From Streptomyces sp. NBC_00461 (GTDB taxonomy: Bacteria; Actinomycetota; Actinomycetes; Streptomycetales; Streptomycetaceae), in contig NZ_CP107902.1 of the NCBI RefSeq assembly GCF_036013935.1, positions 2,141,001 through 2,205,000 on the forward strand: a stretch of 64,000 nt of DNA, read 5' to 3'. A program made the translations under genes and the position numbers. The notes beneath the pieces are model-generated. The model worked only from the letters and a program-made list of their open reading frames with translations, searched no databases and was not told the DNA's origin. Below, piece after piece: positions 1 to 64,000 of the stretch. The stretch's first letter is position 1. Each line of letters starts with the position of its first letter.

Positions 1-201
1 GGCCCAGGCGGTGCCCGGCACGTCGGCCTTCAGCACCGAGGCGTTGGCGCTCTTGAGCTGGGCGGTACTGAAGGGGGTGGCGGTGGACGCGTTCGCGCTG
101 GGGACCGCGATCGCTGCGGCGGCCACGAGTCCGGTGCTGACGGCGATCAGCCGGGTCCGTCTCGCGATACCGCTGCGGGGGGTTGTGCGCTTGATCCTCA
201 C
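1..201 (-). CDS. Streptogrisin-like secreted serine protease precursor, N-terminal part
   Basis: Only the first 67 codons lie in the window; the gene continues beyond base 1. The start is a GTG preceded by GGAGG seven bases upstream. The protein begins MRIKRTTPRSG, followed by a twin-arginine-rich n-region, an alanine-rich hydrophobic core and a PSANA cleavage-like site. It then reads FSTAQLKSANASVLKADVPGTAW, which I recognise as the start of the propeptide of Streptomyces S1/S2A proteases (SprA/SprB type). The family is made as a secreted pre-pro-enzyme whose propeptide helps folding and is then removed. The catalytic domain is outside the window, so enzyme activity is inferred only from the leader region. 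Confidence 0.8.
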   Translation of the reverse strand, partial: MRIKRTTPRSGIARRTRLIAVSTGLVAAAAIAVPSANASTATPFSTAQLKSANASVLKADVPGTAWA

Positions 202-305
202 GTTCGTTCCTCCCAAGGGGAAGTAAGGGGCCCGCGTGGGGTCGGGGCCCGTGAGGCGCAGCCGGGGCACTGATCGTCCGGATTCCGGACACGCCGTGCC
301 CCTGA

Positions 306-315
306 CAAGCGCTTG
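306..315. promoter_or_regulatory. Perfect 10-bp palindrome upstream of the protease gene
   Basis: CAAGCGCTTG is a perfect palindrome with a central CG step, located about 105 bases upstream of the protease start in the gap after the DUF1684 gene. LacI-type regulators often bind such sites, but no regulator is encoded nearby. A role as operator is an inference. Confidence 0.25.
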
Positions 316-410
316 CGGGGAGTATTCGGCCGAACGGCCGGTAGGCGCAAGGGCGCCTTTCGGCCGTAGACCTTTGAACGAACCATGGGTTTTGGCCATA
401 CATGCCTGGT

Positions 411-1190
411 TCAGACCAAGTTGCGCTCCCCCGCCTCGACCGCGATGTCCAGGGTGTTCCCGGGCGGTGGGAAAGGGCAGATGAAGTGGTCGGCGAAAGC
501 ACACGGCGGCAGCAGGGCGCGGTTGAGGTCGACGGTCGTACGGCCCTCGGCGTCGGGAGCGGCCGGGTGGAGGAACCGGAACCGGTAACTGCCCCTCCCG
601 CTGGACGCGTCGGCGAAGACCGCCCACAGGACGTCACCCTGGACCGTGACCTGGAGCGTCAGCTCCCGCCCGTCGAGTTCGAAGGCCAGTTCCCCGCCGA
701 GCCCGAGTCCGCGCTCGCGTCCGTCCGCGTTCTCGACGCGTACGGTGCGGTCCTCGCCGTACCGCGTGAAGCGCCCCGGCACCGACCAGCGCGGGTCGTA
801 GGGCGTGGCCTCGATGCCGTTGAACGCCCGGCGTGCCGCGGAGTCGGGGTCGAAGTCGCGTACGCCCCATACGCCTTCGCGGACCAGCACGACCAGCCGG
901 CGTCCGCCGTACGCCACACGCGCCTCGGCCACCGGGCCGGCATCGGCCGCGAGCCGGACCTCACCGGAGAGGACCTGCCCGTCCACGGTCAGGCCGTCCC
1001 TCTCGTCGGCGCCGAGCACCACCGAGTCACCGTCGGCCGCCCAGATCCCGGGGATGTCCGGAAGTCGCCCGTCCGGATAGTCCTCGAACCAGTACGTGCC
1101 GGTCAGTGCGAGCGGCCCGTAGGGCGCCGAAACCGTCTCGGCGCGGTGCTCCTGCCATTGCTTCCATGCGTCGGACGCGTCCGAGGTCAT
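411..1190 (-). CDS. DUF1684 family protein
   Basis: 259 residues starting ATG at 1190. The sequence has the family's typical opening (WKQWQEHRAETVSAPYGPLALTG, then GTYWFEDYP) and the downstream GELAFELDGRELTLQV and PPCAFADHFICPFPPPGN motifs, where members carry conserved Asn/Pro/Tyr-type residues. The family is cytosolic and has no established reaction. The gene begins 24 bases after the stop of the flavin monooxygenase gene upstream on the same strand, so it is probably the last gene of that operon and may act on a product of the same pathway. No signal peptide or membrane segment is visible. The upstream ribosome binding site is weak, consistent with coupling. Confidence 0.85.
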   Translation of the reverse strand: MTSDASDAWKQWQEHRAETVSAPYGPLALTGTYWFEDYPDGRLPDIPGIWAADGDSVVLGADERDGLTVDGQVLSGEVRLAADAGPVAEARVAYGGRRLVVLVREGVWGVRDFDPDSAARRAFNGIEATPYDPRWSVPGRFTRYGEDRTVRVENADGRERGLGLGGELAFELDGRELTLQVTVQGDVLWAVFADASSGRGSYRFRFLHPAAPDAEGRTTVDLNRALLPPCAFADHFICPFPPPGNTLDIAVEAGERNLV

Positions 1191-1214
1191 GCGATCAGTC
1201 CTGTCGTCATGTGG

Positions 1215-2525
1215 TCAGCCCTTCCGGACCGGGTCGGGCAATCCGAGATGTGAGCGCAGGGTGGCGCCCTGGTATTCCGTGCGGAACGCGCCGCGTTCCT
1301 GGAGCAGCGGCACCACCTTGTCGACGAACTCGTCGAGTCCGCCCGGGGTGATCAGCGGTTGGAGGATGAACCCGTCGGCGGCGTCCCGCTGCACGAACTC
1401 GTCGAGTTCGGCGGCGACCGCCTCCGCGGTGCCGACGAAGGACTGCCGGCCGCTCGCCTCGATCACGGTCTGCCGGATGGACAACCCCTTCTCCTTCGAC
1501 AGGGCCCGCCACTTCTCGGCGATCACGACGCTGTCGCCGCGCCGGGTCCGGCCCTGGCTGATCCCCGGCTCGGCCACCGGGTCGATCTCGGGGAGGGGCC
1601 CGTCCGGGTCGTACGAGGACAGGTCGACCCCCCAGATCTGCTCCAGCGCGAGGATCGCGTTCTGCGGGGAGACCTGTTGGCGCCGGATCCGGTAGGCCTT
1701 CTCCTGCGCCTGTGCCGCAGTGTCGCCGAGGACGAAGGTGACGCCTGGCATGATCTTCAGATCGTCCGGGCCGCGGCCGTACTTCTCCAGGCGGCGCTTG
1801 ACGTCGGCGTAGAAGGCGCGCCCCGCCTCCAGCGAGCCGTGCCGGGTGAAGACCACGTCGGCCGTGGCGGCGGCGAACTCCCGCCCCTCGTCGGAGTCCC
1901 CCGCCTGGATGACGACGGGGTGCCCCTGCGGTGAGCGCGGCACGGTGAACTCGCCCGCGATGTCGAAGTGCCGCCCGCGGTGCGCGAAGGGGCGGGGGAT
2001 GCCGTCGGCGGTCCAGGAGTCCCACAACTTCCGTGTCACCTGGACGAATTCGGCGGCGCGGGTGTACCGGTCGGCCCGGTCGAGGAAGCCGCCGCGCCGG
2101 AAGTTCTCGCCGGTGAAGGCGTCGGAGGAGGTCACCACGTTCCAGGCGGCCCGACCGCCGCTGAGGTGGTCCAGCGTGGCGAGTCTGCGGGCGAGTTCGT
2201 AGGGCTCGTTGAAGGTCGCGTTGACGGTGGCGGCGAGTCCGAGGTGTTCGGTGACGCCGGCGAGCGCGTTCAGCACGGTGAGCGACTCGGGGCGTCCCAC
2301 CACGTCCAAGTCGTGGATGCGGCCCTTGTGTTCGCGCAGCCGCAGGCCTTCGGCAAGGAAGAAGAAGTCGAACAGCCCGCGTTCGGCGGTGCGGGCGAGG
2401 TACTCGAAGGACGAGAAGTCGATCTGTGACTTCGAGCGCGGATCGGCCCATACGGTGGTGTTGTTGACGCCGGGGAAGTGCGCGGCGAGATGGATCCGTC
2501 TCCGCGAAGGCCGTCGTACGGTCAT
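1215..2525 (-). CDS. NtaA/SnaA/DszA-family FMN-dependent monooxygenase
   Basis: 436 residues from the ATG at 2525; an in-frame ATG at 2543 lies in a duplicated copy of the same 18-bp context and would add six residues. The protein starts with RRRIHLAAHFPGVNNTTVW and has the large-subunit pattern of this luciferase-like group: HDLDVVGRPESLTVLNALAGVTEHLGL, AWNVVTS, and GHPVVIQAGDSDEGREFAA. Family members use FMNH2 supplied by a separate reductase to oxidise sulfur or nitrogen compounds (dibenzothiophene sulfone, nitrilotriacetate, S-modified cysteines). ATGA overlap with the upstream LLM gene suggests translational coupling. The neighbouring amino-acid transporter and Cys leader suggest an S-containing amino-acid derivative as substrate, which is inference. 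Confidence 0.9.
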   Translation of the reverse strand: MTVRRPSRRRIHLAAHFPGVNNTTVWADPRSKSQIDFSSFEYLARTAERGLFDFFFLAEGLRLREHKGRIHDLDVVGRPESLTVLNALAGVTEHLGLAATVNATFNEPYELARRLATLDHLSGGRAAWNVVTSSDAFTGENFRRGGFLDRADRYTRAAEFVQVTRKLWDSWTADGIPRPFAHRGRHFDIAGEFTVPRSPQGHPVVIQAGDSDEGREFAAATADVVFTRHGSLEAGRAFYADVKRRLEKYGRGPDDLKIMPGVTFVLGDTAAQAQEKAYRIRRQQVSPQNAILALEQIWGVDLSSYDPDGPLPEIDPVAEPGISQGRTRRGDSVVIAEKWRALSKEKGLSIRQTVIEASGRQSFVGTAEAVAAELDEFVQRDAADGFILQPLITPGGLDEFVDKVVPLLQERGAFRTEYQGATLRSHLGLPDPVRKG

Positions 2526-3619
2526 GACGTCGCCCCTGTCCATGACGTCGCCCCTGTCACGGCGTACCGGTTGGCGGGTTTCGCGAGGCCCAGGTGCTCC
2601 CGAAGTGTGCTGCCCGGGTAGAACGTGCGGAACAGGCCGCGGTGCTGGAGCAGGGCCACGGTCCCGTTGACGAGCCGCTCCAGGTCTCGGCGCGGCTCGG
2701 TGGGCGTGAGGTGGAAGCCGTCGACGACGCGGTTGGTGTGCCAGGTGGCGATCAGCTCGGCGAGGTCCACGGGGCCGCCCCGGTACCGGGGGCCCTGCGC
2801 GCTCTGCCGGGGGCCGCCCCCGCCGTGGCCCGGCTCGGCCGCGTGCTCACCGTCACCGAGGTCGACGAGGAGGCTCGCGAGGACGCGCAGGCTGTCGGGG
2901 TTGCGCCCGAACTCCGAGGCGGTACGGCGCAGTTGCTCCCGTACGGCGGCGGCCTGTGCGGCGCTTGCGACCCGTACGAGGGCCACGTCGGCGTGGCGCG
3001 CCGCGGTGCGCCGGGCGTGCCCCTCGGTGGCGTCGATCACGCGCACGGGGTGGCCCTGCGGGGGACGCGGCACGATGGAGGGGCCCTTCACCGAGAAGGT
3101 GGTGCCGGTGAAGTCGACGTGGTGCAGCTTGTCCCGGTCGATGAACCGGCCGGTCGCCACGTCCCGTATCTCGGCGCCGTCCTCCCAGCTGTCCCACAAC
3201 TGGTCGGCCACCTCGGCGACTTCGCCCGCCTCGTGCCACAGCTCGTCGACGGGCGCCGCGTGCCGGCGGCCGAAGAGGCGGGCCTCGCCCTCCGTGGTGG
3301 ACACGTCGATCTGCCAGCCGGCCCGGCCGCGGCTGACCCAGTCGAGGGTGGCGACGGCGGCCTGGACATGGAAGGGCTCGGTGTGCGTGGTCGTGACGGT
3401 GGGCACCAGGCCGATGCGGGCCGTGGCGGGGGCGATGCGGGACAGGACGGCTAGGGCGTCGGGTCCGGGGCGGGCGAAGGTGTCGCCCAGCGTCACGAAG
3501 TCGAGTCCGCCGCGCTCGGCGAGCCGTGCGCGTTCGACGTAGGAACCGGCGTCGTACGCGCCTTCCTGATCGAGGGCGGCGGCCAGGTGCAGCAGCCCCC
3601 GGCCGTGCGATGAGGTCAT
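2522..3619 (-). CDS. LLM-class flavin-dependent oxidoreductase
   Basis: 365 residues from ATG 3619, with GAAGGG upstream. It is a luciferase-like TIM barrel protein: GLDFVTLGDTF near the N terminus, PTVTTTHTEPFHVQAAVATLDWVSRGRAGWQIDVSTTEGEA, and HPVRVIDATEGHARRTAARHADVAL are typical segments. It is shorter than the NtaA-type partner encoded next to it and resembles the second monooxygenase of two-LLM clusters such as CmoO/CmoJ in Bacillus. The gene starts 13 bases after the ABC ATPase gene and its stop overlaps the next start. The C terminus (VTGATSWTGATS) contains a repeated six-residue unit created by a tandem DNA duplication. Confidence 0.85.
   Translation of the reverse strand: MTSSHGRGLLHLAAALDQEGAYDAGSYVERARLAERGGLDFVTLGDTFARPGPDALAVLSRIAPATARIGLVPTVTTTHTEPFHVQAAVATLDWVSRGRAGWQIDVSTTEGEARLFGRRHAAPVDELWHEAGEVAEVADQLWDSWEDGAEIRDVATGRFIDRDKLHHVDFTGTTFSVKGPSIVPRPPQGHPVRVIDATEGHARRTAARHADVALVRVASAAQAAAVREQLRRTASEFGRNPDSLRVLASLLVDLGDGEHAAEPGHGGGGPRQSAQGPRYRGGPVDLAELIATWHTNRVVDGFHLTPTEPRRDLERLVNGTVALLQHRGLFRTFYPGSTLREHLGLAKPANRYAVTGATSWTGATS
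2523..2558. repeat. 18-bp tandem duplication at a stop/start junction
   Basis: The unit catgacgtcgcccctgtc occurs twice head to tail (2523-2540 and 2541-2558). It covers the end of the second LLM gene and the start of the first. In the proximal copy the base after the duplicated TCA makes TGG instead of TGA, so the upstream protein gained six residues and the downstream gene gained an alternative in-frame ATG. Confidence 0.9.
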
Positions 3620-3632
3620 GTGGGGGATCCCT

Positions 3633-4394
3633 TCAGAGAACCTTGGAGAGGAACGCCCGCGTGCGCTCCTGTTGTGGCCGGTCCAGTACGTCCTCCGGCG
3701 TGCCCTGCTCGACGATCCGCCCGTCGTCCATGAAGACCACCGTGTCGGCGACCTCGCGGGCGAACCCGATCTCGTGCGTGACGACGATCATCGTGGTGCC
3801 CTGTCCGGCCAAGTCCCTTATGACGTCGAGTACTTCACCGACCAGCTCGGGGTCGAGCGCCGAGGTCGGTTCGTCGAAGAGCAGCAGCTTCGGCTCCAGG
3901 GCGAGGGCCCGGGCGATGGCGACGCGCTGCTGCTGGCCACCGGAGAGCTGCCGGGGATAGGCGTCGGCCTTGTCCGCGAGGCCGACCCGCTCCAGCAGCC
4001 GGCGCGCGCCGGCCATCGCCTCCTTCCGGGGCCGCTTCAGCGCGGAGACCGGCGCCTCGATCACGTTGTCCAGCACGGTCAGGTGCGGGAACAGATGGAA
4101 GTTCTGGAAGACGAAGCCGATCCGCGTGCGCTGCTTGAGCACCTCGCGCTCGGGCAGTTCGTGCAGCTTGTCGCCGGAGCGCCGGTAGCCGATCAGTGTG
4201 CCGTCCACGCTGATCGCGCCGTGGTCCACCTTCTCCAGATGGTTGACGGTGCGCAGCAGCGTCGACTTGCCGGAGCCGGACGGGCCGAGGACGACGGTGA
4301 CCTCACCGGTGCGCACCTGAAGGTCGATGCCCTTGAGGACTTCGAGCGAGCCGAAGTTCTTGTGGACGGACCTGATGTCGACCATGACGCTCAT
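3633..4394 (-). CDS. Amino-acid ABC transporter ATP-binding protein (GlnQ type)
   Basis: 253 residues from the ATG at 4394; further upstream codons in frame belong to the end of the FAD protein region and are not family-like. Walker [10 protein letters not shown] is at residues 37-45, the Q-loop glutamine at 97, the signature LSGGQ at 150-154, Walker B LLLFDEP at 170-176 and the switch histidine at about 207, all intact. It is the polar amino-acid uptake ATPase that works as a dimer under the permease encoded at 6175-7032. It lies in one minus-strand run with that permease, an FAD protein and two LLM monooxygenases. Together with the divergent binding protein this makes a complete importer, with cystine or a cysteine derivative as the best guess for cargo. 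Confidence 0.92.
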
Positions 4395-4420
4395 CGCGGG
4401 GCTTCCTTGGGATCGGGGTG

Positions 4421-6178
4421 TCATGCGGCCGCCTGGGAGGACAGCCGGGACAGGAACCGCAGCGCGGCCCGTGCCGTCGCGTCGTTCTGCCGGAAGGCGG
4501 GACCGCCGGTGCGCGGCCGGGTGAAGGCTCCGGGCGTGCGTCCGTCGGTGTAGGGCCCGAGCGCGAACCGCCGGGGATGCGGCAGGCCCGCCCGGTCGAG
4601 GATCCGCCCGTCGCCGGGGTCCACCCGGAGCAGCCCGTCGGGGGTCTCGGCGACGCCGTCGGCGTGCAGTTCGCGCAGCAGGGCGTCGCGGGCCCGTCCC
4701 ACGGTGGGCTCGGGCAGTCGGGCCTCGACCAGCGTCCTCGCCTCGACGAAGAAGTCCGGCACGGTGGCGCTCGACGCCCGGAACACCCCGTCCTCGCCGC
4801 TGACAGTCATGCCGGCGCCCAGGAACTTCAGGACACCGGCGCGGGAGAGCGCCAGCATCTGCCGCAGTCGCGGCCCGGGCGGCCCGGAGGCCACATAGCT
4901 GAAGAAGCCGTGCCACCAGGGGCCGATGCCGCCGAGCCGGACCAGCTGGCCGTAGACCGAGAGCAGCGCGAGGAACACCGCCAGGTCCGGGCTGTACCGC
5001 GGATCATGACGTCTGCTCAGATCCCCCTCGACATAGCCGCGCAGTCCCTCCTGGAACTCCTCGAACGAGCCGTACCGCACCCCGTCCAGCGGGTGGTCGA
5101 GCGCGTCCAGGTCGAGCCGGTCGGCGGGGTCGGGCACGGCGGACGCCACGAGCGCCTCCCGCTCGGCGACGTCGGCCGCGGCCGCGTACTTCTCCTCGAA
5201 GACGCTCCAGGCGACGCTCGTCCGCTCCGGATGCACGGTGAACAGCCGGTGGTAGTGGGCGAACCCCAGCTCCTTCGCCACCAGCGGCCACACGTCCCGC
5301 CGGAAGTCGAACCCCTGGGGCCGCGCGAGCAGCTCGTCGACCTCGGCAGGCCCGAAGAACCGTGGCAGCGGCGGCCGTTCGCCGCTCCAGTCGTAGCCGA
5401 TCTTCGAGTGGTACGGCACTCCGCGCCGCGAGCCCACGTACAGCACCGGTTCCTGCCCCGAGGGCACATACGTGTCGCCCTCGTACCGTCCGCCCCGCCC
5501 CTCGGTCAGCAGCACCATCAGGTCGACGAAGGCGAGTCCGAACCCGCGCACGAGGACGGGTTCGCCGGCCTTCAGCGCGGAGAGGTCGCTGTCGGCGGTG
5601 AAGTCGGGCGGGAGGTGCAGCAGACCGTGATCTCGGGAATACGTCGCCAACGCGCTCTGTTCGTCGTCGAGTTCGGCGTCCAGATGGCCGAGCGCGAGGA
5701 CGACGAGGTCGGCGGGGAGCGGGCGCGGCCGTCCCTCCAGCCACACCTGCTGGCGGCCCTCGCGGGGGCCGCTGACCCGCAGGGCGCGCCGCGGATGGTG
5801 GTGGACGGTGACGTCCGGTGGCAGGGCGGCGACAGCGCGTTCGTGCACCCAGCGCAGATACGACCCCTGCAGCGGCCGGTCGGCGAAGACGCGGCCGTCG
5901 ATGCCGGCCCACTCGTGCAGCGTGGGGCCCTCGCTCACCGGGCCCTCCATGGCCACCGTCTCGTCGGTGAACATGGTGATGTCCTCGGCGTGGGAGTTCA
6001 TCCACAGCAGCGGTGACTGCGCGGCGCGCCAGATGCGTCCGGCGCCCGGCTGATGGGGGTCGACGAGGTGGATGTCGAGGCCCGAACCGCCGTACAGCTC
6101 GGGCGCGTTGGCGGCGATCCGCTCGATGAGACCGGTCCCCCGCGGACCGGCCCCGACGATCACCAGGGAAGGCCTCAT
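4421..6178 (-). CDS. FAD/NAD(P)-binding protein
   Basis: 585 residues from ATG 6178, whose ATG overlaps the stop of the permease gene. The N terminus [19 protein letters not shown] carries the Rossmann GxGxxG motif. Further segments such as [29 protein letters not shown] and [14 protein letters not shown] match the family of large FAD-NAD(P)-binding proteins with a C-terminal extension. The reaction is unknown; relatives are annotated as putative flavin N-monooxygenase- or amine-oxidase-like. Its place between the permease and the ATPase genes of an amino-acid importer, and before two flavin monooxygenases, suggests that it oxidises the imported substrate or a product. No membrane segment is evident. 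Confidence 0.8.
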
Positions 6179-7032
6179 CGCGCGCCTGCCGAACCGCGGG
6201 CGTAGTGCTTCTCCACGTAGTACTGGGCGAGGCCCAGTACCGAGGTGACGACGGTGTACCAGAGGGTGGCCACCATCAGCAACGGGATGACCTGGTAGGT
6301 GCGGTGGTAGATCAACTGGGCTGAGAACAGCAGGTCGTTGACCGCGATGACGCTGACGATGGACGTGCCCTTGAGGGCGCCGATCAGCATGTTCCCGGCG
6401 GGCGGCACGATGGAGCGCATCGCCTGCGGCAGCACGATCCGCCGCCAGCGCCGCCATCTGCTCAGCCCGAGCGCCTGGGCGGCCTCGATCTGCCCGCGGT
6501 CGACGGCCAGGATGCCGCCGCGCACCACTTCGGCGGCGTAGGCGGCCTCGTGCAGGGTCAACCCCACGATGGCGACCTCGACCGGCCCGAGCAGGTCGAC
6601 CGTCCGCACCCCGAACAGCTCCGGGTAGAGGGCCCCGATGTTGAACCACAGCAGCAGCTGCACCAGGATCGGAATCGACCGGAACAGCCACACGTACCCC
6701 CAACTCACGCTCCTCAGAACGGGGTTGGCGGACAGGCGGAACGCGGCGAGCAGGGTGCCGAGGGCAAACCCGAGCACCATCACGACGGCGGTCAGCCACA
6801 GCGTGAGCCACAGCCCGCGCAGGACGGAGTCCGAGGTGAAGTAGTCGGCGACGACGTCCCACTGGAACGCCTTGTTGCGCAGGACGGAGTTGACGGCAAG
6901 GCCGAGGAGCGCCAGAACGACGACCGCGGCGGTCCACTGACCGAACCGGCGCTGCGGAACGATCCGCAGGGCCTCCGCGCGCTCCGGCAGGTCCGGGACG
7001 GCGGGAACTTTGGCGAGGGTGTCGGAAGACAT
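6175..7032 (-). CDS. Amino-acid ABC transporter permease (HisM/GlnP type)
   Basis: 285 residues from ATG 7032, with GGAGCC upstream. After a cytosolic N terminus there is one hydrophobic segment (about residues 33-50), then the standard membrane domain of this family starting LRGLWLTLWLTAVVMVLGFALG. The ATPase contact motif EAAQALGLSRWRRWRRIVLPQAMR is intact. Polar amino-acid permeases of this group form homodimers with the GlnQ-like ATPase. The gene is the first of the minus-strand operon and is divergent from the binding-protein gene at 7439. A candidate promoter lies at 7148-7178. Confidence 0.93.
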   Translation of the reverse strand: MSSDTLAKVPAVPDLPERAEALRIVPQRRFGQWTAAVVVLALLGLAVNSVLRNKAFQWDVVADYFTSDSVLRGLWLTLWLTAVVMVLGFALGTLLAAFRLSANPVLRSVSWGYVWLFRSIPILVQLLLWFNIGALYPELFGVRTVDLLGPVEVAIVGLTLHEAAYAAEVVRGGILAVDRGQIEAAQALGLSRWRRWRRIVLPQAMRSIVPPAGNMLIGALKGTSIVSVIAVNDLLFSAQLIYHRTYQVIPLLMVATLWYTVVTSVLGLAQYYVEKHYARGSAGAR

Positions 7033-7147
7033 GGGAAGGCTCCGTGGTGGGTCCCCCGCTCGGGCGAAGCCGAGAACGGAGGAGAGTCGAACACGGGTGG
7101 TGCCTTCACACGGATGCGGCCGAGCCCCTCAGCGGGGCCGCCTGTCG

Positions 7148-7178
7148 AGACTACGTGTGCGTTTCCCCTCACTGTCAA
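7148..7178 (-). promoter_or_regulatory. Candidate promoter of the importer/monooxygenase operon
   Basis: On the minus strand TTGACA (7178-7173) is followed after 19 bases by TAGTCT (7153-7148). The spacing is slightly long for a housekeeping promoter, but the -35 is perfect and such hexamers are rare in this GC-rich DNA. It would give a 5' untranslated region of about 110 bases before the permease start. Confidence 0.4.
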
Positions 7179-7214
7179 GGCTGTCCGAACTGTGAGCGGT
7201 ACGTCTCAAGTCAG

Positions 7215-7243
7215 TTGACGCACAACCGGATGCCTGTTCCACT
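7215..7243 (+). promoter_or_regulatory. Candidate promoter of the Cys leader and binding-protein gene
   Basis: TTGACG (7215-7220) is followed after 17 bases by TCCACT (7238-7243), which would place the transcript start at or next to the leader ATG at 7250. No ribosome binding site precedes that ATG, so a leaderless transcript is the simplest reading. The -10 element is weak. Confidence 0.4.
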
Positions 7244-7249
7244 TGGCCC

Positions 7250-7321
7250 ATGCATCCACAGCAGTGGCTGGTCAAGCGCTCCCACATCGACCTCGGTCGC
7301 GTGTGGTCCTCCTCCTGTTGA
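7250..7321 (+). CDS. Cysteine-type regulatory leader peptide
   Basis: A 23-codon open frame, ATG to TGA. It contains KRSHIDLGRV followed by WSSSC and the stop, so its only cysteine codon (TGT) is the last sense codon. Actinobacterial leader peptides with the pattern (R/K)xH(I/V)DLxR ending in Cys precede sulfur-assimilation and cysteine-linked genes. In mycobacteria related Cys-rich short frames act as cysteine-responsive attenuators. Here an intrinsic terminator starts 12 bases after the stop, and a binding-protein gene follows. The proposed role is ribosome-mediated sensing of cysteinyl-tRNA supply. The match to the pattern is seen in the sequence; the mechanism is inference. Confidence 0.8.
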   Translation: MHPQQWLVKRSHIDLGRVWSSSC

Positions 7322-7332
7322 GCTGACCCCCT

Positions 7333-7364
7333 GCCCCGCCCTGAATTCTCGGGGCGCTCTTTTT
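7333..7364 (+). terminator. Intrinsic terminator/attenuator after the leader peptide
   Basis: GCCCCG (7333-7338) pairs with CGGGGC (7350-7355) around an 11-base loop, followed by a run of five T at 7360-7364. A T-run after a GC hairpin is uncommon in this genome's GC-rich context. Its place between the leader and the binding-protein start makes it a candidate attenuator rather than an operon end. Confidence 0.65.
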
Positions 7365-7438
7365 GCGTTCTCCTCTCTCGCCTTCACACGCGCCCTCCCC
7401 TCACTCAGCGTTTCTCGCTCTCAGGAGACCGCCCAGCC

Positions 7439-8389
7439 ATGCGCACACCCCTGCATGCCCGAAACAGACTCATCACCCCCTTTGCCCTGATCACCGCGGC
7501 GACACTGCTTCTCACGGCGTGCGGCTCGGGTGCGGACGGCACCACCGACGCCGTGGGCGCGGCGGACAAGTCCGACAAGGTCCCCACCACCGACGTCGTC
7601 TCCGCCGTCGGCAAGGACGAGAAGTCCGCCAGGCTGCTGCCTTCGGGCGTCAAGGGCCTGACGGTCGCCATCAGCGTCGGCGGCACCCCGCCCGGTACCA
7701 CCTACCTGGCCGACGGCAAGACCCTCACCGGCCAGGACGTCGACTTCGCGAACGCCGTGGCCAAGGTGCTCGGCATCAGCCTCAAGACCGAGCAGGCAGG
7801 CTTCGAGGCGATCCTGCCGGCCCTCGACAGCGGCAAGTACGACTTCGGCGCCAGCAACTTCGGCGTCACGGACGAACGCCGCACAACGATCGACTTCGTC
7901 ACCTACATCAACGACGGCCAGGGCTTCGCCACCCGCAAGGACAGCAAGCTGTCCAAGGTCACGGACCTCAGGCAGCTGTGCGGCCTGAACGTCGCGACCG
8001 GCGCGGGCACCACCTTCGAGGCCACGCTGGAGGAGAACAAGAAGGTCTGCACGGACGCCGGCAAAAAGGCCTACGCGGTACAGACCTACGGCGAACAGGG
8101 AGCCATCTGGTCCTCACTCCAGCAGGGCCGCAGCGATGTCGTGATGTCCACCATCAATGGCCTGCGTTACGCGGTGGCCCACCAGGAAGGCGTGAAGTTC
8201 CTCAACGAATACCACCGCCTCGATGTCGGTTTCGCCTTCAAGAAGAACACGAAACTCGCGCCCGCTTTCCAGTCGGCGGTGAACAAGCTGATAGCGGACG
8301 GTACTTACACCAAGATCCTCAAGAAGTGGGGCACTACGGGCTCGGCGATCGAGAAGTCCCGGATCTCCCCGCCGGAACTGAAAAACTGA
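7439..8389 (+). CDS. Amino-acid ABC transporter substrate-binding lipoprotein
   Basis: 316 residues with AGGAG upstream of ATG 7439. A signal peptide ends in the lipobox LLTAC with Cys28 as the lipidation site. The mature protein is an SBP family 3 protein: GQDVDFANAVAKVLGI, the FEAILPALDSGKYDFGASNFGVTDERR segment, and a C-terminal NKLIADGTYTKILKKWG helix. It delivers a polar amino acid or derivative to the permease/ATPase pair encoded divergently. Expression appears to be gated by the Cys leader upstream, which points to a sulfur-containing ligand. It ends 10 bases from the convergent CvnD-like gene. Confidence 0.93.
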   Translation: MRTPLHARNRLITPFALITAATLLLTACGSGADGTTDAVGAADKSDKVPTTDVVSAVGKDEKSARLLPSGVKGLTVAISVGGTPPGTTYLADGKTLTGQDVDFANAVAKVLGISLKTEQAGFEAILPALDSGKYDFGASNFGVTDERRTTIDFVTYINDGQGFATRKDSKLSKVTDLRQLCGLNVATGAGTTFEATLEENKKVCTDAGKKAYAVQTYGEQGAIWSSLQQGRSDVVMSTINGLRYAVAHQEGVKFLNEYHRLDVGFAFKKNTKLAPAFQSAVNKLIADGTYTKILKKWGTTGSAIEKSRISPPELKN

Positions 8390-8399
8390 CCCGCCCCCG

Positions 8400-8999
8400 C
8401 TAACGCACCATCACCACGCCTCTCCTGGACGCACCCCGAACACCCAGGACCCGATCCATCAACGCCCCAAGAACATCCCGCACGGAGGACCGCTCCCGCG
8501 CATCGCACTCGAGTACCGGCACATCCTCACGCAGCCCCAACACCTCCCGGACCTCGTCGAGTTCGATGCGCTCGGCCCCGTCAAACAGATTCACGGCGAG
8601 CACGAAAGGCACACCCCGGGCTTCGAAGTAGTCAACAGCCGGAAAGCAGTCCTCGATCCGCCGGGTGTCCGCGAGGACCACCGTCCCCAGGGCCCCTTCC
8701 GCCAGCTCCTCCCACATGAAGGAGAACCGCCCCTGCCCGGGCGTGCCGAACAGATACAGCGCGATCGTCGGATCGAGAGTGATCCGCCCGAAGTCCAGCG
8801 CAACGGTCGTGGTCGTCTTCGACTCGACCCCTTCGAGCGAGTCCACACCCACGGAGACCTGCGTGATCGCAGCCTCCGTGTCCAGCGGCTCGATCTCCGA
8901 AATCGCCCCGATGAACGTGGTCTTGCCGACCCCGAGCCCCCCGCTCACCACGACCTTCACGGCGAGCGGGACGATCCTGTCAGAGCGCCCGGACATCAT
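8400..8999 (-). CDS. CvnD-like small GTPase (conservon type), orphan
   Basis: 199 residues from the first ATG of an ATGATG pair at 8999, with GGAAGG upstream; an upstream in-frame start at 9044 would add 15 Arg/Gly-rich residues unlike the family. The P-loop GGLGVGKTT is at about residues 20-28, with LFGTPGQGRF as G3-like motif and NLFDG as G4-like motif. Streptomyces conservons encode CvnA (histidine-kinase-like), CvnB (roadblock), CvnC and CvnD, which assemble at the membrane. Here no cvnA, cvnB or cvnC is adjacent; the next upstream gene encodes a DUF5685 protein. It may serve another conservon in trans or have a separate role. Confidence 0.88.
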   Translation of the reverse strand: MMSGRSDRIVPLAVKVVVSGGLGVGKTTFIGAISEIEPLDTEAAITQVSVGVDSLEGVESKTTTTVALDFGRITLDPTIALYLFGTPGQGRFSFMWEELAEGALGTVVLADTRRIEDCFPAVDYFEARGVPFVLAVNLFDGAERIELDEVREVLGLREDVPVLECDARERSSVRDVLGALMDRVLGVRGASRRGVVMVR

Positions 9000-9110
9000 C
9001 CCCGATCCTTCCCGGCCCCTTCGAGCACGACTGTCGCTCCCCAACAGGCTTTACGTCCAAGGGCCGTTCACCGTTCACCGCCCACGCCCGGGAATCGCGC
9101 AACCGCCGGT

Positions 9111-10277
9111 TCAGCAGTCACACCCGCAGTCGCAGCAGTCGCACCCATCACAGCAGTCGCAGTCACAGCAGCTGCAGCACTCACAGCAATCGCCGCAGTC
9201 CGTGTCCTTGCAGAGCCCGTCCTTGCGCTCATGGCTCCACGGATCGTCGTACTCGCCGCAGCACATCTGGCACGTACAGGCGAGCCCCGCCCACACCGCA
9301 CAGCCCGCCAGCAGCCCGCGCCTGTCGCGCCGAGGCGGCTGTGGGGGCAGGGGCGGGCCACCGGGACCGCCGGGCGGCGCGTACGACCCGGCCGGCGTCG
9401 GGGCCGACCCGTGCGCACAGGCCGCCGTTCCGAAGGCCCGGTCGACGGAGACGCGCAGCTCGTGCACGAGCAGCCGATGCGCCAGCTTGCCCTCCTCGAA
9501 CTCCACCTCGTGCAGCGCGAGCCGTATCCCGTGCAGGGCGTCGTCGGCGAGCCGCCGGGCCTCGGCGAGCGAGGTCCCGGTCGCGGTGAGCGGGTTCCAC
9601 GCACCCGACGCGGCGTCAGTTTCCTTGTCCTCCACGGCATCCAGCAGATGCGCGAGCCGACCGAACAGCCGCCCGGCCTCGGCGAGCGGCTCGGCGTTAC
9701 CCGGCCGTCCCGCCAGGACCGCGGTGTACGCGAAGGCCGCAGCGGTGGCCGTCTCCGTCGGTTCGGTGACCGTCAGCACCGGCGTCCCGGGCCCGGCGAG
9801 CGCCTCGATGCCGAGCTGCCGCTCCACGGCGTCCACGAGAACCGCCGTGTCGAACCCGACCTCGGATCCCGTACGGGCCCCTGCCGCACCCCAGCTCGAC
9901 GCCACCCGGCGTGCGGCGAGCGCGACCGGCCTGCGCGCCAGCAGCCCGTCCCCGTCGGCGACATGGTCCCTGACCTTGGCCGAGGCGAGCACCAGCGAGA
10001 CGGCGGCCGCGAGCCGCGCTCCTTCTCCCTGTGCGACGGACGCGGTACGCATCCCGCGCAACGGACAGGGCCCGGCCGTACGCCGCCATTTCCCGGCCCG
10101 TTCCGCCTGAGCCTCCGTCAGAACCGATATGAGCAGTCCGTCGTAGTTGGTGACGACCCGCGCGAACTGCCCGTGGTCCTTGCGCAGCGCGAGACACAGC
10201 CCGCACAAGTGCGCCATCCACTGGGACTTGAGACGCTCACCGAGCCGATGGCTACAGGGCCTGACGATTCCGAACAC
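9111..10277 (-). CDS. DUF5685 family protein with Cys/Asp-rich C-terminal tail
   Basis: 388 residues from a GTG at 10277 preceded by GGGGGG; the start gives the family's N terminus MFGIVRPCSHRLGERLKSQW followed by HLCGLCLALRKDHG. The middle is alpha-helical and alanine-rich. After a Pro/Gly linker and a short hydrophobic stretch (GLLAGCAVWAGLACTCQMCC), the last 39 residues hold 17 cysteines alternating with aspartates (for example CDCCDGCDCCDCGCDC). The family has no known reaction; the tail looks metal-binding, like a metallothionein. The gene ends 111 bases before the CvnD-like gene, so the two may be cotranscribed. The matching DNA is a low-complexity cag/cac tract. Confidence 0.8.
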   Translation of the reverse strand: MFGIVRPCSHRLGERLKSQWMAHLCGLCLALRKDHGQFARVVTNYDGLLISVLTEAQAERAGKWRRTAGPCPLRGMRTASVAQGEGARLAAAVSLVLASAKVRDHVADGDGLLARRPVALAARRVASSWGAAGARTGSEVGFDTAVLVDAVERQLGIEALAGPGTPVLTVTEPTETATAAAFAYTAVLAGRPGNAEPLAEAGRLFGRLAHLLDAVEDKETDAASGAWNPLTATGTSLAEARRLADDALHGIRLALHEVEFEEGKLAHRLLVHELRVSVDRAFGTAACAHGSAPTPAGSYAPPGGPGGPPLPPQPPRRDRRGLLAGCAVWAGLACTCQMCCGEYDDPWSHERKDGLCKDTDCGDCCECCSCCDCDCCDGCDCCDCGCDC

Positions 10278-10579
10278 GATGATCCCCCCGTGACGCATGT
10301 GACTTCTGATGCGGCGTTGAGCGGCGGCATCGTATCGACCACCCCGTTCACCCGTACGCCCCGCCCGTCACCCGTACGCCGTGAAGAATCATATTTCACT
10401 CACAGTCAGCATCGGCATACTGCAACGCCCTTGGGATACCCGGGCTCTCGACGGATTCGCTCTGCACCAGTACCGTCACAAACCCCCCGCGCGGCGTCTA
10501 TCCACTTGGCGCGCCAACCGCATCATGGATGACCATAGGGGTGCGGAAAGCAGAAGGACCGCTGTGAGAGGAGGCGTCC
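10278..10579. other. Divergent intergenic region, DUF5685 / sepF paralogue
   Basis: 302 bases with an AT-richer patch around 10385-10405 that may hold promoters in either direction. No convincing hexamer pair or palindrome was found. A strong ribosome binding site (GAGAGGAGG) lies just before the sepF ATG. Confidence 0.4.
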
Positions 10580-11020
10580 ATGGGATCGGTACGCAAGGCA
10601 AGTGCCTGGCTTGGCCTCGTCGACGACAACGATGACGAGCGTTACTACGACGACGACTACTCCGAAGGGACCGAGCAGCCCGGGGAGGCCTGGGTCACGG
10701 ACCCGCGGGTCAAGGTGGCCTCGGAAGCCGCGGAGGAAAGGGACCGCCGCATCGGCACGGTGACCCCGGACAGCTTCCGGGACGCCCGCGCCATCGGCGA
10801 GCTGTTCCGCGAGGGCGTGCCGGTCATCGTGAACCTCACCGCCATGGAGGCGGGCGACGCCAAGCGCGTCGTCGACTTCGCGGCCGGGCTCATCTTCGGC
10901 CTGCGCGGTTCGATCGACCGCGTGTCCAACCGCGTTTTCCTGCTCACTCCGGCCGACACGGAGATCGTGAGCGGGGAACCGGCCGCGCGCCGTGCGGACG
11001 GTTTCTTCAACCAGAGCTGA
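10580..11020 (+). CDS. sepF: SepF-family cell-division protein (paralogue)
   Basis: 146 residues with a strong GAGGAGG site. It begins [20 protein letters not shown], an amphipathic membrane-targeting helix, followed by an acidic linker and the SepF (DUF552) core from about residue 55: ITVTPDSF-like segment, [45 protein letters not shown]. SepF tethers FtsZ to the membrane in Gram-positives. Streptomyces encode three family members; this one is shorter than the SepF next to ftsZ and has the context of the SCO1749-type paralogue as I recall, so it may modulate rather than anchor FtsZ. It is followed directly by a terminator hairpin. Confidence 0.88.
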
Positions 11021-11045
11021 GGCAGGGCCGCTCACCGGCCCTGCC
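11021..11045. terminator. Hairpin between sepF and gcdH
   Basis: GGCAGGGCCG (11021-11030) and CGGCCCTGCC (11036-11045) form a perfect 10-bp stem with a five-base loop immediately after the sepF stop. It sits between convergent genes and could serve both. Confidence 0.65.
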
Positions 11046-11057
11046 CCCGCGCAGGGT

Positions 11058-12248
11058 TCACCGAAAGGCGTCGAGTCCGGTGAGCGCCTTGCCCAGTACG
11101 AGCTGGTGCATCTCGACGGTGCCTTCGTACGTCAGCACCGACTCGAGGTTGGTCGCATGCCGCATGACGGGGTATTCGAGCGAGATCCCGTTGGCGCCGA
11201 GGATCGTGCGTGACGTACGGCAGATCTCGATCGCCTCTCGTACGTTGTTGAGCTTGCCGAAGCTGACCTGCTCGGGACGCAGGCGGCCGGCGTCCATGCG
11301 CCGCCCCAGATGGTGGGCGAGCAGAATCCCCTTGTGCAGTTCGACCGCCATGTCGGCGAGTTTGGCCTGGGTGAGCTGGAACCCCCCGATGGGCCGCCCG
11401 AACTGCTCCCTCGACTTCGCGTAGTCGACGGCGGCCTCGAAACAGCTGCGTGCCGCGCCCATCGCTCCCCAGACGATGCCGTAACGGGCGTGCGAGAGAC
11501 AGCTGAGAGGGCCCTTGAGGCCGACGACCTCGGGCAGGACGGCGTCGGCGGGCAGCCGCACGTCGTCGAGGACGAGTTCGCTCGTGACGCTGGCCCGCAG
11601 CGACCACTTGTGCTTGATCTCGGGCGCGGAGAACCCGGCGCTCCCGGTGGGCACGACGAACCCGCGGATCCCGTCGTCGGTCTGCGCCCAGACCACCGCG
11701 ACCCCGGCGACGGAGCCGTTGGTGATCCACATCTTCCGTCCGTTGAGAATCCAGTCACCGCCGTCCCGCTTGGCGTACGTCCGCATCGCGGCGGGGTCGG
11801 AGCCGTGGTCGGGTTCGGTCAGCCCGAAGCAGCCGATGACCTCACCGGCGGCCATGCGCGGCAGCCAGGTCTGCTTCTGCTCCTCGCTCCCGAACCGGTG
11901 GATCGCGTACATCGCGAGCGATCCCTGCACCGAGACCAGGGACCGGATCCCGGAGTCGGCGGCCTCCAGCTCCAGGCAGGCGAGCCCGTACTGCACGGCG
12001 CTCGCCCCCGCGCACCCGTATCCGGTGAGCGACATGCCGAGGGCGCCGATGCCGCCGAGCTCACGGGCGAGTTCCCTGATCTGTGGCAGCTCCCCCTTCT
12101 CGTACCAGTCGGCCACGAACGGCAGCACACGGTCCGTGGCCCAGGCCCGCACCGTGTCGCGGACGGCCAGGTCCTCCGGTTCCAGCAGGTCGTCGATCCC
12201 GAGCGGGTCGGCGGGATCGAAGGGGGGCAACTTCGAGGACGCGGACAT
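11058..12248 (-). CDS. gcdH: Glutaryl-CoA dehydrogenase-like acyl-CoA dehydrogenase
   Basis: 396 residues from ATG 12248. The N-terminal helices (DLLEPEDLAVRDTVRAW), the middle domain with CFGLTEPDHGSDPAAMRT and WITNGSVAGVAVVWA, and the C-terminal domain with SREQFGRPIGGFQLTQAKLADM are those of FAD acyl-CoA dehydrogenases. The catalytic glutamate is in LTYEGTVEMHQL. The overall pattern, including the YGIVWGAMGAARSCFE segment, fits glutaryl-CoA dehydrogenases, which oxidise and decarboxylate glutaryl-CoA to crotonyl-CoA in lysine/tryptophan breakdown. A 17-bp palindrome upstream suggests TetR-type control. It stands alone, converging on sepF. Confidence 0.88.
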   Translation of the reverse strand: MSASSKLPPFDPADPLGIDDLLEPEDLAVRDTVRAWATDRVLPFVADWYEKGELPQIRELARELGGIGALGMSLTGYGCAGASAVQYGLACLELEAADSGIRSLVSVQGSLAMYAIHRFGSEEQKQTWLPRMAAGEVIGCFGLTEPDHGSDPAAMRTYAKRDGGDWILNGRKMWITNGSVAGVAVVWAQTDDGIRGFVVPTGSAGFSAPEIKHKWSLRASVTSELVLDDVRLPADAVLPEVVGLKGPLSCLSHARYGIVWGAMGAARSCFEAAVDYAKSREQFGRPIGGFQLTQAKLADMAVELHKGILLAHHLGRRMDAGRLRPEQVSFGKLNNVREAIEICRTSRTILGANGISLEYPVMRHATNLESVLTYEGTVEMHQLVLGKALTGLDAFR

Positions 12249-12273
12249 GGGACACCCTCCGACACACGACGAA

Positions 12274-12290
12274 AACTAGCACCGCTAGTT
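12274..12290. promoter_or_regulatory. Candidate TetR-type operator upstream of gcdH
   Basis: AACTAGC-ACC-GCTAGTT is a perfect 7-bp inverted repeat with a three-base spacer, 26 bases upstream of the gcdH start. CTAGC/GCTAG half-sites are common operators of TetR regulators of acyl-CoA metabolism. No TetR gene is in the window. Confidence 0.6.
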
Positions 12291-12360
12291 ACGATTTCCG
12301 GGCCGACGCTACGGTGCCGCCTCCCGCACGTCCAGTGTCACGCCCCAAAGGGGCGCGGGG

Positions 12361-12830
12361 CGCGGGAGTCCGCGACTTCCCGAGGCGCGGGCAACTCCAC
12401 CGGCGCCGCAGGCTCCCCGCACTGCATGACCCGCGGCAACCGCAACGCCCCTGAGGGGCGCGGGGAACTGCGCGACCAGCCACAATGGCGCCGCAGACAA
12501 GCGATGGCCCCGCGGCGGAGCCGCACATCGGTCAAGCCGAGACGCGGGAGTCCGCGACTTCCCGAGGCGCGGGCAACTCCACCGGCGCCGCAGGCTCCCC
12601 GCACTGCATGACCCGCGGCAACCGCAACGCCCCTGAGGGGCGCGGGGAACTGCGCGACCAGCCACAATGGCGCCGCAGACAAGCGATGGCCCCGCGGCGG
12701 AGCCGCACATCGGTCAGGCCGAGACGCGGGAGTCGGCTACTTCTCGGGGTGCCGGGAGGTCCACCGTTGCCGCTGCCGCAGGCTCGCCGCACTGCATGAC
12801 CCGCGGCAACCGCAGCGCCATCACCGCACC
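12361..12830. repeat. 182-bp tandem repeat, two full copies and one diverged copy
   Basis: Copies start at 12361 and 12543 and differ at a single position near their end (aag/agg at about 12535 and 12717). A third, diverged copy begins at 12725 and runs into the 3' end of the MFS gene. Each unit contains GCCCCTGAGGGGC, a hairpin, followed by the cggggaactgcgcgaccagc stretch, which I recognise as a dispersed Streptomyces intergenic element often found at gene ends. The repeat block fills most of the gap between the MFS gene and gcdH (12249-12713). Confidence 0.85.
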
Positions 12831-14321
12831 GAGCAGCAGCAGTCCCGCGCTGACCAGCAGGGTCACATGCAGCCCGTGCACGAAGGAGTCCCGGGCCGCC
12901 CGTCGCAGCGCCACTCCGACGGGCCCGCCGAGCCGCGCGGCGACGTCGTACGCCTCGCCCAGCGAATGCCCCGCGGCCGAGGACGCCGACGCGGGGACGC
13001 CGGGCACCTTCGAGAGTCCGGGCGTGTAGGCCGCGTTCATGACGGTGCCCAGGAGGGCGATGCCCATGCCCGCCCCGAGCTGGTACGACGTCTCGCCGAT
13101 CGCCGCCGCGCCACCCGCCTGAGCCGGCGGGGCCTCGCTCAGCATCGACTCGTACGCCCCGAAGAGCGTCGTCTCCAGGCCGAAGCCCAGCAGGAGGAAC
13201 CCGGACAGCAGCAGGCCCGTGTTGTCGGTCGCGCCCATCGCCGTGAGCACCAGTACGGCCACGGCGGTGAGGCAGAACCCGAAGCAGACCATCCGGCGCG
13301 GGCCGAAACGGCGGAGCATGCGCGCCCCCGCCAGGCCCGCCGCCATCGCCGCGAACGTCAGCGGCAGCAGTCGCAGTCCCGTTTCCAGCGGTGACAGTTC
13401 CAGCACCAGCTGCAGATACTGCGCCGCGATCAGCTCAAGGCCCACCAGGGCGAGCATCGCGAGCACGATGCACCCCACGGCCGTGCTGAAGGCGGGCCGC
13501 GCGAACATTCCGAGGTCGACGAGCGGGTGCGTACGGCGCCGCTGCCGTCGTACGAAAAGGACCAGCAGCAGCGCGCCCACGGCCAGGGGCACCGCGGCGA
13601 GCACGCCCGGATCGCCGCCGCCGAGCTGCTTCACGCCCAGGACCACGCCGAACAGTCCGGCGGCGGCCATCAGCGCGCCGACGACGTCCCAGGGGCCGTC
13701 GCCCGCCCCCCGCGACTCGGGCAGCAGCAGCCGGCCCACCGGCAGGCTGACCAGCATCAGCGGGATGTTGACGAGGAAGACCGAGCCCCACCAGAAGTGC
13801 TCAAGGAGGAAGCCGCCGAGCAGCGGGCCGACCGCCGCGCCGACCGCGGCGACCGCGCTCCAGACGCCGATCGCGACCGCCCGCTCGCGCCGGTCCGGAA
13901 AGACCTGGCGGAGGATCGAGAGCGTCGCGGGCATGATCATCGCGCCGCCGACGCCGAGCAGCGCCCGCGCGAGGATCAGAACCAGCGGGTCGTGGGCGAG
14001 GGCCGCGAGACCGGAGGCGACGCCGAAGAGGCCGTAGCCGAGAAGGAGGATCCGTCTGCGGCCGACCCGGTCGCCGAGCGTGCCGAAGAGGATCAGCAGC
14101 GAGGCGCAGGCGAGGGGGTAGACGTCGACGATCCAGAGCAGCGATATCGCGCCGGGCTTGAGGTCCTCGGTGACGGCGGGCACCGCCACGTGCAGCACTG
14201 TCGCGTCGACCGCGACCAGCAGCAGGCTCGTGCAGAGGACGACGAGGACGACCCAGCGGTTTGCACCGGCCCCGGCCGCCCGACGGCGCAGCGCAGCGGC
14301 GGCCGTGGTCGTCCCGGACAT
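12714..14321 (-). CDS. MFS drug exporter, DHA2 (14-TM, QacA/SmvA-like)
   Basis: 535 residues from ATG 14321 with GGGAGG upstream; earlier in-frame codons back to 14438 are not family-like. Hydrophobic helices begin at RWVVLVVLCTSLLLVAVDATVLHVAVPAV (motif D-type segment), followed by GTLGDRVGRRRILLLG (motif A) and ARALLGVGGAMIMPATLSILRQVFPDRRERAVAIGVWSAVAAVGAAVGPLLGG (motif C). Length and helix count suit a 14-TM proton antiporter for lipophilic cations or drugs. The last 37 or so residues after MALRLPRVMQCGEPA lie in the tandem repeat, so the original C terminus was probably different. No adjacent regulator. Confidence 0.9.
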   Translation of the reverse strand: MSGTTTAAAALRRRAAGAGANRWVVLVVLCTSLLLVAVDATVLHVAVPAVTEDLKPGAISLLWIVDVYPLACASLLILFGTLGDRVGRRRILLLGYGLFGVASGLAALAHDPLVLILARALLGVGGAMIMPATLSILRQVFPDRRERAVAIGVWSAVAAVGAAVGPLLGGFLLEHFWWGSVFLVNIPLMLVSLPVGRLLLPESRGAGDGPWDVVGALMAAAGLFGVVLGVKQLGGGDPGVLAAVPLAVGALLLVLFVRRQRRRTHPLVDLGMFARPAFSTAVGCIVLAMLALVGLELIAAQYLQLVLELSPLETGLRLLPLTFAAMAAGLAGARMLRRFGPRRMVCFGFCLTAVAVLVLTAMGATDNTGLLLSGFLLLGFGLETTLFGAYESMLSEAPPAQAGGAAAIGETSYQLGAGMGIALLGTVMNAAYTPGLSKVPGVPASASSAAGHSLGEAYDVAARLGGPVGVALRRAARDSFVHGLHVTLLVSAGLLLLGAVMALRLPRVMQCGEPAAAATVDLPAPREVADSRVSA

Positions 14322-14502
14322 GTACGTACCTCCCAGATGTTCCCTCGCGGTCGGCGGGCACACGGGGTGGGGACTCCCCGTGATCTCGGCCGGAGAGGAG
14401 CGGTGATCTCCGGCCCGCGCAACGAAGGCGAGTGACACGTCAGCCTACGCGAGTTCGCGCCAGGGTCACGTGGCGGACCTCTCAGACTTCGCACCCACCC
14501 GT

Positions 14503-14516
14503 GTGGCGTACGCCAC
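14503..14516. promoter_or_regulatory. Perfect 14-bp palindrome upstream of the mannosyltransferase gene
   Basis: GTGGCGTACGCCAC is fully self-complementary and lies 66 bases before the GTG start at 14583, between divergent genes. It could bind a dimeric regulator; none is encoded next to it. Confidence 0.3.
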
Positions 14517-14582
14517 TCCCCCTCCCCCTGGTCCACGCCCCGCCCGGCCCCCCGGTTCGGTGGGCCGTCGATAATCGAGCCC

Positions 14583-15842
14583 GTGACCGATCTTGCGACG
14601 CGCGTGACAGTCCCCGGCGACACGGCCCTGCGCAGAGCGGCCCCGGCCCTGCTCGGGTACGCGGCCGTGCGCGCCCTGGGTCTGCTCGCCCTGGTCCTGT
14701 GGAGCGGTGCGCGTGACAAGAGCGCGTACACACTGCTGACGGCCCGCTGGGACGCGTTGTGGTACACGCGGGTCGCCGAACTCGGCTACGGCTACGAGGT
14801 GCGCCTGCCGAACGGCGACGTGCACTCGAACCTGGCCTTCTTCCCGCTGCTGCCCTGGCTGGAGCGGCTGCTGCACGCCGTCACGCCCCTGTCGTACGCC
14901 GACGCCGGCTTCGTCGTCAGCCTGCTCGCCTCGCTCGCGGCGGCCTGGGGGATCTTCGCGGTCGCGGACCATGTGTACGGCCGCAGGGCCGGTGCATGCG
15001 CGGTGCTGCTGTGGGCGGTGCTGCCGGTCGGGATCGTGCAGTCGATGGCGTACAGCGAGTCGCTGTTCACGGCGCTCGCCGCCTGGTCGCTGTATGCCGT
15101 GCTGACCGGTCGCTGGCTGACGGCGGGCCTGCTGGCCGCGCTGGCGGGGCTGACCCGGCCGGTCGGGCTCGCCGTCGTCGCGGCCGTGTGGGTGGCCGCG
15201 GTCGCCTCGTTCGGGCGAGAACGCAGCACGGCGGACGGGCAGGTCGCTCGTCCGGGCGAACGCGCCCCAGCGCCGTCCGGAGACGGCCCCGCAGAGCGTG
15301 TGGCCGCGCTCGACGGCGCACGGGACGCTGCGCGCGCCCCCAGTGTCGTACGACGCGCCCTGGCCATGCTGCTGGCCCCGCTCGGCGCCGCCGGCTACGT
15401 CCTGTGGGTCGGCCATCACACCGGCAAGGGCCCGCTGGGCTATCTGGACGTCCAGGCGGGCTGGCGCAACGGCTTCGACGGCGGGGCCGCCTTCGCCCGC
15501 TTCGTCGCCGACAAGTTCACGTCGTTCCCGTCGGCCCTGGCGGGCGTCGGACTGATCGTCGGGGTCGGACTGGTGGTCTGGCTGTACGTCGTCTGCGTAC
15601 GGCAGCGTCAGCCGCTTGCGCTGCTGGTGTACGCGGGCGTGGTCACCGCGCTCGCCCTGTGCGCGTCGAGCTACTTCGGCTCGAAACCGCGCCTGCTGCT
15701 GCCCGCCTTCCCGCTGCTGCTGCCCCTCGCCATGGCCCTGGCGCGGCTGCGTATCCCCAGGTCGGCGCTGGTGGTCGGCGGTGTCGCGGTGGCATCGGCC
15801 GTGTACGGAGCGTTCTGGCTGAACGGCTCCGGTCCACCGTGA
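14583..15842 (+). CDS. PIG-V-like membrane mannosyltransferase
   Basis: 419 residues from GTG 14583 with only a weak upstream GAG. The protein has about ten hydrophobic segments. The first external loop holds TARWDALWYTRVAELGYGYE and SNLAFFPLLPWLERLL, matching the catalytic-loop region of PIG-V/GT-C mannosyltransferases, where the WD pair is thought to bind metal and donor. Such enzymes use polyprenyl-phosphate mannose to decorate lipids, glycans or proteins outside the membrane. A 50-residue hydrophilic insert near residues 210-260 separates two membrane blocks. The next gene, 238 bases on, is a PAP2 phosphatase that could recycle a polyprenyl diphosphate, though this link is inferred. Confidence 0.8.
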   Translation: MTDLATRVTVPGDTALRRAAPALLGYAAVRALGLLALVLWSGARDKSAYTLLTARWDALWYTRVAELGYGYEVRLPNGDVHSNLAFFPLLPWLERLLHAVTPLSYADAGFVVSLLASLAAAWGIFAVADHVYGRRAGACAVLLWAVLPVGIVQSMAYSESLFTALAAWSLYAVLTGRWLTAGLLAALAGLTRPVGLAVVAAVWVAAVASFGRERSTADGQVARPGERAPAPSGDGPAERVAALDGARDAARAPSVVRRALAMLLAPLGAAGYVLWVGHHTGKGPLGYLDVQAGWRNGFDGGAAFARFVADKFTSFPSALAGVGLIVGVGLVVWLYVVCVRQRQPLALLVYAGVVTALALCASSYFGSKPRLLLPAFPLLLPLAMALARLRIPRSALVVGGVAVASAVYGAFWLNGSGPP

Positions 15843-15883
15843 TCCGCCCGCCGGACCCGGTGAGCGTCCGGAAAAATCCGCCC

Positions 15884-16080
15884 CAGCATTCGGTGAACGA
15901 ATTCATAAGTCCCATTAAACTGATTCGCAGAATGATCAAAGGAATTGAAGGGAAGCATCGTCCGGCATTGCGGATTCCTTGGAAATAAACGACCTCCTGA
16001 GAGGAATCCCACATCACATCGTCATCACAAAGCAGCTGATTCGACGGAGAACTGAGCCCCCTCGCTGTAACGTCGATTGG
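15884..16080 (+). other. AT-rich intergenic patch with hairpin
   Basis: Between 15901 and 16020, 67 of 120 bases are A or T, far above the surrounding DNA. GGATTCCT (15972-15979) and AGGAATCC (16002-16009) can pair around a 22-base loop that contains CCTCCT, complementary to a ribosome binding site. It probably contains the promoter and 5' region of the PAP2 gene; a regulatory RNA element is possible. Confidence 0.45.
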
Positions 16081-17103
16081 GTGCGTACCGAACGAAACCT
16101 CACCCGTCTGGACCGGGTGTTCGCGAGGCTGGACCGGGAGCCTGAACGGCCAGCCCACATCGATGTGCCGAAGATGAGCAGGCACAGGGTCGCCTTGCTG
16201 ACCGGGACCCTGGCCTTCTATCTGGCGATCGTGTGGGCCGTGGTGACCACCTCCTGGCTGGTCCGCCTGGACTGGCAGGTCATGTTCTTCCGGCCGTACC
16301 AGCAGTGGCAGGGCATCCACTGGTTCGTCGACTACTACGTGGTTCTCGGCCAGCGCGGCCCGACCGCGGTGATGGTCGCGGCCTGGCTGGGCTGGCGCTC
16401 CTGGCGGCAGCACACACTGCGCCCGCTGCTGACGCTGGGCGCCTCGCTGCTGCTGCTGAACATCACGGTCGGCGCCGCCAAACTCGGCATGGGCCGTCTG
16501 GGACCGCACTACGCGACCACGATCGGCTCGAACGAGATGGGTCTCGGCGGCGATATATTTCCCAGCGGCCACACCGCGAACGCCGTGGTGACCTGGGGAA
16601 TCCTGGCCTATCTGGCCTCCACACCACGAGCCCGCCGCTGGCTGTCCGCCGTGTCCGCGGTGACCTCGCTGGGCGTCGGGATGGCCACTGTCTACCTCGG
16701 TACGCACTGGCTGAGCGACGTGCTCCTCGGCTGGGCCGCCGGCCTGCTGATCCTGCTGGCCCTTCCGTGGTGCGAGCCGCTGATCGCCAGGGCCGAGGTC
16801 GCGATCTTCGACCTGCGCGACCGCTGGCGCGCCCGCGGTGGCGCCCCGGCACCGGCCGCTCCGGTCGGCTCCCCGGTGCTGCTCAAGCGGCGGCCGGCCG
16901 CGCAGGAGGACGTCGCGGCGCGCGAGTCGGTCTCCTCCTCGCCCCGCTCGGCCCGGGCGCCCGCCTACCTGGCCCCGGGCCCGCACACGGCCCGCTCGGA
17001 GCGCACCCCGGTCACTCCGGTCGGCAGCCGCCGCCCACCGCACTCGGACCGCATGCCACGCGGCGCTACGGCCTCCACGGCCCGCCCGCTCACAGGCGGC
17101 TGA
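16081..17103 (+). CDS. PAP2-family membrane phosphatase
   Basis: 340 residues from GTG 16081 (MRTERNLTRLDRVFARLD), the start expected from relatives; a TTG at 15979 would add an unlikely 34 residues. Membrane segments alternate with the PAP2 motifs: KLGMGRLGP (motif 1-like), PSGHTANA (motif 2) and GTHWLSDVLLG (motif 3, His and Asp). The active site faces outwards and removes phosphate from lipid phosphates or polyprenyl diphosphates. A cytosolic C-terminal tail of about 90 residues, rich in Arg, Pro and Ser, follows the last helix. A perfect terminator follows the gene. Confidence 0.88.
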   Translation: MRTERNLTRLDRVFARLDREPERPAHIDVPKMSRHRVALLTGTLAFYLAIVWAVVTTSWLVRLDWQVMFFRPYQQWQGIHWFVDYYVVLGQRGPTAVMVAAWLGWRSWRQHTLRPLLTLGASLLLLNITVGAAKLGMGRLGPHYATTIGSNEMGLGGDIFPSGHTANAVVTWGILAYLASTPRARRWLSAVSAVTSLGVGMATVYLGTHWLSDVLLGWAAGLLILLALPWCEPLIARAEVAIFDLRDRWRARGGAPAPAAPVGSPVLLKRRPAAQEDVAARESVSSSPRSARAPAYLAPGPHTARSERTPVTPVGSRRPPHSDRMPRGATASTARPLTGG

Positions 17104-17160
17104 CCCCACAGGACAGCCTCCAGGACAGCGGGGTCCGGTACGCACAGCCAAGCCCCGCAC

Positions 17161-17200
17161 ACGAAGGCCCCGGTTCCCGTCCAGGAACCGGGGCCTTCGT
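17161..17200. terminator. Bidirectional terminator, PAP2 / I78 genes
   Basis: A perfect 17-bp inverted repeat (17161-17177 with 17184-17200; arm ACGAAGGCCCCGGTTCC) with a six-base loop lies between the convergent PAP2 and I78 genes. Confidence 0.85.
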
Positions 17201-17215
17201 CGTGCACGGGCCGGC

Positions 17216-17431
17216 TCAGCCCTTCCAGGCCCGGGCCACCGTGCCGTCCTTGACCTCGAAGTTCAGCCGCCCGACGCGGTACTCCATGGTGATGATCGCG
17301 CCCGGTGGCAGTGAGCGCACCGTGGGCCAGCCCTTCTCGCGCGCGAGCCGCTCGGCCCTGGCCGCTTCGAGGCCGACGTACCCGTCCGGACTGTCCTGGG
17401 GCTCCGCTTGAGGAGTGGGAATCGGTGCCAT
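17216..17431 (-). CDS. I78-family peptidase inhibitor-like small protein
   Basis: 71 residues from ATG 17431. The C-terminal two thirds read WPTVRSLPPGAIITMEYRVGRLNFEVKDGTVARAWKG, matching the I78 pattern (RxLPPGxxxTxxYRxxRLN). Family members inhibit serine proteases such as subtilisin or trypsin-like enzymes. There is no signal peptide, so it is either cytosolic or exported by another route; the N-terminal 20 residues are Pro/Gln-rich. A strong hairpin lies 13 bases upstream of its start. Confidence 0.75.
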   Translation of the reverse strand: MAPIPTPQAEPQDSPDGYVGLEAARAERLAREKGWPTVRSLPPGAIITMEYRVGRLNFEVKDGTVARAWKG

Positions 17432-17871
17432 GCCGCCACGCTAGGCCTTCCCCGGCGACCGGGGAAGGCCGGCCCGGTCCCAGGGGTCACGGGTCCCCCT
17501 CCGGTCACACTTCTGTCACAGGACCACGACAGGTGTTTCGGCTCGACTCACTCACACGTACGAGCGGATCCGTACGCCTTACGCAGGCAATCGAACGTAA
17601 TTCCCGCGTGTCGCGACGGCTTGTCGAATAGCCGGACGGAAAGTGCCTGGAGTACCGCCACCGGGGGCACTCCCGGATTCGATTTCCCTCCGATTCCGGG
17701 CGGGTTCGCGGGAGCTGACACCGCATAGGAAATGCACGGTTCCAGCACACAACCCCCGCACACCCCCTGTCGGAGCGCGCGGCGACGCGAGCATCATGAC
17801 GTGAGCTCGTGGGTACGCGTGCGCGGGCTTCGGCGGACCCGGGGCGCGACGAGCGAAGGGGCGAGCGAGCG
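17432..17871. other. Divergent gap between I78 and ctaD
   Basis: Apart from the hairpin at 17444-17470 I found no gene or clear promoter in these 440 bases. The stretch 17520-17740 is less GC-rich and is the likeliest place for ctaD promoters. Confidence 0.4.
17444..17470 (-). promoter_or_regulatory. 12-bp hairpin just upstream of the I78 gene
   Basis: GGCCTTCCCCGG (17444-17455) and CCGGGGAAGGCC (17459-17470) form a perfect stem with a three-base loop. If the transcript starts upstream of it, the hairpin lies 13 bases before the start codon and may affect translation. Confidence 0.45.
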
Positions 17872-19563
17872 ATGGGGACCCACACGGCGCAGACGGCGGC
17901 GCGGCCCGTGCCGACCGATCAGGGGCGGGTGATCGTCGACTGGCTCACGACCACCGACCACAAGAAGATCGGGCACCTGTACCTGATCACGTCGTTCGTC
18001 TTCTTCCTGATCGGCGGGGTCATGGCGCTGCTGATGCGCGCCGAACTCGCCCGGCCGGGGCTGCAGATCATGGACAACAACCAGTTCAACCAGCTTTTCA
18101 CCATGCACGGCACGGTCATGCTGCTGCTGTTCGCGACGCCGATGTTCGCGGGCTTCGCCAACGAGTTGATGCCCCTGCAGATCGGCTCCCCCGATGTCGC
18201 CTTCCCGCGCCTGAACATGCTGTCCTACTGGTTCTTCCTGTTCGGCGGCCTGATCGTGCTCGGCTCGCTGATCGTGCCCGGCGGCCCCGCCGCCTTCGGC
18301 TGGTTCGCCTACGCGCCGCTCAACAGCGAGGTGCGCTCACCCGGGGTCGGACCCGACCTGTGGATCATGGGGCTCGCGCTGGCCGGTTTCGGCACCATCC
18401 TCGGCGCGGTCAACTTCATCACCACCATCATCGGGATGCGCGCCCCCGGCATGACGATGTTCCGGATGTCGATCTTCACCTGGAACACGCTGTTCACGTC
18501 GATCCTGATCCTGATGGCGTTCCCGGTGCTCGCGGCGGCGCTGCTGTGTCTGGAGGCGGACCGGCGGTTCGGGGCGCAGGTCTTCGACGCGGCCAACGGC
18601 GGGGCGCTGCTGTGGCAGCACCTGTTCTGGTTCTTCGGCCATCCCGAGGTGTACATCATCGCGCTGCCGTTCTTCGGCATCATCTCGGAGATCATCCCGG
18701 TCTTCAGCCGCAAGCCGATCTTCGGCTATCTGACGCTGGTCGGCGCGACGATGGCGATCACCGGGCTGTCGGTGGTGGTGTGGGCGCACCACATGTTCGT
18801 CACCGGGGCGGTGCTGCTGCCGTTCTTCGCCTTCATGACGTTCCTCATCGCCGTGCCCACCGGTGTGAAGTTCTTCAACTGGATCGGCACGATGATCAAG
18901 GGCTCACTGTCCTTCGAGACGCCGATGCTGTGGGCGACGGGCTTCCTGGTGACGTTCCTGTTCGGCGGTCTGACCGGGGTGATCCTGGCGTCGCCGCCGC
19001 TGGACTTCCACGTCTCGGACACCTACTTCGTCGTGGCGCACTTCCACTACGTCGTGTTCGGCACCGTGGTCTTCGCGATCTTCGGAGGGTTCTACTTCTG
19101 GTGGCCCAAGTTCACCGGCAAAATGCTCGACGAGCGGCTGGGGAAGATCCACTTCTGGACGCTGTTCGTCGGCTTCCACACCACGTTCCTGGTGCAGCAC
19201 TGGCTGGGCGCGGAGGGCATGCCGCGCCGGTACGCCGACTACCTCGCGGCGGACGGGTTCACGGCCCTCAACACGATCTCGACGATCGGCGCGTTCCTGC
19301 TCGGCACGTCGACGCTGCCGTTCCTCTACAACGTCTGGAAGACCGCCAAGTACGGCGAGAAGGTCGAGGTCGACGACCCCTGGGGCTACGGCCGCTCCCT
19401 GGAGTGGGCGACCTCCTGCCCGCCGCCGCGGCACAACTTCACGACGCTGCCCGTGATCCGCTCCGAGTCCCCGGCGTTCGACCTGCACCATCCCGAGTTC
19501 GCGGCGAGTCGTGAGGAGCCTCGCGGAGAAGAGCGCGAGACAGCCGGTCCCGAGCGGTCCTGA
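17872..19563 (+). CDS. ctaD: Cytochrome c oxidase subunit I, stand-alone copy
   Basis: 563 residues from ATG 17872 ([18 protein letters not shown]) with GAAGGG upstream; an earlier in-frame start at 17809 gives an Arg-rich extension unlike the family. Twelve hydrophobic helices and all key residues are visible: TMHGTVML for haem ligation, [10 protein letters not shown] (CuB His and cross-linked Tyr), VWAHHMF (CuB His pair) and [13 protein letters not shown] (haem a3 and a ligands). It should form the catalytic subunit of an aa3-type oxidase. No ctaC, ctaE, ctaF or qcr gene is adjacent, so it is a second copy and must recruit subunits made elsewhere. Its 3' end overlaps the convergent WYL gene by 125 bases. 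Confidence 0.93.
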
Positions 19564-20482
19564 TCGCCTCGGTGAGGTCGGCGGGCTCCAGCACCTCGAA
19601 CTCGAAGCCCATCAGCATCACGTGAATCACCATCACGTCGAGGCTCGCGGCCCCGGTGTGCAGGATGCAGCTGTCCGGGCTCTCCGCCTCCAGTCGGCCG
19701 GCCGAGGGCGAGACGCGCTCCCTGGCCTCCTCCAGTGGTACGAGCAGCCGGACGACGGCGTGCGAGGCGTACGCGCGCGTGGAGACGCCCTTCGAGACAT
19801 AGGCGGCGAGATCCTCGGCGGGCGGGGTGCGCGGGGCGAAGCGCGGGCCGTGCGGCGGCTTGGGCGTGATGCGGTCGACGCGGAACGTACGCCAGTCGTC
19901 GCGGTCCAGGTCCCAGGCGACCAGGTACCAGCGGCGCTCGGTGCACACCAGGCGGTGCGGTTCGACGGTACGGCGGGTGGAGACGTCGTCGTGGCTGCGG
20001 TACTCGAAGCGCAGGCGCTCGGAGTCCCGGCAGAGGTTGGCCACCTCGGTGAGGACGGCCGGGTCGACGGCGTCGGGCTGGGGGCCGCGCAGCATCGGCA
20101 CGGTGAAGGCGTTGAGGGCGCCGACACGACGGCGCAGCCGGCCGGGCAGCACCTGCTCCAGCTTGGCGAGCGCCCGTACGGAGGTCTCGCCGATGCCCTC
20201 GATGCCCTGTCCGGCGGCCGTTCGCAGCCCGACGGCGACGGCGACCGCCTCGTCGTCGTCCAGCAGCAGCGGCGGCAGCTCGGCACCCGCGCCCAGCTGA
20301 TAGCCGCCGCCGGTGCCGGGGCTGGCGTTGACGGGGTAGCCCAGCTCACGCAGCCGGTCGACGTCCCGGCGCACGGTGCGCGGGGTGACGCCGAGACGGC
20401 CGGCGAGGTCGGCGCCCGACCACTCGCGATGGGCCTGGAGGAGCGAGAGCAGGCGCAGCAGTCGTGCCGAGGTCTCCAACAT
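19439..20482 (-). CDS. WYL-domain transcriptional regulator (YafY type)
   Basis: 347 residues from ATG 20482. An N-terminal DeoR-like helix-turn-helix is seen at residues 5-55 ([26 protein letters not shown]), followed by GGGYQLG and the WYL domain ([23 protein letters not shown], about residues 175-200) and a WCX-type C-terminal region. Such proteins sense small ligands or nucleic acids and control neighbouring or distant genes. The last 30 to 40 residues (Arg/Ser/Gly-rich) go beyond the usual domain end and are encoded opposite the end of ctaD, which suggests that an original stop was lost. Confidence 0.88.
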
Positions 20483-20521
20483 GCCGCCGAGTCTGCCAGG
20501 GATTGCGGACAGCAACGGTCC

Positions 20522-21337
20522 TCAAGGGTGCCCGGTGTTGGGCACCGCGGTGACGGACACGGACAGGTCGTTGTCCCGCGTGTAGTACGGCCCGGCCTCC
20601 ACCGGCCCGTACGACGCGTCCACGCGCACGCGTGGACAGGTGAACACGGGCTTCTTGTCGGCCACGTCGTCGAGCAGCCGGGCGATGCGCACGGCCGGTC
20701 CCGTCTCCCCCGCGGGCCGCAGCCACAGGTCCCACACGCCCGGCTCCAGGGCGCCGTACACCACCTTGAAGCGGAACTCGGCCCGGTCGGTGAGGACTTC
20801 GCTCCGCCGTGCCGGGACGGATGCGTGGCGGCCGCGGACCTCGGCGTACGCGCGAGGGCCGAGCCCGATGCCGTAGACGCGCCCGGTCACGGTCAACACG
20901 CCCTGTCCGATACGGAGTTCGCTCACCTCAGCGTGCGGGGCGCGCAGCCAGCTGCGGACGGAGAGATTGCCCTGCCGGGTCGCGTACGGGATACGGACGG
21001 CGACATGGCCGCGGGAGCCACTGGGGGTGCGCGCGGCGAGCGAGCGCAGGTCGGTGGCGCCGGGCACGAGGCGGCGCGGCTCTTCGGCGTCCACGCGCGC
21101 GTAGGCGTCCCAACGGCCCTCGGGGAGGGCGACGATGCTGGGCAGCGCGGCACGCAGCCGGCCGTCCGCGGCCGGGGTCAGCGGCAGGCAGACCTCGTCG
21201 TGTCCCGAGCGACGGCGCAGGACCAGGAGGGCGGCGCCGCTGTCGCAGGCCGCGGCGACGTCGAACGTCAGCCCGCCCGCCGAGTCGGCGATGCAGTCGG
21301 CGCGCAGCGGTGTGGACTGCGGAGCCAACGTCGTCAT
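20522..21337 (-). CDS. Conserved hypothetical protein, beta-rich
   Basis: 271 residues from ATG 21337. No signal peptide or membrane segment is visible. The sequence alternates short hydrophobic strands with charged loops (for example GGLTFDVAAACDSGAALLVLRRR, EGRWDAYARVD, YATRQGNLSVRSW, GVWDLWLRPAGE), like repeated beta-sandwich modules. Similar modules are found in Streptomyces proteins annotated loosely as transferases and in regions attached to CDP-glycerol glycerophosphotransferases, but I cannot assign a function. It is 39 bases upstream of the WYL regulator gene on the same strand, so cotranscription is possible. Confidence 0.6.
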   Translation of the reverse strand: MTTLAPQSTPLRADCIADSAGGLTFDVAAACDSGAALLVLRRRSGHDEVCLPLTPAADGRLRAALPSIVALPEGRWDAYARVDAEEPRRLVPGATDLRSLAARTPSGSRGHVAVRIPYATRQGNLSVRSWLRAPHAEVSELRIGQGVLTVTGRVYGIGLGPRAYAEVRGRHASVPARRSEVLTDRAEFRFKVVYGALEPGVWDLWLRPAGETGPAVRIARLLDDVADKKPVFTCPRVRVDASYGPVEAGPYYTRDNDLSVSVTAVPNTGHP

Positions 21338-21431
21338 GCGGCACGGATCCCTTCTCGGTTCCCTTCCCGGTCTGTCCTGCTCTGTCAGACCGGCGAACAG
21401 GCCCTTTGGTTGCCCTTTACCCGGACCTGGT

Positions 21432-22745
21432 CTACGGCCGGTAGGGCAGCTGCGGCACGTCGAAGCAGGTGCTGTTCATGTCTCCCTGGGACACCCAGCC
21501 CCTGCCGTCCTGCCAGCGGGCCACCGACAGACAGGTCCTGCGCGTCTTCGGCGGCTCGGCCAGCCGCTCGAACGTGACGGGTACCAGCAGCCCGTCCGCC
21601 GTGCGGTTCCCGCCGCGGTTCATGAAGGCGTCCACGCACGCGCGCGTGATGCCCGTCCGGGCGCAGGACTTCGCCGCGTCCGTGAACCACATGGCGGCCG
21701 CCCACCCCTCCAACTGCCATTGGGAGTGCGTCTTCAGGCCCTTGGTGGCGTCCCGGAACCGCCGTACGGCCGGGTTGTCCGTGTCCTCGTAGTCGCGGCT
21801 GGATCCGGTCGCCCAGAGGGCGTTGCGGCAGCGCGGGGAGTCCTTGTAGTCATCCGCGACGGTGGACGTCCAGTTCTGCACGTTGGTGACCTTGGCGGTC
21901 ACCTTCGCACCGACCTCGTCCATCGCCTTGCACAGCTGGGCGTTGCCGTGGGTGTCGATGGCGTCGAAGACCAGGTCCGCGCCCTGTTCCTTCAAGTCGG
22001 CGGCAGCGGCACGGAAGTTGGGCAGGGCGAAGTCGACCTGCTCGGTGACCACCCTGTACCCCTCGGCCTTCAGGCCCTGCTCGACGAGACGCGCGTAGGC
22101 GGCCGAGGAGGCCTGGTTGTACGAGACGACGGCGGCCGTACGGGCGCCCTTCTCGCGCTTGAAGTAGCGGTAGACCTCGGTGCCGCCGTACAGCTTCCCG
22201 TCCCAGCCGGGGGTGCCGTTCCTGGGCGCGAGGCTGCCGTAGATGCCGTACAGGTGCGGCCAGGTGTCGTAGGCGGCGCCGATGGGCTGGCCGCCGATGT
22301 CGGGCACGCGCGCGTGGGAGACGCGGGAGGCACCCGCGTAGTCCAGGGCGGTGGTGGCGACCAGGGCGACCACCTTGTCCTCGTCGATCAGTTGGTGCAC
22401 GCAGCTGTTGTTGCCGACGCCGCTTCCGCCGTCGTCGCACTCGCTCACCTCGACCGGGTGTCCGTCGATACCTCCGTGCGCGTTGAGCTGGTCGAAGAAG
22501 GCCTTGGCTCCGTCGCGCGGGCCTGTGAAGGTGTTGCCGCCGACCGGGCTGGTGGCGCTGGTGACGATCCCGACGCGCAGGGGCGTGCCGCTGCTGGGCA
22601 CGGGCGCGTTCGACCGGCCGCCGTGCTCGAAGTCGCTCTCCGGCAGACGGCTGCCGCAGGCCGTGCCCAGCAGGAGCAGCAGCGCCGCTGCGGCGGCGCT
22701 CCGGGTCCCGGGGCTAGCAGCCCGCGGCCGGCGAACCCGACGCAT
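21432..22745 (-). CDS. Branched-chain-type ABC transporter substrate-binding lipoprotein
   Basis: 437 residues from ATG 22745. The signal peptide ends in LLLGTACGSR (lipobox). The mature part is a periplasmic-binding type 1 fold: LRVGIVTSATSPVGGNTFTGPRDGAKAFFDQLNAHGGIDGHPVEVSECDDGG, later GADLVFDAIDTHGNAQLCKAM. It is the receptor for the LivHMG/LivF system encoded divergently at 23912-27426; ligands of this class range from branched-chain amino acids to urea and aromatic acids, and this one is not predictable. Its start lies inside the end of the lipoprotein gene upstream (32-base overlap), so the two are translationally coupled. Confidence 0.88.
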   Translation of the reverse strand: MRRVRRPRAASPGTRSAAAAALLLLLGTACGSRLPESDFEHGGRSNAPVPSSGTPLRVGIVTSATSPVGGNTFTGPRDGAKAFFDQLNAHGGIDGHPVEVSECDDGGSGVGNNSCVHQLIDEDKVVALVATTALDYAGASRVSHARVPDIGGQPIGAAYDTWPHLYGIYGSLAPRNGTPGWDGKLYGGTEVYRYFKREKGARTAAVVSYNQASSAAYARLVEQGLKAEGYRVVTEQVDFALPNFRAAAADLKEQGADLVFDAIDTHGNAQLCKAMDEVGAKVTAKVTNVQNWTSTVADDYKDSPRCRNALWATGSSRDYEDTDNPAVRRFRDATKGLKTHSQWQLEGWAAAMWFTDAAKSCARTGITRACVDAFMNRGGNRTADGLLVPVTFERLAEPPKTRRTCLSVARWQDGRGWVSQGDMNSTCFDVPQLPYRP

Positions 22746-23292
22746 CGCCGCTCAACTGGACCAGCGCGCACAGGGTGTTGACGGACACCTTCCAGGTGCC
22801 GTCCTGCTCGACCGAGGTCCCGGAGGCGTTCGGCAGGGCGGTGGCGCCGTTGAGGGTCAGCGCGTAGGTGACGGTCGCCGCGGTCGCCCTGGTGAACTCG
22901 ATCTTCTGGACCTTCGCCTGCACCTGCCCGCCGCGCTTGTCACCGCTGAAGGCCTTCAGGACCGGGGCCATCTGCTCGCCGTTCTCCAGGACCTTCTGCT
23001 TGTCCGCCAGGGACGTCTTCGGGTCGAAGAACGTCTGCCAGTTCCTGGAGATCTCCTGCTTGGCCGCCGCCGGGTCGGCGGGCGCCGTGGCCGGCGCACT
23101 CGTCGTCGTCCTGTGGACGGAAGGCGTGGGCGGCGGGGTCTCGCTGCCACCACCGCTGTCGTCACTGCACGCCGCGAGGACCGGGGCGAGGACGAGAACG
23201 AGGGCGGCCGCGAACACCGTGCCCCGTCCCACCGCCCTTGGGCCGCGCCCCCTGCCTGCGTTCCCCCGCCTGAGGTCGCTCCCGAGAACCAT
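22714..23292 (-). CDS. Lipoprotein with MTB12-like C-terminal domain
   Basis: 192 residues from ATG 23292; a GTG nine bases upstream is an alternative. A signal peptide with lipobox (LAPVLAACSDD) is followed by a Ser/Thr/Pro-rich linker. The domain AAKQEISRNWQTFFDPKTSLADKQKVLENGEQMAPVLKAF with later TVTYALTLNGATALPNASGTSV and DGTWKVSVNTLCALVQLSG matches the mycobacterial low-molecular-weight antigen MTB12-like fold, whose role is unknown. It precedes and overlaps the binding-protein gene, so it may assist the same transport system at the cell surface. A palindromic operator candidate lies upstream. Confidence 0.75.
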   Translation of the reverse strand: MVLGSDLRRGNAGRGRGPRAVGRGTVFAAALVLVLAPVLAACSDDSGGGSETPPPTPSVHRTTTSAPATAPADPAAAKQEISRNWQTFFDPKTSLADKQKVLENGEQMAPVLKAFSGDKRGGQVQAKVQKIEFTRATAATVTYALTLNGATALPNASGTSVEQDGTWKVSVNTLCALVQLSGDASGSPAAGC

Positions 23293-23365
23293 CTGGCTCA
23301 CCACCGGGTGTCGGTCCGGGCAAGGTGCGCCCGGTGCTTTCAGGGTCAGCTTCCAGAAGGCATAG

Positions 23366-23385
23366 TGCAAGCCCATTGGCTTACA
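23366..23385. promoter_or_regulatory. 20-bp near-perfect palindrome between divergent Liv genes
   Basis: TGCAAGCC-CATT-GGCTTACA has 8-bp arms with seven matching pairs. It lies in the 143-bp gap between the divergent lipoprotein and membrane-protein genes, where one dimeric regulator could control both operons. Confidence 0.5.
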
Positions 23386-23435
23386 TGGAATACCGACAGG
23401 CACATGCACGAACAAGCGACGTGTGGGAGCCGGAG

Positions 23436-23914
23436 ATGCGGACAGGCCGACTGCGGAGTGTGCACCCCGTCCTGTGGGCCGGCTGGGCCGCGCTCGCCGC
23501 GGGCGCGGTGCTGTGCGTCATCGGCTGGTACGGCATCTCCGGCGAGCGGTACGCCGAGCGCCAGCTGCCCTACCTCGCCTCCTGCACGGTCCCCGGCGCG
23601 GCGCTGATCATCGCCGGGTCGGTGCTGCTCACCCATGGCCGCAACGCCCTCGCCGCCGCGCGTGTGGAGGAGCTGTACGGCCTCCTGGTGGCCGCCGAGG
23701 CCGCCGACACCGACGGGCCCGGTCAGGCCGCCACCCTGCCCCTCGCGGTCAGCGGGGACCTGCTGATGGTGCCCGGCGGCACCCTGTGGCACCGCGCGGA
23801 CTGCCCCCTGGTCGCCGGGAAGGCCGAAGCCGTGCCGGTCGACGCGAAGTTGCTGACGGGCGGCGAGCTGGGCCCCTGCCCGATCTGCGAGCCCGCCGAC
23901 GAGACCGACTGATG
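23436..23914 (+). CDS. Small membrane protein preceding the Liv fusion gene
   Basis: 158 residues from ATG 23436 with GGGAGCCGGAG upstream, ending at the TGA at 23910-23912. Two hydrophobic segments (WAGWAALAAGAVLCVIGWYGI and LASCTVPGAALIIAGSVLL) are followed by a cytosolic part with WHRADCPLVAGKAEAVP and a C-terminal CPIC motif. Two cysteines plus a His and another Cys could bind metal. I know no function. The stop TGA overlaps the ATG of the permease fusion (TGATG), so it is probably an accessory part of the same transporter. Confidence 0.75.
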
Positions 23915-26712
23915 TCCTCGCTGACGTACGACCTCACGCTCGCCGGTCTCTCGGTCGGCAGCGCGGCCGCGCTCACCGGGATCGGCCTGATCGTGACGTA
24001 CCGCGCGACCGGCGTCCTCAACTTCGCGCACGGCGCGATCGCCATGGTGTGCGCGTACGCGCTGCGGCAGTGCGTGGTCGAGTGGGGCTGGCCGCTGTGG
24101 CTGGGCGCGACGGTGACGCTCGTCCTCCTGGCACCGGCGGTCGGCGTGGCGCTGGAGCGGTTCGTGTTCCGGCCGCTCGCGGTCCTGGGCGGCGACCCCG
24201 CGCAGACGCTGGTCGCCTCCATCGGGGTGCTCGTGCTGCTGGTGGGCGGGGCTGCCCTGGTGTGGGGGCAGGGGGCGCGGGACGACGCGCCGGAGCTGGT
24301 CTCGGAGGACCCCTGGGGGCAGCTGGCCGTGGTGCTCGTGCTGGCCGCGGGGGTCGGGGCCGTGATCCGCTGGACTCGGTTCGGGCGGGAGCTGCGGGCC
24401 GTGGTCGACGACCGGCAGCTCGCGGTGCTGGGCGGGATCGACGCGGACCGGGTGGCCGCGGCGGGCTGGGCGTTCGGTTCGTTCACGGCGGGCCTGACGG
24501 GCGTGCTGCTGGCGCCGTTCGTGCGTCTGGACCCGTACGGACTGCCGCTGCTCGTCATGGAGGTGGTGGCGGTCGCGGTGGCGGCGCGGATGCGCAGCCT
24601 GCCGGTGGCCGTCGTCGTGGCGCTGGGCATCGGGGTGGCGCAGAGCCAGCTGACGCGGCTGCATCCGCAGGGCTGGGGCGAGCCGTTGCTGCAGGCGGTG
24701 GGCGCGAACCTGTTCGTCGTCGCCCTGCTGGTCGCGGCCCTGGTGCTGCCCCGCATCGGCACGCGCGACGCGCTGCCGCGCACGGCCACCGCGCGCGTGG
24801 CGACACCGCCGGGCGCCTGGATCGTCGCCGTGGTGCTGTTCCTGCTCCCGCTCGGTTTCGCAGGCTCGGACCTGCACACGTCGGTCCAGGTGCCGGCGCT
24901 GGGTGTGGTCCTGCTGTCGCTGGTGGTGGTCACCGGCCGCGGCGGCCAGATCTCACTCGGCCAGGCGGCATACGCGGGCCTGGGCGCCCTGTTCACGGCG
25001 CTGCTCGCCGCGGGCCGCTTCCCGGGCCTGCCGCGGCTGCCCGAACTGGCCGCGCTGGCCGTGGCCGTCGTCCTGGTGGCCCCGCTGGGCCTGCTGACCG
25101 GCTGGCCGGCCATCAGCCGCCGGGGCCTGGCGCTCGCGCTGGCGACGTTCGCGGTGGGCGTCGGGGTGAGCCGCTTCGTCTTCGCCCAGCCGTACGCCAC
25201 GTCCGGCCTCTCGCTGGACCGCCCGGCGGGCTTCGACGGCGACCGCGCCTACTACGTCCTCGAACTGGCCCTGCTGGCAGCCGCGTTGGTCACCACACGC
25301 ACCCTGCGCACGGGCCGCACGGGTCGCGCCCTGGCCGCCATGCGCGACCACGAGCCGGGTGCCTCGGCGGCCGGCGTCCAGGTCCCCTCCCTCAAGCTGC
25401 TGGCCTTCGTCTCCGGAGCCGCACTCGCCGCGCTCGGCGGCGGCATGCTCGGCATGGGCCTGCGGGCCTTCGACCCCGGCGCCTACGACCCCGTGCGCGG
25501 CCTGCTGTGGTTCGCCGCGGTGGTGGTACTGGGCGCCGACAGCACACTGGGCGCGCTGGCCGCGGCGGCGCTGCTGGTCGGGCTCGACGCGGGGGCGCGG
25601 GGCGGGGTGGCGGCGGCGCTGATCGGGGTGCTGGCCGTACTCGTCGGGCGGTTCCCCGGGGGGCCGTACGAGGCATTGCGGACGGCGGGTGCCCGCCTGC
25701 GGCTGCGGCGGAGGGCGAGGCTGACGGCGGTGGGGGCGGGATTGCGGGTGCGGCTGCGGCCGGTGGGGGAAGCGGGCGCGGCGCGCCGGCCGGCCCTGGC
25801 GGGGGCTACCCCGGCCTCCCGTGCCCACGCGACGGGGCGGCCCGGCCAAGGGGTCGCCAAAGCCGCCGGGGGCCCGGAATCCCGGGAGCGACCCGCGCCT
25901 CAGGACCGGCTCGGGGCCGCCGACGGCGCTCAACTCCCGCCAGTGCCACCGGCACCCGGCCACGACGGTCGCACGGATGGTGCGCAGGGGAATCCGCACC
26001 CGGCCCGGGGCCGCGTGCACCCCCGCCCGCCCGCGCCGAGCCTCACAGCCCGCCACCTCCACGCCCGCTACGGGGGCTTCACCGCGCTCGACGGCGTCGA
26101 TCTCGACGTCGGCCCCGGCCAGGTCACCGCCGTCGTCGGCCCCAACGGCGCCGGAAAGAGCACCCTGTTCCACTGCCTGGCCGGCACCCTGCGCCCCGCG
26201 CGCGGGCACGTCCGTCTCGGGGACCGGGACATCACCCGGCTGACGGCGCACGCACGCACCCGCCTCGGCATCGCGAGGACCTTCCAACAGCTCGCCGTCT
26301 TCCCGTCGTTGACCGTCGCCGAGAACGTCCGCGTGGGTGCCGAGCAGGGCCGGGTGAGCGACCCGGGAGCCGTGGAGCGCGCGCTGCGGCTGCTGGCACT
26401 CGACGGACCGGTACGTGCACTGCCCGCCGCGGGCCTGCCCACCGGCACGCTGCGCCGCGTCGAACTGGCCCGGGCCCTCGCGGGCAGTCCGCGCGTGCTG
26501 CTGCTCGACGAGCCCGCCGCCGGCCTCGACAACGCCGAAGTCGCCGCGCTGGCCCGGGTGCTGAAGGCTTTGGCGGCCGACGGCACCGCCCTCCTCGTCG
26601 TCGAGCACGACCTCGACCTGGTCGCCGACCTCGCGGACGTCGTGCACGTCATGACGGGGGGCCGCATCGTCGCCTCCGGCCCACCCGGCCGCGTACTGGA
26701 CGAGGCCGGCAC

Positions 26713-26716
<4 letters not shown>
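23912..26716 (+). CDS. LivH-LivM-LivG fusion: two permease domains plus ATPase
   Basis: 934 residues from ATG 23912. Residues about 1-290 form a LivH-like permease (LIVTYRATGVLNFAHGAIAMV), residues 295-600 a LivM-like permease (RGGQISLGQAAYAGLGALFTALLA), then comes a 110-residue Pro/Arg/Gly-rich linker, and residues 709-934 are a LivG-like ATPase. Walker A GPNGAGKST is at 743-751, Q-loop in ARTFQQLAVF, Walker B VLLLDEP; the signature (TGTLRRVELARAL) is the usual degenerate LivG form. These three are normally separate proteins. The linker has the same reading frame throughout and no stop, so the fusion is real in this sequence. The next gene, LivF, overlaps by ATGA. Confidence 0.9.
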
Positions 26717-29050
<2,334 letters not shown>

Positions 29051-29342
29051 CTATTTTCGGTCACCCACTTCATTCGCGGATTTCGTGATTTGTCGACCAC
29101 TCGCCCATTCAGTCTGTGACTCACTTCACGCAACCAACTTCCTTGGGTTTCCTAGGACTTGACGGTGAGTGCCCGCTTCCGCACCTGTGGTGACACTGTG
29201 CGGTGGATGGTTCGATTCCGTTCGCCATGGGGCGTGACTCCGGCCACAGATCACCCGTTGTCTCCTTCATGAGCCCGGGGCCCACCCGGTTCACGGGCCG
29301 GGAGCCACCCGGCCCCGCCACACACCCCCGAGGGAGCCACCC

Positions 29343-30125
29343 GTGCCGCGCATGCTCGACGTCAGCGACGAGGTACGCGCCGAGATCGGCGACGAAGAAG
29401 CCGACCGGCTGCTCGCCGGAGACAACGCCCCCGGCAGTTACGACTGCACGTCCTGCCGCACTCCGGGCGACTCCGAACAGGAGCGCACCAGCACCGTCCT
29501 GTTCATCGGCGAGGAGACCGCCGTCCTCGCCTTCGCCCACGCCACCTGCCTGCCCTCGCAGGTCGTCCAGGTCACCGAGGAGCAGCTCCGCGGGGCGGTG
29601 CGGTCCATCTCCGGCGACACCGTGGACCTGGCCCCCGAGCAGGTCGCCCCCGAGCCGGCCGTGCTCGGCGTGACCAGCGGACTCGTGCTGATCTCCGGGG
29701 AGTTGCACCCGGCGCTGGTCGTCGAGCCGACCGGGCCCATCGTGCGCCCTGGCGCGACCGGGCTCGGCGACGACTTCCTGCCGCTGCTCATCGAGCAGGG
29801 ATTCATGCCGCTGACGCAGCTGACCGAGGTGCCGCCCGTGCTGCACGGCTGGTCGGTACTGCTCGCCATGGGCCGGCTGCACGCCGTCCTGCAGCCCGGG
29901 GCGAACGCCGGGCAGCCGGTCGCCTGGTGGCAGGCGCACCAGCCGCTGCAGGTGACCGACGGCTGGCGGGCCGCCGCCAACAAGCACCAGCAGGTGCTCA
30001 TGTTCGCCGCGCCGGTGGGGTCCATCGGACGTCAGCCCCGCGAGGACCTGCTGCGGGACGCACTGGACAAGGCCGCGACGAACGGGAAGTTGGTCGGCGT
30101 CGCCATGCCACTGGCGGGAACGTGA
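29343..30125 (+). CDS. Conserved hypothetical protein with CxxC motif
   Basis: 260 residues from GTG 29343, with GAGGGAGCC upstream; an ATG three codons later is also possible. There is no signal peptide. Near the N terminus YDCTSCRTPGD and HATCLP place three cysteines and a histidine together, resembling a small metal-binding site. The rest is alpha/beta with VLLAMGRLHAVLQPGANAGQPVAWWQAH and a C-terminal helix. I recognise it as a Streptomyces conserved protein without assigned function. It stands alone before a small Ser/Gln-rich gene and the convergent der operon. Confidence 0.7.
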   Translation: MPRMLDVSDEVRAEIGDEEADRLLAGDNAPGSYDCTSCRTPGDSEQERTSTVLFIGEETAVLAFAHATCLPSQVVQVTEEQLRGAVRSISGDTVDLAPEQVAPEPAVLGVTSGLVLISGELHPALVVEPTGPIVRPGATGLGDDFLPLLIEQGFMPLTQLTEVPPVLHGWSVLLAMGRLHAVLQPGANAGQPVAWWQAHQPLQVTDGWRAAANKHQQVLMFAAPVGSIGRQPREDLLRDALDKAATNGKLVGVAMPLAGT

Positions 30126-30186
30126 GAGCTCCCAAAGGGGCACGTCCGAACCGCATCCCTTGAACTTCGGGGTCGTTTGGACATAC

Positions 30187-30576
30187 GTGCACACATACGA
30201 CGTTCCCCGCCGCCAGTCCCATCAGCCGATTCCGTCCGCGCGGTCGGCCCAGGACATGTCGGGCGGCCCCTCGGCCACGCCCATCTACGACGCGCTCTAC
30301 TCCGAGTACGTCAAGTCCTTCCGCACCCTGCCGGGAGACCGCAGCGGCGAGGAGAACCTGGGGTTCACCGCCTTCGGGAACATCCCGCACAGTACGGCGC
30401 CGCACGACATGCACCGGCCGGGGTCGTTCAGCAGCTCGTACAGCGCCTACAGCGCCGGGGCCTTCAGCGCCCGGCAGCAGTCGCAGTGGCAGCGCGTCGG
30501 GCAGAGCGGGCAGCCGGGCACGGGAATGCACCATGTGCCGGCCGCGCTGCCACCCGGTCCGCGCAGCATCCTGTGA
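30187..30576 (+). CDS. Small Ser/Gln/Tyr-rich hypothetical protein
   Basis: 129 residues if the GTG at 30187 (MHTYDVPRRQSHQPIPSARSAQD) is the start; a TTG at 30160 would add nine residues. The ribosome binding site is weak for both. The protein contains ATPIYDALYSEYVKSFRTLPGDRSGEENLGFTAFG, then a low-complexity stretch (SSSYSAYSAGAFSARQQSQWQRVG) and ends in Pro-rich sequence. It is probably disordered. No domain is recognised. A strong terminator hairpin follows the stop, supporting a real transcription unit. Confidence 0.6.
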   Translation: MHTYDVPRRQSHQPIPSARSAQDMSGGPSATPIYDALYSEYVKSFRTLPGDRSGEENLGFTAFGNIPHSTAPHDMHRPGSFSSSYSAYSAGAFSARQQSQWQRVGQSGQPGTGMHHVPAALPPGPRSIL

Positions 30577-30589
30577 GACGCGGCATGTG

Positions 30590-30639
30590 AGACGTGGCGG
30601 AGGGGCGGTCCCGGTCGGGACCGCCCCTCCGCCACGTCT
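30590..30639. terminator. Bidirectional terminator between 30187-30576 and der
   Basis: A perfect 23-bp inverted repeat (30590-30612 with 30617-30639) with a four-base loop (ggtc) lies between convergent genes, three bases before the der stop. Confidence 0.9.
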
Positions 30640-30642
30640 GCG

Positions 30643-32118
30643 CTACTTCTTCTTGCCGCGCTTCTCGCGCACCCGCACCGAGATATGGATCGGCGTCCCC
30701 TCGAAGCCGAACTCCTCGCGCAGCCGACGCTCGATGAAGCGTCGGTAGCCCGCCTCGATGAAGCCGGAGGCGAAGAGCACGAACCGCGGGGGCTTGGTGC
30801 CTGCCTGGGTGCCGAAGAGGATGCGGGGCTGCTTGCCACCGCGGATCGGGTGCGGGTGGGCGGCGACCAGCTCGCCGAGGAAGGCGTTCAGACGACCCGT
30901 GGGGACGCGGGTCTCCCAGCCGGCGAGCGCGGTCTCGATGCCCGGGACCAGCTTCTCCATGTGGCGGCCGGTGCGCGCCGAGACGTTCACCCGGGGCGCC
31001 CACGCGACCTGGGCCAGCTCGGTCTCGATCTCGCGCTCCAGGTAGTAGCGGCGCTCCTCGTCGAGGGTGTCCCACTTGTTGAAGGCGAGGACGATCGCGC
31101 GGCCCGCCTCGACGGCCATGGTGACGATGCGCTGGTCCTGGACCGAGATGGACTCGCAGGCGTCGATCAGGATGACCGCGACCTCGGCCTTCTCGACGGC
31201 GGCCGCGGTGCGCAGCGAGGCGTAGTAGTCGGCGCCCTGCTGGAGGTGGACGCGCTTGCGGATGCCCGCGGTGTCGACGAACTTCCATGTCACACCGCCG
31301 AGTTCGATGAGCTCGTCGACCGGGTCGCGGGTGGTGCCCGCGATCTCGTTGACGACGACGCGCTCCTCGCCCGCCACCTTGTTCAGCAGCGAGGACTTGC
31401 CGACGTTCGGCCGGCCGATCAGGGCGATACGGCGGGGACCACCGACCGCGGTGCCGAAGGTCTGCTCGGGCGCCTCCGGCAGCGCCTCCAGGACGGCGTC
31501 CAGCATGTCGCCGGTGCCGCGGCCGTGCAGCGCGGAGACCGGGTGCGGCTCACCGAGGCCCAGCGCCCACAGGTAGGCCGCGTCCGCCTCGCCGCTCTGG
31601 CCGTCCACCTTGTTGGCGGCCAGCACGACGGGCTTGCCGGCCTTGCGCAGCAGTCGTACGACCGCCTCGTCGGTGTCGGTCGCGCCGACCTTGGCGTCGA
31701 CGACGAACACGACGGCGTCGGCGGCCTCGATCGCGTACTCGGCCTGCGCGGCCACGGAGGCGTCGATGCCGAGGACGTCCTGCTCCCAGCCGCCGGTGTC
31801 GACGACCTTGAAGCGGCGGCCCGACCATTCGGCCTCGTAGGTCACGCGGTCGCGGGTGACGCCCGGCTTGTCCTCGACGACGGCCTCGCGGCGGCCGATG
31901 ATGCGGTTGACGAGTGTCGACTTGCCGACGTTCGGACGGCCGACGACGGCGAGGACGGGCAGCGGGCCGTGACCCGCCGCCTCGATGGCGCCCTCGACGT
32001 CCTCGATGTCGAAGCCCTCTTCCGCGGCGAGCTCCATGAAGTCCGCGTACTCGGCGTCGCCAAGCGCTCCGTGGTCGTGCTCCTCGCCCGAGCCGTCGGA
32101 GTGGATGTGGTCGTTCAT
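30643..32118 (-). CDS. der: Ribosome-assembly GTPase Der (EngA)
   Basis: 491 residues from ATG 32118. Two GTPase domains in tandem are visible: the first P-loop is [12 protein letters not shown] with DTGGWE and ANKVD, the second is [12 protein letters not shown] with DTAGIRKR and FNKWD, followed by a KH-like C-terminal domain ending in REKRGKKK. Der acts in 50S subunit maturation and is essential in most bacteria. The N-terminal acidic/His extension (about 50 residues) is typical for actinobacteria. It follows plsC on the same strand with 80 bases between them, closing the aroH-tyrA-cmk-plsC-der run. Confidence 0.96.
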
Positions 32119-32198
32119 GAAGTCCGTACCTCGTCGTTCATTCGTGGTGGTCGGTGGAACACCCGGTCTACGCCGGTAGATCCACTACTCAGTGTCGC

Positions 32199-32852
32199 CT
32201 AGCGCCCGGTGAGGCGCCTGGCGTTTTCCAGGTGGCTGGTGAGCTGCTTCTGGATGCGTTCGGTCGCCTCGTCGAGCACCTTGCGCGTACGGCGCCCGCT
32301 TCCGTCGCCCGCCTCGAAGGGGTCGCCGAAAACGACGTCGATGCGGGTGCGCAGCGGAGGCAGCGCCTTTATCAACCGTCCGGGCCTCTCGGAGCTTCCC
32401 AGGACGGCGACCGGGACGATCGGGGCACCGCTGCGGACCGCGAAGTACGCGAGCCCGGCGCGCAGTGCGGCGAAGTCGCCCTCGCCGCGAGTGCCCTCCG
32501 GGAAGATGCCGAGGACTCCGCCGGCCGACAGGACGTCCAGGGCCTGCGTGATCGCCCCGCGGTCGGCGCCCGACCGGTCGACCTTCACCTGCCCGATGCC
32601 GAGCAGGAAGGGGTCGAGCGGGCCGATGAACGCTTCCTTCTTGATCAGGAAGTGCGTCGGCCGGGGCGCCACGCCCATGACCATCGGGCCGTCGATGTTG
32701 TGCGAGTGGTTGACGGCGAAGATCACCGGGCCGCTCGCGGGCACCTTCCAGGAACCCAGCACACGGGGCTTGAACAGCCCGTACATCAGGCCGACGCCGA
32801 TACGCCGGCCGACCTCGGCGCCCTTCTCGGAGGGGAGGGAGGGTGCGGTCAC
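32199..32852 (-). CDS. plsC: 1-acylglycerol-3-phosphate acyltransferase (PlsC family)
   Basis: 217 residues from GTG 32852, which overlaps the cmk stop by GTGA. The acyltransferase motifs are intact: NHSHNIDGP (HX4D), VDRSGADRGA, FPEGTRG and VPVAVLG. Such enzymes acylate lysophosphatidic acid to phosphatidic acid at the inner face of the membrane. A gene for a PlsC-like protein following cmk is a usual arrangement in actinobacteria. No transmembrane segment is strong; membrane binding is likely peripheral. Confidence 0.9.
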   Translation of the reverse strand: MTAPSLPSEKGAEVGRRIGVGLMYGLFKPRVLGSWKVPASGPVIFAVNHSHNIDGPMVMGVAPRPTHFLIKKEAFIGPLDPFLLGIGQVKVDRSGADRGAITQALDVLSAGGVLGIFPEGTRGEGDFAALRAGLAYFAVRSGAPIVPVAVLGSSERPGRLIKALPPLRTRIDVVFGDPFEAGDGSGRRTRKVLDEATERIQKQLTSHLENARRLTGR

Positions 32853-33535
32853 TTGCCGGCCCGCTTCTCCTCGACGAGGGTGACGACGCACTCGATGACC
32901 TGCTGGAGCGTGAGCTCGGTGGTGTCCACCTCGATCGCGTCGTCCGCCTTGGCGAGCGGCGAGGTCTTGCGGGAGGAGTCGGCCGCGTCGCGCTTGATCA
33001 GCGCCTCGCGGGTGGCGTGCACGTCGGCGCCCTTCAGCTCGCCGCTGCGGCGGGCGGCGCGGGCCTCCGGGGAGGCGGTGAGGAAGATCTTGAGGTCGGC
33101 GTCGGGCAGCACGGTCGTACCGATGTCGCGGCCCTCGACGACGATGCCGTGCTCCGCGGCGGCGGCCACCGATCGCTGCAGCTCGGTGATCCGGGAGCGC
33201 ACCTCGGGCACCGCGCTGACCGCACTGACCTTGGAGGACACCTCCTGGGTGCGGATCGGGCCGGCCACGTCCGTGCCGTCGACCTCGATGGTCGGGTCGG
33301 CCGGGTCCGTGCCGGAGTCGATCTCGGGCTTGCCCGCCACGGCGGCAATCGCGGACTGGTCGTCGATGTCGATCCCGTTGCTCACCATCCACCAGGTGAT
33401 CGCCCGGTACTGGGCGCCGGTGTCCAGGTAGCTCAGGCCGAGCTGTGCGGCGACGGCCTTCGACGTGCTCGACTTGCCCGTGCCGGCCGGGCCGTCGATG
33501 GCGACAATCACGGGCTTGGCGACGCCGTTTTCCAC
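32849..33535 (-). CDS. cmk: (d)CMP kinase
   Basis: 228 residues from ATG 33535, with an upstream GGAAGG. The P-loop IDGPAGTGKSSTSKAVA is at about residues 13-30, followed by LGLSYLDTGAQYRAITW, the substrate-binding RxxD regions and the lid EARAARRSGELKGADVHATREALIKRDAADSSRKTSPL. It phosphorylates CMP and dCMP with ATP. The gene order after tyrA and before plsC and der is conserved in actinobacteria. A 146-bp gap separates it from tyrA. Confidence 0.95.
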   Translation of the reverse strand: MENGVAKPVIVAIDGPAGTGKSSTSKAVAAQLGLSYLDTGAQYRAITWWMVSNGIDIDDQSAIAAVAGKPEIDSGTDPADPTIEVDGTDVAGPIRTQEVSSKVSAVSAVPEVRSRITELQRSVAAAAEHGIVVEGRDIGTTVLPDADLKIFLTASPEARAARRSGELKGADVHATREALIKRDAADSSRKTSPLAKADDAIEVDTTELTLQQVIECVVTLVEEKRAGK

Positions 33536-33681
33536 GGGGGGACACCTTCCTGGTGCGGTGCGGTGGGAGTGTGGGGCGGGATCGTGCCCTGCACAAGGTT
33601 ACTGGGTGCCGACCACTCAACCGGACGAGTGGTCCTGGTCGAGGTTCGTCGCCGCACCCCAGGGGCGGCAGGGGCGGGAAC

Positions 33682-34767
33682 CTACTGCCGGATCGCCCAG
33701 CCCCGCTCCCGCAGCGCCGCCGTCAGTACCGGCGCCGCCTGCGGCTCCACCATCAGCTGGACCAGACCCGCCTGCTGCCCGGTCGCGTGCTCGATGCGTA
33801 CGTCCTCGATGTTGACCCCGGCCCGGCCCGCGTCCGCGAAGATCCGTGCCAGCTGACCCGGCTGGTCGTCGATGAGGACGGCCACGATTTCGTACGCCCG
33901 CGGTGCGGACCCGTGCTTGCCGGGGACGCGGACCCGCCCGGCGTTGCCGCGCCGCAGGACGTCCTCGATGCCGGACGTGCCCGCACGCCGCTTGGCCTCG
34001 TCGGAGGACTGCAGGGACCGCAGCGCCTGCACCGCCTCCTCCAGGTCGGCGGCGACGTCGGAGAGCAGGTCGGCCACCGGGCCGGGGTTCGCGGACAGGA
34101 TGTCGATCCACATCCCGGGGTCGGAGCCGGCGATCCGGGTCACGTCGCGGATGCCCTGACCGCACAGTCGTACGGCCGCCTCCTCCGCGTTCTGCAGGCG
34201 CGCGGCGACCATGCTGGACATCAGGTGGGGCATGTGCGAGACGAGGGCGACGGCGCGGTCGTGCGCGTCGGCGTCCATGACGACCGGCACGGCACGGCAG
34301 TGCGAGACCAGCTCCAGGGCGAGGTTCAGCACCTCGGTGTGGGTGTCCCGGGTGGGCGTCAGCACCCAGGGGCGGCCCTCGAAGAGGTCGCCGGTCGCCG
34401 CCAGCGGGCCGGACTTCTCCCGGCCGGACATGGGGTGCGTACCGATGTAGGCCGAAAGATCCAGGCCCAACGTCTCCAGCTCGCGGCGCGGGCCGCCCTT
34501 GACGCTGGCCACGTCCAGGTAGCCGCGGGCCACGCCCCGGCGCATGGCGTCCGCCAGCACCCCGGCCACGTGCGCGGGCGGCGCTGCGATGATCGCGAGG
34601 TCGACCGGCCCGTCGGGGGCCTCGTCGGTGCCGGCGCCGAGCGCTGCGGCCGTACGGGCCTGCGCGGGGTCGTGGTCGGCGAGGTGGACGACGACGCCCC
34701 GCTGGGACAGGGCGATGGCGGCGGACGTACCGATCAGCCCGGTGCCGATGACGAGCGCGGTTCTCAC
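33682..34767 (-). CDS. tyrA: Prephenate dehydrogenase with ACT domain
   Basis: 361 residues from GTG 34767, overlapping the aroH stop by GTGA; a longer reading frame upstream belongs to another frame. The N-terminal Rossmann motif is VIGTGLIGTSAAIAL. The catalytic region contains IGTHPMSGREKSGP, followed by the helical dehydrogenase domain (SHMPHLMSSMVAARLQ, GIRDVTRIAGSDPGMWIDI). A C-terminal ACT domain is seen in YEIVAVLIDDQPGQLARIFADAGRAGVNIEDVRIEH, consistent with feedback control by tyrosine. It converts prephenate to 4-hydroxyphenylpyruvate with NAD. Confidence 0.93.
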   Translation of the reverse strand: MRTALVIGTGLIGTSAAIALSQRGVVVHLADHDPAQARTAAALGAGTDEAPDGPVDLAIIAAPPAHVAGVLADAMRRGVARGYLDVASVKGGPRRELETLGLDLSAYIGTHPMSGREKSGPLAATGDLFEGRPWVLTPTRDTHTEVLNLALELVSHCRAVPVVMDADAHDRAVALVSHMPHLMSSMVAARLQNAEEAAVRLCGQGIRDVTRIAGSDPGMWIDILSANPGPVADLLSDVAADLEEAVQALRSLQSSDEAKRRAGTSGIEDVLRRGNAGRVRVPGKHGSAPRAYEIVAVLIDDQPGQLARIFADAGRAGVNIEDVRIEHATGQQAGLVQLMVEPQAAPVLTAALRERGWAIRQ

Positions 34768-35126
34768 TGGGCGATGTCCTTGCGCAGGGCCGCCGCGGCA
34801 CCGAGGTAGACATGGGCGATGTCGGCGCGGGGCCGCTCGGACTCGATGTGCGCGAGGACGCGGACGACGCGGGGCAGGGCGCCCTCGATGTCGAGTTCCT
34901 GGGCGCAGATCAGCGGTACGTCGACGATCCCGAGCTTGCGGGCTGCGGCCGCCGGGAAGTCGCTGTGCAGGTCGGGCGTCGCCGTGAACCAGATGCTGAT
35001 CAGGTCGTCGCCGGTCAGGTCGTTCCGCTCGAGGATGGCGGTGAGCAGGGCTCCGACCTGCTCGTCCATGTGGCCGGCCTCGTCCCGTTCCAGTTGGACG
35101 GCTCCCCGGACCGCTCGTACCGCCAC
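34764..35126 (-). CDS. aroH: Chorismate mutase, AroH type
   Basis: 120 residues from ATG 35126. The sequence follows the AroH barrel family: VRAVRGAVQLERDEAGHMDEQVGALLTAILERNDLTGDDLISIWFTATPDLHSDFPAAAARKLG, VPLICAQELDIEGALPRVVRVL. Arg6-type and Glu/Cys active-site regions are present. It isomerises chorismate to prephenate, the substrate of the TyrA encoded directly downstream with a four-base overlap. The pair forms the tyrosine branch of aromatic amino-acid synthesis. Confidence 0.94.
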   Translation of the reverse strand: MAVRAVRGAVQLERDEAGHMDEQVGALLTAILERNDLTGDDLISIWFTATPDLHSDFPAAAARKLGIVDVPLICAQELDIEGALPRVVRVLAHIESERPRADIAHVYLGAAAALRKDIAQ

Positions 35127-35260
35127 GGCTTGGCTCCTTGCTGATGTACGGATCGGCTCTACGACCGTCCAGCCTAGTCAGCCCACGACGGGCGGTGTAC
35201 GCGACGCCCGCCCGCTGAGACGGGAGAGCACCGCGCACACCGCTCGCCGCGCGTACCGGA

Positions 35261-35275
35261 GACATTGCCAATGTC
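35261..35275. promoter_or_regulatory. 15-bp palindrome in the aroH / 35386 gap
   Basis: GACATT-GCC-AATGTC is a perfect 6-bp inverted repeat with a three-base spacer, in the 259-bp region between divergent genes. It may be an operator; the cognate regulator is unknown. Confidence 0.35.
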
Positions 35276-35385
35276 ACCGAATCGCCCCGATTTCGCTACT
35301 TGGCGCGAGATGCCCCTCTGCGCCTCTTTACGGCGGGCCGCCGGTCCGCTCTGATGGCAGGACACTCGCCTCGGGGGAGGCCCGC

Positions 35386-36051
35386 ATGAAGCGTCCTGGA
35401 CCGCTGATCACCCTGCTCGTGGGACTGCTGCTCGGCCTGTTCATGCTGTCGCTCAACGCGACGACTGGTACGAAGACCGTCTCGTCCACGCCCAAGAAGG
35501 AGTCGCCGCCCGTCACGGCATCGCCGGCTCCCACGAAGACCAGCGCTTCGCCCAGCCCTTCGCCGTCACCGTCGCGGGTGCCGGTGCCCGACGCCAGTTA
35601 CGCCGGCCGGACCGACGATGACTCCTCCGCCGTCGCCGTGACGGTGCGCGACCGCAAGGCGATCGCGTACTTCTGCGACGGCCACTCCAAGGAGTCGTGG
35701 CTGAAGGGCGACGTCAAGGACGACGGCAGCATGCGGCTGACCGGCAGGAACGGCGACGAGCTGAACGGCACCCTCCAGCAGGGCAAGCGCATCCACGGCT
35801 CGGTCGACGTGGGCGGCGGGCACTACGCCTTCACCGCCGACGAGGCCAAGAAGCCGTCCGGGCTGTACCGGGCGACCACGACGGTGCGCGGCGCCAGGCT
35901 CGACGGCGGCTGGATCGTCCTGCCGGGCGGAAAGCAGGTCGGCATCGTCACCCGCGACTCACGCGCCTCGGCCGCACCCGCCATCGACCCGGAGACGGGC
36001 GCGGTGACGGTCGACGGACAGCAGCTCACGGCACGTCCCGCCACCCCCTGA
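35386..36051 (+). CDS. Membrane-anchored secreted hypothetical protein
   Basis: 221 residues from ATG 35386, preceded by GGGGGAGG. One N-terminal hydrophobic segment (PLITLLVGLLLGLFMLSLNA) without a lipobox acts as anchor or signal. A Ser/Thr/Pro/Lys linker (about residues 30-65) leads to a beta-rich domain with DASYAGRTDDDSSAVAVTVRDRKAIAYFCDG and RLTGRNGDELNGTLQQGKRIHGSVDVGG. I know no function. It precedes the DUF6529 and Rieske genes by 28 bases and is likely cotranscribed. Confidence 0.7.
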   Translation: MKRPGPLITLLVGLLLGLFMLSLNATTGTKTVSSTPKKESPPVTASPAPTKTSASPSPSPSPSRVPVPDASYAGRTDDDSSAVAVTVRDRKAIAYFCDGHSKESWLKGDVKDDGSMRLTGRNGDELNGTLQQGKRIHGSVDVGGGHYAFTADEAKKPSGLYRATTTVRGARLDGGWIVLPGGKQVGIVTRDSRASAAPAIDPETGAVTVDGQQLTARPATP

Positions 36052-36079
36052 CACCGTCGTCCGCTCCAGGGAGCCGACC

Positions 36080-36664
36080 ATGACCGTCGACCCGAACGCC
36101 CCCACCCAGAACTTCCCCTCGCCCGAGCCCGCCCACCGCGCGCCCGGCCCGGCCCGCTACCTGGTGCCGGCCCTCGTCGCCGCCGCGGTGGCCGTCGGCC
36201 TCGGCGTGTACGGCAAGACCCACGACCCGGCCGGGACCGCCTACAACATCGCGGGGTTCAGCAGCACGGGCGCGGTGAAGTCGTGGCTGGCCACGACCGC
36301 TTTCTTCTTCGCGCTCGTCCAGGTCGTCAGCGCGTTCATGGTGTACGGCAAGCTGCCGGGCCCGCGCTGGGCACCGGCACTGCACCGCTGGTCGGGCCGC
36401 ATCGCGTTCCTGGTGGCGGTCCCGGTCGCCGTGCACTGCCTGTACGCGCTCGGCTATCAGACGTACGAAACACGCGTTTTGTGGCACTCTGTCCTGGGTT
36501 GTTTCTTCTTCGGTGCGTTCAGCGCCAAGATGCTGCTGCTCCGCTCGCAGCGGCTGCCCGGCTGGCTGCTGCCGCTCGTCGGCGGGCTGGTCTTCACGGC
36601 CCTGACCCTCATCTGGATGACCTCCGCTCTCTGGTTCTTCCGTACGTTCGGGGTGACGACATGA
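36080..36664 (+). CDS. DUF6529 membrane protein
   Basis: 194 residues from ATG 36080. After a Pro-rich N terminus there are about five membrane segments. Conserved-looking histidines lie in PALHRWSGRIAFLVAVPVAVHCLYALG and in LWHSVLGCFFFGAFSAKMLLLR, spaced as in small diheme cytochrome b-like proteins. The family is assigned only as DUF6529. The TGA stop overlaps the ATG of the Rieske gene, so the two proteins are probably made together; a quinone- or haem-linked partner of the Rieske protein is a reasonable inference. Confidence 0.8.
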   Translation: MTVDPNAPTQNFPSPEPAHRAPGPARYLVPALVAAAVAVGLGVYGKTHDPAGTAYNIAGFSSTGAVKSWLATTAFFFALVQVVSAFMVYGKLPGPRWAPALHRWSGRIAFLVAVPVAVHCLYALGYQTYETRVLWHSVLGCFFFGAFSAKMLLLRSQRLPGWLLPLVGGLVFTALTLIWMTSALWFFRTFGVTT

Positions 36665-37074
36665 CCCACCACTCGACGCGGCGCACGGTTCTCCTCGCGA
36701 CGGGCGCGGTGACGCTCGCCGCGGGCTGCAGCAAGTACGGCGACAACAACAGCGACTCCGGGTCCTCCTCCGTGAACGCCTCCGGCGGGCAGGAGCTGGC
36801 GGAGACTTCCGAGATCCCGGTCGGCGGCGGCAAGATCTTCAAGGACGAGAAGGTCGTGGTCACCCAGCCGAAGAAGAACGAGTTCAAGGCCTTCTCGGCG
36901 GTCTGCACCCACCAGGGCTGCACGGTGAGCAAGGTCGTGGACGGCACCATCGACTGCCCCTGCCACGGCAGCAAGTACCGTGTCACGGACGGCTCGGTGG
37001 CCGGCGGTCCCGCGCCCGAGCCCCTGCCCGCGAAGCAGATCAAGGTGGAGGGAAATTCGATCCGCCTGGCGTGA
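36661..37074 (+). CDS. Rieske [2Fe-2S] lipoprotein
   Basis: 137 residues from ATG 36661, overlapping the DUF6529 stop by ATGA. The N terminus STRRTVLLATGAVTLAAGC combines a twin-arginine-like motif with a lipobox Cys, suggesting Tat export of a lipid-anchored folded protein. Both cluster-binding boxes are present: CTHQGC and CPCHGS. The domain is small and stand-alone, unlike the QcrA subunit of the bc1 complex. It probably passes electrons at the outer face of the membrane, with the DUF6529 protein as partner. Confidence 0.9.
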   Translation: MTHHSTRRTVLLATGAVTLAAGCSKYGDNNSDSGSSSVNASGGQELAETSEIPVGGGKIFKDEKVVVTQPKKNEFKAFSAVCTHQGCTVSKVVDGTIDCPCHGSKYRVTDGSVAGGPAPEPLPAKQIKVEGNSIRLA

Positions 37075-37096
37075 GGCTCCGCGTACGCTCCCGGGC

Positions 37097-37843
37097 ATGC
37101 ACCCCGAGACCCTGGTTCGCGACCACACGATCTACGCGTGCGTGATGGGTTCGCGCGCCTTCGGTCTGGCGACGGAGGGCAGCGACACCGACCGCCGGGG
37201 CGTGTTCGTGGCCCCCACTCCCCTGTTCTGGCGCTTCGAGAAGCCGCCGACGCATGTGGAGGGCCCGGCCGAGGAGCAGTTCGGCTGGGAGCTGGAGCGC
37301 TTCTGCGAGCTGGCACTGCGGGCGAACCCGAACGTGCTGGAGTGCCTGCACTCCCCGCTCGTGGAGTACGTCGACGACACCGGCCGTGAACTCCTCGCGC
37401 TGCGCGGGGCGTTCCTGTCCCGCCGGGCCCACGCGACGTTCACACGCTATGCACTGGGCCAGCGCAGGAAGCTGGAGGCCGACGTCCGCACGCACGGAGC
37501 CCCGCGCTGGAAGCACGCCATGCACCTGCTGCGCCTGTTGATGACCTCCGGCGATCTGCTGCGCACGGGCGCCCTCACCATCGACGTGGGCGACCGGCGC
37601 GAGCCGCTGCTGGCGGTCAAGCGTGGCGAGGTCTCCTGGCCGGACGTCGAGTCCTGGATGAACCGCCTGGCGGGCGAGGCGGACGAGGCGGCCCGGCACA
37701 GCCCGCTGCCCGAGGAGCCGGACCACCGCCGCGTCGAGGACTTCCTCGTCCGCGTTCGCCGGAGCTCAGCCCTCCGGCCGGTCGAGCCGGATGCGTACGA
37801 CGAAGTCGTGCAGGGCGTCGTGGACGCCGGGGGCGTCGGGTAG
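37097..37843 (+). CDS. COG3541-type nucleotidyltransferase
   Basis: 248 residues from ATG 37097. The nucleotidyltransferase motif is CVMGSRAFGLATEGSDTDRRGV, with GS and DxD at the usual spacing for metal and NTP binding. Downstream are ELALRANPNVLECLHSPLVEYVDD and a helical region with HAMHLLRLLMTSGDLLRTG, as in the family of predicted MJ0604/COG3541-like enzymes whose substrate is unknown. A second member is encoded convergently, with a 78-base 3' overlap. Members occur in RNA-repair-like gene sets. Confidence 0.82.
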   Translation: MHPETLVRDHTIYACVMGSRAFGLATEGSDTDRRGVFVAPTPLFWRFEKPPTHVEGPAEEQFGWELERFCELALRANPNVLECLHSPLVEYVDDTGRELLALRGAFLSRRAHATFTRYALGQRRKLEADVRTHGAPRWKHAMHLLRLLMTSGDLLRTGALTIDVGDRREPLLAVKRGEVSWPDVESWMNRLAGEADEAARHSPLPEEPDHRRVEDFLVRVRRSSALRPVEPDAYDEVVQGVVDAGGVG

Positions 37844-38527
37844 GGCGGAGGTCGCCTGCTCCTCGTCCAGCACGACGTGCAGCCGCTCGATGTCGGCCTG
37901 CACGCGCGCGTGGTCGACATCGGCGGCCCCGTGCTCGTGTTCCGCCTTCGCGGCGATCAGCTCCGGCAGATACGCGGGCGCCTCACCGACCTCACCCAGC
38001 AGCGTGGGCAGATGAGCCTGCACCTCGCCGCCGCGCATCAGACGGATACCGGTGAGCAGCACGCGGAACGTGTAGAGCAGCGGCTTGAGTTCGCCGGTCT
38101 TCTCGAACAGCCGCCACTGCGTGACCGCGAACCCCCGGTAGTGGTGGGCGTGGTGGCTGGTGAGGACGCGGGGAGCGAGCGCCGCCAGTTCCTGATGGGC
38201 CTCGGTGGTGTGCACCACCAGGGGCGAGAGCAGCTGCTCCAGGACGTAGCCGTTCCGGCGCAGCATCAGCCGTACGAACTTGCGCAGGTCGTGGGTGACC
38301 AGGTCCATCTCGACGCCGTCCCGGTCCCACATCCGGGACCGGGTCTCCTCCGGCTCCCGCAGTCCCACCAGGTCCGCCGCGGGCAGCAGGTGCACGCCCC
38401 GCAGATCGACGTCCGAGTCGCGGGACGGGAAGCCGTAGAGGTGGGCGCCGGAGACGGTGGCGAACAGCACCGGGTCGGGCTGCTCGGCCACCACCGGCGT
38501 CAGGTCGATGTCCAGGGCGTCGATCAT
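37766..38527 (-). CDS. COG3541-type nucleotidyltransferase, second copy
   Basis: 253 residues from ATG 38527, four bases after the ADP-ribosylglycohydrolase gene. The motif is VSGAHLYGFPSRDSDVDLRGVHLLPA with intact DxD, followed by DGVEMDLVTHDLRKFVRLMLRRNGYVLEQLLSPLVV. The helical C-terminal part contains HHAHHYRGFAVTQWRLFEKTGELKPLLYTFRVLLTGIRLMRGG. Similarity to the plus-strand neighbour is modest, so they are paralogues with different partners or substrates rather than a recent duplication. It is the last gene of the NUDIX-DraG-nucleotidyltransferase operon. Confidence 0.85.
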   Translation of the reverse strand: MIDALDIDLTPVVAEQPDPVLFATVSGAHLYGFPSRDSDVDLRGVHLLPAADLVGLREPEETRSRMWDRDGVEMDLVTHDLRKFVRLMLRRNGYVLEQLLSPLVVHTTEAHQELAALAPRVLTSHHAHHYRGFAVTQWRLFEKTGELKPLLYTFRVLLTGIRLMRGGEVQAHLPTLLGEVGEAPAYLPELIAAKAEHEHGAADVDHARVQADIERLHVVLDEEQATSALPDAPGVHDALHDFVVRIRLDRPEG

Positions 38528-38530
38528 CCC

Positions 38531-39553
38531 TCAAGAATCCCAGAGGGCTCCGAAGGTCAGCAGGTCGCCCCGGTACTCGATCCGGTCCACCCACTCGCTG
38601 GGCCAGGCGTCCGCACCCAGCCACGCCCCCGCGAAGGCCCCCGTCAGACAGGCGATGGAGTCCGAGTCGCCGGAGGTGCAGGCGGCCCGCCGGACGGCCG
38701 TCACCGGTTCGTCGACGAACAGCAGGAAGCACAACAGGCCGGTCGCCAGGGCCTCTTCGGCGATCCAGCCGGCACCGGTGGCCAGACACGGGTCGGCCTC
38801 CGGGTCGGCCGAGTGCACGGCGTCGCGAAGGCGGCCGAGGATCTCCAGGCACTCGTCCCAGCCGCGGGCGATGAAGTGCTCGGGGCTCGGATCCTGGCTG
38901 CGGGTCCACAGGTCGCCGAGCCAGCGGTGGTGGTACTGGCTGCGGTTGTCGTGCGCGTACAGCTGCAGCAGGTCCACGAGTTCGGCCGGCTGCGTTCCCT
39001 GGGCGAGCAGCCGTACGGCACGTGCCGTGAGATCGGAGGCGGCCAGGGCGGTGGGATGCCCGTGCGTGAGTGCGGACTGCAACTGGGCGGCGCCCGCGCG
39101 CTGTTCATCGCTCAGACCGGGGGCGAGTCCGACGGGAGCGACCCGCATGTTGGCACCGCAGCCCTTGGAACCGATCTGGCTGGCGTCCTGCCAGACCAGG
39201 TCCGGGCGCTCCAGCAACTCGCACGCCCTGATGCAGGTGTTGCCCGGTGCGCGGTTGTTCTCCGGTGAGCGGTCCCAGGCGACGAACTCCCGCCGGACGG
39301 CCTCGGCCATGTGCTCGGGCCCGAGCACTCCCCGGTCCATCGCCGACCGCAGTCCCCTCCCCAGCGCCAGCGTCATCTGTGTGTCGTCGCTGACGATCGC
39401 GGGTGTCGGCAGCCGCATCTCCCGCCACGGCCCGCACTTGGCGAGGATCGACGGCACGTCGTTGAACTCGGTCGGGAAACCGAGCGCGTCCCCGAGGGCG
39501 AGTCCGGTCAACGCACCTGTGGCGGCTTGCTTCCTGACGGTTGTCGCGGTCAT
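38531..39553 (-). CDS. ADP-ribosylglycohydrolase (DraG family)
   Basis: 340 residues from ATG 39553, overlapping the NUDIX stop by ATGA. The Asp clusters that bind the two magnesium ions are visible: GLALGDALGFPTE, SDDTQMTLALGRGL and SGDSDSIACLTGAFAGA. Enzymes of this family remove ADP-ribose from Arg, from other acceptors or from ADP-ribosyl phosphates. Operon placement with a NUDIX-type protein and a nucleotidyltransferase suggests action on ADP-ribose or related nucleotides rather than on nitrogenase, which is not indicated here. Confidence 0.92.
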   Translation of the reverse strand: MTATTVRKQAATGALTGLALGDALGFPTEFNDVPSILAKCGPWREMRLPTPAIVSDDTQMTLALGRGLRSAMDRGVLGPEHMAEAVRREFVAWDRSPENNRAPGNTCIRACELLERPDLVWQDASQIGSKGCGANMRVAPVGLAPGLSDEQRAGAAQLQSALTHGHPTALAASDLTARAVRLLAQGTQPAELVDLLQLYAHDNRSQYHHRWLGDLWTRSQDPSPEHFIARGWDECLEILGRLRDAVHSADPEADPCLATGAGWIAEEALATGLLCFLLFVDEPVTAVRRAACTSGDSDSIACLTGAFAGAWLGADAWPSEWVDRIEYRGDLLTFGALWDS

Positions 39554-40281
39554 GCGGGGCGTCCTTCCGGGGGCGGTCGCAGAAGCGGCGGAGAAAGGCT
39601 GGTGGCCGGGCCCGCGCGGTAGAGCGCGGCCGGTTTGCCGCGGCCGCCGGTCAGTCGCGCACCACCGGGGACCGGGTCGACGAAGCCCGGCGTGGCGAGC
39701 ACCTTGCGGCGGAAGTTGGGCCGGTCGAGGGCGGTGCCCCACACCGTCTCGTAGACCTGCTGCAGCTCGCCGAGCGTGAACTCGGGCGGGCAGAAGGTGG
39801 TGGCGAGGCAGGTGTACTCGAACTTGGCGCCGACGCGTTCGTGGGCGTCGGCCAGGATCCGGTCGTGGTCGAAGGCGAGCGGGCCCGCAGCGTCGTACGG
39901 CAGCCAGCTCGCGCGCGCCGCGTCGCTGCCCGCGTGCGGTTCGGGCGCGTCGGGCAGCAGCGCGGTGAAGGCGACGGACACGACCCGCATCCGGGGGTCG
40001 CGCTCGGGCTCGCTGTACGTCCGCAGCTGCTCCAGGTGGAGACCGGTGACGTCCGCGAGGCCGGTCTCCTCGGCGAGTTCGCGCCGGGCGGCCGTCTCCG
40101 CCGACTCACGCGGCTCCACGAAGCCGCCGGGCAGCGCCCAGCGTCCGGCGTACGGCTCGTGTCCGCGCTCGACGAGCAGCACATGGAGCGCGCCGGAACG
40201 GACGGTGAGGACGGCGAGGTCCACGGTGACGGCGAAGGGTTCGTACGCGTACTTGTCGTAACTCCCCTTGTCGTAGACCAT
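39550..40281 (-). CDS. NUDIX protein with C-terminal winged helix (NrtR-like)
   Basis: 243 residues from ATG 40281, with AAGGGAG upstream; a GTG six bases earlier is too close to the ribosome site. It starts YDKYAYEPFAVTVDLAVLTV as NrtR-type proteins do. The NUDIX box is complete (GFVEPRES, then RELAEETGL), whereas many true NrtR regulators have lost catalytic residues, so it may still hydrolyse ADP-ribose. The C-terminal region PPEFTLGELQQVYETVWGTALDRPNFRRKVL is the winged helix that binds DNA. A palindrome 16 bases upstream probably lets it control its own operon in response to an NAD-derived ligand. Confidence 0.88.
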   Translation of the reverse strand: MVYDKGSYDKYAYEPFAVTVDLAVLTVRSGALHVLLVERGHEPYAGRWALPGGFVEPRESAETAARRELAEETGLADVTGLHLEQLRTYSEPERDPRMRVVSVAFTALLPDAPEPHAGSDAARASWLPYDAAGPLAFDHDRILADAHERVGAKFEYTCLATTFCPPEFTLGELQQVYETVWGTALDRPNFRRKVLATPGFVDPVPGGARLTGGRGKPAALYRAGPATSLSPPLLRPPPEGRPA

Positions 40282-40296
40282 GTTCACCCGCTCCCT

Positions 40297-40317
40297 TAAT
40301 AGTCATTACGACTATAA
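40297..40317. promoter_or_regulatory. NrtR-like operator
   Basis: TAATAGTC-ATTAC-GACTATAA is an inverted repeat with 8-bp arms and one mismatch pair, in an AT-rich patch directly upstream of the NUDIX-winged-helix gene. Such symmetric sites are typical of autoregulated NrtR-type proteins. Confidence 0.65.
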
Positions 40318-40365
40318 ACAGGCCCGGTGCGCTTCCACAACCCCCGCGGGGGTAACCGGGGTCCC

Positions 40366-41126
40366 ATGGACGAGATCCCGGTGGGCACGTGTTCGTGGAC
40401 GGACCGGACGCCGGTCGGCAGCGGCTGGTATCCGCCGGGCCGCACCTGCCGGCTGTGGGCCGAGCGCACACCGGACGGCTTCGTCTTCGACGTGAAGGCG
40501 TTCTCGCTGCTCACCGGCCATGCGACACGGAGTTCGGTGATGCCGGACGGGCTGCCCGCCGATCCGGGAGAACCGAAGGTGCTCGACGAGGTGTGGGCGC
40601 GGTTCACCGAGGGCATCGAGCCGCTGCGACCGGCCGGCTCGGCAGCGTGCTGTTCCAGTTACCGCCGTGAGTCCGGCCCAGGCGGCGGGCCGGCGAGTTC
40701 CTCCGTGAGTGCGCCGAGCGGACCGCCGGGTGGCCGGTCGCCATGGAGTTCCGGCGTCCCGGCTGGTGGCGGGAGGAGTGGGCCGGGGCGACCCGCGCGC
40801 TGCTCGCCCGGTACGGCATGACCGCCGTCGCGGTCGACATGACGCAGACGCTGCCCTCGTCCGTCCCGCCCGTCACGCCGGTCACCTCGCGGCGGCTGTC
40901 CGTCGTCCGGTTCCACGGGCGGAGCGCCGCCTGGGGATCGGGCAGCAGGGAGGACCGGTTCCGGTACGACCACGGCGAGGACGAACTCGCCGGGTGGCTA
41001 CCGCGGTTGCGGACGCCGGCCACGCGCGTCGACCAGCTCCACGTGCTGTTCAACAACTGCTGCGGTACGGCCGCGGTCCGTGCCGCCGAGAGCATGCAAC
41101 GGCTGCTCGACGGCACGGACCGATGA
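40366..41126 (+). pseudogene. Decayed DUF72 gene
   Basis: The start ATG at 40366 gives DEIPVGTCSWTDRTPVGSGWYPPG, and the 3' part gives WPVAMEFRRPGWWREEW and LHVLFNNCCGTAA, which are DUF72 family segments. Three lesions are seen. First, about 30 codons that normally include the VEVDSxYYALP core are missing between GWYPPG and LWAERTPDGF. Second, four bases are lost near 40640 in a CCGG/GGCC run, shifting PLRPAG out of frame from RLGSVLFQLPP. Third, a TGA at 40668-40670 stands where a Trp codon is expected. A complete protein cannot be made. The family is a TIM-barrel of unknown function. Confidence 0.85.
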
Positions 41127-42542
41127 TCAAGCGCGCGTGCGGGAGGGGGCGAAAGCCGCCACCACCGCCCCGGCTCCCGCGGCCCCCGCCGACACCCACA
41201 GCGCCGGCGCACAGCCGTCCAGGAAGGCGGCGGGCGAGCCGTAGCCGCCGTACTGCGTGAAGACGAGGGCCGCGACGGCGACGCCGAAGACTCCGCCGAG
41301 TTCGCGCAGCGCGTTGTTCACGCCGGCCGCGACGCCCGCCTCACCGAGGGGCACGGACGAGGTCACGGCGTTCGCGACGCTCGGGAACACCATCGAGATG
41401 CCGATGCCCGCGATGATCAGCGGGACGACCAACTGGCCGTATCCGACGCCGGGTTCGACCTGCCAGGCCAGCAGGGCCAGGCCGGTGGCCATCAGGACCA
41501 TGCCGGCGAGCATGAAGGGCCGGGTGCCGAACCGGTCCGCGAGCGCGCCCGCGACCGGGGCGACCAGCAGCGGCATGGCGTTCCAGACGAGGATGCGCGC
41601 GCCCGCCTCCAGCGGGGAGTAGCCGAGCCCGATCTGGAAAAGCTGCGTGATCATGAAGAGGGCTCCCAGCAGGGAACCGAAGAGCAGGAAGGCGACCGCA
41701 TTGGCGGTGGAGAAGCCGCGGTTGCGGAAGTGTCCGAGCGGCAGCATCGGATACCGGGCGCCCCTGCGCTCCCAGACGAGGAAGGCCGCCGTGAACACGA
41801 CCCCCATGGCCAGCGCGGACAGCACCTCGGCGCTCCCCCACCCGGCCTGCGGCGCCCGCACCGGCGCCCAGGCCAGACCCGTCAGGCCGACGGCTGCCAA
41901 CACCAGGCCCACCAGGTCGAGTTGGGGACGGGTGCCGTAGCTCTCGCGGAGCTTCGTGGCGGCGAAGGGCAGCATCGCGAGCCCGATGGGCACGTTCAGC
42001 CAGAAGATCCACTGCCAGGACAGGCCCTCGGTGACGGCCCCGCCGAGCACGGGTCCGGCGGCCACCCCGAGTCCGGTCACCCCACCCCACACACCGATGG
42101 CCACGCCCCGCTTCTCGGCCGGGAACGCGTCGCTGATGAGGGTCAGGGTGAGCGGGAGGAGTACGGCCGCGCCGGCGCCCTGCACCATGCGCGCGGCGAT
42201 GAGCGGCCCGGGGCCGCCCGCCAGCGCGGAGGCGGCGGAGCCGAGCGTGAAGACGGCGAGCCCGACGAGGTACATCCGCCGCCGTCCGAACCGGTCGCCG
42301 AGCGCGGCGCCGGTCAGGGTCAGGCAGGCGAAGACCAGGTTGTAGGCGTTGATCGTCCATTCCAGGTCCGACAGGCTCGCCCCGAAATCGGCCCGCAGGG
42401 CGGGCAGCGCGGTGGCGACGACCACGACGTCCAGGGAGCAGAGCAGCGCGCCCAGTCCGGCAAGGACAACGGTCCACACCCGTCGGGCCGGGGCCGTTTC
42501 GGTGGGTGGTTCGGTTACGGAGACACGCAGTGTGTCGGTCAT
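41127..42542 (-). CDS. MFS exporter (DHA2 family)
   Basis: 471 residues from ATG 42542. The segments LAGLGALLCSLDVVVVATALPALRADF, GAALGDRFGRRRMYLVG (motif A) and GVAIGVWGGVTGLGVAAGPVLGGAV (motif C) are those of drug:proton antiporters of the EmrB/QacA group, with about 14 hydrophobic helices. It stops directly after the end of the DUF72 remnant, from which it is convergent, and lies 54 bases downstream of the TIGR03086 gene on the same strand. Substrate unknown; an antibiotic or other metabolite is likely. No local regulator of the TetR or MarR type. Confidence 0.9.
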   Translation of the reverse strand: MTDTLRVSVTEPPTETAPARRVWTVVLAGLGALLCSLDVVVVATALPALRADFGASLSDLEWTINAYNLVFACLTLTGAALGDRFGRRRMYLVGLAVFTLGSAASALAGGPGPLIAARMVQGAGAAVLLPLTLTLISDAFPAEKRGVAIGVWGGVTGLGVAAGPVLGGAVTEGLSWQWIFWLNVPIGLAMLPFAATKLRESYGTRPQLDLVGLVLAAVGLTGLAWAPVRAPQAGWGSAEVLSALAMGVVFTAAFLVWERRGARYPMLPLGHFRNRGFSTANAVAFLLFGSLLGALFMITQLFQIGLGYSPLEAGARILVWNAMPLLVAPVAGALADRFGTRPFMLAGMVLMATGLALLAWQVEPGVGYGQLVVPLIIAGIGISMVFPSVANAVTSSVPLGEAGVAAGVNNALRELGGVFGVAVAALVFTQYGGYGSPAAFLDGCAPALWVSAGAAGAGAVVAAFAPSRTRA

Positions 42543-42596
42543 GACGGGAGTTCCTTCCGTGAGCTCTTGAGGTCGCTCATGGAAGGCAGACCACCC

Positions 42597-43154
42597 TCAT
42601 CCCGGAAAGGAATCGCGCCGCCCCAGAAAGGCCAGCAGCCGGACCTGAGGCGGCGCGCACGCCGCCACGGCGACCGGCTCGGCGAACCGCACGCCCCGGT
42701 CCTCGTCGGCGACCACGCACCGCGCGACGGGCAGCAGTTCGGCCGCGAGCGGGGCCGGGATGGGCCGCTGCCGCCCGCAGGCCTGCGCGACGTCCCACCC
42801 GTGCACGGCGATCTCCACGGACCCAACGGCGGCCATCACCCGCATGTCCAGCGGCAGTTCACCCACCAGGACCCGCTCCCCGGGCCCGGCCGCCCAGGCA
42901 CCGAGCACGGCACCCGCGCGCGTGCGGAACGCGCACGCGAGGTCGACGGCCTCCGGCTCCTGGGGAAACACCCCGATCCGCCCGCCCGTCAGCCCCTCGT
43001 GCAGGGCGTCCAGCGAGTCGTCGAGATGTGCGAGCAACTCCCGCAGATCCCACTGCCCGCACGGCGTGCCCCGGCCCAGCCCACCGGGCGCCACCCCGGC
43101 GACGCTCCCCAGCGCATACGCGAGCGAACGCTCCAGCAGATCCCCGGCGTTCAC
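42597..43154 (-). CDS. TIGR03086-like DinB/MDMPI-family protein
   Basis: 185 residues from GTG 43154, overlapping the sigma-factor stop by GTGA. The N-terminal helix bundle reads LLERSLAYALGSVAGV and GTPCGQWDLRELLAHLDDSLDALHEGL, with the histidine of the metal site, and a second histidine lies in VEIAVHGWDVAQACG. The mycothiol-dependent maleylpyruvate isomerase-like and DinB-like families share this fold; the reaction of this branch is unknown. Coupling with the ECF sigma gene suggests that both take part in one response. Confidence 0.8.
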   Translation of the reverse strand: MNAGDLLERSLAYALGSVAGVAPGGLGRGTPCGQWDLRELLAHLDDSLDALHEGLTGGRIGVFPQEPEAVDLACAFRTRAGAVLGAWAAGPGERVLVGELPLDMRVMAAVGSVEIAVHGWDVAQACGRQRPIPAPLAAELLPVARCVVADEDRGVRFAEPVAVAACAPPQVRLLAFLGRRDSFPG

Positions 43155-44158
43155 CGGAGTTCACCGTGCCCTGTCGGCTCGGGCGCGGACACACTGCACG
43201 ACATCGCCCGGGGGAATCCGAAGCGGACGACCTGGTCCAGGTCGATGAAGGCCGTGATGCGGGCCACGGTGCAGTCTTCCACGGTGAGCACCTGCACGGA
43301 GTGCGCGCGCAGGACGCCGTCGGCCCCGCTCACGTACATGACGAGGGCCGGCTGCCCGTTCGCGCGCGTGGGCAGCATCCGGTAGCGGCCCTCCTCGTGC
43401 CCCCGCGACCGCAGGAACTGCAGGACGTCCTTCTTGCCGCGGAACCATTCCAGGTGGGGCGGCATCTCCAGCTCGACGCCGTCCTGGAGGAGGTCGAGCA
43501 GCGCGTCCATGTCAGCGTGCTCGAAGGCGGCCATGTACCGGTCGAGCACGTCACGGTCCGCCGCGCTCTCGGGCTCCACGACGAGATCCTCGTCCGGGGC
43601 GATCTCGTCGAGCCGGGCACGCGCGCGTTGCAGGGTGCTCTTGACGGCCGCGTTCGACGTCCCGAGCAGTGCCGCGACCTCGGGCGAACGCCAGGCCATG
43701 ACGTCCCGCAGGATGAGCACGGCCCGCTGCCGCGCGGGCAGATGCTGGAGCGCGGCGACCAGAGCGAGCCGCAGGCTGCCGCGGGCGGTCACGACGATCG
43801 CCGGGTCGACGAGCGAGTCGGGCAGCGGCTGCAGCCAGGGAACGTCCGTGACAGGGGCCCTGAGCGCCTCCTCAGGCGCCTGGGACGGCGCGCCGAGCCC
43901 CGAGGGCAGGGGACGCCTCTCGCGGCCTTCCAGCGCCGTCAGGCACGTGTTGGTGGCGATGCGATGGAGCCAGGTCCGCAGGGAGGCCCGGCCCTCGTAG
44001 CCGTCGTAGGACTTCCAGGCCCGCAGATACGTCTCCTGCACCAGGTCCTCGGCCTCGTCCACCGAGCCGAGCATCCGGTAGCAGTGCGCGAGCAGCTCCC
44101 GCCGGTAGGGGTCCGTCAGCCGGACGAACTCGTCGCGGTCCGTCGTCGTAGCAGCCAT
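43151..44158 (-). CDS. ECF sigma factor, SigG-like (TIGR02960) with NTF2-like tail
   Basis: 335 residues from ATG 44158. Sigma region 2 is seen in RRELLAHCYRMLGSVDEAEDLVQETYLRAWKSYDGYEGRASLRTWLHRIATNTCL and region 4 in LQHLPARQRAVLILRDVMAWRSPEVAALLGTSNAAVKSTLQRARARL. After residue 205 comes a SnoaL/NTF2-like domain (DVLDRYMAAFEHADMDALLDLLQDGVELEMPPHLEWFRGKKDVLQFL). In this group the tail is thought to replace an anti-sigma factor in sensing. No anti-sigma gene is adjacent. The ribosome site overlaps a hairpin, hinting at translational control. Confidence 0.92.
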   Translation of the reverse strand: MAATTTDRDEFVRLTDPYRRELLAHCYRMLGSVDEAEDLVQETYLRAWKSYDGYEGRASLRTWLHRIATNTCLTALEGRERRPLPSGLGAPSQAPEEALRAPVTDVPWLQPLPDSLVDPAIVVTARGSLRLALVAALQHLPARQRAVLILRDVMAWRSPEVAALLGTSNAAVKSTLQRARARLDEIAPDEDLVVEPESAADRDVLDRYMAAFEHADMDALLDLLQDGVELEMPPHLEWFRGKKDVLQFLRSRGHEEGRYRMLPTRANGQPALVMYVSGADGVLRAHSVQVLTVEDCTVARITAFIDLDQVVRFGFPRAMSCSVSAPEPTGHGELR

Positions 44159-44166
44159 GCCTGCCC

Positions 44167-44204
44167 ACTCCTCTCGCCGGTCACGCAGTACAGACCGGCG
44201 AGAG
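44167..44204 (-). promoter_or_regulatory. Hairpin overlapping the sigma-factor ribosome binding site
   Basis: On the minus strand CTCTCGCCGGTC (44204-44193) is perfectly complementary to GACCGGCGAGAG (44182-44171) with a ten-base loop. The ribosome site GAGAGGAG runs from the last bases of the stem into 44167, so folding would hide it. Confidence 0.55.
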
Positions 44205-44211
44205 AGCGAAA

Positions 44212-44266
44212 ACGAATCGCTGGAAGACGGATCCCTTGAGACGAATCGCTGGAAACGAATCTCAAG
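44212..44266. repeat. ACGAAT repeats and inverted repeat upstream of the sigma gene
   Basis: ACGAAT occurs at 44212, 44241 and 44255, and ACGAATCGCTGGA twice in full. CTTGAGA (44235-44241) and TCTCAAG (44260-44266) are inverted around the last two. They may be promoter or operator elements of the sigma gene or part of the rluB 3' end. Confidence 0.35.
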
Positions 44267-44284
44267 AGGATCTCCAGAGGATCT

Positions 44285-45379
44285 CTAGAGGTCGACTTCC
44301 TGCATCAGCATCCCGACCTCGGTGTTGGACAACCGCCGCAGCCAGCCCGACTTCTGGTCGCCGAGGGTGATCGGCCCGAAGGCGACCCGCACCAGCTTGT
44401 CGACAGGGAAGCCGGCCTCGGCGAGCATCCGGCGGACGATGTGCTTGCGGCCCTCGTGCAGGGTGACCTCGACGAGGTAGTTCTTGCCGGTCTGCTCGAC
44501 GACCCGGAAGTGGTCCGCCTTCGCGTACCCGTCCTCCAGCTGGATGCCGTCCTTGAGCCGCTTGCCCAGGTCGCGCGGGATCGGGCCCACGATGTGCGCG
44601 AGGTAGACCTTCTTCACGCCGTACTTGGGGTGGGTCAGCCGGTGCGCCAGCTCACCGTGGTTGGTGAGCAGGATGACACCCTCGGTCTCGGTGTCGAGCC
44701 GACCGACGTGGAAGAGCCGCGTCTCGCGGTTCGTCACGTAGTCGCCGAGGCACTGCCGGCCCTCGTTGTCCTCCATCGTCGAGACGACGCCGGCCGGCTT
44801 GTTCAGCGAGAAGAACTGGTACGACTGCGTCGCGACCGTCAGCCCGTCGACCTTGACCTCGTCCTTCTCCGGGTCGACGCGCTTGCCCTGCTCCAGGACG
44901 ATCTCGCCGTTGACCTCGACCCGGGCCTGCTCGATCAGCTCCTCGCAGGCGCGCCGGGAGCCGTAGCCCGCGCGCGCGAGGATCTTCTGCAGCCGCTCGC
45001 CCTCCTGCTCGGCGCCCGGGAAGGTCTTCGGCGGCTTCACGTCCTTCTTGCCCGCGTACCGCTCGCGGTTGCGCTCCTCGGCCCGCGCCTCGTACTCGCG
45101 GGAGGTCGCCGGGACCGAACGGCCGCGCCCGGTGCCCTGGCCCTGCTTGGGCCCGCCCTTGGCACCTCCCCGTGCGGAGGCGCCGCGCCCGGACTTCGGT
45201 CCTTCGTGGGTGGCGCCGGGACCCACGTCGTAGCGGCGCTCCTCGGGACGGGGCTTGCCCGCGCGCTTCGGCCTGTCGTCGCGCCCGCCCCCGCCCTTCG
45301 GCTGGGAGCCGCCCCCACCGCTTCCGCGGGGGTTGCCGCGCCCGTTGTTCCTGCCACTGCCGCTGCCACTGCTTCGCAT
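44285..45379 (-). CDS. rluB: 23S rRNA pseudouridine synthase RluB family
   Basis: 364 residues from ATG 45379, overlapping the scpB stop. A long N-terminal Gly/Arg/Ser/Lys-rich extension (about 125 residues) is typical for actinobacteria and may bind RNA. The S4 domain is seen in ERLQKILARAGYGSRRACEELIEQARVEVNG. The catalytic part has HVGRLDTETEGVILLTNHGELAHRLTHPKYGVKKVY, with the active-site Asp in GRLD, and EGRKHIVRRMLAEAGFPV. It modifies a uridine in helix 90-93 region of 23S rRNA. The order parA-scpA-scpB-rluB is conserved. Confidence 0.94.
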   Translation of the reverse strand: MRSSGSGSGRNNGRGNPRGSGGGGSQPKGGGGRDDRPKRAGKPRPEERRYDVGPGATHEGPKSGRGASARGGAKGGPKQGQGTGRGRSVPATSREYEARAEERNRERYAGKKDVKPPKTFPGAEQEGERLQKILARAGYGSRRACEELIEQARVEVNGEIVLEQGKRVDPEKDEVKVDGLTVATQSYQFFSLNKPAGVVSTMEDNEGRQCLGDYVTNRETRLFHVGRLDTETEGVILLTNHGELAHRLTHPKYGVKKVYLAHIVGPIPRDLGKRLKDGIQLEDGYAKADHFRVVEQTGKNYLVEVTLHEGRKHIVRRMLAEAGFPVDKLVRVAFGPITLGDQKSGWLRRLSNTEVGMLMQEVDL

Positions 45380-46035
45380 CAAAGTTCCGTCGTCGTCGTG
45401 TCGTCTGCATCTGCATCCGGTGCGTCCGGATCGAACGACGGGACCCCTTCCAGCGTCTCGGCCTCGATCGCCTCCGCCTCCGGGAGGAAGGGCGCGAGTT
45501 CCGGGAGCTCGTCCAGACCGCGCAGGCCCATCCGCTCCAGGAAGTAGTTCGTCGTCGTGTACAGGATCGCACCTGTTTCGGGTTCCGTGCCCGCCTCCTG
45601 GACCAGACCGCGTTGCAGGAGGGTGCGCATGACCCCGTCGCAGTTGACTCCTCGTACGGCCGAGACGCGGCTGCGGCTCACCGGCTGACGGTAGGCGACG
45701 ACCGCCAGTGTCTCCAGTGCGGCCTGGGTGAGGCGGGCCTGCTGGCCGTCGAGTACGAAGCCCTCCACGGCGGCCGCGTACTCGGGGCGGGAGTAGAAAC
45801 GCCAGCCGCCGGCGATGAGGCGCAGCTCGAAACCGCGGCCCTGGACGGTGTACTCGTCGGCGAGCTCCCGCAGCGCGTCCCCGATCTGCCGCTTGGGCCG
45901 CTGGAGGATCTTCGCGAGGTGCTCCTCGGTCGCCGGCTCGTCCACGACCATGAGGACGGCCTCCAGAGCGGGCTTGAGGTCGAGGTCGGCGACGGTGCGC
46001 AGCCCGGCCGGGACGTCGGTGGTCTCCTCGCTCAC
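45379..46035 (-). CDS. scpB: Segregation and condensation protein ScpB
   Basis: 218 residues from GTG 46035, overlapping the scpA stop by GTGA. Two winged-helix domains are visible: LKPALEAVLMVVDEPATEEHLAKIL and LTQAALETLAVVAYRQPVSRSRVSAVRGVNCDGVMRTLLQRGLVQEAG. The C terminus is acidic and disordered. It binds as a dimer to the ScpA kleisin of the SMC condensin complex, which organises and separates chromosomes. The smc gene itself is not in the window. Confidence 0.95.
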   Translation of the reverse strand: MSEETTDVPAGLRTVADLDLKPALEAVLMVVDEPATEEHLAKILQRPKRQIGDALRELADEYTVQGRGFELRLIAGGWRFYSRPEYAAAVEGFVLDGQQARLTQAALETLAVVAYRQPVSRSRVSAVRGVNCDGVMRTLLQRGLVQEAGTEPETGAILYTTTNYFLERMGLRGLDELPELAPFLPEAEAIEAETLEGVPSFDPDAPDADADDTTTTEL

Positions 46036-47276
46036 GCCTTCTCCTCCTCGCCTTCGCCCTTGCCGTCCTGACCGTCTGTGTCGCCCTTGCCGTCCTTGCC
46101 GCCCTTGGGCTCCTCGGGCGGTCGGTCGAACTCGTCCGTCACCCTGGGCGTCTCGTCGCCGTCCCCACCGGTCCAGCGCACGAACAGCTCGCCGAGAGCG
46201 GTCTCCTGGTCCAGCGCCACGGCCTTCTCGCGGTAGAGCTCCAGCAGCGCCAGGAAACGCGCCACGACGGTGAGCGTGTCCTCGGTGTCCTCGACCAGCA
46301 CACGGAAGCTGGCCCGGCCGAGTTCCCTCAGCCGCGCCACCACGATCCCGGCCTGTTCCTGCACGCTGACCAGGGGCGCGTGGATGTGGTCGACGTACAC
46401 CTGCGGCTTGGGCTTGGGCTGCATCGCCTTGACGGCGAGCTTCGCAAAGCCCTCCGCGCCGATGCTGATGACCACCTCGGGCAGCAGTTCGGCGTGGTGC
46501 GGTTCGAGGCCGACGGTACGCGGGTAGCGGCGGGCCTCCTCGTCGAGACGGCGGTTGAAGATGTCCGCGATCTGTTTGTACGCGCGGTACTGCAGCAGCC
46601 GTGCGAACAGCAGGTCGCGTGCTTCGAGGAGCGCGAGGTCGGCCTCGTCCTCCACCTCCGCGGAGGGCAGCAGCCGGGCGGCCTTGAGGTCGAGCAGTGT
46701 GGCCGCGACGACCAGGAACTCGGTCGTCTGGTCCAGATCCCAGTCCGGCCCCATCGCCCGGATGTGCGCCATGAACTCGTCGGTCACCTTGGACAGCGCG
46801 ACCTCGGTGACGTCCAGCTTGTGCTTCGAGATCAGCTGGAGGAGCAGGTCGAAGGGGCCCTCGAAGTTGGCCAGCCGGACTTTGAAGACACCGTCGCCGG
46901 CTTCGTCGGGATCACGGAAAGCCTCTTCGGACGCCCCTCCCGCTGCTGGGGCCCCTACGCCGACACCGGAGTCGACGAAGCCCTCCGGGACCGCGGCCTG
47001 GGGCACGTGAAGCGACTCCGGCGCCACGGCCTCCGGCTCGAGAACCGCCTCCGGCACCGGCGCCACAGGTGTCGTCGGCCCGAGGACCGGCTCGGGGACG
47101 ACTGTCTCTGCCTGCTCTGCTTGCGCCTCCGTCGGGGCCCGAGGTTCCGCGACGGGCGGCTCCATCGCGGGCGGTGCCGTGGGCTCGACCCGCGGAGCGC
47201 CCGCGGCGGGGCCCCTCCCCAGCGCACGCCGACGGCCGGCGGAGGCGCCGGGGGCGGGAACGTCGTTGGAGGTCAT
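46032..47276 (-). CDS. scpA: Segregation and condensation protein ScpA (kleisin)
   Basis: 414 residues from ATG 47276. A Pro/Ala/Glu-rich N-terminal extension of about 130 residues precedes the kleisin domain, which starts FKVRLANFEGPFDLLLQLISKHKLDVTEVALSKVTDEFMAHI and continues with EFLVVAATLLDLKAARLLP. The C-terminal winged helix (residues 300-370) contacts SMC heads, and the tail is Lys/Gly/Asp-rich. It bridges SMC ATPase heads with ScpB. The 19-base gap to the preceding gene fits one operon with parA. Confidence 0.95.
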   Translation of the reverse strand: MTSNDVPAPGASAGRRRALGRGPAAGAPRVEPTAPPAMEPPVAEPRAPTEAQAEQAETVVPEPVLGPTTPVAPVPEAVLEPEAVAPESLHVPQAAVPEGFVDSGVGVGAPAAGGASEEAFRDPDEAGDGVFKVRLANFEGPFDLLLQLISKHKLDVTEVALSKVTDEFMAHIRAMGPDWDLDQTTEFLVVAATLLDLKAARLLPSAEVEDEADLALLEARDLLFARLLQYRAYKQIADIFNRRLDEEARRYPRTVGLEPHHAELLPEVVISIGAEGFAKLAVKAMQPKPKPQVYVDHIHAPLVSVQEQAGIVVARLRELGRASFRVLVEDTEDTLTVVARFLALLELYREKAVALDQETALGELFVRWTGGDGDETPRVTDEFDRPPEEPKGGKDGKGDTDGQDGKGEGEEEKA

Positions 47277-47294
47277 GGCCCCCGCAGGCTACCG

Positions 47295-47879
47295 CTACCG
47301 CCCGCGCAGTCGACGTACGAGAATGCTCGCGTCCCCGCGGGACTCCAGATCGGCCAGCACCACGGCGACCGCCTCGCGGACGATCCGCCCGCGGTCGATC
47401 GCCAGCCCGTGCTCGCCCCGGAGCACCAGGCGCGCGTGCTCCAGGTCCATGAGTTCCTCGGCGGACACATACACCGTGATCTTCTCGTCGTGCCGCTCGC
47501 GCCCGCTGGGCCGACGCGAGGGGCTCCGTCCGCGCTTGCGGGACTGGGCGTTGCCGGAGGCCGCGGCAGAACCTTCCTGCGCCCCCTGACGTCGCCCGGA
47601 GATCTCCCCGGTCGCAGCCCGGCTGCGGGACTCCCCGCCGTCGGCCGACTCCGACTCCGCGGCCGCATGCTCCGCCCCCTCGCCGTCGCCGCCCTGCACG
47701 GGCACCGACTGCGGGGCGTCCTCGGACGACGCGGCCGCGGCCCCGTCGCTCTCCCCCGCGGGAGCGGGCACACGGGCTTCGCCGTTGGCCCCCCGCCGCG
47801 GAGTGGACGGCTGGAGCGCCGTTCCCCCTGTCGTACGGAAGAGTTCGTCGGCACCCGGCAGACTCACTCGGCGTGACAC
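47295..47879 (-). CDS. ParA partner-like protein with ribbon-helix-helix-type C terminus
   Basis: 194 residues from ATG 47879, a start that overlaps the ParA stop by 16 bases. Residues 1-130 are low-complexity (Ala, Gly, Glu, Ser, Arg). The last 62 residues, starting KITVYVSAEELMDLEHARLVL and including GRIVREAVAVVLADLES, look like a beta strand followed by two helices, the layout of ribbon-helix-helix DNA-binding proteins such as ParG/CopG. Such proteins act as centromere-binding partners of ParA ATPases. Function in this context is unproven. The gene sits between parA and scpA. Confidence 0.7.
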   Translation of the reverse strand: MSRRVSLPGADELFRTTGGTALQPSTPRRGANGEARVPAPAGESDGAAAASSEDAPQSVPVQGGDGEGAEHAAAESESADGGESRSRAATGEISGRRQGAQEGSAAASGNAQSRKRGRSPSRRPSGRERHDEKITVYVSAEELMDLEHARLVLRGEHGLAIDRGRIVREAVAVVLADLESRGDASILVRRLRGR

Positions 47880-49039
47880 CGGGCGAGCACCTCCCTGGCG
47901 AGCTGACGGTAGGCGGCGGCGCCGACGGAGTTGGAGGCGTACGTGGTGATCGGCTCACCGGCGACCGTGGTCTCCGGGAAGCGGACCGTGCGCCCGATGA
48001 CCGTGTGGTAGACGTGGTCGTCGAACGCCTCGACGACACGCGCGAGCACCTCACGGCTGTGCACGGTGCGCGAGTCGTACATCGTGGCGAGGATGCCGTC
48101 CAGTTCCAGCTCGGGGTTGAGCCGCTCCTGGACCTTCTCGATGGTCTCCGTCAGCAGGGCGACACCTCGCAGCGCGAAGAACTCGCACTCGAGAGGCACT
48201 ATCACCTTGTGCGCGGCCGTCAGCGCGTTGACGGTGAGCAGACCGAGCGAGGGCTGACAGTCGATCACGATGTAGTCGTAGTCGGCCAAGAGCGGCTTCA
48301 GGGCGCGCTGGAGCGTGGACTCGCGCGCGACCTCGCTCACCAGCTGCACCTCGGCGGCGGACAGGTCGATGTTGCTGGGCAGCAGGTCCATGTTCGGGAC
48401 CGCCGTCTTCAGGAGCACCTCGTCGGCCGCCATGCCCCGCTCCATGAGCAGGTTGTAGACGGTGAGGTCGAGCTCCATCGGATTGACGCCGAGGCCCACC
48501 GACAGCGCGCCCTGCGGGTCGAAGTCCACGAGCAGCACGCGCCGGCCGTACTCCGCGAGCGCGGCACCCAGGTTGATGGTCGACGTCGTCTTGCCCACGC
48601 CGCCCTTCTGGTTGCACATCGCGATGATCTTCGCGGGGCCGTGGTCGGTCAGCGGGCCCGGGATCGGGAAGTACGGCAGCGGGCGCCCGGTCGGGCCGAC
48701 ACGCTCACGGCGCTGCCGGGCGGCGTCGGGCGCGAGCGTGGCCGCGTACTCGGGATCCGGCTCGTACTCCGCGTCGGGGTCGTAGAAGTGCCCTTCGGGC
48801 AGTTCGTCGTAGACGGCGAGGTGGTTGTGGGGCGCGCCACTTCCGTCGCCGGCCATGGCGTTCACGTGATGGCCATCCATGCTCTTGTGTGCTGTCCGGA
48901 TCACCTGCGGACCCGGGCTCTGTCGGGCTGCGAAGGTACGCACAGCAACGGAGCCGACAGCCTCGAACCCCGCGGGACCCTGGTCCCGTACAGGCGTTCC
49001 TGGTTGACCACCCCCGGGAGAAAATGTCGACTCATTCAC
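47864..49039 (-). CDS. ParA-family ATPase (chromosomal, next to ScpAB)
   Basis: 391 residues from GTG 49039 with AAGGAGG upstream, which decides the start. An N-terminal region of about 140 residues without known domain contains acidic YDPDAEYEPDPEY. The ATPase begins KIIAMCNQKGGVGKTTSTINLGAALAEYG (deviant Walker A), then LVDFDPQGALSVGLGVNP, DYIVIDCQPSLGLLTVNAL and a Soj-like C-terminal part. The true parAB pair is near oriC in Streptomyces; this is the second, ScpAB-linked ParA as in mycobacterial Rv1708. It may act in segregation or in positioning another cargo. Confidence 0.92.
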   Translation of the reverse strand: MNESTFSPGGGQPGTPVRDQGPAGFEAVGSVAVRTFAARQSPGPQVIRTAHKSMDGHHVNAMAGDGSGAPHNHLAVYDELPEGHFYDPDAEYEPDPEYAATLAPDAARQRRERVGPTGRPLPYFPIPGPLTDHGPAKIIAMCNQKGGVGKTTSTINLGAALAEYGRRVLLVDFDPQGALSVGLGVNPMELDLTVYNLLMERGMAADEVLLKTAVPNMDLLPSNIDLSAAEVQLVSEVARESTLQRALKPLLADYDYIVIDCQPSLGLLTVNALTAAHKVIVPLECEFFALRGVALLTETIEKVQERLNPELELDGILATMYDSRTVHSREVLARVVEAFDDHVYHTVIGRTVRFPETTVAGEPITTYASNSVGAAAYRQLAREVLARCHAE

Positions 49040-49419
49040 AAGTCGTCTTACCTCCTTGGTGACCAGGAAACTTCTAGACAGGTCGGCGTGACACCAAGCC
49101 GACGGTTGGCGACTCTATGGCGTGTCGGGCATCCGCAGCAACACAATCCGCCGGACCCGGCAGGATGTGTCGGCAATGAAACATCCCTCTGTCAAGGGCG
49201 TACGGCCGTCGCACGACAGGATTCACCGGTGTGCGAATCGACCAAAGGGTTACGTTCGAGGCGAGTTGGCCGAGAGCCGCAAAGTGACCATACACACATC
49301 CGGCCGGACCTTGTCGGGCAAGGTCCGGCCTGGTGCGCACGGTTGACGACCTGTGTTGACGTATCGCCTTTTACCGAATGGTGACTTAGCGGCTCGATGA
49401 CGAACAGCCCGGTCGGGGT
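49040..49419. other. Gap between parA and ald
   Basis: 380 bases. It holds TTGACA on the minus strand (49195-49190) as a candidate -35 for parA with an unclear -10, and an inverted repeat: 12-bp arms at 49302-49313 and 49319-49330 (GGCCGGACCTTG) with a five-base loop. No gene was recognised. Confidence 0.5.
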
Positions 49420-50535
49420 TCAGCCCAGGAGGGTCTCGAGCTCCACGTGCTCAAGGCCGTGCGCCTCCGCGACCTCGCGGTAAACGACCTTGCCGTCATG
49501 GGTGTTGAGGCCCTTGGCGAGCGCGGGGTCACGGCGCAGCGCCTCCACCCAGCCGCGGTCGGCGAGTTCGACGATGTAGGGCAGCGTGGCGTTGGTCAGT
49601 GCGTAGGTGGAGGTGTTGGGCACCGCGCCGGGCATGTTGGCGACGCAGTAGAAGACCGAGTTGTGGATCGTGAAGGTCGGCTCGGCGTGCGTGGTCGGAC
49701 GGGAGTCCTCGAAGCAGCCGCCCTGGTCGATCGCGATGTCGACAAGGACACTCCCCGGCTTCATGCGGGAGACGAGCTCGTTGGTGACCAGCTTGGGGGC
49801 CTTCGCGCCCGGGATGAGGACGGCGCCGATGACGAGGTCGGCGTCCAGGACGGCCTTCTCCAGCTCGAAGGCGTTGGACATGATCGCCCGGACCTTGGTG
49901 CCGAAGACCTTGTCCGCCTCGCGGAGCTTGTTGATGTCGCGGTCGAGCAGCGTGACGTGGAAGCCCATGCCGACGGCGATCTGCGTCGCGTTCCAGCCGG
50001 AGACTCCGCCGCCGATGACGACGGCCTTCGCGGGCTGGGTGCCGGGGACGCCGCCGGGGAGCACGCCGCGGCCGCCGGCCGAGCGCATCAGGTGGTAGGC
50101 GCCGACCTGCGGGGCCAGCCGGCCCGCGACCTCGGACATCGGGGCGAGCAGCGGCAGCGCGCGGCTGGGCAGCTCGACGGTCTCGTAGGCGATCGCCGTG
50201 GTGCCGGACTCGATGAGCGCGTCGGTGCACTCCTTGGAGGCGGCCAGGTGCAGGTAGGTGAAGAGCGTCTGGTCCTTGCGGAGGCGGTGGTACTCCTCGG
50301 CGATGGGCTCCTTGACCTTCAGCAGCAGGTCGGCGGTGGCCCACACCTCGTCGGCGGTGCCCAGGATCCGGGCGCCGGCGGCGACGTACTCCTCGTCCGG
50401 GATCGAGGAGCCGATGCCGGCGCCCCGCTCGACGACGACCTGGTGGCCGTGGCGCACCAGCTCGTGCACACCGGCGGGGGTGATGGCCACCCGGAACTCG
50501 TTGTTCTTGACCTCGCGGGGGATGCCGACCTTCAC
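49420..50535 (-). CDS. ald: Alanine dehydrogenase
   Basis: 371 residues if the GTG at 50535 is used (MKVGIPREVKNNEFRVAITPAGVHELV); a GTG six bases upstream would add two residues. The active site and NAD regions are intact: LFTYLHLAA (catalytic His), AYETVELPSRALPLLAPMSEVAGR, VVIGGGVSGWNATQIAVGMG and GGCFEDSRPTTH. It interconverts L-alanine and pyruvate with NAD as a hexamer. Length equals that of the family. Upstream, ATTG-CAT-CAAT at 50674 could be a regulator site. It stands alone. Confidence 0.95.
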   Translation of the reverse strand: MKVGIPREVKNNEFRVAITPAGVHELVRHGHQVVVERGAGIGSSIPDEEYVAAGARILGTADEVWATADLLLKVKEPIAEEYHRLRKDQTLFTYLHLAASKECTDALIESGTTAIAYETVELPSRALPLLAPMSEVAGRLAPQVGAYHLMRSAGGRGVLPGGVPGTQPAKAVVIGGGVSGWNATQIAVGMGFHVTLLDRDINKLREADKVFGTKVRAIMSNAFELEKAVLDADLVIGAVLIPGAKAPKLVTNELVSRMKPGSVLVDIAIDQGGCFEDSRPTTHAEPTFTIHNSVFYCVANMPGAVPNTSTYALTNATLPYIVELADRGWVEALRRDPALAKGLNTHDGKVVYREVAEAHGLEHVELETLLG

Positions 50536-50679
50536 GTGGATCACGGTCCTTGGCTCAGTGGATGTAGGGCAATACAACACATACCCAGGCATGCATGAGC
50601 ACACCGGGAGACACCGCGGGAGAAGGTGCGGCAGAGCCAGTCTAATGAAGGCGTTCTCTCTGTCTAGCCTTTCATTGCA

Positions 50680-52755
50680 TCAATCTTTGTCGGAAGCACT
50701 ACGGATTTCGTAGGCGTTAACGTCCTGTTGCTGTGGATCAAGGGGTTCCAGCACCTGTTCTCCCTCGTCGCGCTCCTCCCCCAGCAGCCGCTCGGCCGTG
50801 CCCCGGTGCAGCTGAGCCGAGGCGGGATCGCCCAGGCGCTCCAGCGTGTCGGCGAGCCGCAGCTGCAGCGCCGCCTGCAGCCGTACGTCCTCGGCGCGCC
50901 GCGCCAGCTCCACCGCCTCATGGCAGGTGCGCAGCGACTCCTCGTGCCGTCCCGCGTACTCCTGGACCCGCGCGAGCTCGCTCAACGCCCGCGCGTGGGC
51001 GGCGACATCGCCGCTCTTGCGGTATCCGGCGACCGCCGCGCGCCAGCAGCGCAGCGCCTCCCCGTAGCGGCCCGCGTACGTGTGCGCGACGGCGATCCGG
51101 CCGTAGAGGCGGGCGGCGCCCGTGCGCTCGTCCCGAGCCAGGCGCTCGGCGAGGGCACGGCCGAACCAGTCGGCGGCCCGGTCGTAGTCCCCGACCTCCA
51201 GATGCGCACCGCCTACGGATTCCATCGCGCGACCGGTCGCATACGGGTCATTCGCCTGCCGTCCGGCGTCCAGCGCGGCCCGATACCGCACCAGTGCCTC
51301 CCCGGTACGGCCGGTCCGGGCGTCCAGGTCGCCCAGGTTCAGCAGGGCGGCGGCCTTCTCCCGGGGCAGTTTCCGCCGCTCGGCCACATCCAGGACGAGC
51401 CGGTGGATGCCGTACAGGTCGGGCGCGGCGGCCTGGGTGCCGAAGTGCGCGACCATGGCCTTGACCAGCTGGGACATCAGGCGGCGGGCGAGCGTGTCCA
51501 GCTCCCCGTCGGCGACGGCGAGCCGGGCCGCGGCCAGCAGGGCGGGCCTGCGCACGCGCAGCCAGTCCTCGGCCGCCCGCGGCGTGGGGAAGCGCAGGGA
51601 GCGCGGCATGTCCTGGAGCTTCTCGCGCGCCTCGGGGTCGTCCGTCTCGGTGATCGTCCGGCAAGACTGCAGCAACCGGACCGTCCGCTCCAGCATGCGG
51701 GCACGGGCCAGCTGCAGCTCACCGGGGCGGTCCTGGGTCTCGGTGAGCGCCTTCAGCAGGGGTTGCAGACAGCTCGGCACCTCGTACTGCGGCAGCGGCG
51801 AGTCCGCTGCCCGCAGCAGGCCGAGGCCGACGAAGTCGTCCAGTGCGGCGTGGGCGTCGTTCACGGAGCAGCCGGCGAGCGCGGACGCCGTGTGCGGGTC
51901 GACGAGGCCCGCCGGGGCGAGGGCGAGCAGTCGCAGTGTCCGGGCGGTCGGCGCGGGCAGCGAGCCGTGGACGAGCCCGAAGACCCGGCTGAGGGGCGTG
52001 CCCTCGTCACCCTCCGTGTGCAGCTGCTTGGCGAGGTCGGCGACCGCCGCCTTGGGGCGGGCGGCGAGCCAGCCGCCGGCCAGCACCAGCGCGGCGGGCT
52101 GGCCCTGGCACACCTCGACCAGACCCTCGGCGGCGCGGGGGTCGACGGTGATGCGGACCGAGCCGATGTACCGGGTGAGCAGCTCCAGGGCGGACTTGGT
52201 GTCGAGGCCGCCGAGGGTGCAGGGGCGGACGTCGGAGATGCCGGTGAGAGGACCCTCGGAGACGGCCACGACCAGGCACTCCGGCGTGTCCGGCAACAGG
52301 GCGTCGACCTGCTCGGCGTGCGCCGCGTCGTCGAGCAGGACCAGGGCCCGGCGATCGGCGAGGGCGGCGCGCAGCGCATCGGCCAGGTCGTCGTCGTCGG
52401 CTCCGGCGGGGGTGGGCAGCCGCAGGGCGGAGAGCAGTTCGCGGGCGGTGCGCTCGACGGGGACGGGCGTGCCGTCGTGTTCACTCAGACGGGCCCGGAG
52501 CACCCCGTCGTCGTAACGGTCTGCAACCTGTCGGACCAGTTCCTCGGCGAGTGCGGTGCGGCCGGATCCGGGTCGGCCGGCGATCAGCAGCACGCGCGCG
52601 CGGGGGGCCTTGCGGCCGGAGAGCGTGTCCAGGCCCGCGCGCTCGATATCGGCGCGCAGTTCCTTCAACTCCCTTGTACGGCCCAGGAACCGGCTCTCCT
52701 CAGCAGCGTGCCTCGACCGCCCTGCGCCGTCTGTGTCCACCGCCTGATCCGTCAC
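50680..52755 (-). CDS. STAND/NB-ARC-like ATPase with TPR repeats
   Basis: 691 residues from GTG 52755 with GGGAG upstream. The N-terminal P-loop domain carries VLLIAGRPGSGRTALAEELVRQV; Walker A reads GRPGSGRT with Arg66 in place of lysine (codon CGC). Walker B-like RRALVLLDD and a winged-helix region (RTLRLLALAPAGLVDPHTASALAG) follow. The C-terminal third has at least five tetratricopeptide-like repeats, for example AAALLNLGDLDARTGRTGEALVRYRAALDAGRQANDP. STAND proteins are signalling switches, often regulators of secondary metabolism or defence. It lies alone between ald and the NUDIX gene. Confidence 0.85.
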   Translation of the reverse strand: MTDQAVDTDGAGRSRHAAEESRFLGRTRELKELRADIERAGLDTLSGRKAPRARVLLIAGRPGSGRTALAEELVRQVADRYDDGVLRARLSEHDGTPVPVERTARELLSALRLPTPAGADDDDLADALRAALADRRALVLLDDAAHAEQVDALLPDTPECLVVAVSEGPLTGISDVRPCTLGGLDTKSALELLTRYIGSVRITVDPRAAEGLVEVCQGQPAALVLAGGWLAARPKAAVADLAKQLHTEGDEGTPLSRVFGLVHGSLPAPTARTLRLLALAPAGLVDPHTASALAGCSVNDAHAALDDFVGLGLLRAADSPLPQYEVPSCLQPLLKALTETQDRPGELQLARARMLERTVRLLQSCRTITETDDPEAREKLQDMPRSLRFPTPRAAEDWLRVRRPALLAAARLAVADGELDTLARRLMSQLVKAMVAHFGTQAAAPDLYGIHRLVLDVAERRKLPREKAAALLNLGDLDARTGRTGEALVRYRAALDAGRQANDPYATGRAMESVGGAHLEVGDYDRAADWFGRALAERLARDERTGAARLYGRIAVAHTYAGRYGEALRCWRAAVAGYRKSGDVAAHARALSELARVQEYAGRHEESLRTCHEAVELARRAEDVRLQAALQLRLADTLERLGDPASAQLHRGTAERLLGEERDEGEQVLEPLDPQQQDVNAYEIRSASDKD

Positions 52756-52916
52756 GGGCCACGCTCCCGTCCCACCGCACGCGCAAGCCCGCCGGGACTC
52801 CGGTTCGGGCGTGCTCAGAGCCTAGTTCACGCTCTGCTACCTACCGGGCGGAGCGCGGCGGACACGTCCCTCGATCGGATCAGCCGATGGTCACACCGGT
52901 ACGGGCGCGGGTGCGT

Positions 52917-53543
52917 TCAGGACTCGAAGGGACGCGCGGGCCACGGGGCCTCGGCCTGGCGCAGGGCGTCGAGCCCGTCCCCGTTCTGCGCGGCGATCAG
53001 CGAAAGGACGCCGACGACAAGGCAGTTGTTGTGCAGCTCGCCCGCGAGCACGCCTCGTACGAGCACGTCCAGGGGCACGCGCGCGAGCTCCATGTCGGCC
53101 TCTTCGTGCTCGACCTCGAAGCGCTCGCCCTCGGCCTCGGACAGGTCGCGGGCCAGGAAGATGCGCACGGCCTCGTCGCAGCCGCCGGGGGTGGTGTAGA
53201 CGTCGGTCAGCACCCGCCAGTCCTCGGCCTTGACGTGGGCCTCCTCGTACAGCTCCCGCTGGGCGGCGTGCAGCGGGTTCTCGCCGGGCACGTCGAGCAG
53301 GCCGGCCGGGATCTCCCACAGCTTGTGGCGCACGGGGTGGCGGTACTGGCGGATGACCAGGACCCGCCCCGTGCCGTCGAGGGCGAGGACGGCGACCGAG
53401 CCGGGGTGGACCTGGTAGTCGCGGCGGGCCACATGCCCGTCGGGCATGACCACGTCGTCGGTGCGCACGGAGGTCTTGTTGCCCACGAAGGGGGTCTCCG
53501 TCGCCCGGATCTCCCACTCCTCGGGGGAGTCCTTGATCGTCAT
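52917..53543 (-). CDS. NUDIX hydrolase, ADP-ribose pyrophosphatase type
   Basis: 208 residues from ATG 53543, preceded by GGAAGGA. The NUDIX region IPAGLLDVPGEN plus RELYEEAHV, with Glu residues intact (a His stands at the usual last Gly position), lies after RVLVIRQYRHPVRHKLWEIP, the pattern of ADP-ribose pyrophosphatases such as Rv1700. A C-terminal helical part follows. It hydrolyses ADP-ribose and related nucleoside diphosphates. The gene follows pyrG, as in other actinobacteria. Confidence 0.9.
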   Translation of the reverse strand: MTIKDSPEEWEIRATETPFVGNKTSVRTDDVVMPDGHVARRDYQVHPGSVAVLALDGTGRVLVIRQYRHPVRHKLWEIPAGLLDVPGENPLHAAQRELYEEAHVKAEDWRVLTDVYTTPGGCDEAVRIFLARDLSEAEGERFEVEHEEADMELARVPLDVLVRGVLAGELHNNCLVVGVLSLIAAQNGDGLDALRQAEAPWPARPFES

Positions 53544-53586
53544 GCCCAGTCCTTCCGCACGCATTGAGACGACACGCCACACGAAG

Positions 53587-53621
53587 CCGGGGTGCTCACC
53601 TTTTGAATGCGAGCACCCCGG
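53587..53621. terminator. Hairpin after pyrG
   Basis: CCGGGGTGCTC (53587-53597) pairs with GAGCACCCCGG (53611-53621) around a 13-base loop containing TTTT, directly downstream of the pyrG stop. Confidence 0.6.
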
Positions 53622-53640
53622 TCACCGTACAACTCTCGTG

Positions 53641-55308
<1,668 letters not shown>

Positions 55309-55811
55309 GGCCAAAGGGGGGCTCCCGTGGTCGCGGTCTGGGGTGCTGTGCGGCTGCCTACCGGAGATTTCCGGTGCTGCCGTCGCTGCGGTTCGGGGGT
55401 TTCGTGCCCACCGGTCCACGGGCTACCAGGGTATCAGCGCCCGGACGGCATGGCTTCCGGCCACGCTCCGCACACGAGTCACCACGGACGTGCACAGGCG
55501 CACATGTTTCTCACCCGTTGCTCACCCGTTCGGCCTATTCGGGTTGCCCGGAGCGGCACGCAGATCATCTACGTGCGTCGTATCCTGCTCGGACACTCGC
55601 TGCCGAGCCCGGCCGGCAACACGGCACCACCCCCGCCCGTACGCACCGGAACAACGAGAGCTCGTCAGTTCGTTGAGTAGAGATTGTCGTTTTGCCACAC
55701 GGCTTGACGCCTGCTTTGCTTCACCGCTCAACGACGCATTACAACGACCCCTTGACCGCATCAGCGACAGCCCCCTTTGGGGGTGACGTGGCCGTTCGAC
55801 TGGAGTTGCAC
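55309..55811. other. Divergent gap between pyrG and GH15 gene
   Basis: 503 bases. CCCCC-TTT-GGGGG (55771-55783) forms a small hairpin just before the GTG region of the plus-strand gene. A TTGACG near 55704 could be a -35. No clear -10 and no gene were seen. Confidence 0.4.
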
Positions 55812-57614
55812 GTGGCCGGGCGCATCGAAGACTACGCACTCATCGGAGACATGCAGACCGCTGCCTTGGTCTGCCGGGACGGCACGGTGGACTGGCTGTG
55901 CCTGCCCCGCTTCGACTCGCACGCCATCTTCGCCGGCCTGCTGGGCACCGAGGAACACGGCTTCTGGCGGCTCGGCCCCGCCCACGCGTCCGACGCGCAG
56001 CCGCCCACCGCGGCCCGGCGCAGCTATCGCGGCGACTCCCTGATCCTGGAATCCGAGTGGGACACCCCGCGCGGCACCGTCAGGGTGACCGATTTCATGC
56101 CCCCGCGTGACGGCGCCCCCCAGCTGATCCGCATCGTCGAGGGCGTCTCGGGCCGCGTGCCGATGCGCTCGGCCCTGCGGATGCGTTTCTCGTACGGCCG
56201 TGTGGTGCCGTGGGTGCACAAGCACGAGGGCCGTACGGTCGCCGTCGCCGGTCCGGACTCGGTGTGGTTCGACACGGAGGCCGAGACCTACGGAAAGTCG
56301 CTCACGACGTACGCGGACTTCACGGTCGCCCCGGGTGACCGGATCGCGTTCACCATCTCGTGGGAGCCCTCGCACAAGGAACCGCCCGCGCTGCCGGAGC
56401 CGGAGCAGTCGCTGCAGGCGACGGAGGAGTTCTGGCGCGAGTGGGTGGAGCACTGCACGTACCACGGTCCCTACCGCGAGGCCGTGATCCGCTCGCTGAT
56501 CACGCTCAAGGCGCTCACCTACGGCCCGACCGGCGGCATCGTCGCCGCCCCCACCACCTCCCTCCCCGAGGACATCGGCGGCGTCCGCAACTGGGACTAC
56601 CGCTACACCTGGCTGCGCGACGCTGCCATCACCCTCTCCTCACTGCTGCGCACCGGCTATCGCGAGGAGGCCCGCGCCTGGCGCGAGTGGCTCCTGCGGG
56701 CGGTGGCCGGCGACCCCGAGAACCTGCAGATCATGTACGGCATCGCAGGCGAGCGGGAGCTCGGTGAGGCGGAGCTGGACTGGCTGCCCGGGTACGAGAA
56801 CTCGGCCCCGGTGCGCGTCGGCAACGGCGCGGCACACCAGCTCCAGCTGGATGTGTACGGCGAGGTCACCGAAGCCCTGCACCTCGGCCACATGACGGGC
56901 CTGGCCCGTAACGACTACGCCTCCCTGCTCCAGCTCAAGCTCATCCGCTACCTGGAGCGGCACTGGGACGAGCCGGACGAGGGCATCTGGGAGGTGCGCG
57001 GCCCGCGCCGGCACTTCGTGCACTCCAAGGTCATGGCGTGGGTCGCCGTGGACCGCACGATCAAGCTCATCGAGTCCGGTGACGCCGACGGCCCGCTGGA
57101 GCGGTGGCGCGAGCTGCGCGACGACATCCACCGGGACGTGTGCGAGAAGGGGTACGACAAGGAGCGCAACACCTTCACGCAGTCGTACGGCTCGAAGGAG
57201 CTGGACGCGTCGCTGCTGCTGATCCCGCAGATGGGCTTCCTGCCCCCGGACGACAAGCGGGTGATCGGCACCATCGAGGCGATCCAGCGCGAGCTGTCGA
57301 CGCCGGACGGCTTCATCCTGCGCTACCCGACCGAGGGCGAGAGCGAGGGCGTCGACGGGCTCCCAGGCGACGAAGGTGCCTTCCTGGCCTGCTCGTTCTG
57401 GATGGCGGACGACCTGGCGATGATCGGCCGCGTGGACGAGGCCCGCAAGCTGTTCGAGAAGCTGCTCGCGCTCCGCAACGACCTGGGCCTGCTCGCCGAG
57501 GAGTGGGACCCCAAGCGCCGGCGCCAGGTCGGCAACTTCCCGCAGGCCTTCAGCCACGTCCCGCTGATCGACACGGCGCTGCGCCTGACGGCGTCGGGGG
57601 CCTACGGCGGCTGA
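55812..57614 (+). CDS. GH15-family glycoside hydrolase (glucoamylase/trehalase-like)
   Basis: 600 residues from GTG 55812, with GGAG six bases upstream; an in-frame GTG at 55788 would add eight residues. The protein reads RIEDYALIGDMQTAALVCRDGTVDWLCLPRFDS, as do cytosolic GH15 enzymes, and contains the (alpha/alpha)6 catalytic segments NWDYRYTWLRDAAITLSSLLRTGY, ENLQIMYGIAGERELGEAELDWLPGYENSAPVRVGNGAA and LLAEEWDPKRRRQVGNFPQAFSHVPLI. Members include mycobacterial trehalase and glucoamylase-like enzymes; the actual substrate cannot be told from sequence. It is not secreted. Confidence 0.92.
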   Translation: MAGRIEDYALIGDMQTAALVCRDGTVDWLCLPRFDSHAIFAGLLGTEEHGFWRLGPAHASDAQPPTAARRSYRGDSLILESEWDTPRGTVRVTDFMPPRDGAPQLIRIVEGVSGRVPMRSALRMRFSYGRVVPWVHKHEGRTVAVAGPDSVWFDTEAETYGKSLTTYADFTVAPGDRIAFTISWEPSHKEPPALPEPEQSLQATEEFWREWVEHCTYHGPYREAVIRSLITLKALTYGPTGGIVAAPTTSLPEDIGGVRNWDYRYTWLRDAAITLSSLLRTGYREEARAWREWLLRAVAGDPENLQIMYGIAGERELGEAELDWLPGYENSAPVRVGNGAAHQLQLDVYGEVTEALHLGHMTGLARNDYASLLQLKLIRYLERHWDEPDEGIWEVRGPRRHFVHSKVMAWVAVDRTIKLIESGDADGPLERWRELRDDIHRDVCEKGYDKERNTFTQSYGSKELDASLLLIPQMGFLPPDDKRVIGTIEAIQRELSTPDGFILRYPTEGESEGVDGLPGDEGAFLACSFWMADDLAMIGRVDEARKLFEKLLALRNDLGLLAEEWDPKRRRQVGNFPQAFSHVPLIDTALRLTASGAYGG

Positions 57615-57647
57615 ACCTTACGGATCGGTGACCGACGGCGGCTGAAC
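57604..57647. repeat. 13-bp direct repeat at the end of the GH15 gene
   Basis: ACGGCGGCTGAAC occurs at 57604-57616, including the stop codon, and again at 57635-57647. Confidence 0.5.
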
Positions 57648-57711
57648 AGGACCGCCGGACCGGGCCCGCCTACGCTGGAGCCAACAGCCCCTGCACGGAA
57701 GGGGGCGGCCC

Positions 57712-59094
57712 ATGGCTTCCCCATCGAAGGCGGGCGCGGCCGTCGCCGTGCTGCGCGAGGATCTGGTCGGCGACGTGTTCGCCCCAGGGGATCCGGGCTA
57801 CGACGAGGCGCGGACCGTGTTCAACGCGATGATCGACCGGCATCCGGCCGTGATCGCGCAGTGCGTGGACGAGGCCGACGTCGTGCGGTCGGTGCGCTTC
57901 GCCCGTGAGCTGGACCTGCCGGTCGCGGTACGCGGGGGCGGGCACAGCGTGGCGGGCATGGCCCTGGGCGACGGCGCCCTCGTGGTCGATCTGCGCCACA
58001 TGCGCACGGTCACCGTCGATCCGGTCGCCGAGGCGGTACGGATCGCGGGCGGGGCCACCATGAGCGAGCTGGACCGGGCCTGCCAGCCCCACGCGCTCGC
58101 CACGACCGGCGGCCGCGCGTCCACGACCGGTGTCGGCGGCTTCGTTCTGGGCGGTGGCTCGGGCTGGCTGGACCGCTGCTGCGGACTCGCCGTCGACAAC
58201 CTCCTCGGCGTCGAACTGGTCACCGCGGACGGCGAGCTGATCCATGCGAACGCCGACGACAACCCCGATCTGTTCTGGGCCCTGCACGGTGGTGGCGGCA
58301 ACTTCGGCATCGCCACCGCGCTCACCCTGAAACTGCATGAACTGCCCGAGTTCTCCATCGCGTTCGTGCTGTATCTGCCGGAGTTCGGGCAGGAGGTCAC
58401 GCGCACCTACCGGGATGTGATCACGGCCGGCCCGGACGAGGCGAGCGGCGCCGTCATCTACGTCACCGGCCCGCCCGAGGAGTTCGTCCCGCCGCACCTG
58501 GTCGGCTCGCTGCTGTGCGGGGCGCTGCTGACCTACGCCGGCGCCGAGGCGGACCTGCTGAAGCTGGCCGAGCCGCTGCTGGCACTGCCACACGAGTCGG
58601 AGATCGTCGGGGCGATGCCGTACGCCGATGTCCAGTGCATGCTCGACGATCCGCCGGGGATGCGGAACTACTGGTCGGCGGAGTATCTGACCGGCGCTCC
58701 GGACGACCTGGTGGACGCGTTCTGCGCCAGTGGTCTGGCCGTGCCCGTGCCGACGGGCACGCTGCACGCGCTGTTCCCGCAGGGCGGCGCGATCGGCACC
58801 GGCCCGCACGAGTACCCGGTGCCCTACCGGGACGCGCCGTGGGCCGTGCACCCCTTCGGGCTGTGGGAGGACCCGGCGGACGACGAGCGGTGCATCCAGT
58901 GGGTCCGGGACGTACGGGCGGGCGTGCAGCCGTGGAGCACGGGCGCGGTCTACCTCAACTTCATCGGGGACGAGGGCACCGACCGGGTCGTGGCGGGCCT
59001 CGGCACCGAGAACGCGCGCAGGCTCGCGGACGTGAAGCGGTCGTACGACCCCGACAACGTGTTCCGCTTCAACCACAACATCAAGCCGTCCTGA
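57712..59094 (+). CDS. FAD-linked oxidoreductase, berberine-bridge-enzyme-like
   Basis: 460 residues from ATG 57712, with GGAAGG upstream. The PCMH-type FAD domain includes AVRGGGHSVAGMALGDGALVVDL; the histidine in GGGHS is the usual covalent FAD site. GGRASTTGVGGFVLGGGSGWLDRCCGLAVDNLLGVELVTADG is the second segment. Its position for the second (cysteinyl) link is not a Cys, so attachment is probably through the histidine only. The C terminus RSYDPDNVFRFNHNIKP matches BBE-like enzymes. Substrates vary widely from sugars to natural products. No signal peptide. Confidence 0.88.
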   Translation: MASPSKAGAAVAVLREDLVGDVFAPGDPGYDEARTVFNAMIDRHPAVIAQCVDEADVVRSVRFARELDLPVAVRGGGHSVAGMALGDGALVVDLRHMRTVTVDPVAEAVRIAGGATMSELDRACQPHALATTGGRASTTGVGGFVLGGGSGWLDRCCGLAVDNLLGVELVTADGELIHANADDNPDLFWALHGGGGNFGIATALTLKLHELPEFSIAFVLYLPEFGQEVTRTYRDVITAGPDEASGAVIYVTGPPEEFVPPHLVGSLLCGALLTYAGAEADLLKLAEPLLALPHESEIVGAMPYADVQCMLDDPPGMRNYWSAEYLTGAPDDLVDAFCASGLAVPVPTGTLHALFPQGGAIGTGPHEYPVPYRDAPWAVHPFGLWEDPADDERCIQWVRDVRAGVQPWSTGAVYLNFIGDEGTDRVVAGLGTENARRLADVKRSYDPDNVFRFNHNIKPS

Positions 59095-59289
59095 GAGCCT
59101 CCAGCGCCCCCAGCGTGTGCTCCCCCGCCGGATCGGCCGCCGTGGCCGGCACGAAGGAGTCCCAGGTCGGCCCCTCCCCGGCCCACACCTCCCGGTATCC
59201 GAGCCGGTCTGCGACCACCGCCACCCGCAGCGGCTCGTCCACCGCGCAGCCGTCCTCCCGCCCGGAGATGTCCCACAGGCGCGGGCGCG
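59081..59289 (-). pseudogene. Remnant of an LLM-class oxidoreductase gene
   Basis: On the minus strand a frame closed by a TGA at 59081-59083 encodes VAVVADRLGYREVWAGEGPTWDSFVPATA, a typical N-terminal segment of F420-dependent luciferase-like enzymes. It is followed after a few residues by LGALEALRTA and the stop, like a C-terminal end. The barrel in between (about 250 residues) is missing and no good start is present. It is best read as an internally deleted, dead gene. It overlaps the end of the BBE-like gene by 14 bases and lies just upstream of the PucR gene. Confidence 0.6.
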
Positions 59290-59304
59290 GGTAGCGTCCG
59301 GCTC

Positions 59305-60960
59305 ATGGACAGCAGTACGGACAGCGGCGCGGGCAGCAGATTCGACACCCAGGGCGCGGGGATCACCGTTCAGCGGGCGCTGGAGCTGCCCGGCCTGCGC
59401 AGCGGGCTGCCGGAGGTCCTCGCGGGCGCCGACCGGCTGCAGCGCACCGTGCGCTGGGTGCACGCGGGTGAGGTGCCGAACATCGCCTCGCTGCTGAAGG
59501 GCGGCGAACTGCTGCTGACCACGGGGTACGGCCTCGGGACCCGGCCGGCCGACCAGCGGGCGTTCGTCCGCACCCTGGCCGAGCGGGGCATCGCGGCCCT
59601 CGTCGTGGAACTCGGCCCGCGCTTCACGCGCCTGCCCGCCGCGCTCGTCGACACGGCCCGCTCGGCGGGGCTCCCGCTGGTCCAGCTGCACCGCGAGGTG
59701 CCCTTCGTGGCGGTCACAGAGGAGGTCCACACCGAGATCGTCAACGGCCACTACGCGCTGCTGCAGCAGGCGGAGGAGGTGCACCGCCGGTGTACCGAGG
59801 CCCTGCTCGGCGGCGGCGGGGTGCCCCAGGTGCTGGGCATCCTGGCCGACTTCAGCGGCAACCCGGTCTTCCTGGAGACCACGGACGGGCAGCTGCTGTA
59901 CGCGGCCGGCGCCGGTCCCGAGGGGGCCGACCCGCTCCAGGTGTGGGAGGGGCTGCGCGGCCAGCACAAGGACGCCCCGCCGCCGTCGGGGTCGGCCCTC
60001 GTGGACGTTCCCGGGGGCGGAGCGGGATCGGGGTCGGTACGGGCACGCCTGGTCCTCCTCCCCGTACGGGCCCCGCTGGCCCCGGTGCACCGGATCGCGG
60101 CCGAACGGGCCGCCGGCATCCTGGCCGTGGTCCTGATGCAGGCGCGCCAGGAGGAGGAGCTGGCGGCGCGGGGCCGCGGTGACTTCCTCACGGATCTCGC
60201 CGAGGGCCGTATCGCCGCGCAGGACGCGCCCGCGCAGGCGCGCGTGCTGGGCTTCAAGCCCGGCAACGGTCCGCTGTTGCCGGTCGTGATGCGGCTGGGC
60301 GACACCGTGTCGCCGGGCGGGGGCTGGGCGGTGCTGGCGCGCGCGGTCGCGGAGGAGCTGGCCTCGGTGGGGGTTCCGGTCCTGCTGGGTGTACGACCTG
60401 TCGAGGGTCGGGTCCCGGTGCTGCTGGGCCTGCGTTCGGAGTCGGAGCGGTCTGCGGTCGCGGACCGGGTCGCGGCGGCGCTGCGGGCGGGTGTGGAGCG
60501 GGCCGGGATGCAGCGGCCCGGGGCGCAGCCGCCGGTGGTGGTCGTCGGGGTGGCGGGCGGCTGGGCGGCGGCGTCGGCGGGAATGCGGCACGCGGCGGAG
60601 ACGGCGACGGCGGCGCAGGGCCTGTCGGACCGGGCGTGGTACGACGCCCGCCGCCTGGACATCGACCTGCTCCTGTGGCGTCTGCGTGACCATCCGGACC
60701 TGGCTGCCTTCGTGGACCGTGCGATCGGCCCGCTGCGCGACCACGACAACCGCTCCCGGCCGCCCCTTCTGCCCACCCTGGAGACGTACTTGGCGCACGC
60801 GGGCCGCAAGGCGGAGACGGCCCGCGAGCTCCATCTCAACCGGCAGACCCTCTACAACCGCCTCGCCCGGATCGGCGAGTTGCTCGGCACGGACCTCGAC
60901 GATCCGCAGACGGTGCTGGCGTTGAGCCTGGCTCTGCGCGCGCGCCGGCACGTCTCCTAG
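59305..60960 (+). CDS. PucR-family transcriptional regulator
   Basis: 551 residues from ATG 59305. The N-terminal PUCR domain reads ITVQRALELPGLRSGLPEVLAGADRLQRTVRWVHAGEVPNIASLLKGGELLLTTGYGLG. A GGDEF-like central region and the C-terminal helix-turn-helix (LETYLAHAGRKAETARELHLNRQTLYNRLARIGELLG) complete the layout. PucR-type proteins control purine or other catabolic genes with a small-molecule effector. No catabolic operon lies next to it except the BBE-like gene. Its stop overlaps that of the convergent glycosyltransferase gene in the four bases CTAG. Confidence 0.92.
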   Translation: MDSSTDSGAGSRFDTQGAGITVQRALELPGLRSGLPEVLAGADRLQRTVRWVHAGEVPNIASLLKGGELLLTTGYGLGTRPADQRAFVRTLAERGIAALVVELGPRFTRLPAALVDTARSAGLPLVQLHREVPFVAVTEEVHTEIVNGHYALLQQAEEVHRRCTEALLGGGGVPQVLGILADFSGNPVFLETTDGQLLYAAGAGPEGADPLQVWEGLRGQHKDAPPPSGSALVDVPGGGAGSGSVRARLVLLPVRAPLAPVHRIAAERAAGILAVVLMQARQEEELAARGRGDFLTDLAEGRIAAQDAPAQARVLGFKPGNGPLLPVVMRLGDTVSPGGGWAVLARAVAEELASVGVPVLLGVRPVEGRVPVLLGLRSESERSAVADRVAAALRAGVERAGMQRPGAQPPVVVVGVAGGWAAASAGMRHAAETATAAQGLSDRAWYDARRLDIDLLLWRLRDHPDLAAFVDRAIGPLRDHDNRSRPPLLPTLETYLAHAGRKAETARELHLNRQTLYNRLARIGELLGTDLDDPQTVLALSLALRARRHVS

Positions 60961-62093
60961 ACGAACGGCCGGTGCTGGGTCAACTCGTCGTAGACGCTCA
61001 GCACTTGGGCCACGGTCTCGTCCTCGCTCGGCCAGGTCGCGACCTGCCGGGTGCCCTTCTCCCTGAGCAGCTCACGGCGTTCCGGATCCCCGAGGAGACC
61101 GGCGACGGCGTCGGCGAGGGCCTCCGCGTCGCCGTACGGGACGAGTTCGGCTGCGTCGCCGACGAGTTCGGGGATGCCGCCGACGCGGGTCGCGACGAGC
61201 GGCACGCGCGCGTGGAGGGCTTCCTGCGCGAGCACGGAACGCGATTCCCAACTGCTGGGCAGCAGCGCGAGCTCGGCCGCCGCGAGCAGGTCGGTGATGT
61301 CGTCACGCCGCCCGATGAGCCGGACCGGCAGCCCTTCGTCCTCGATACGGCGCTGCAGATCGGCGCGCAACGGGCCCTCCCCCGCGATCACCACGAGGGG
61401 GACGGGGTCGAGGCATCGCCACGTACGCGTGGCGTCCAGCAGGGTGTCGTAACCGCGTTGCCGGTCGAGCGAGCCGACGGCCATCAGCAACGGGCGTCCG
61501 GTGGAGCCGAGTTCGGCCCGGATCTTGGAACCGATCCGCTCGGGGTCCTCCTGCTCGGCGGACCTGCGCGGTCCCGGCATCGCGACGGCGGCGAGCCGTG
61601 CGTCGCGTGCTCCGGTCCGGCGGGCCCGGTCCACGAGGTCGGAGGTGGTGCCGAGGACCACCGTGGCGGCCTTCACCACCCTCCGCTCCAGCAGACGCAG
61701 CAGATGCGCCCGCGCGCCCTCGACCTGCGCGCGGTTGTGCCAGGTGACGACGAGCGGGGTCCGCCGCCCGCTGAGAGCGAGCACGGCGCGGAAGGAGGCG
61801 TGCAGCCCGTGCGCGTGCACGAGGTCGGCGTCCTTGCAGGCCTCCCGCAGGGCGGCCACGGATCCCGGATCGCTGCTGCGCGGCACGTGCACGTGTTCGG
61901 CGCCGGTTCCCGTGAAGTCGTAGGTGCGATCGGCCTCGTCGGGGGCGCACACGGTGACCCGCACGCCCCGCGCGACAAGCCCCGAAGCCAGCGAACGCAC
62001 ATGTGCGCTGCTGCCGGCGTTGCCGCCGCCCAGCACCTGCACGGTGCGCAGCGACGACTGGCCGTGCGGTGAGTGGCTGCTCACGGGGCTCAC
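60957..62093 (-). CDS. GT4-family glycosyltransferase
   Basis: 378 residues from GTG 62093 with AGGAG ten bases upstream; a second GTG at 62084 has a weaker site. The GT-B fold is seen from VQVLGGGNAGSSAHVRSLASGLVARGVRVTVCAP. Donor-site motifs include LLMAVGSLDRQRGYDTLLDA and the ESRSVLAQEALHARVPLVATRVGGIPELVGD (EX7E) segment. It probably transfers a sugar from a nucleotide donor to a lipid or glycan; the acceptor is unknown. The MraY-like gene upstream on the same strand, 266 bases away, could supply a lipid-linked acceptor, which is an inference. Confidence 0.9.
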   Translation of the reverse strand: MSPVSSHSPHGQSSLRTVQVLGGGNAGSSAHVRSLASGLVARGVRVTVCAPDEADRTYDFTGTGAEHVHVPRSSDPGSVAALREACKDADLVHAHGLHASFRAVLALSGRRTPLVVTWHNRAQVEGARAHLLRLLERRVVKAATVVLGTTSDLVDRARRTGARDARLAAVAMPGPRRSAEQEDPERIGSKIRAELGSTGRPLLMAVGSLDRQRGYDTLLDATRTWRCLDPVPLVVIAGEGPLRADLQRRIEDEGLPVRLIGRRDDITDLLAAAELALLPSSWESRSVLAQEALHARVPLVATRVGGIPELVGDAAELVPYGDAEALADAVAGLLGDPERRELLREKGTRQVATWPSEDETVAQVLSVYDELTQHRPFV

Positions 62094-62359
62094 GTGGCCG
62101 GGGCTCCTGGTTCGGCGTCGGGCGGTCACGAAGAAAGTACAGAAGGATCGAGCGGAGGGGGTGAACCGCGCGCTTTCCTCCACGTACTACGCCAAGGATG
62201 CCAGCACGCACGGGTGTTCCGACAACGTGGAGGCGGCGCGGGGGCGGCAGGGCGGTGGGGTTGGTCACTCACACGAGTGAGAAGGCGCGGTTTCTGTGCG
62301 GGACGGGGCTGCTGAATGCCTTCAAGGCCCGCCGGCCGTGACACCTCTCACGAGAACCG

Positions 62360-63115
62360 TCACCACGCCTTCGCCGCCTCGCTCACCTGGTCGCCGTACG
62401 CCGCCGCGGCCACGAGGGCGGCGGCGTGGGCGAGGAGGCCGGCGCGTCCGTTGCCCGCGACGACGGCGGCGCCGAGCGCCGCGCCGAGCGCGTGTGCGCC
62501 CGTGTCACCCAGCATCGCGCGTTCGCCGAGGTCGTCGGGCAGGACGGCCGCGGCGGCGCCCATCGCGGCGGCCGCCAGTTCCGCGCCGGCGCCCGGGCGC
62601 AGCAGCCCGGGTGCCCCGAGTGCGACCACCGCTCCGGCGGCCCTGCCCGGTCGCAGGTCCACGAGGTTCACGAAGTGGGCCGCTCCGGCGATCACGACGC
62701 CCGCCAGCACCTTGTCGACGGCCCGTTCCTTGAGCAGCGCACCGGCGACGAGCCCCGCCGCGGAGATCCCGAACAGCTTGACCGCCCCGCTGGTGACCTC
62801 GCCGTCCCGGAGCGCGAGGAGGTGGTCCCGGAACCCGCGGCGCGGGTCACCGGCCCCGGCGACGTCGTCGTAGGCCCCGCAGACCCCGGCCACGAGCACC
62901 GCGAACCCCGCGGCGGGCCGGACCCGCCCGGCCCCGACAGCGGCCGCCGCGGCGACGGCGGGCCCGGCGTACAACTCGACGGTCCGCCCTGCGTAGTTCG
63001 TCCGCTCCCAACGCCCGCGGCCCCCTGGAGCCTTGGCCCGCAGTCCGGCGATCCCGGCACGGGCGAGGGAGGCGGCGAGTCCGAACGAACGGGTTCTGCG
63101 TGCACGGTTGACCAT
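62360..63115 (-). CDS. MraY-like membrane protein (GT4/phospho-sugar transferase superfamily)
   Basis: 251 residues from ATG 63115. It has several hydrophobic helices and the hallmarks of the polyprenyl-phosphate hexose-1-phosphate transferase superfamily: GAYDDVAG (Asp pair), HFVNLVDLRPGRA and MLGDTGAHALGAALG. It is shorter than MraY or WecA (about 350 residues), so it is a minimal or divergent branch, and I cannot say whether it is active. It would link a sugar phosphate to a lipid carrier at the inner membrane face. The gene lies between recN and a glycosyltransferase gene, both on the same strand. Confidence 0.75.
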   Translation of the reverse strand: MVNRARRTRSFGLAASLARAGIAGLRAKAPGGRGRWERTNYAGRTVELYAGPAVAAAAAVGAGRVRPAAGFAVLVAGVCGAYDDVAGAGDPRRGFRDHLLALRDGEVTSGAVKLFGISAAGLVAGALLKERAVDKVLAGVVIAGAAHFVNLVDLRPGRAAGAVVALGAPGLLRPGAGAELAAAAMGAAAAVLPDDLGERAMLGDTGAHALGAALGAAVVAGNGRAGLLAHAAALVAAAAYGDQVSEAAKAW

Positions 63116-63158
63116 CCGGCCACCTTACGAGTCGACGCCCCCGCGCATACTGCCCGCG

Positions 63159-64000
63159 CTAGCCGTCCGCCCGAGCCGTGGCCAGCAGCTCCTCCGCGTG
63201 CGCGCGGGCCGTCTCCGAGTCCTCCTGGCCGGCCAGCATCCGCGACAGCTCCCGCACGCGCTCCTCGCCCTCAAGGACCTTCACGCCGGACCGCGTCACG
63301 GACCCGTCGTTCGTCTTCTCGACCAGCAGCTGCCGGTCGGCGAACGCGGCCACCTGCGGAAGGTGGGTGACGACCACGACCTGCGCGGACTTGGCGAGCT
63401 TGGCAAGCCGGCGCCCGATCTCGACCGCCGCCTTGCCGCCGACGCCGGCGTCGACCTCGTCGAAGAGATACGTCGGCACGGGATCCGTCCCCGCGAACAC
63501 GACCTCCACGGCGAGCATCACGCGCGACAGCTCACCACCGGACGCGCCCTTGGCGATGGGCCGCGGCGGCGCCCCCGGGTGGGGGGCCAGCAGCAGTTCG
63601 ACCTCGTCGGCACCTGACGGCCCGTAGGCGACAGTACGACCGCCGACCTCCACGCCCTCCGGATCCTCGGTCTGCCGGATCTCGAACGACACGCGCGCGT
63701 GGGGCATGGCCAGCGAGGCGAGTTCCGCGGTCACGGCGGCCGCGAAGCGCTCCGCCGCCTCCGCCCGCGCATCCGTCAACGCCTGTGCCAGTCCGCCCAG
63801 TTCGGTCCGCAACGCGTCGCGCTCGGCGGTCAGCTCGTCGATCCGCTCGTCGTCACCGTCCAGCTCCGTCAGCCGCGTGGCACTCTGCTCGGCCCATGCC
63901 AGCACCGAGGCGACGTCCTCGCCGTACTTCCGCGTCAGCGCCCCGAGCGCGGCCCGTCGTTCCTCAACCGCCGCCAGCCGCAGGGGATCCGCGTCCAGAT
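63159..64000 (-). CDS. recN: DNA repair protein RecN, C-terminal part
   Basis: The last 280 codons, cut by the right edge of the window. The visible part starts within the coiled-coil arm (AVEERRAALGALTRKYGEDVASVLAWAEQSATRL) and contains the C-terminal SMC-like head: ASGGELSRVMLAVEVVF (signature), YLFDEVDAGVGGKAAVEIG (Walker B and D-loop) and VVVVTHLPQVAAFAD (switch His). RecN binds DNA ends and helps double-strand break repair. It precedes the MraY-like gene by 43 bases. No disruption is seen in the visible part. Confidence 0.95.
   Translation of the reverse strand, partial: LDADPLRLAAVEERRAALGALTRKYGEDVASVLAWAEQSATRLTELDGDDERIDELTAERDALRTELGGLAQALTDARAEAAERFAAAVTAELASLAMPHARVSFEIRQTEDPEGVEVGGRTVAYGPSGADEVELLLAPHPGAPPRPIAKGASGGELSRVMLAVEVVFAGTDPVPTYLFDEVDAGVGGKAAVEIGRRLAKLAKSAQVVVVTHLPQVAAFADRQLLVEKTNDGSVTRSGVKVLEGEERVRELSRMLAGQEDSETARAHAEELLATARADG

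Follow-up and report, generated by a model that had tools for sequence, protein, structure and literature searches.

By means of a single UGU codon at a fixed place, a tiny gene that stands before an uptake gene of cystine type most likely allows Streptomyces to notice when cysteine runs short. The tiny gene lies in a stretch of 64,000 nucleotides from Streptomyces sp. NBC_00461, called the window here. It is a 23-codon frame (7250-7321), and behind it comes a gene for a solute-binding lipoprotein (SBP). Judged from sequence comparison, the element is real and conserved, and in all likelihood a cysteine leader. We put the probability at roughly 0.55 that it acts as a ribosome-mediated, cysteine-responsive attenuator that senses cysteine at UGU and works through premature termination in the gap between leader and gene. 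Control of this type is already known; the rule that links codon and spacing appears strikingly strict.

A sequence-only reading of this DNA had named an amino-acid binding-protein gene behind the leader, and the PF00497 match of the gene at 7439-8389 bears this out (Table 1). Against NCBIfam every match of the SBP stayed below its cut-off, with a cystine-binding model third at 82.7 bits. The closest NCBIfam models of the divergently transcribed permease were ectoine EhuC (152 bits) and a cystine permease (148 bits), neither of which reached its cut-off; the divergent gene was present in all 53 leader loci with sufficient flank. Further left lie a FAD/NAD(P)-binding protein, an ABC ATPase whose best match is cystine TcyN (325 bits, where the cut-off is 406), and a pair of luciferase-type monooxygenases, of which one is above the NtaA/DmoA cut-off. 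With the permease and a DUF1684 protein, these genes form a minus-strand cluster at 411-7032, which by its annotations looks like one for taking up and degrading an organosulfur compound, and which presumably resembles sulfur-scavenging clusters such as Bacillus ytm/ytn. At 9111-10298 on the minus strand there is a 395-aa frame whose C-terminal tail, read by eye, is very rich in Cys and Asp.

Table 1. Features of the leader locus, in window coordinates
Feature	Position	Strand	Basis
Divergent ABC permease, amino-acid type	6175..7032	-	PF00528
Promoter-like pair TTGACG-17-TCCACT, 6 nt 5' of ATG (leaderless geometry)	7215..7243	+	sequence reading
Leader ORF MHPQQWLVKRSHIDLGRVWSSSC, ATG 7250 to stop TGA 7321	7250..7321	+	frame read, ortholog conservation
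Predicted hairpin within leader ORF, CCACA-CGAC ... GTCG-TGTGG, codons of HIDLGRVW	7282..7306	+	predicted fold
Putative sensor codon TGT (Cys23), 11 residues past motif His	7316..7318	+	60/60 23-codon orthologs TGT
C-rich, G-poor gap (C 0.46, G 0.20), candidate Rho loading region	7322..7438	+	composition
Post-stop hairpin CGCCCTGA-ATTC-TCGGGGCG, 8 pairs (6 GC)	7337..7356	+	terminator scan; ortholog stability
T-rich tail CTCTTTTT of terminator-like site	7357..7364	+	sequence, scan; not generally conserved
Near-invariant C-rich block CGCCTTCACACGCG, 14 bases	7379..7392	+	38 distinct close orthologs, columns >=95% identical
Shine-Dalgarno AGGAG of binding-protein gene, complementary to TCCTCCTG of Cys tract	7423..7427	+	duplex prediction
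Solute-binding lipoprotein gene (SBP), SBP_bac_3, amino-acid type	7439..8389	+	PF00497, E 2.5e-27

The frame had been described as ending in its only Cys codon, and reading it confirmed this: the sole Cys codon is the final one, TGT at 7316-7318, directly before the TGA stop. Upstream, TTGACG (7215-7220) and TCCACT (7238-7243) are separated by 17 nt, and the second hexamer lies 6 nt from the ATG. TTGACG was found in all 55 distinct ortholog upstream sequences, at a distance of 29 nt (50 sequences) or 30 nt (five) from the ATG, and TCCACT at -12 to -7 in 49 of the 55. This conserved geometry makes a leaderless transcript, predicted to start at the leader ATG, plausible, as the sequence-only reading had allowed. 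A generic sigma-70 scan reported no promoter site; its rule wants A as the second base of the downstream hexamer, a base that TCCACT does not have there.

We sought SBP homologs in named genomes, which gave 27 loci (two from Pseudomonas were set aside), and in 150 Streptomyces genomes, 63 of which had a match; 30 of these loci, including the window's own, and 20 of the 33 remaining places were read. The leader frame was present in 63 of 75 homologous upstream regions and absent from 12, counts that are not independent because the named-genome and genus-wide sets have some sequences in common and because orthologs share ancestry. Sixty of the ortholog frames have 23 codons, 35 of them being distinct, and all 35 end in TGT and TGA, so the frame conservation in other Streptomyces that had been proposed as a check was found; three further leader frames have other lengths. 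The peptide is strongly conserved among orthologs. Where the amino acid is invariant (M and W left out), the codon was invariant as well at 13 of 15 leader positions, whereas in the SBP genes of these 40 loci this was so at 35 of 136 (p = 6e-6); the window's orthogroup is therefore also under constraint in its nucleotides. An alignment of the leader region (49 of 52 distinct sequences, leaving out three with a different post-stop sequence) was near-invariant up to two bases beyond the stop.

Codons 9 and 17 are associated among the 35 distinct frames: ACG9 occurs only with CGA17, ACC9 only with CGC17 or CGT17, and AAG9 with CGC17 or CGA17, which may reflect phylogeny or avoidance of a competing helix. 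Several of the SBP homologs that lack the leader (L071, L077, L084, L085, L088, L090, L092-L097) sit, by eye, directly 3' of an acetyltransferase-like gene, and in the two with long flanks, L071 and L077, the divergent permease is absent. Leader presence seems to follow gene context.

The sequence-only reading had also assigned the frame to the actinobacterial (R/K)xHIDLxR...C leader pattern. This assignment held, as the window peptide carries the core motif and a Cys 11 residues after the motif's first position (HIDLGRVWSSSC), a feature derived here. Its profile scores count against the attenuator: 17 bits (E 0.0034, cut-off of 27 not reached) for NF042934, the actinobacterial "putative leader peptide" family (cis_reg_atten), and 21 bits, below the cut-off of 45, for NF042936, the Ms4527A Cys-rich leader; a genome-wide profile search gave 14.7 bits for NF042934, and an Rfam search found no match at E up to 1. 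The peptide shares with both families the core motif and the place of the Cys, and profile matches follow the same codon rule; it differs in scoring below cut-off, in having Cys as the very last codon and in its tail, VWSSSC. We consider the window leader, from these features, to be a divergent relative of the NF042934 family.

The same genome holds at least 24 NF042934 matches at E up to 10, at least seven of them over cut-off, with the window 13th among those scored; these are lower bounds, since 150 of 390 candidates were scored. The first 11 were taken as leader candidates, and the 12th, inside a gene, was dropped. By Pfam and NCBIfam assignment, the 11 mostly precede sulfur genes, among them a cysteine dioxygenase, a pair of luciferase-type monooxygenases of which one exceeds the SfnG cut-off, a ThiS-type protein, an SsuC-like permease, a nitrite/sulfite reductase, a flavin reductase, a rhodanese and a cystine-like permease; a GST-like and a ROK protein are also found behind them. 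The leader before the ROK-family gene, L010 (C1:3397066-3397116), is of the same family, and a ROK-type regulator of sulphur genes has been described in Corynebacterium glutamicum (PMC2580772). A further 139 leader matches came from 14 nearly complete Streptomyces genomes; 130 of them were read, making with the 11 a set of 141 Streptomyces leaders whose downstream gene starts were picked by an automatic score, some surely wrongly. Those with the motif group into 31 orthogroups.

Counting offsets from the first motif residue, the H of HIDLGR, the orthogroup-weighted fraction of Cys at +11 is 0.94, against 0.02 and 0.11 at the neighbouring positions; the first Cys after the motif stood at offset 5 in 26 of the 31 orthogroups. 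Cys occupies +11 in 133 of the 141 Streptomyces leaders, and the eight exceptions speak against the attenuator. Five of these stand before GST-like genes or close relatives. The leaders of the GST-like group (L006, L173, L198, L208, L211) have no Cys at +11 and one at +7, which could be a changed or lost sensor.

Selection by a protein profile can favour Cys but is blind to its codon, and the codon at +11 is TGT in 130 of the 133 Streptomyces leaders. It is also the majority codon there in all but one of 30 orthogroups, that of the window being among the 29, and stands at +11 in all 60 frames of the window orthogroup, 18 of which have a second Cys at +9, also TGT. The remaining Cys codons of the same Streptomyces leaders number 29 TGT versus 109 TGC (29/138). 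As background, the genes called in the window have 25 TGT versus 125 TGC (25/150) and 52 SBP genes have 0 versus 157; the contrast is weaker for the first ~65 codons of the downstream genes (10 versus 19). As an outside check we searched 60 genomes of the class (own included), 45 of which had a match, and took one leader from 40 of the 41 matching genomes of other genera. Thirty-seven of these 40 leaders have the motif, the other three having variant motifs, and the +11 Cys is coded TGT in 37/37, compared with 14 TGT versus 36 TGC for other Cys codons after the motif start; the non-genus leaders that match the NF042934 profile obey the rule as those of Streptomyces do. L292 and L294, from two genomes of another genus, have a six-Cys run that mixes TGT and TGC, in which the +11 codon is TGT.

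What appears to be new here is this near-invariant TGT at a fixed distance from the motif, with TGC mostly elsewhere in the same leaders, and it supports cysteine sensing at one UGU codon. Among 68 tRNA candidates of the genome (one without an ARAGORN call) there are two tRNA-Cys genes, both with anticodon GCA, and UGU is therefore read by wobble. Control codons such as UGU would be chosen for sensitivity, for which the rare Leu codons of the enteric leu leader are a precedent. The tie of the locus to cysteine or sulfur supply, drawn earlier from the sequence, gains support from the UGU rule, the conserved leader and the sulfur genes behind paralogs. A literature search, which had the key mycobacterial study outside its reach and leaves absence unproven, found nothing on the UGU rule or the off-step of Streptomyces cysteine leaders. 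The eight leader peptides listed for S. lividans in the relevant part of PMC8079986 include none for cysteine; passages of PMC8914203, which offers an S. griseus example of Term-seq and Ribo-seq data, and of PMC11550727 are further related literature.

The conserved core of the peptide is R-x-H-[IV]-D-[LF]-x-R, followed by Cys at a fixed distance. Over 32 orthogroups, the information at codon positions 1/2/3 is 2.0/2.0/1.21 bits for Asp, 1.68/2.0/0.58 bits for Arg at +5 and 1.44/2.0/0.78 bits for Leu. Because the amino acids are kept while third bases vary across orthogroups, conservation at the peptide level is favoured, and a purely RNA-level reading of the HIDL motif is disfavoured. There is also an RNA signal, weaker than that of the peptide: codons 10-23 fold better than synonymous recodings in the window orthogroup (mean z -1.66, 19 distinct segments), as does the segment over 31 orthogroups (mean z -0.74, p = 9e-4). 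For an extended fold of the leader ORF plus 18 nt past the stop z was only -0.84. Peptide and RNA signals may both be present in the leader.

The attenuator that we favour would work as follows. When Cys-tRNA(Cys) is scarce, a ribosome would pause with the wobble-read UGU in its A site, perhaps assisted by the nascent peptide; staying at the end of the frame, it would prevent premature termination in the gap, and the SBP would be expressed. When cysteine is plentiful, the ribosome would leave fast and transcription would end in the gap. Geometry and composition favour Rho for this termination, to which an intrinsic terminator may add in this strain. We give an about even chance to transcription termination as the off-step, a somewhat lower one to masking of the Shine-Dalgarno (SD) sequence and a small one to something else. 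With Cys at the very end of the frame, a stalled and a terminating ribosome would lie 3 nt apart, which makes a switch by position alone unlikely; stall time, Rho access or SD release would fit as well or better.

C exceeds G in the leader-gene gap in all 32 orthogroup means. The difference C minus G averages +0.178 over 31 orthogroups, compared with +0.032 over 49 distinct control upstream regions of this genome (p = 2.8e-8), 32 of which have C over G, and within 90 nt past the stop C is over G in 39 of the 40 non-genus leaders. Together with a ribosome paused at the frame end, this composition fits Rho termination, but it is no proof, and causes other than Rho could lie behind C-rich gaps. 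The block CGCCTTCACACGCG sits in an otherwise variable gap and is partly complementary to CGCGTGTG of the leader.

In E. coli tnaC, a ribosome stalls at the end of a short frame that has conserved residues at fixed distance, and a Rho-sensitive region lies past the stop. The window leader shares the C-rich, G-poor region after the frame, here a candidate for Rho, the peptide residues at fixed distance and, as proposed, a frame-end stall; unlike in tnaC, arrest and ligand are hypothetical here, and the likeness is one of layout. In the part of PMC1262725 that treats cys leaders, Seliverstov 2005 predicted leader peptides without obvious terminators and proposed Rho for the mycobacterial ones. 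Those leaders, from Mycobacterium, Propionibacterium and Bifidobacterium, also have Cys codons near the stop and a pyrimidine-rich region after it; unlike the window's, as far as those passages go, their Cys codons stand in runs and a conserved hairpin is lacking.

Translational attenuation in the mycobacterial style, in which the Cys tract pairs with the SD of the next gene and a Cys-stalled ribosome frees it, is a serious competitor of termination, if a less probable one. The work of Canestrari in 2020 reportedly concerns mycobacterial polycysteine leaderless short ORFs. In favour of the translational reading, a passage of PMC13236596 that cites Canestrari 2020 states that translation attenuation controls cysteine genes in M. 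smegmatis; the polycysteine ORFs are cited also in passages of PMC9094748 and PMC9031893, PMC7790235 names the study in its reference list only, and a cysA2 uORF is treated in part of PMC4633059. The window leader resembles these ORFs in being a short frame with a C-terminal Cys before sulfur genes, may by its conserved promoter geometry be leaderless as they are, and differs in that the adjacent Cys run is absent, the window having one Cys and the +9 Cys of 18/60 orthologs not being adjacent, and in that SD masking is a candidate only. The predicted duplex of Cys tract and SD is strong in the window (-26.4 kcal/mol) and in 41 close orthologs (-15.1 to -32.4), but in 22 distant orthologs, which keep the leader, it reaches -11.9 to -23.6, for the most part about as strong as in swapped pairs. 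The window group, tested on nine of its 63 members (six close, three distant), favours its own SD over swapped partners, with median ranks of 0.049 and 0.021, whereas own versus swapped ranks over 32 orthogroups showed no departure from uniformity (KS p = 0.24 and 0.38), so the swap test gives no support for pairing as a general rule of the family. In the free window fold the SD is paired with the leader at 0.82. Masking by a stalled ribosome has little effect in the fold models, raising SD accessibility from 0.14 to 0.18 (close-group mean) and from 0.01 to 0.04 (window), against 0.08 and 0.04, respectively, with a mask 33 nt further upstream.

The classical terminator switch, in which a stall at TGT would form an antiterminator that melts the hairpin at 7337-7356, is what the sequence-only reading had proposed. 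It is one of three live options for the off-step, and as a full account of the element we hold it to be unlikely. A terminator scan of 7030-7480 on both strands gave a single site, 7337-7356 with the tail CTCTTTTTGC (shuffle mean 0.2), and a run of five T at 7360-7364, so the GC hairpin and five T residues claimed earlier are there; the 8-pair stem begins 15 bases past the stop, and the claimed distance of 12 fits an alternative stem that begins at CCCCG (7334-7338). The window has, then, a predicted intrinsic terminator after the leader (7337-7364), of the kind that marks a trp-type attenuator. Shuffled sequences form less stable hairpins than the orthologs do (mean z -2.29 for the 41 close and -1.25 for the 22 distant ones), and in 14 of the 22 distant orthologs, picked for sharing an alignable hairpin, 98.4% of the hairpin's pair cells are standard, compared with at most 49.2% when slid; one pair covaries in these 14 (AU 8, GC 4, GU 2). 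Conservation, which had been suggested as a check, thus extends to the hairpin structure but not to a strong U tract: 20 of 63 orthologs had terminator-like sites with U-rich tails, where shuffling predicts 10. Among 38 close orthologs, 24 had tails with at least four T of nine (background 0.15) and 5 had at least five; these tail counts are rough, because for several rows, including that of the window, a different hairpin was selected automatically. Nor was a stall-favoured antiterminator found in the fold model, as the mean hairpin probability hardly altered between the free leader and one with a ribosome on the Cys codon (0.66 versus 0.70 in 41 close orthologs, 0.60 versus 0.58 in 22 distant ones), and on average the stalled ribosome had no effect on the hairpin; this want of a clear switch, for hairpin and SD alike, also counts against the attenuator that we favour. 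Single sequences such as L021 and L024 depart from the average, with a predicted antiterminator-like pairing between hairpin and freed leader. A conserved small protein or plain 5' element with no cysteine sensing is very improbable: the strongly conserved peptide could by its sequence have a function of its own, but the UGU rule at one position, the sulfur genes behind most paralogs and the frozen codons stand against it.

For the actinobacterial family as a whole, we consider tentatively, as a doubtful but possible extension, that arrest is assisted by the nascent chain, with the core lying in the exit tunnel ~6-11 residues behind the sensor and rendering the ribosome hypersensitive at that single wobble-read UGU, and with the UGU-paused ribosome shielding the gap from Rho. 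If this holds, one UGU per operon would fix the cysteine level at which the entire sulfur regulon responds. The fixed UGU, against UGC elsewhere, makes it a testable question whether codon, peptide or RNA is what counts, and with the UGU rule one could compile candidate sulfur regulons from actinobacterial genomes.
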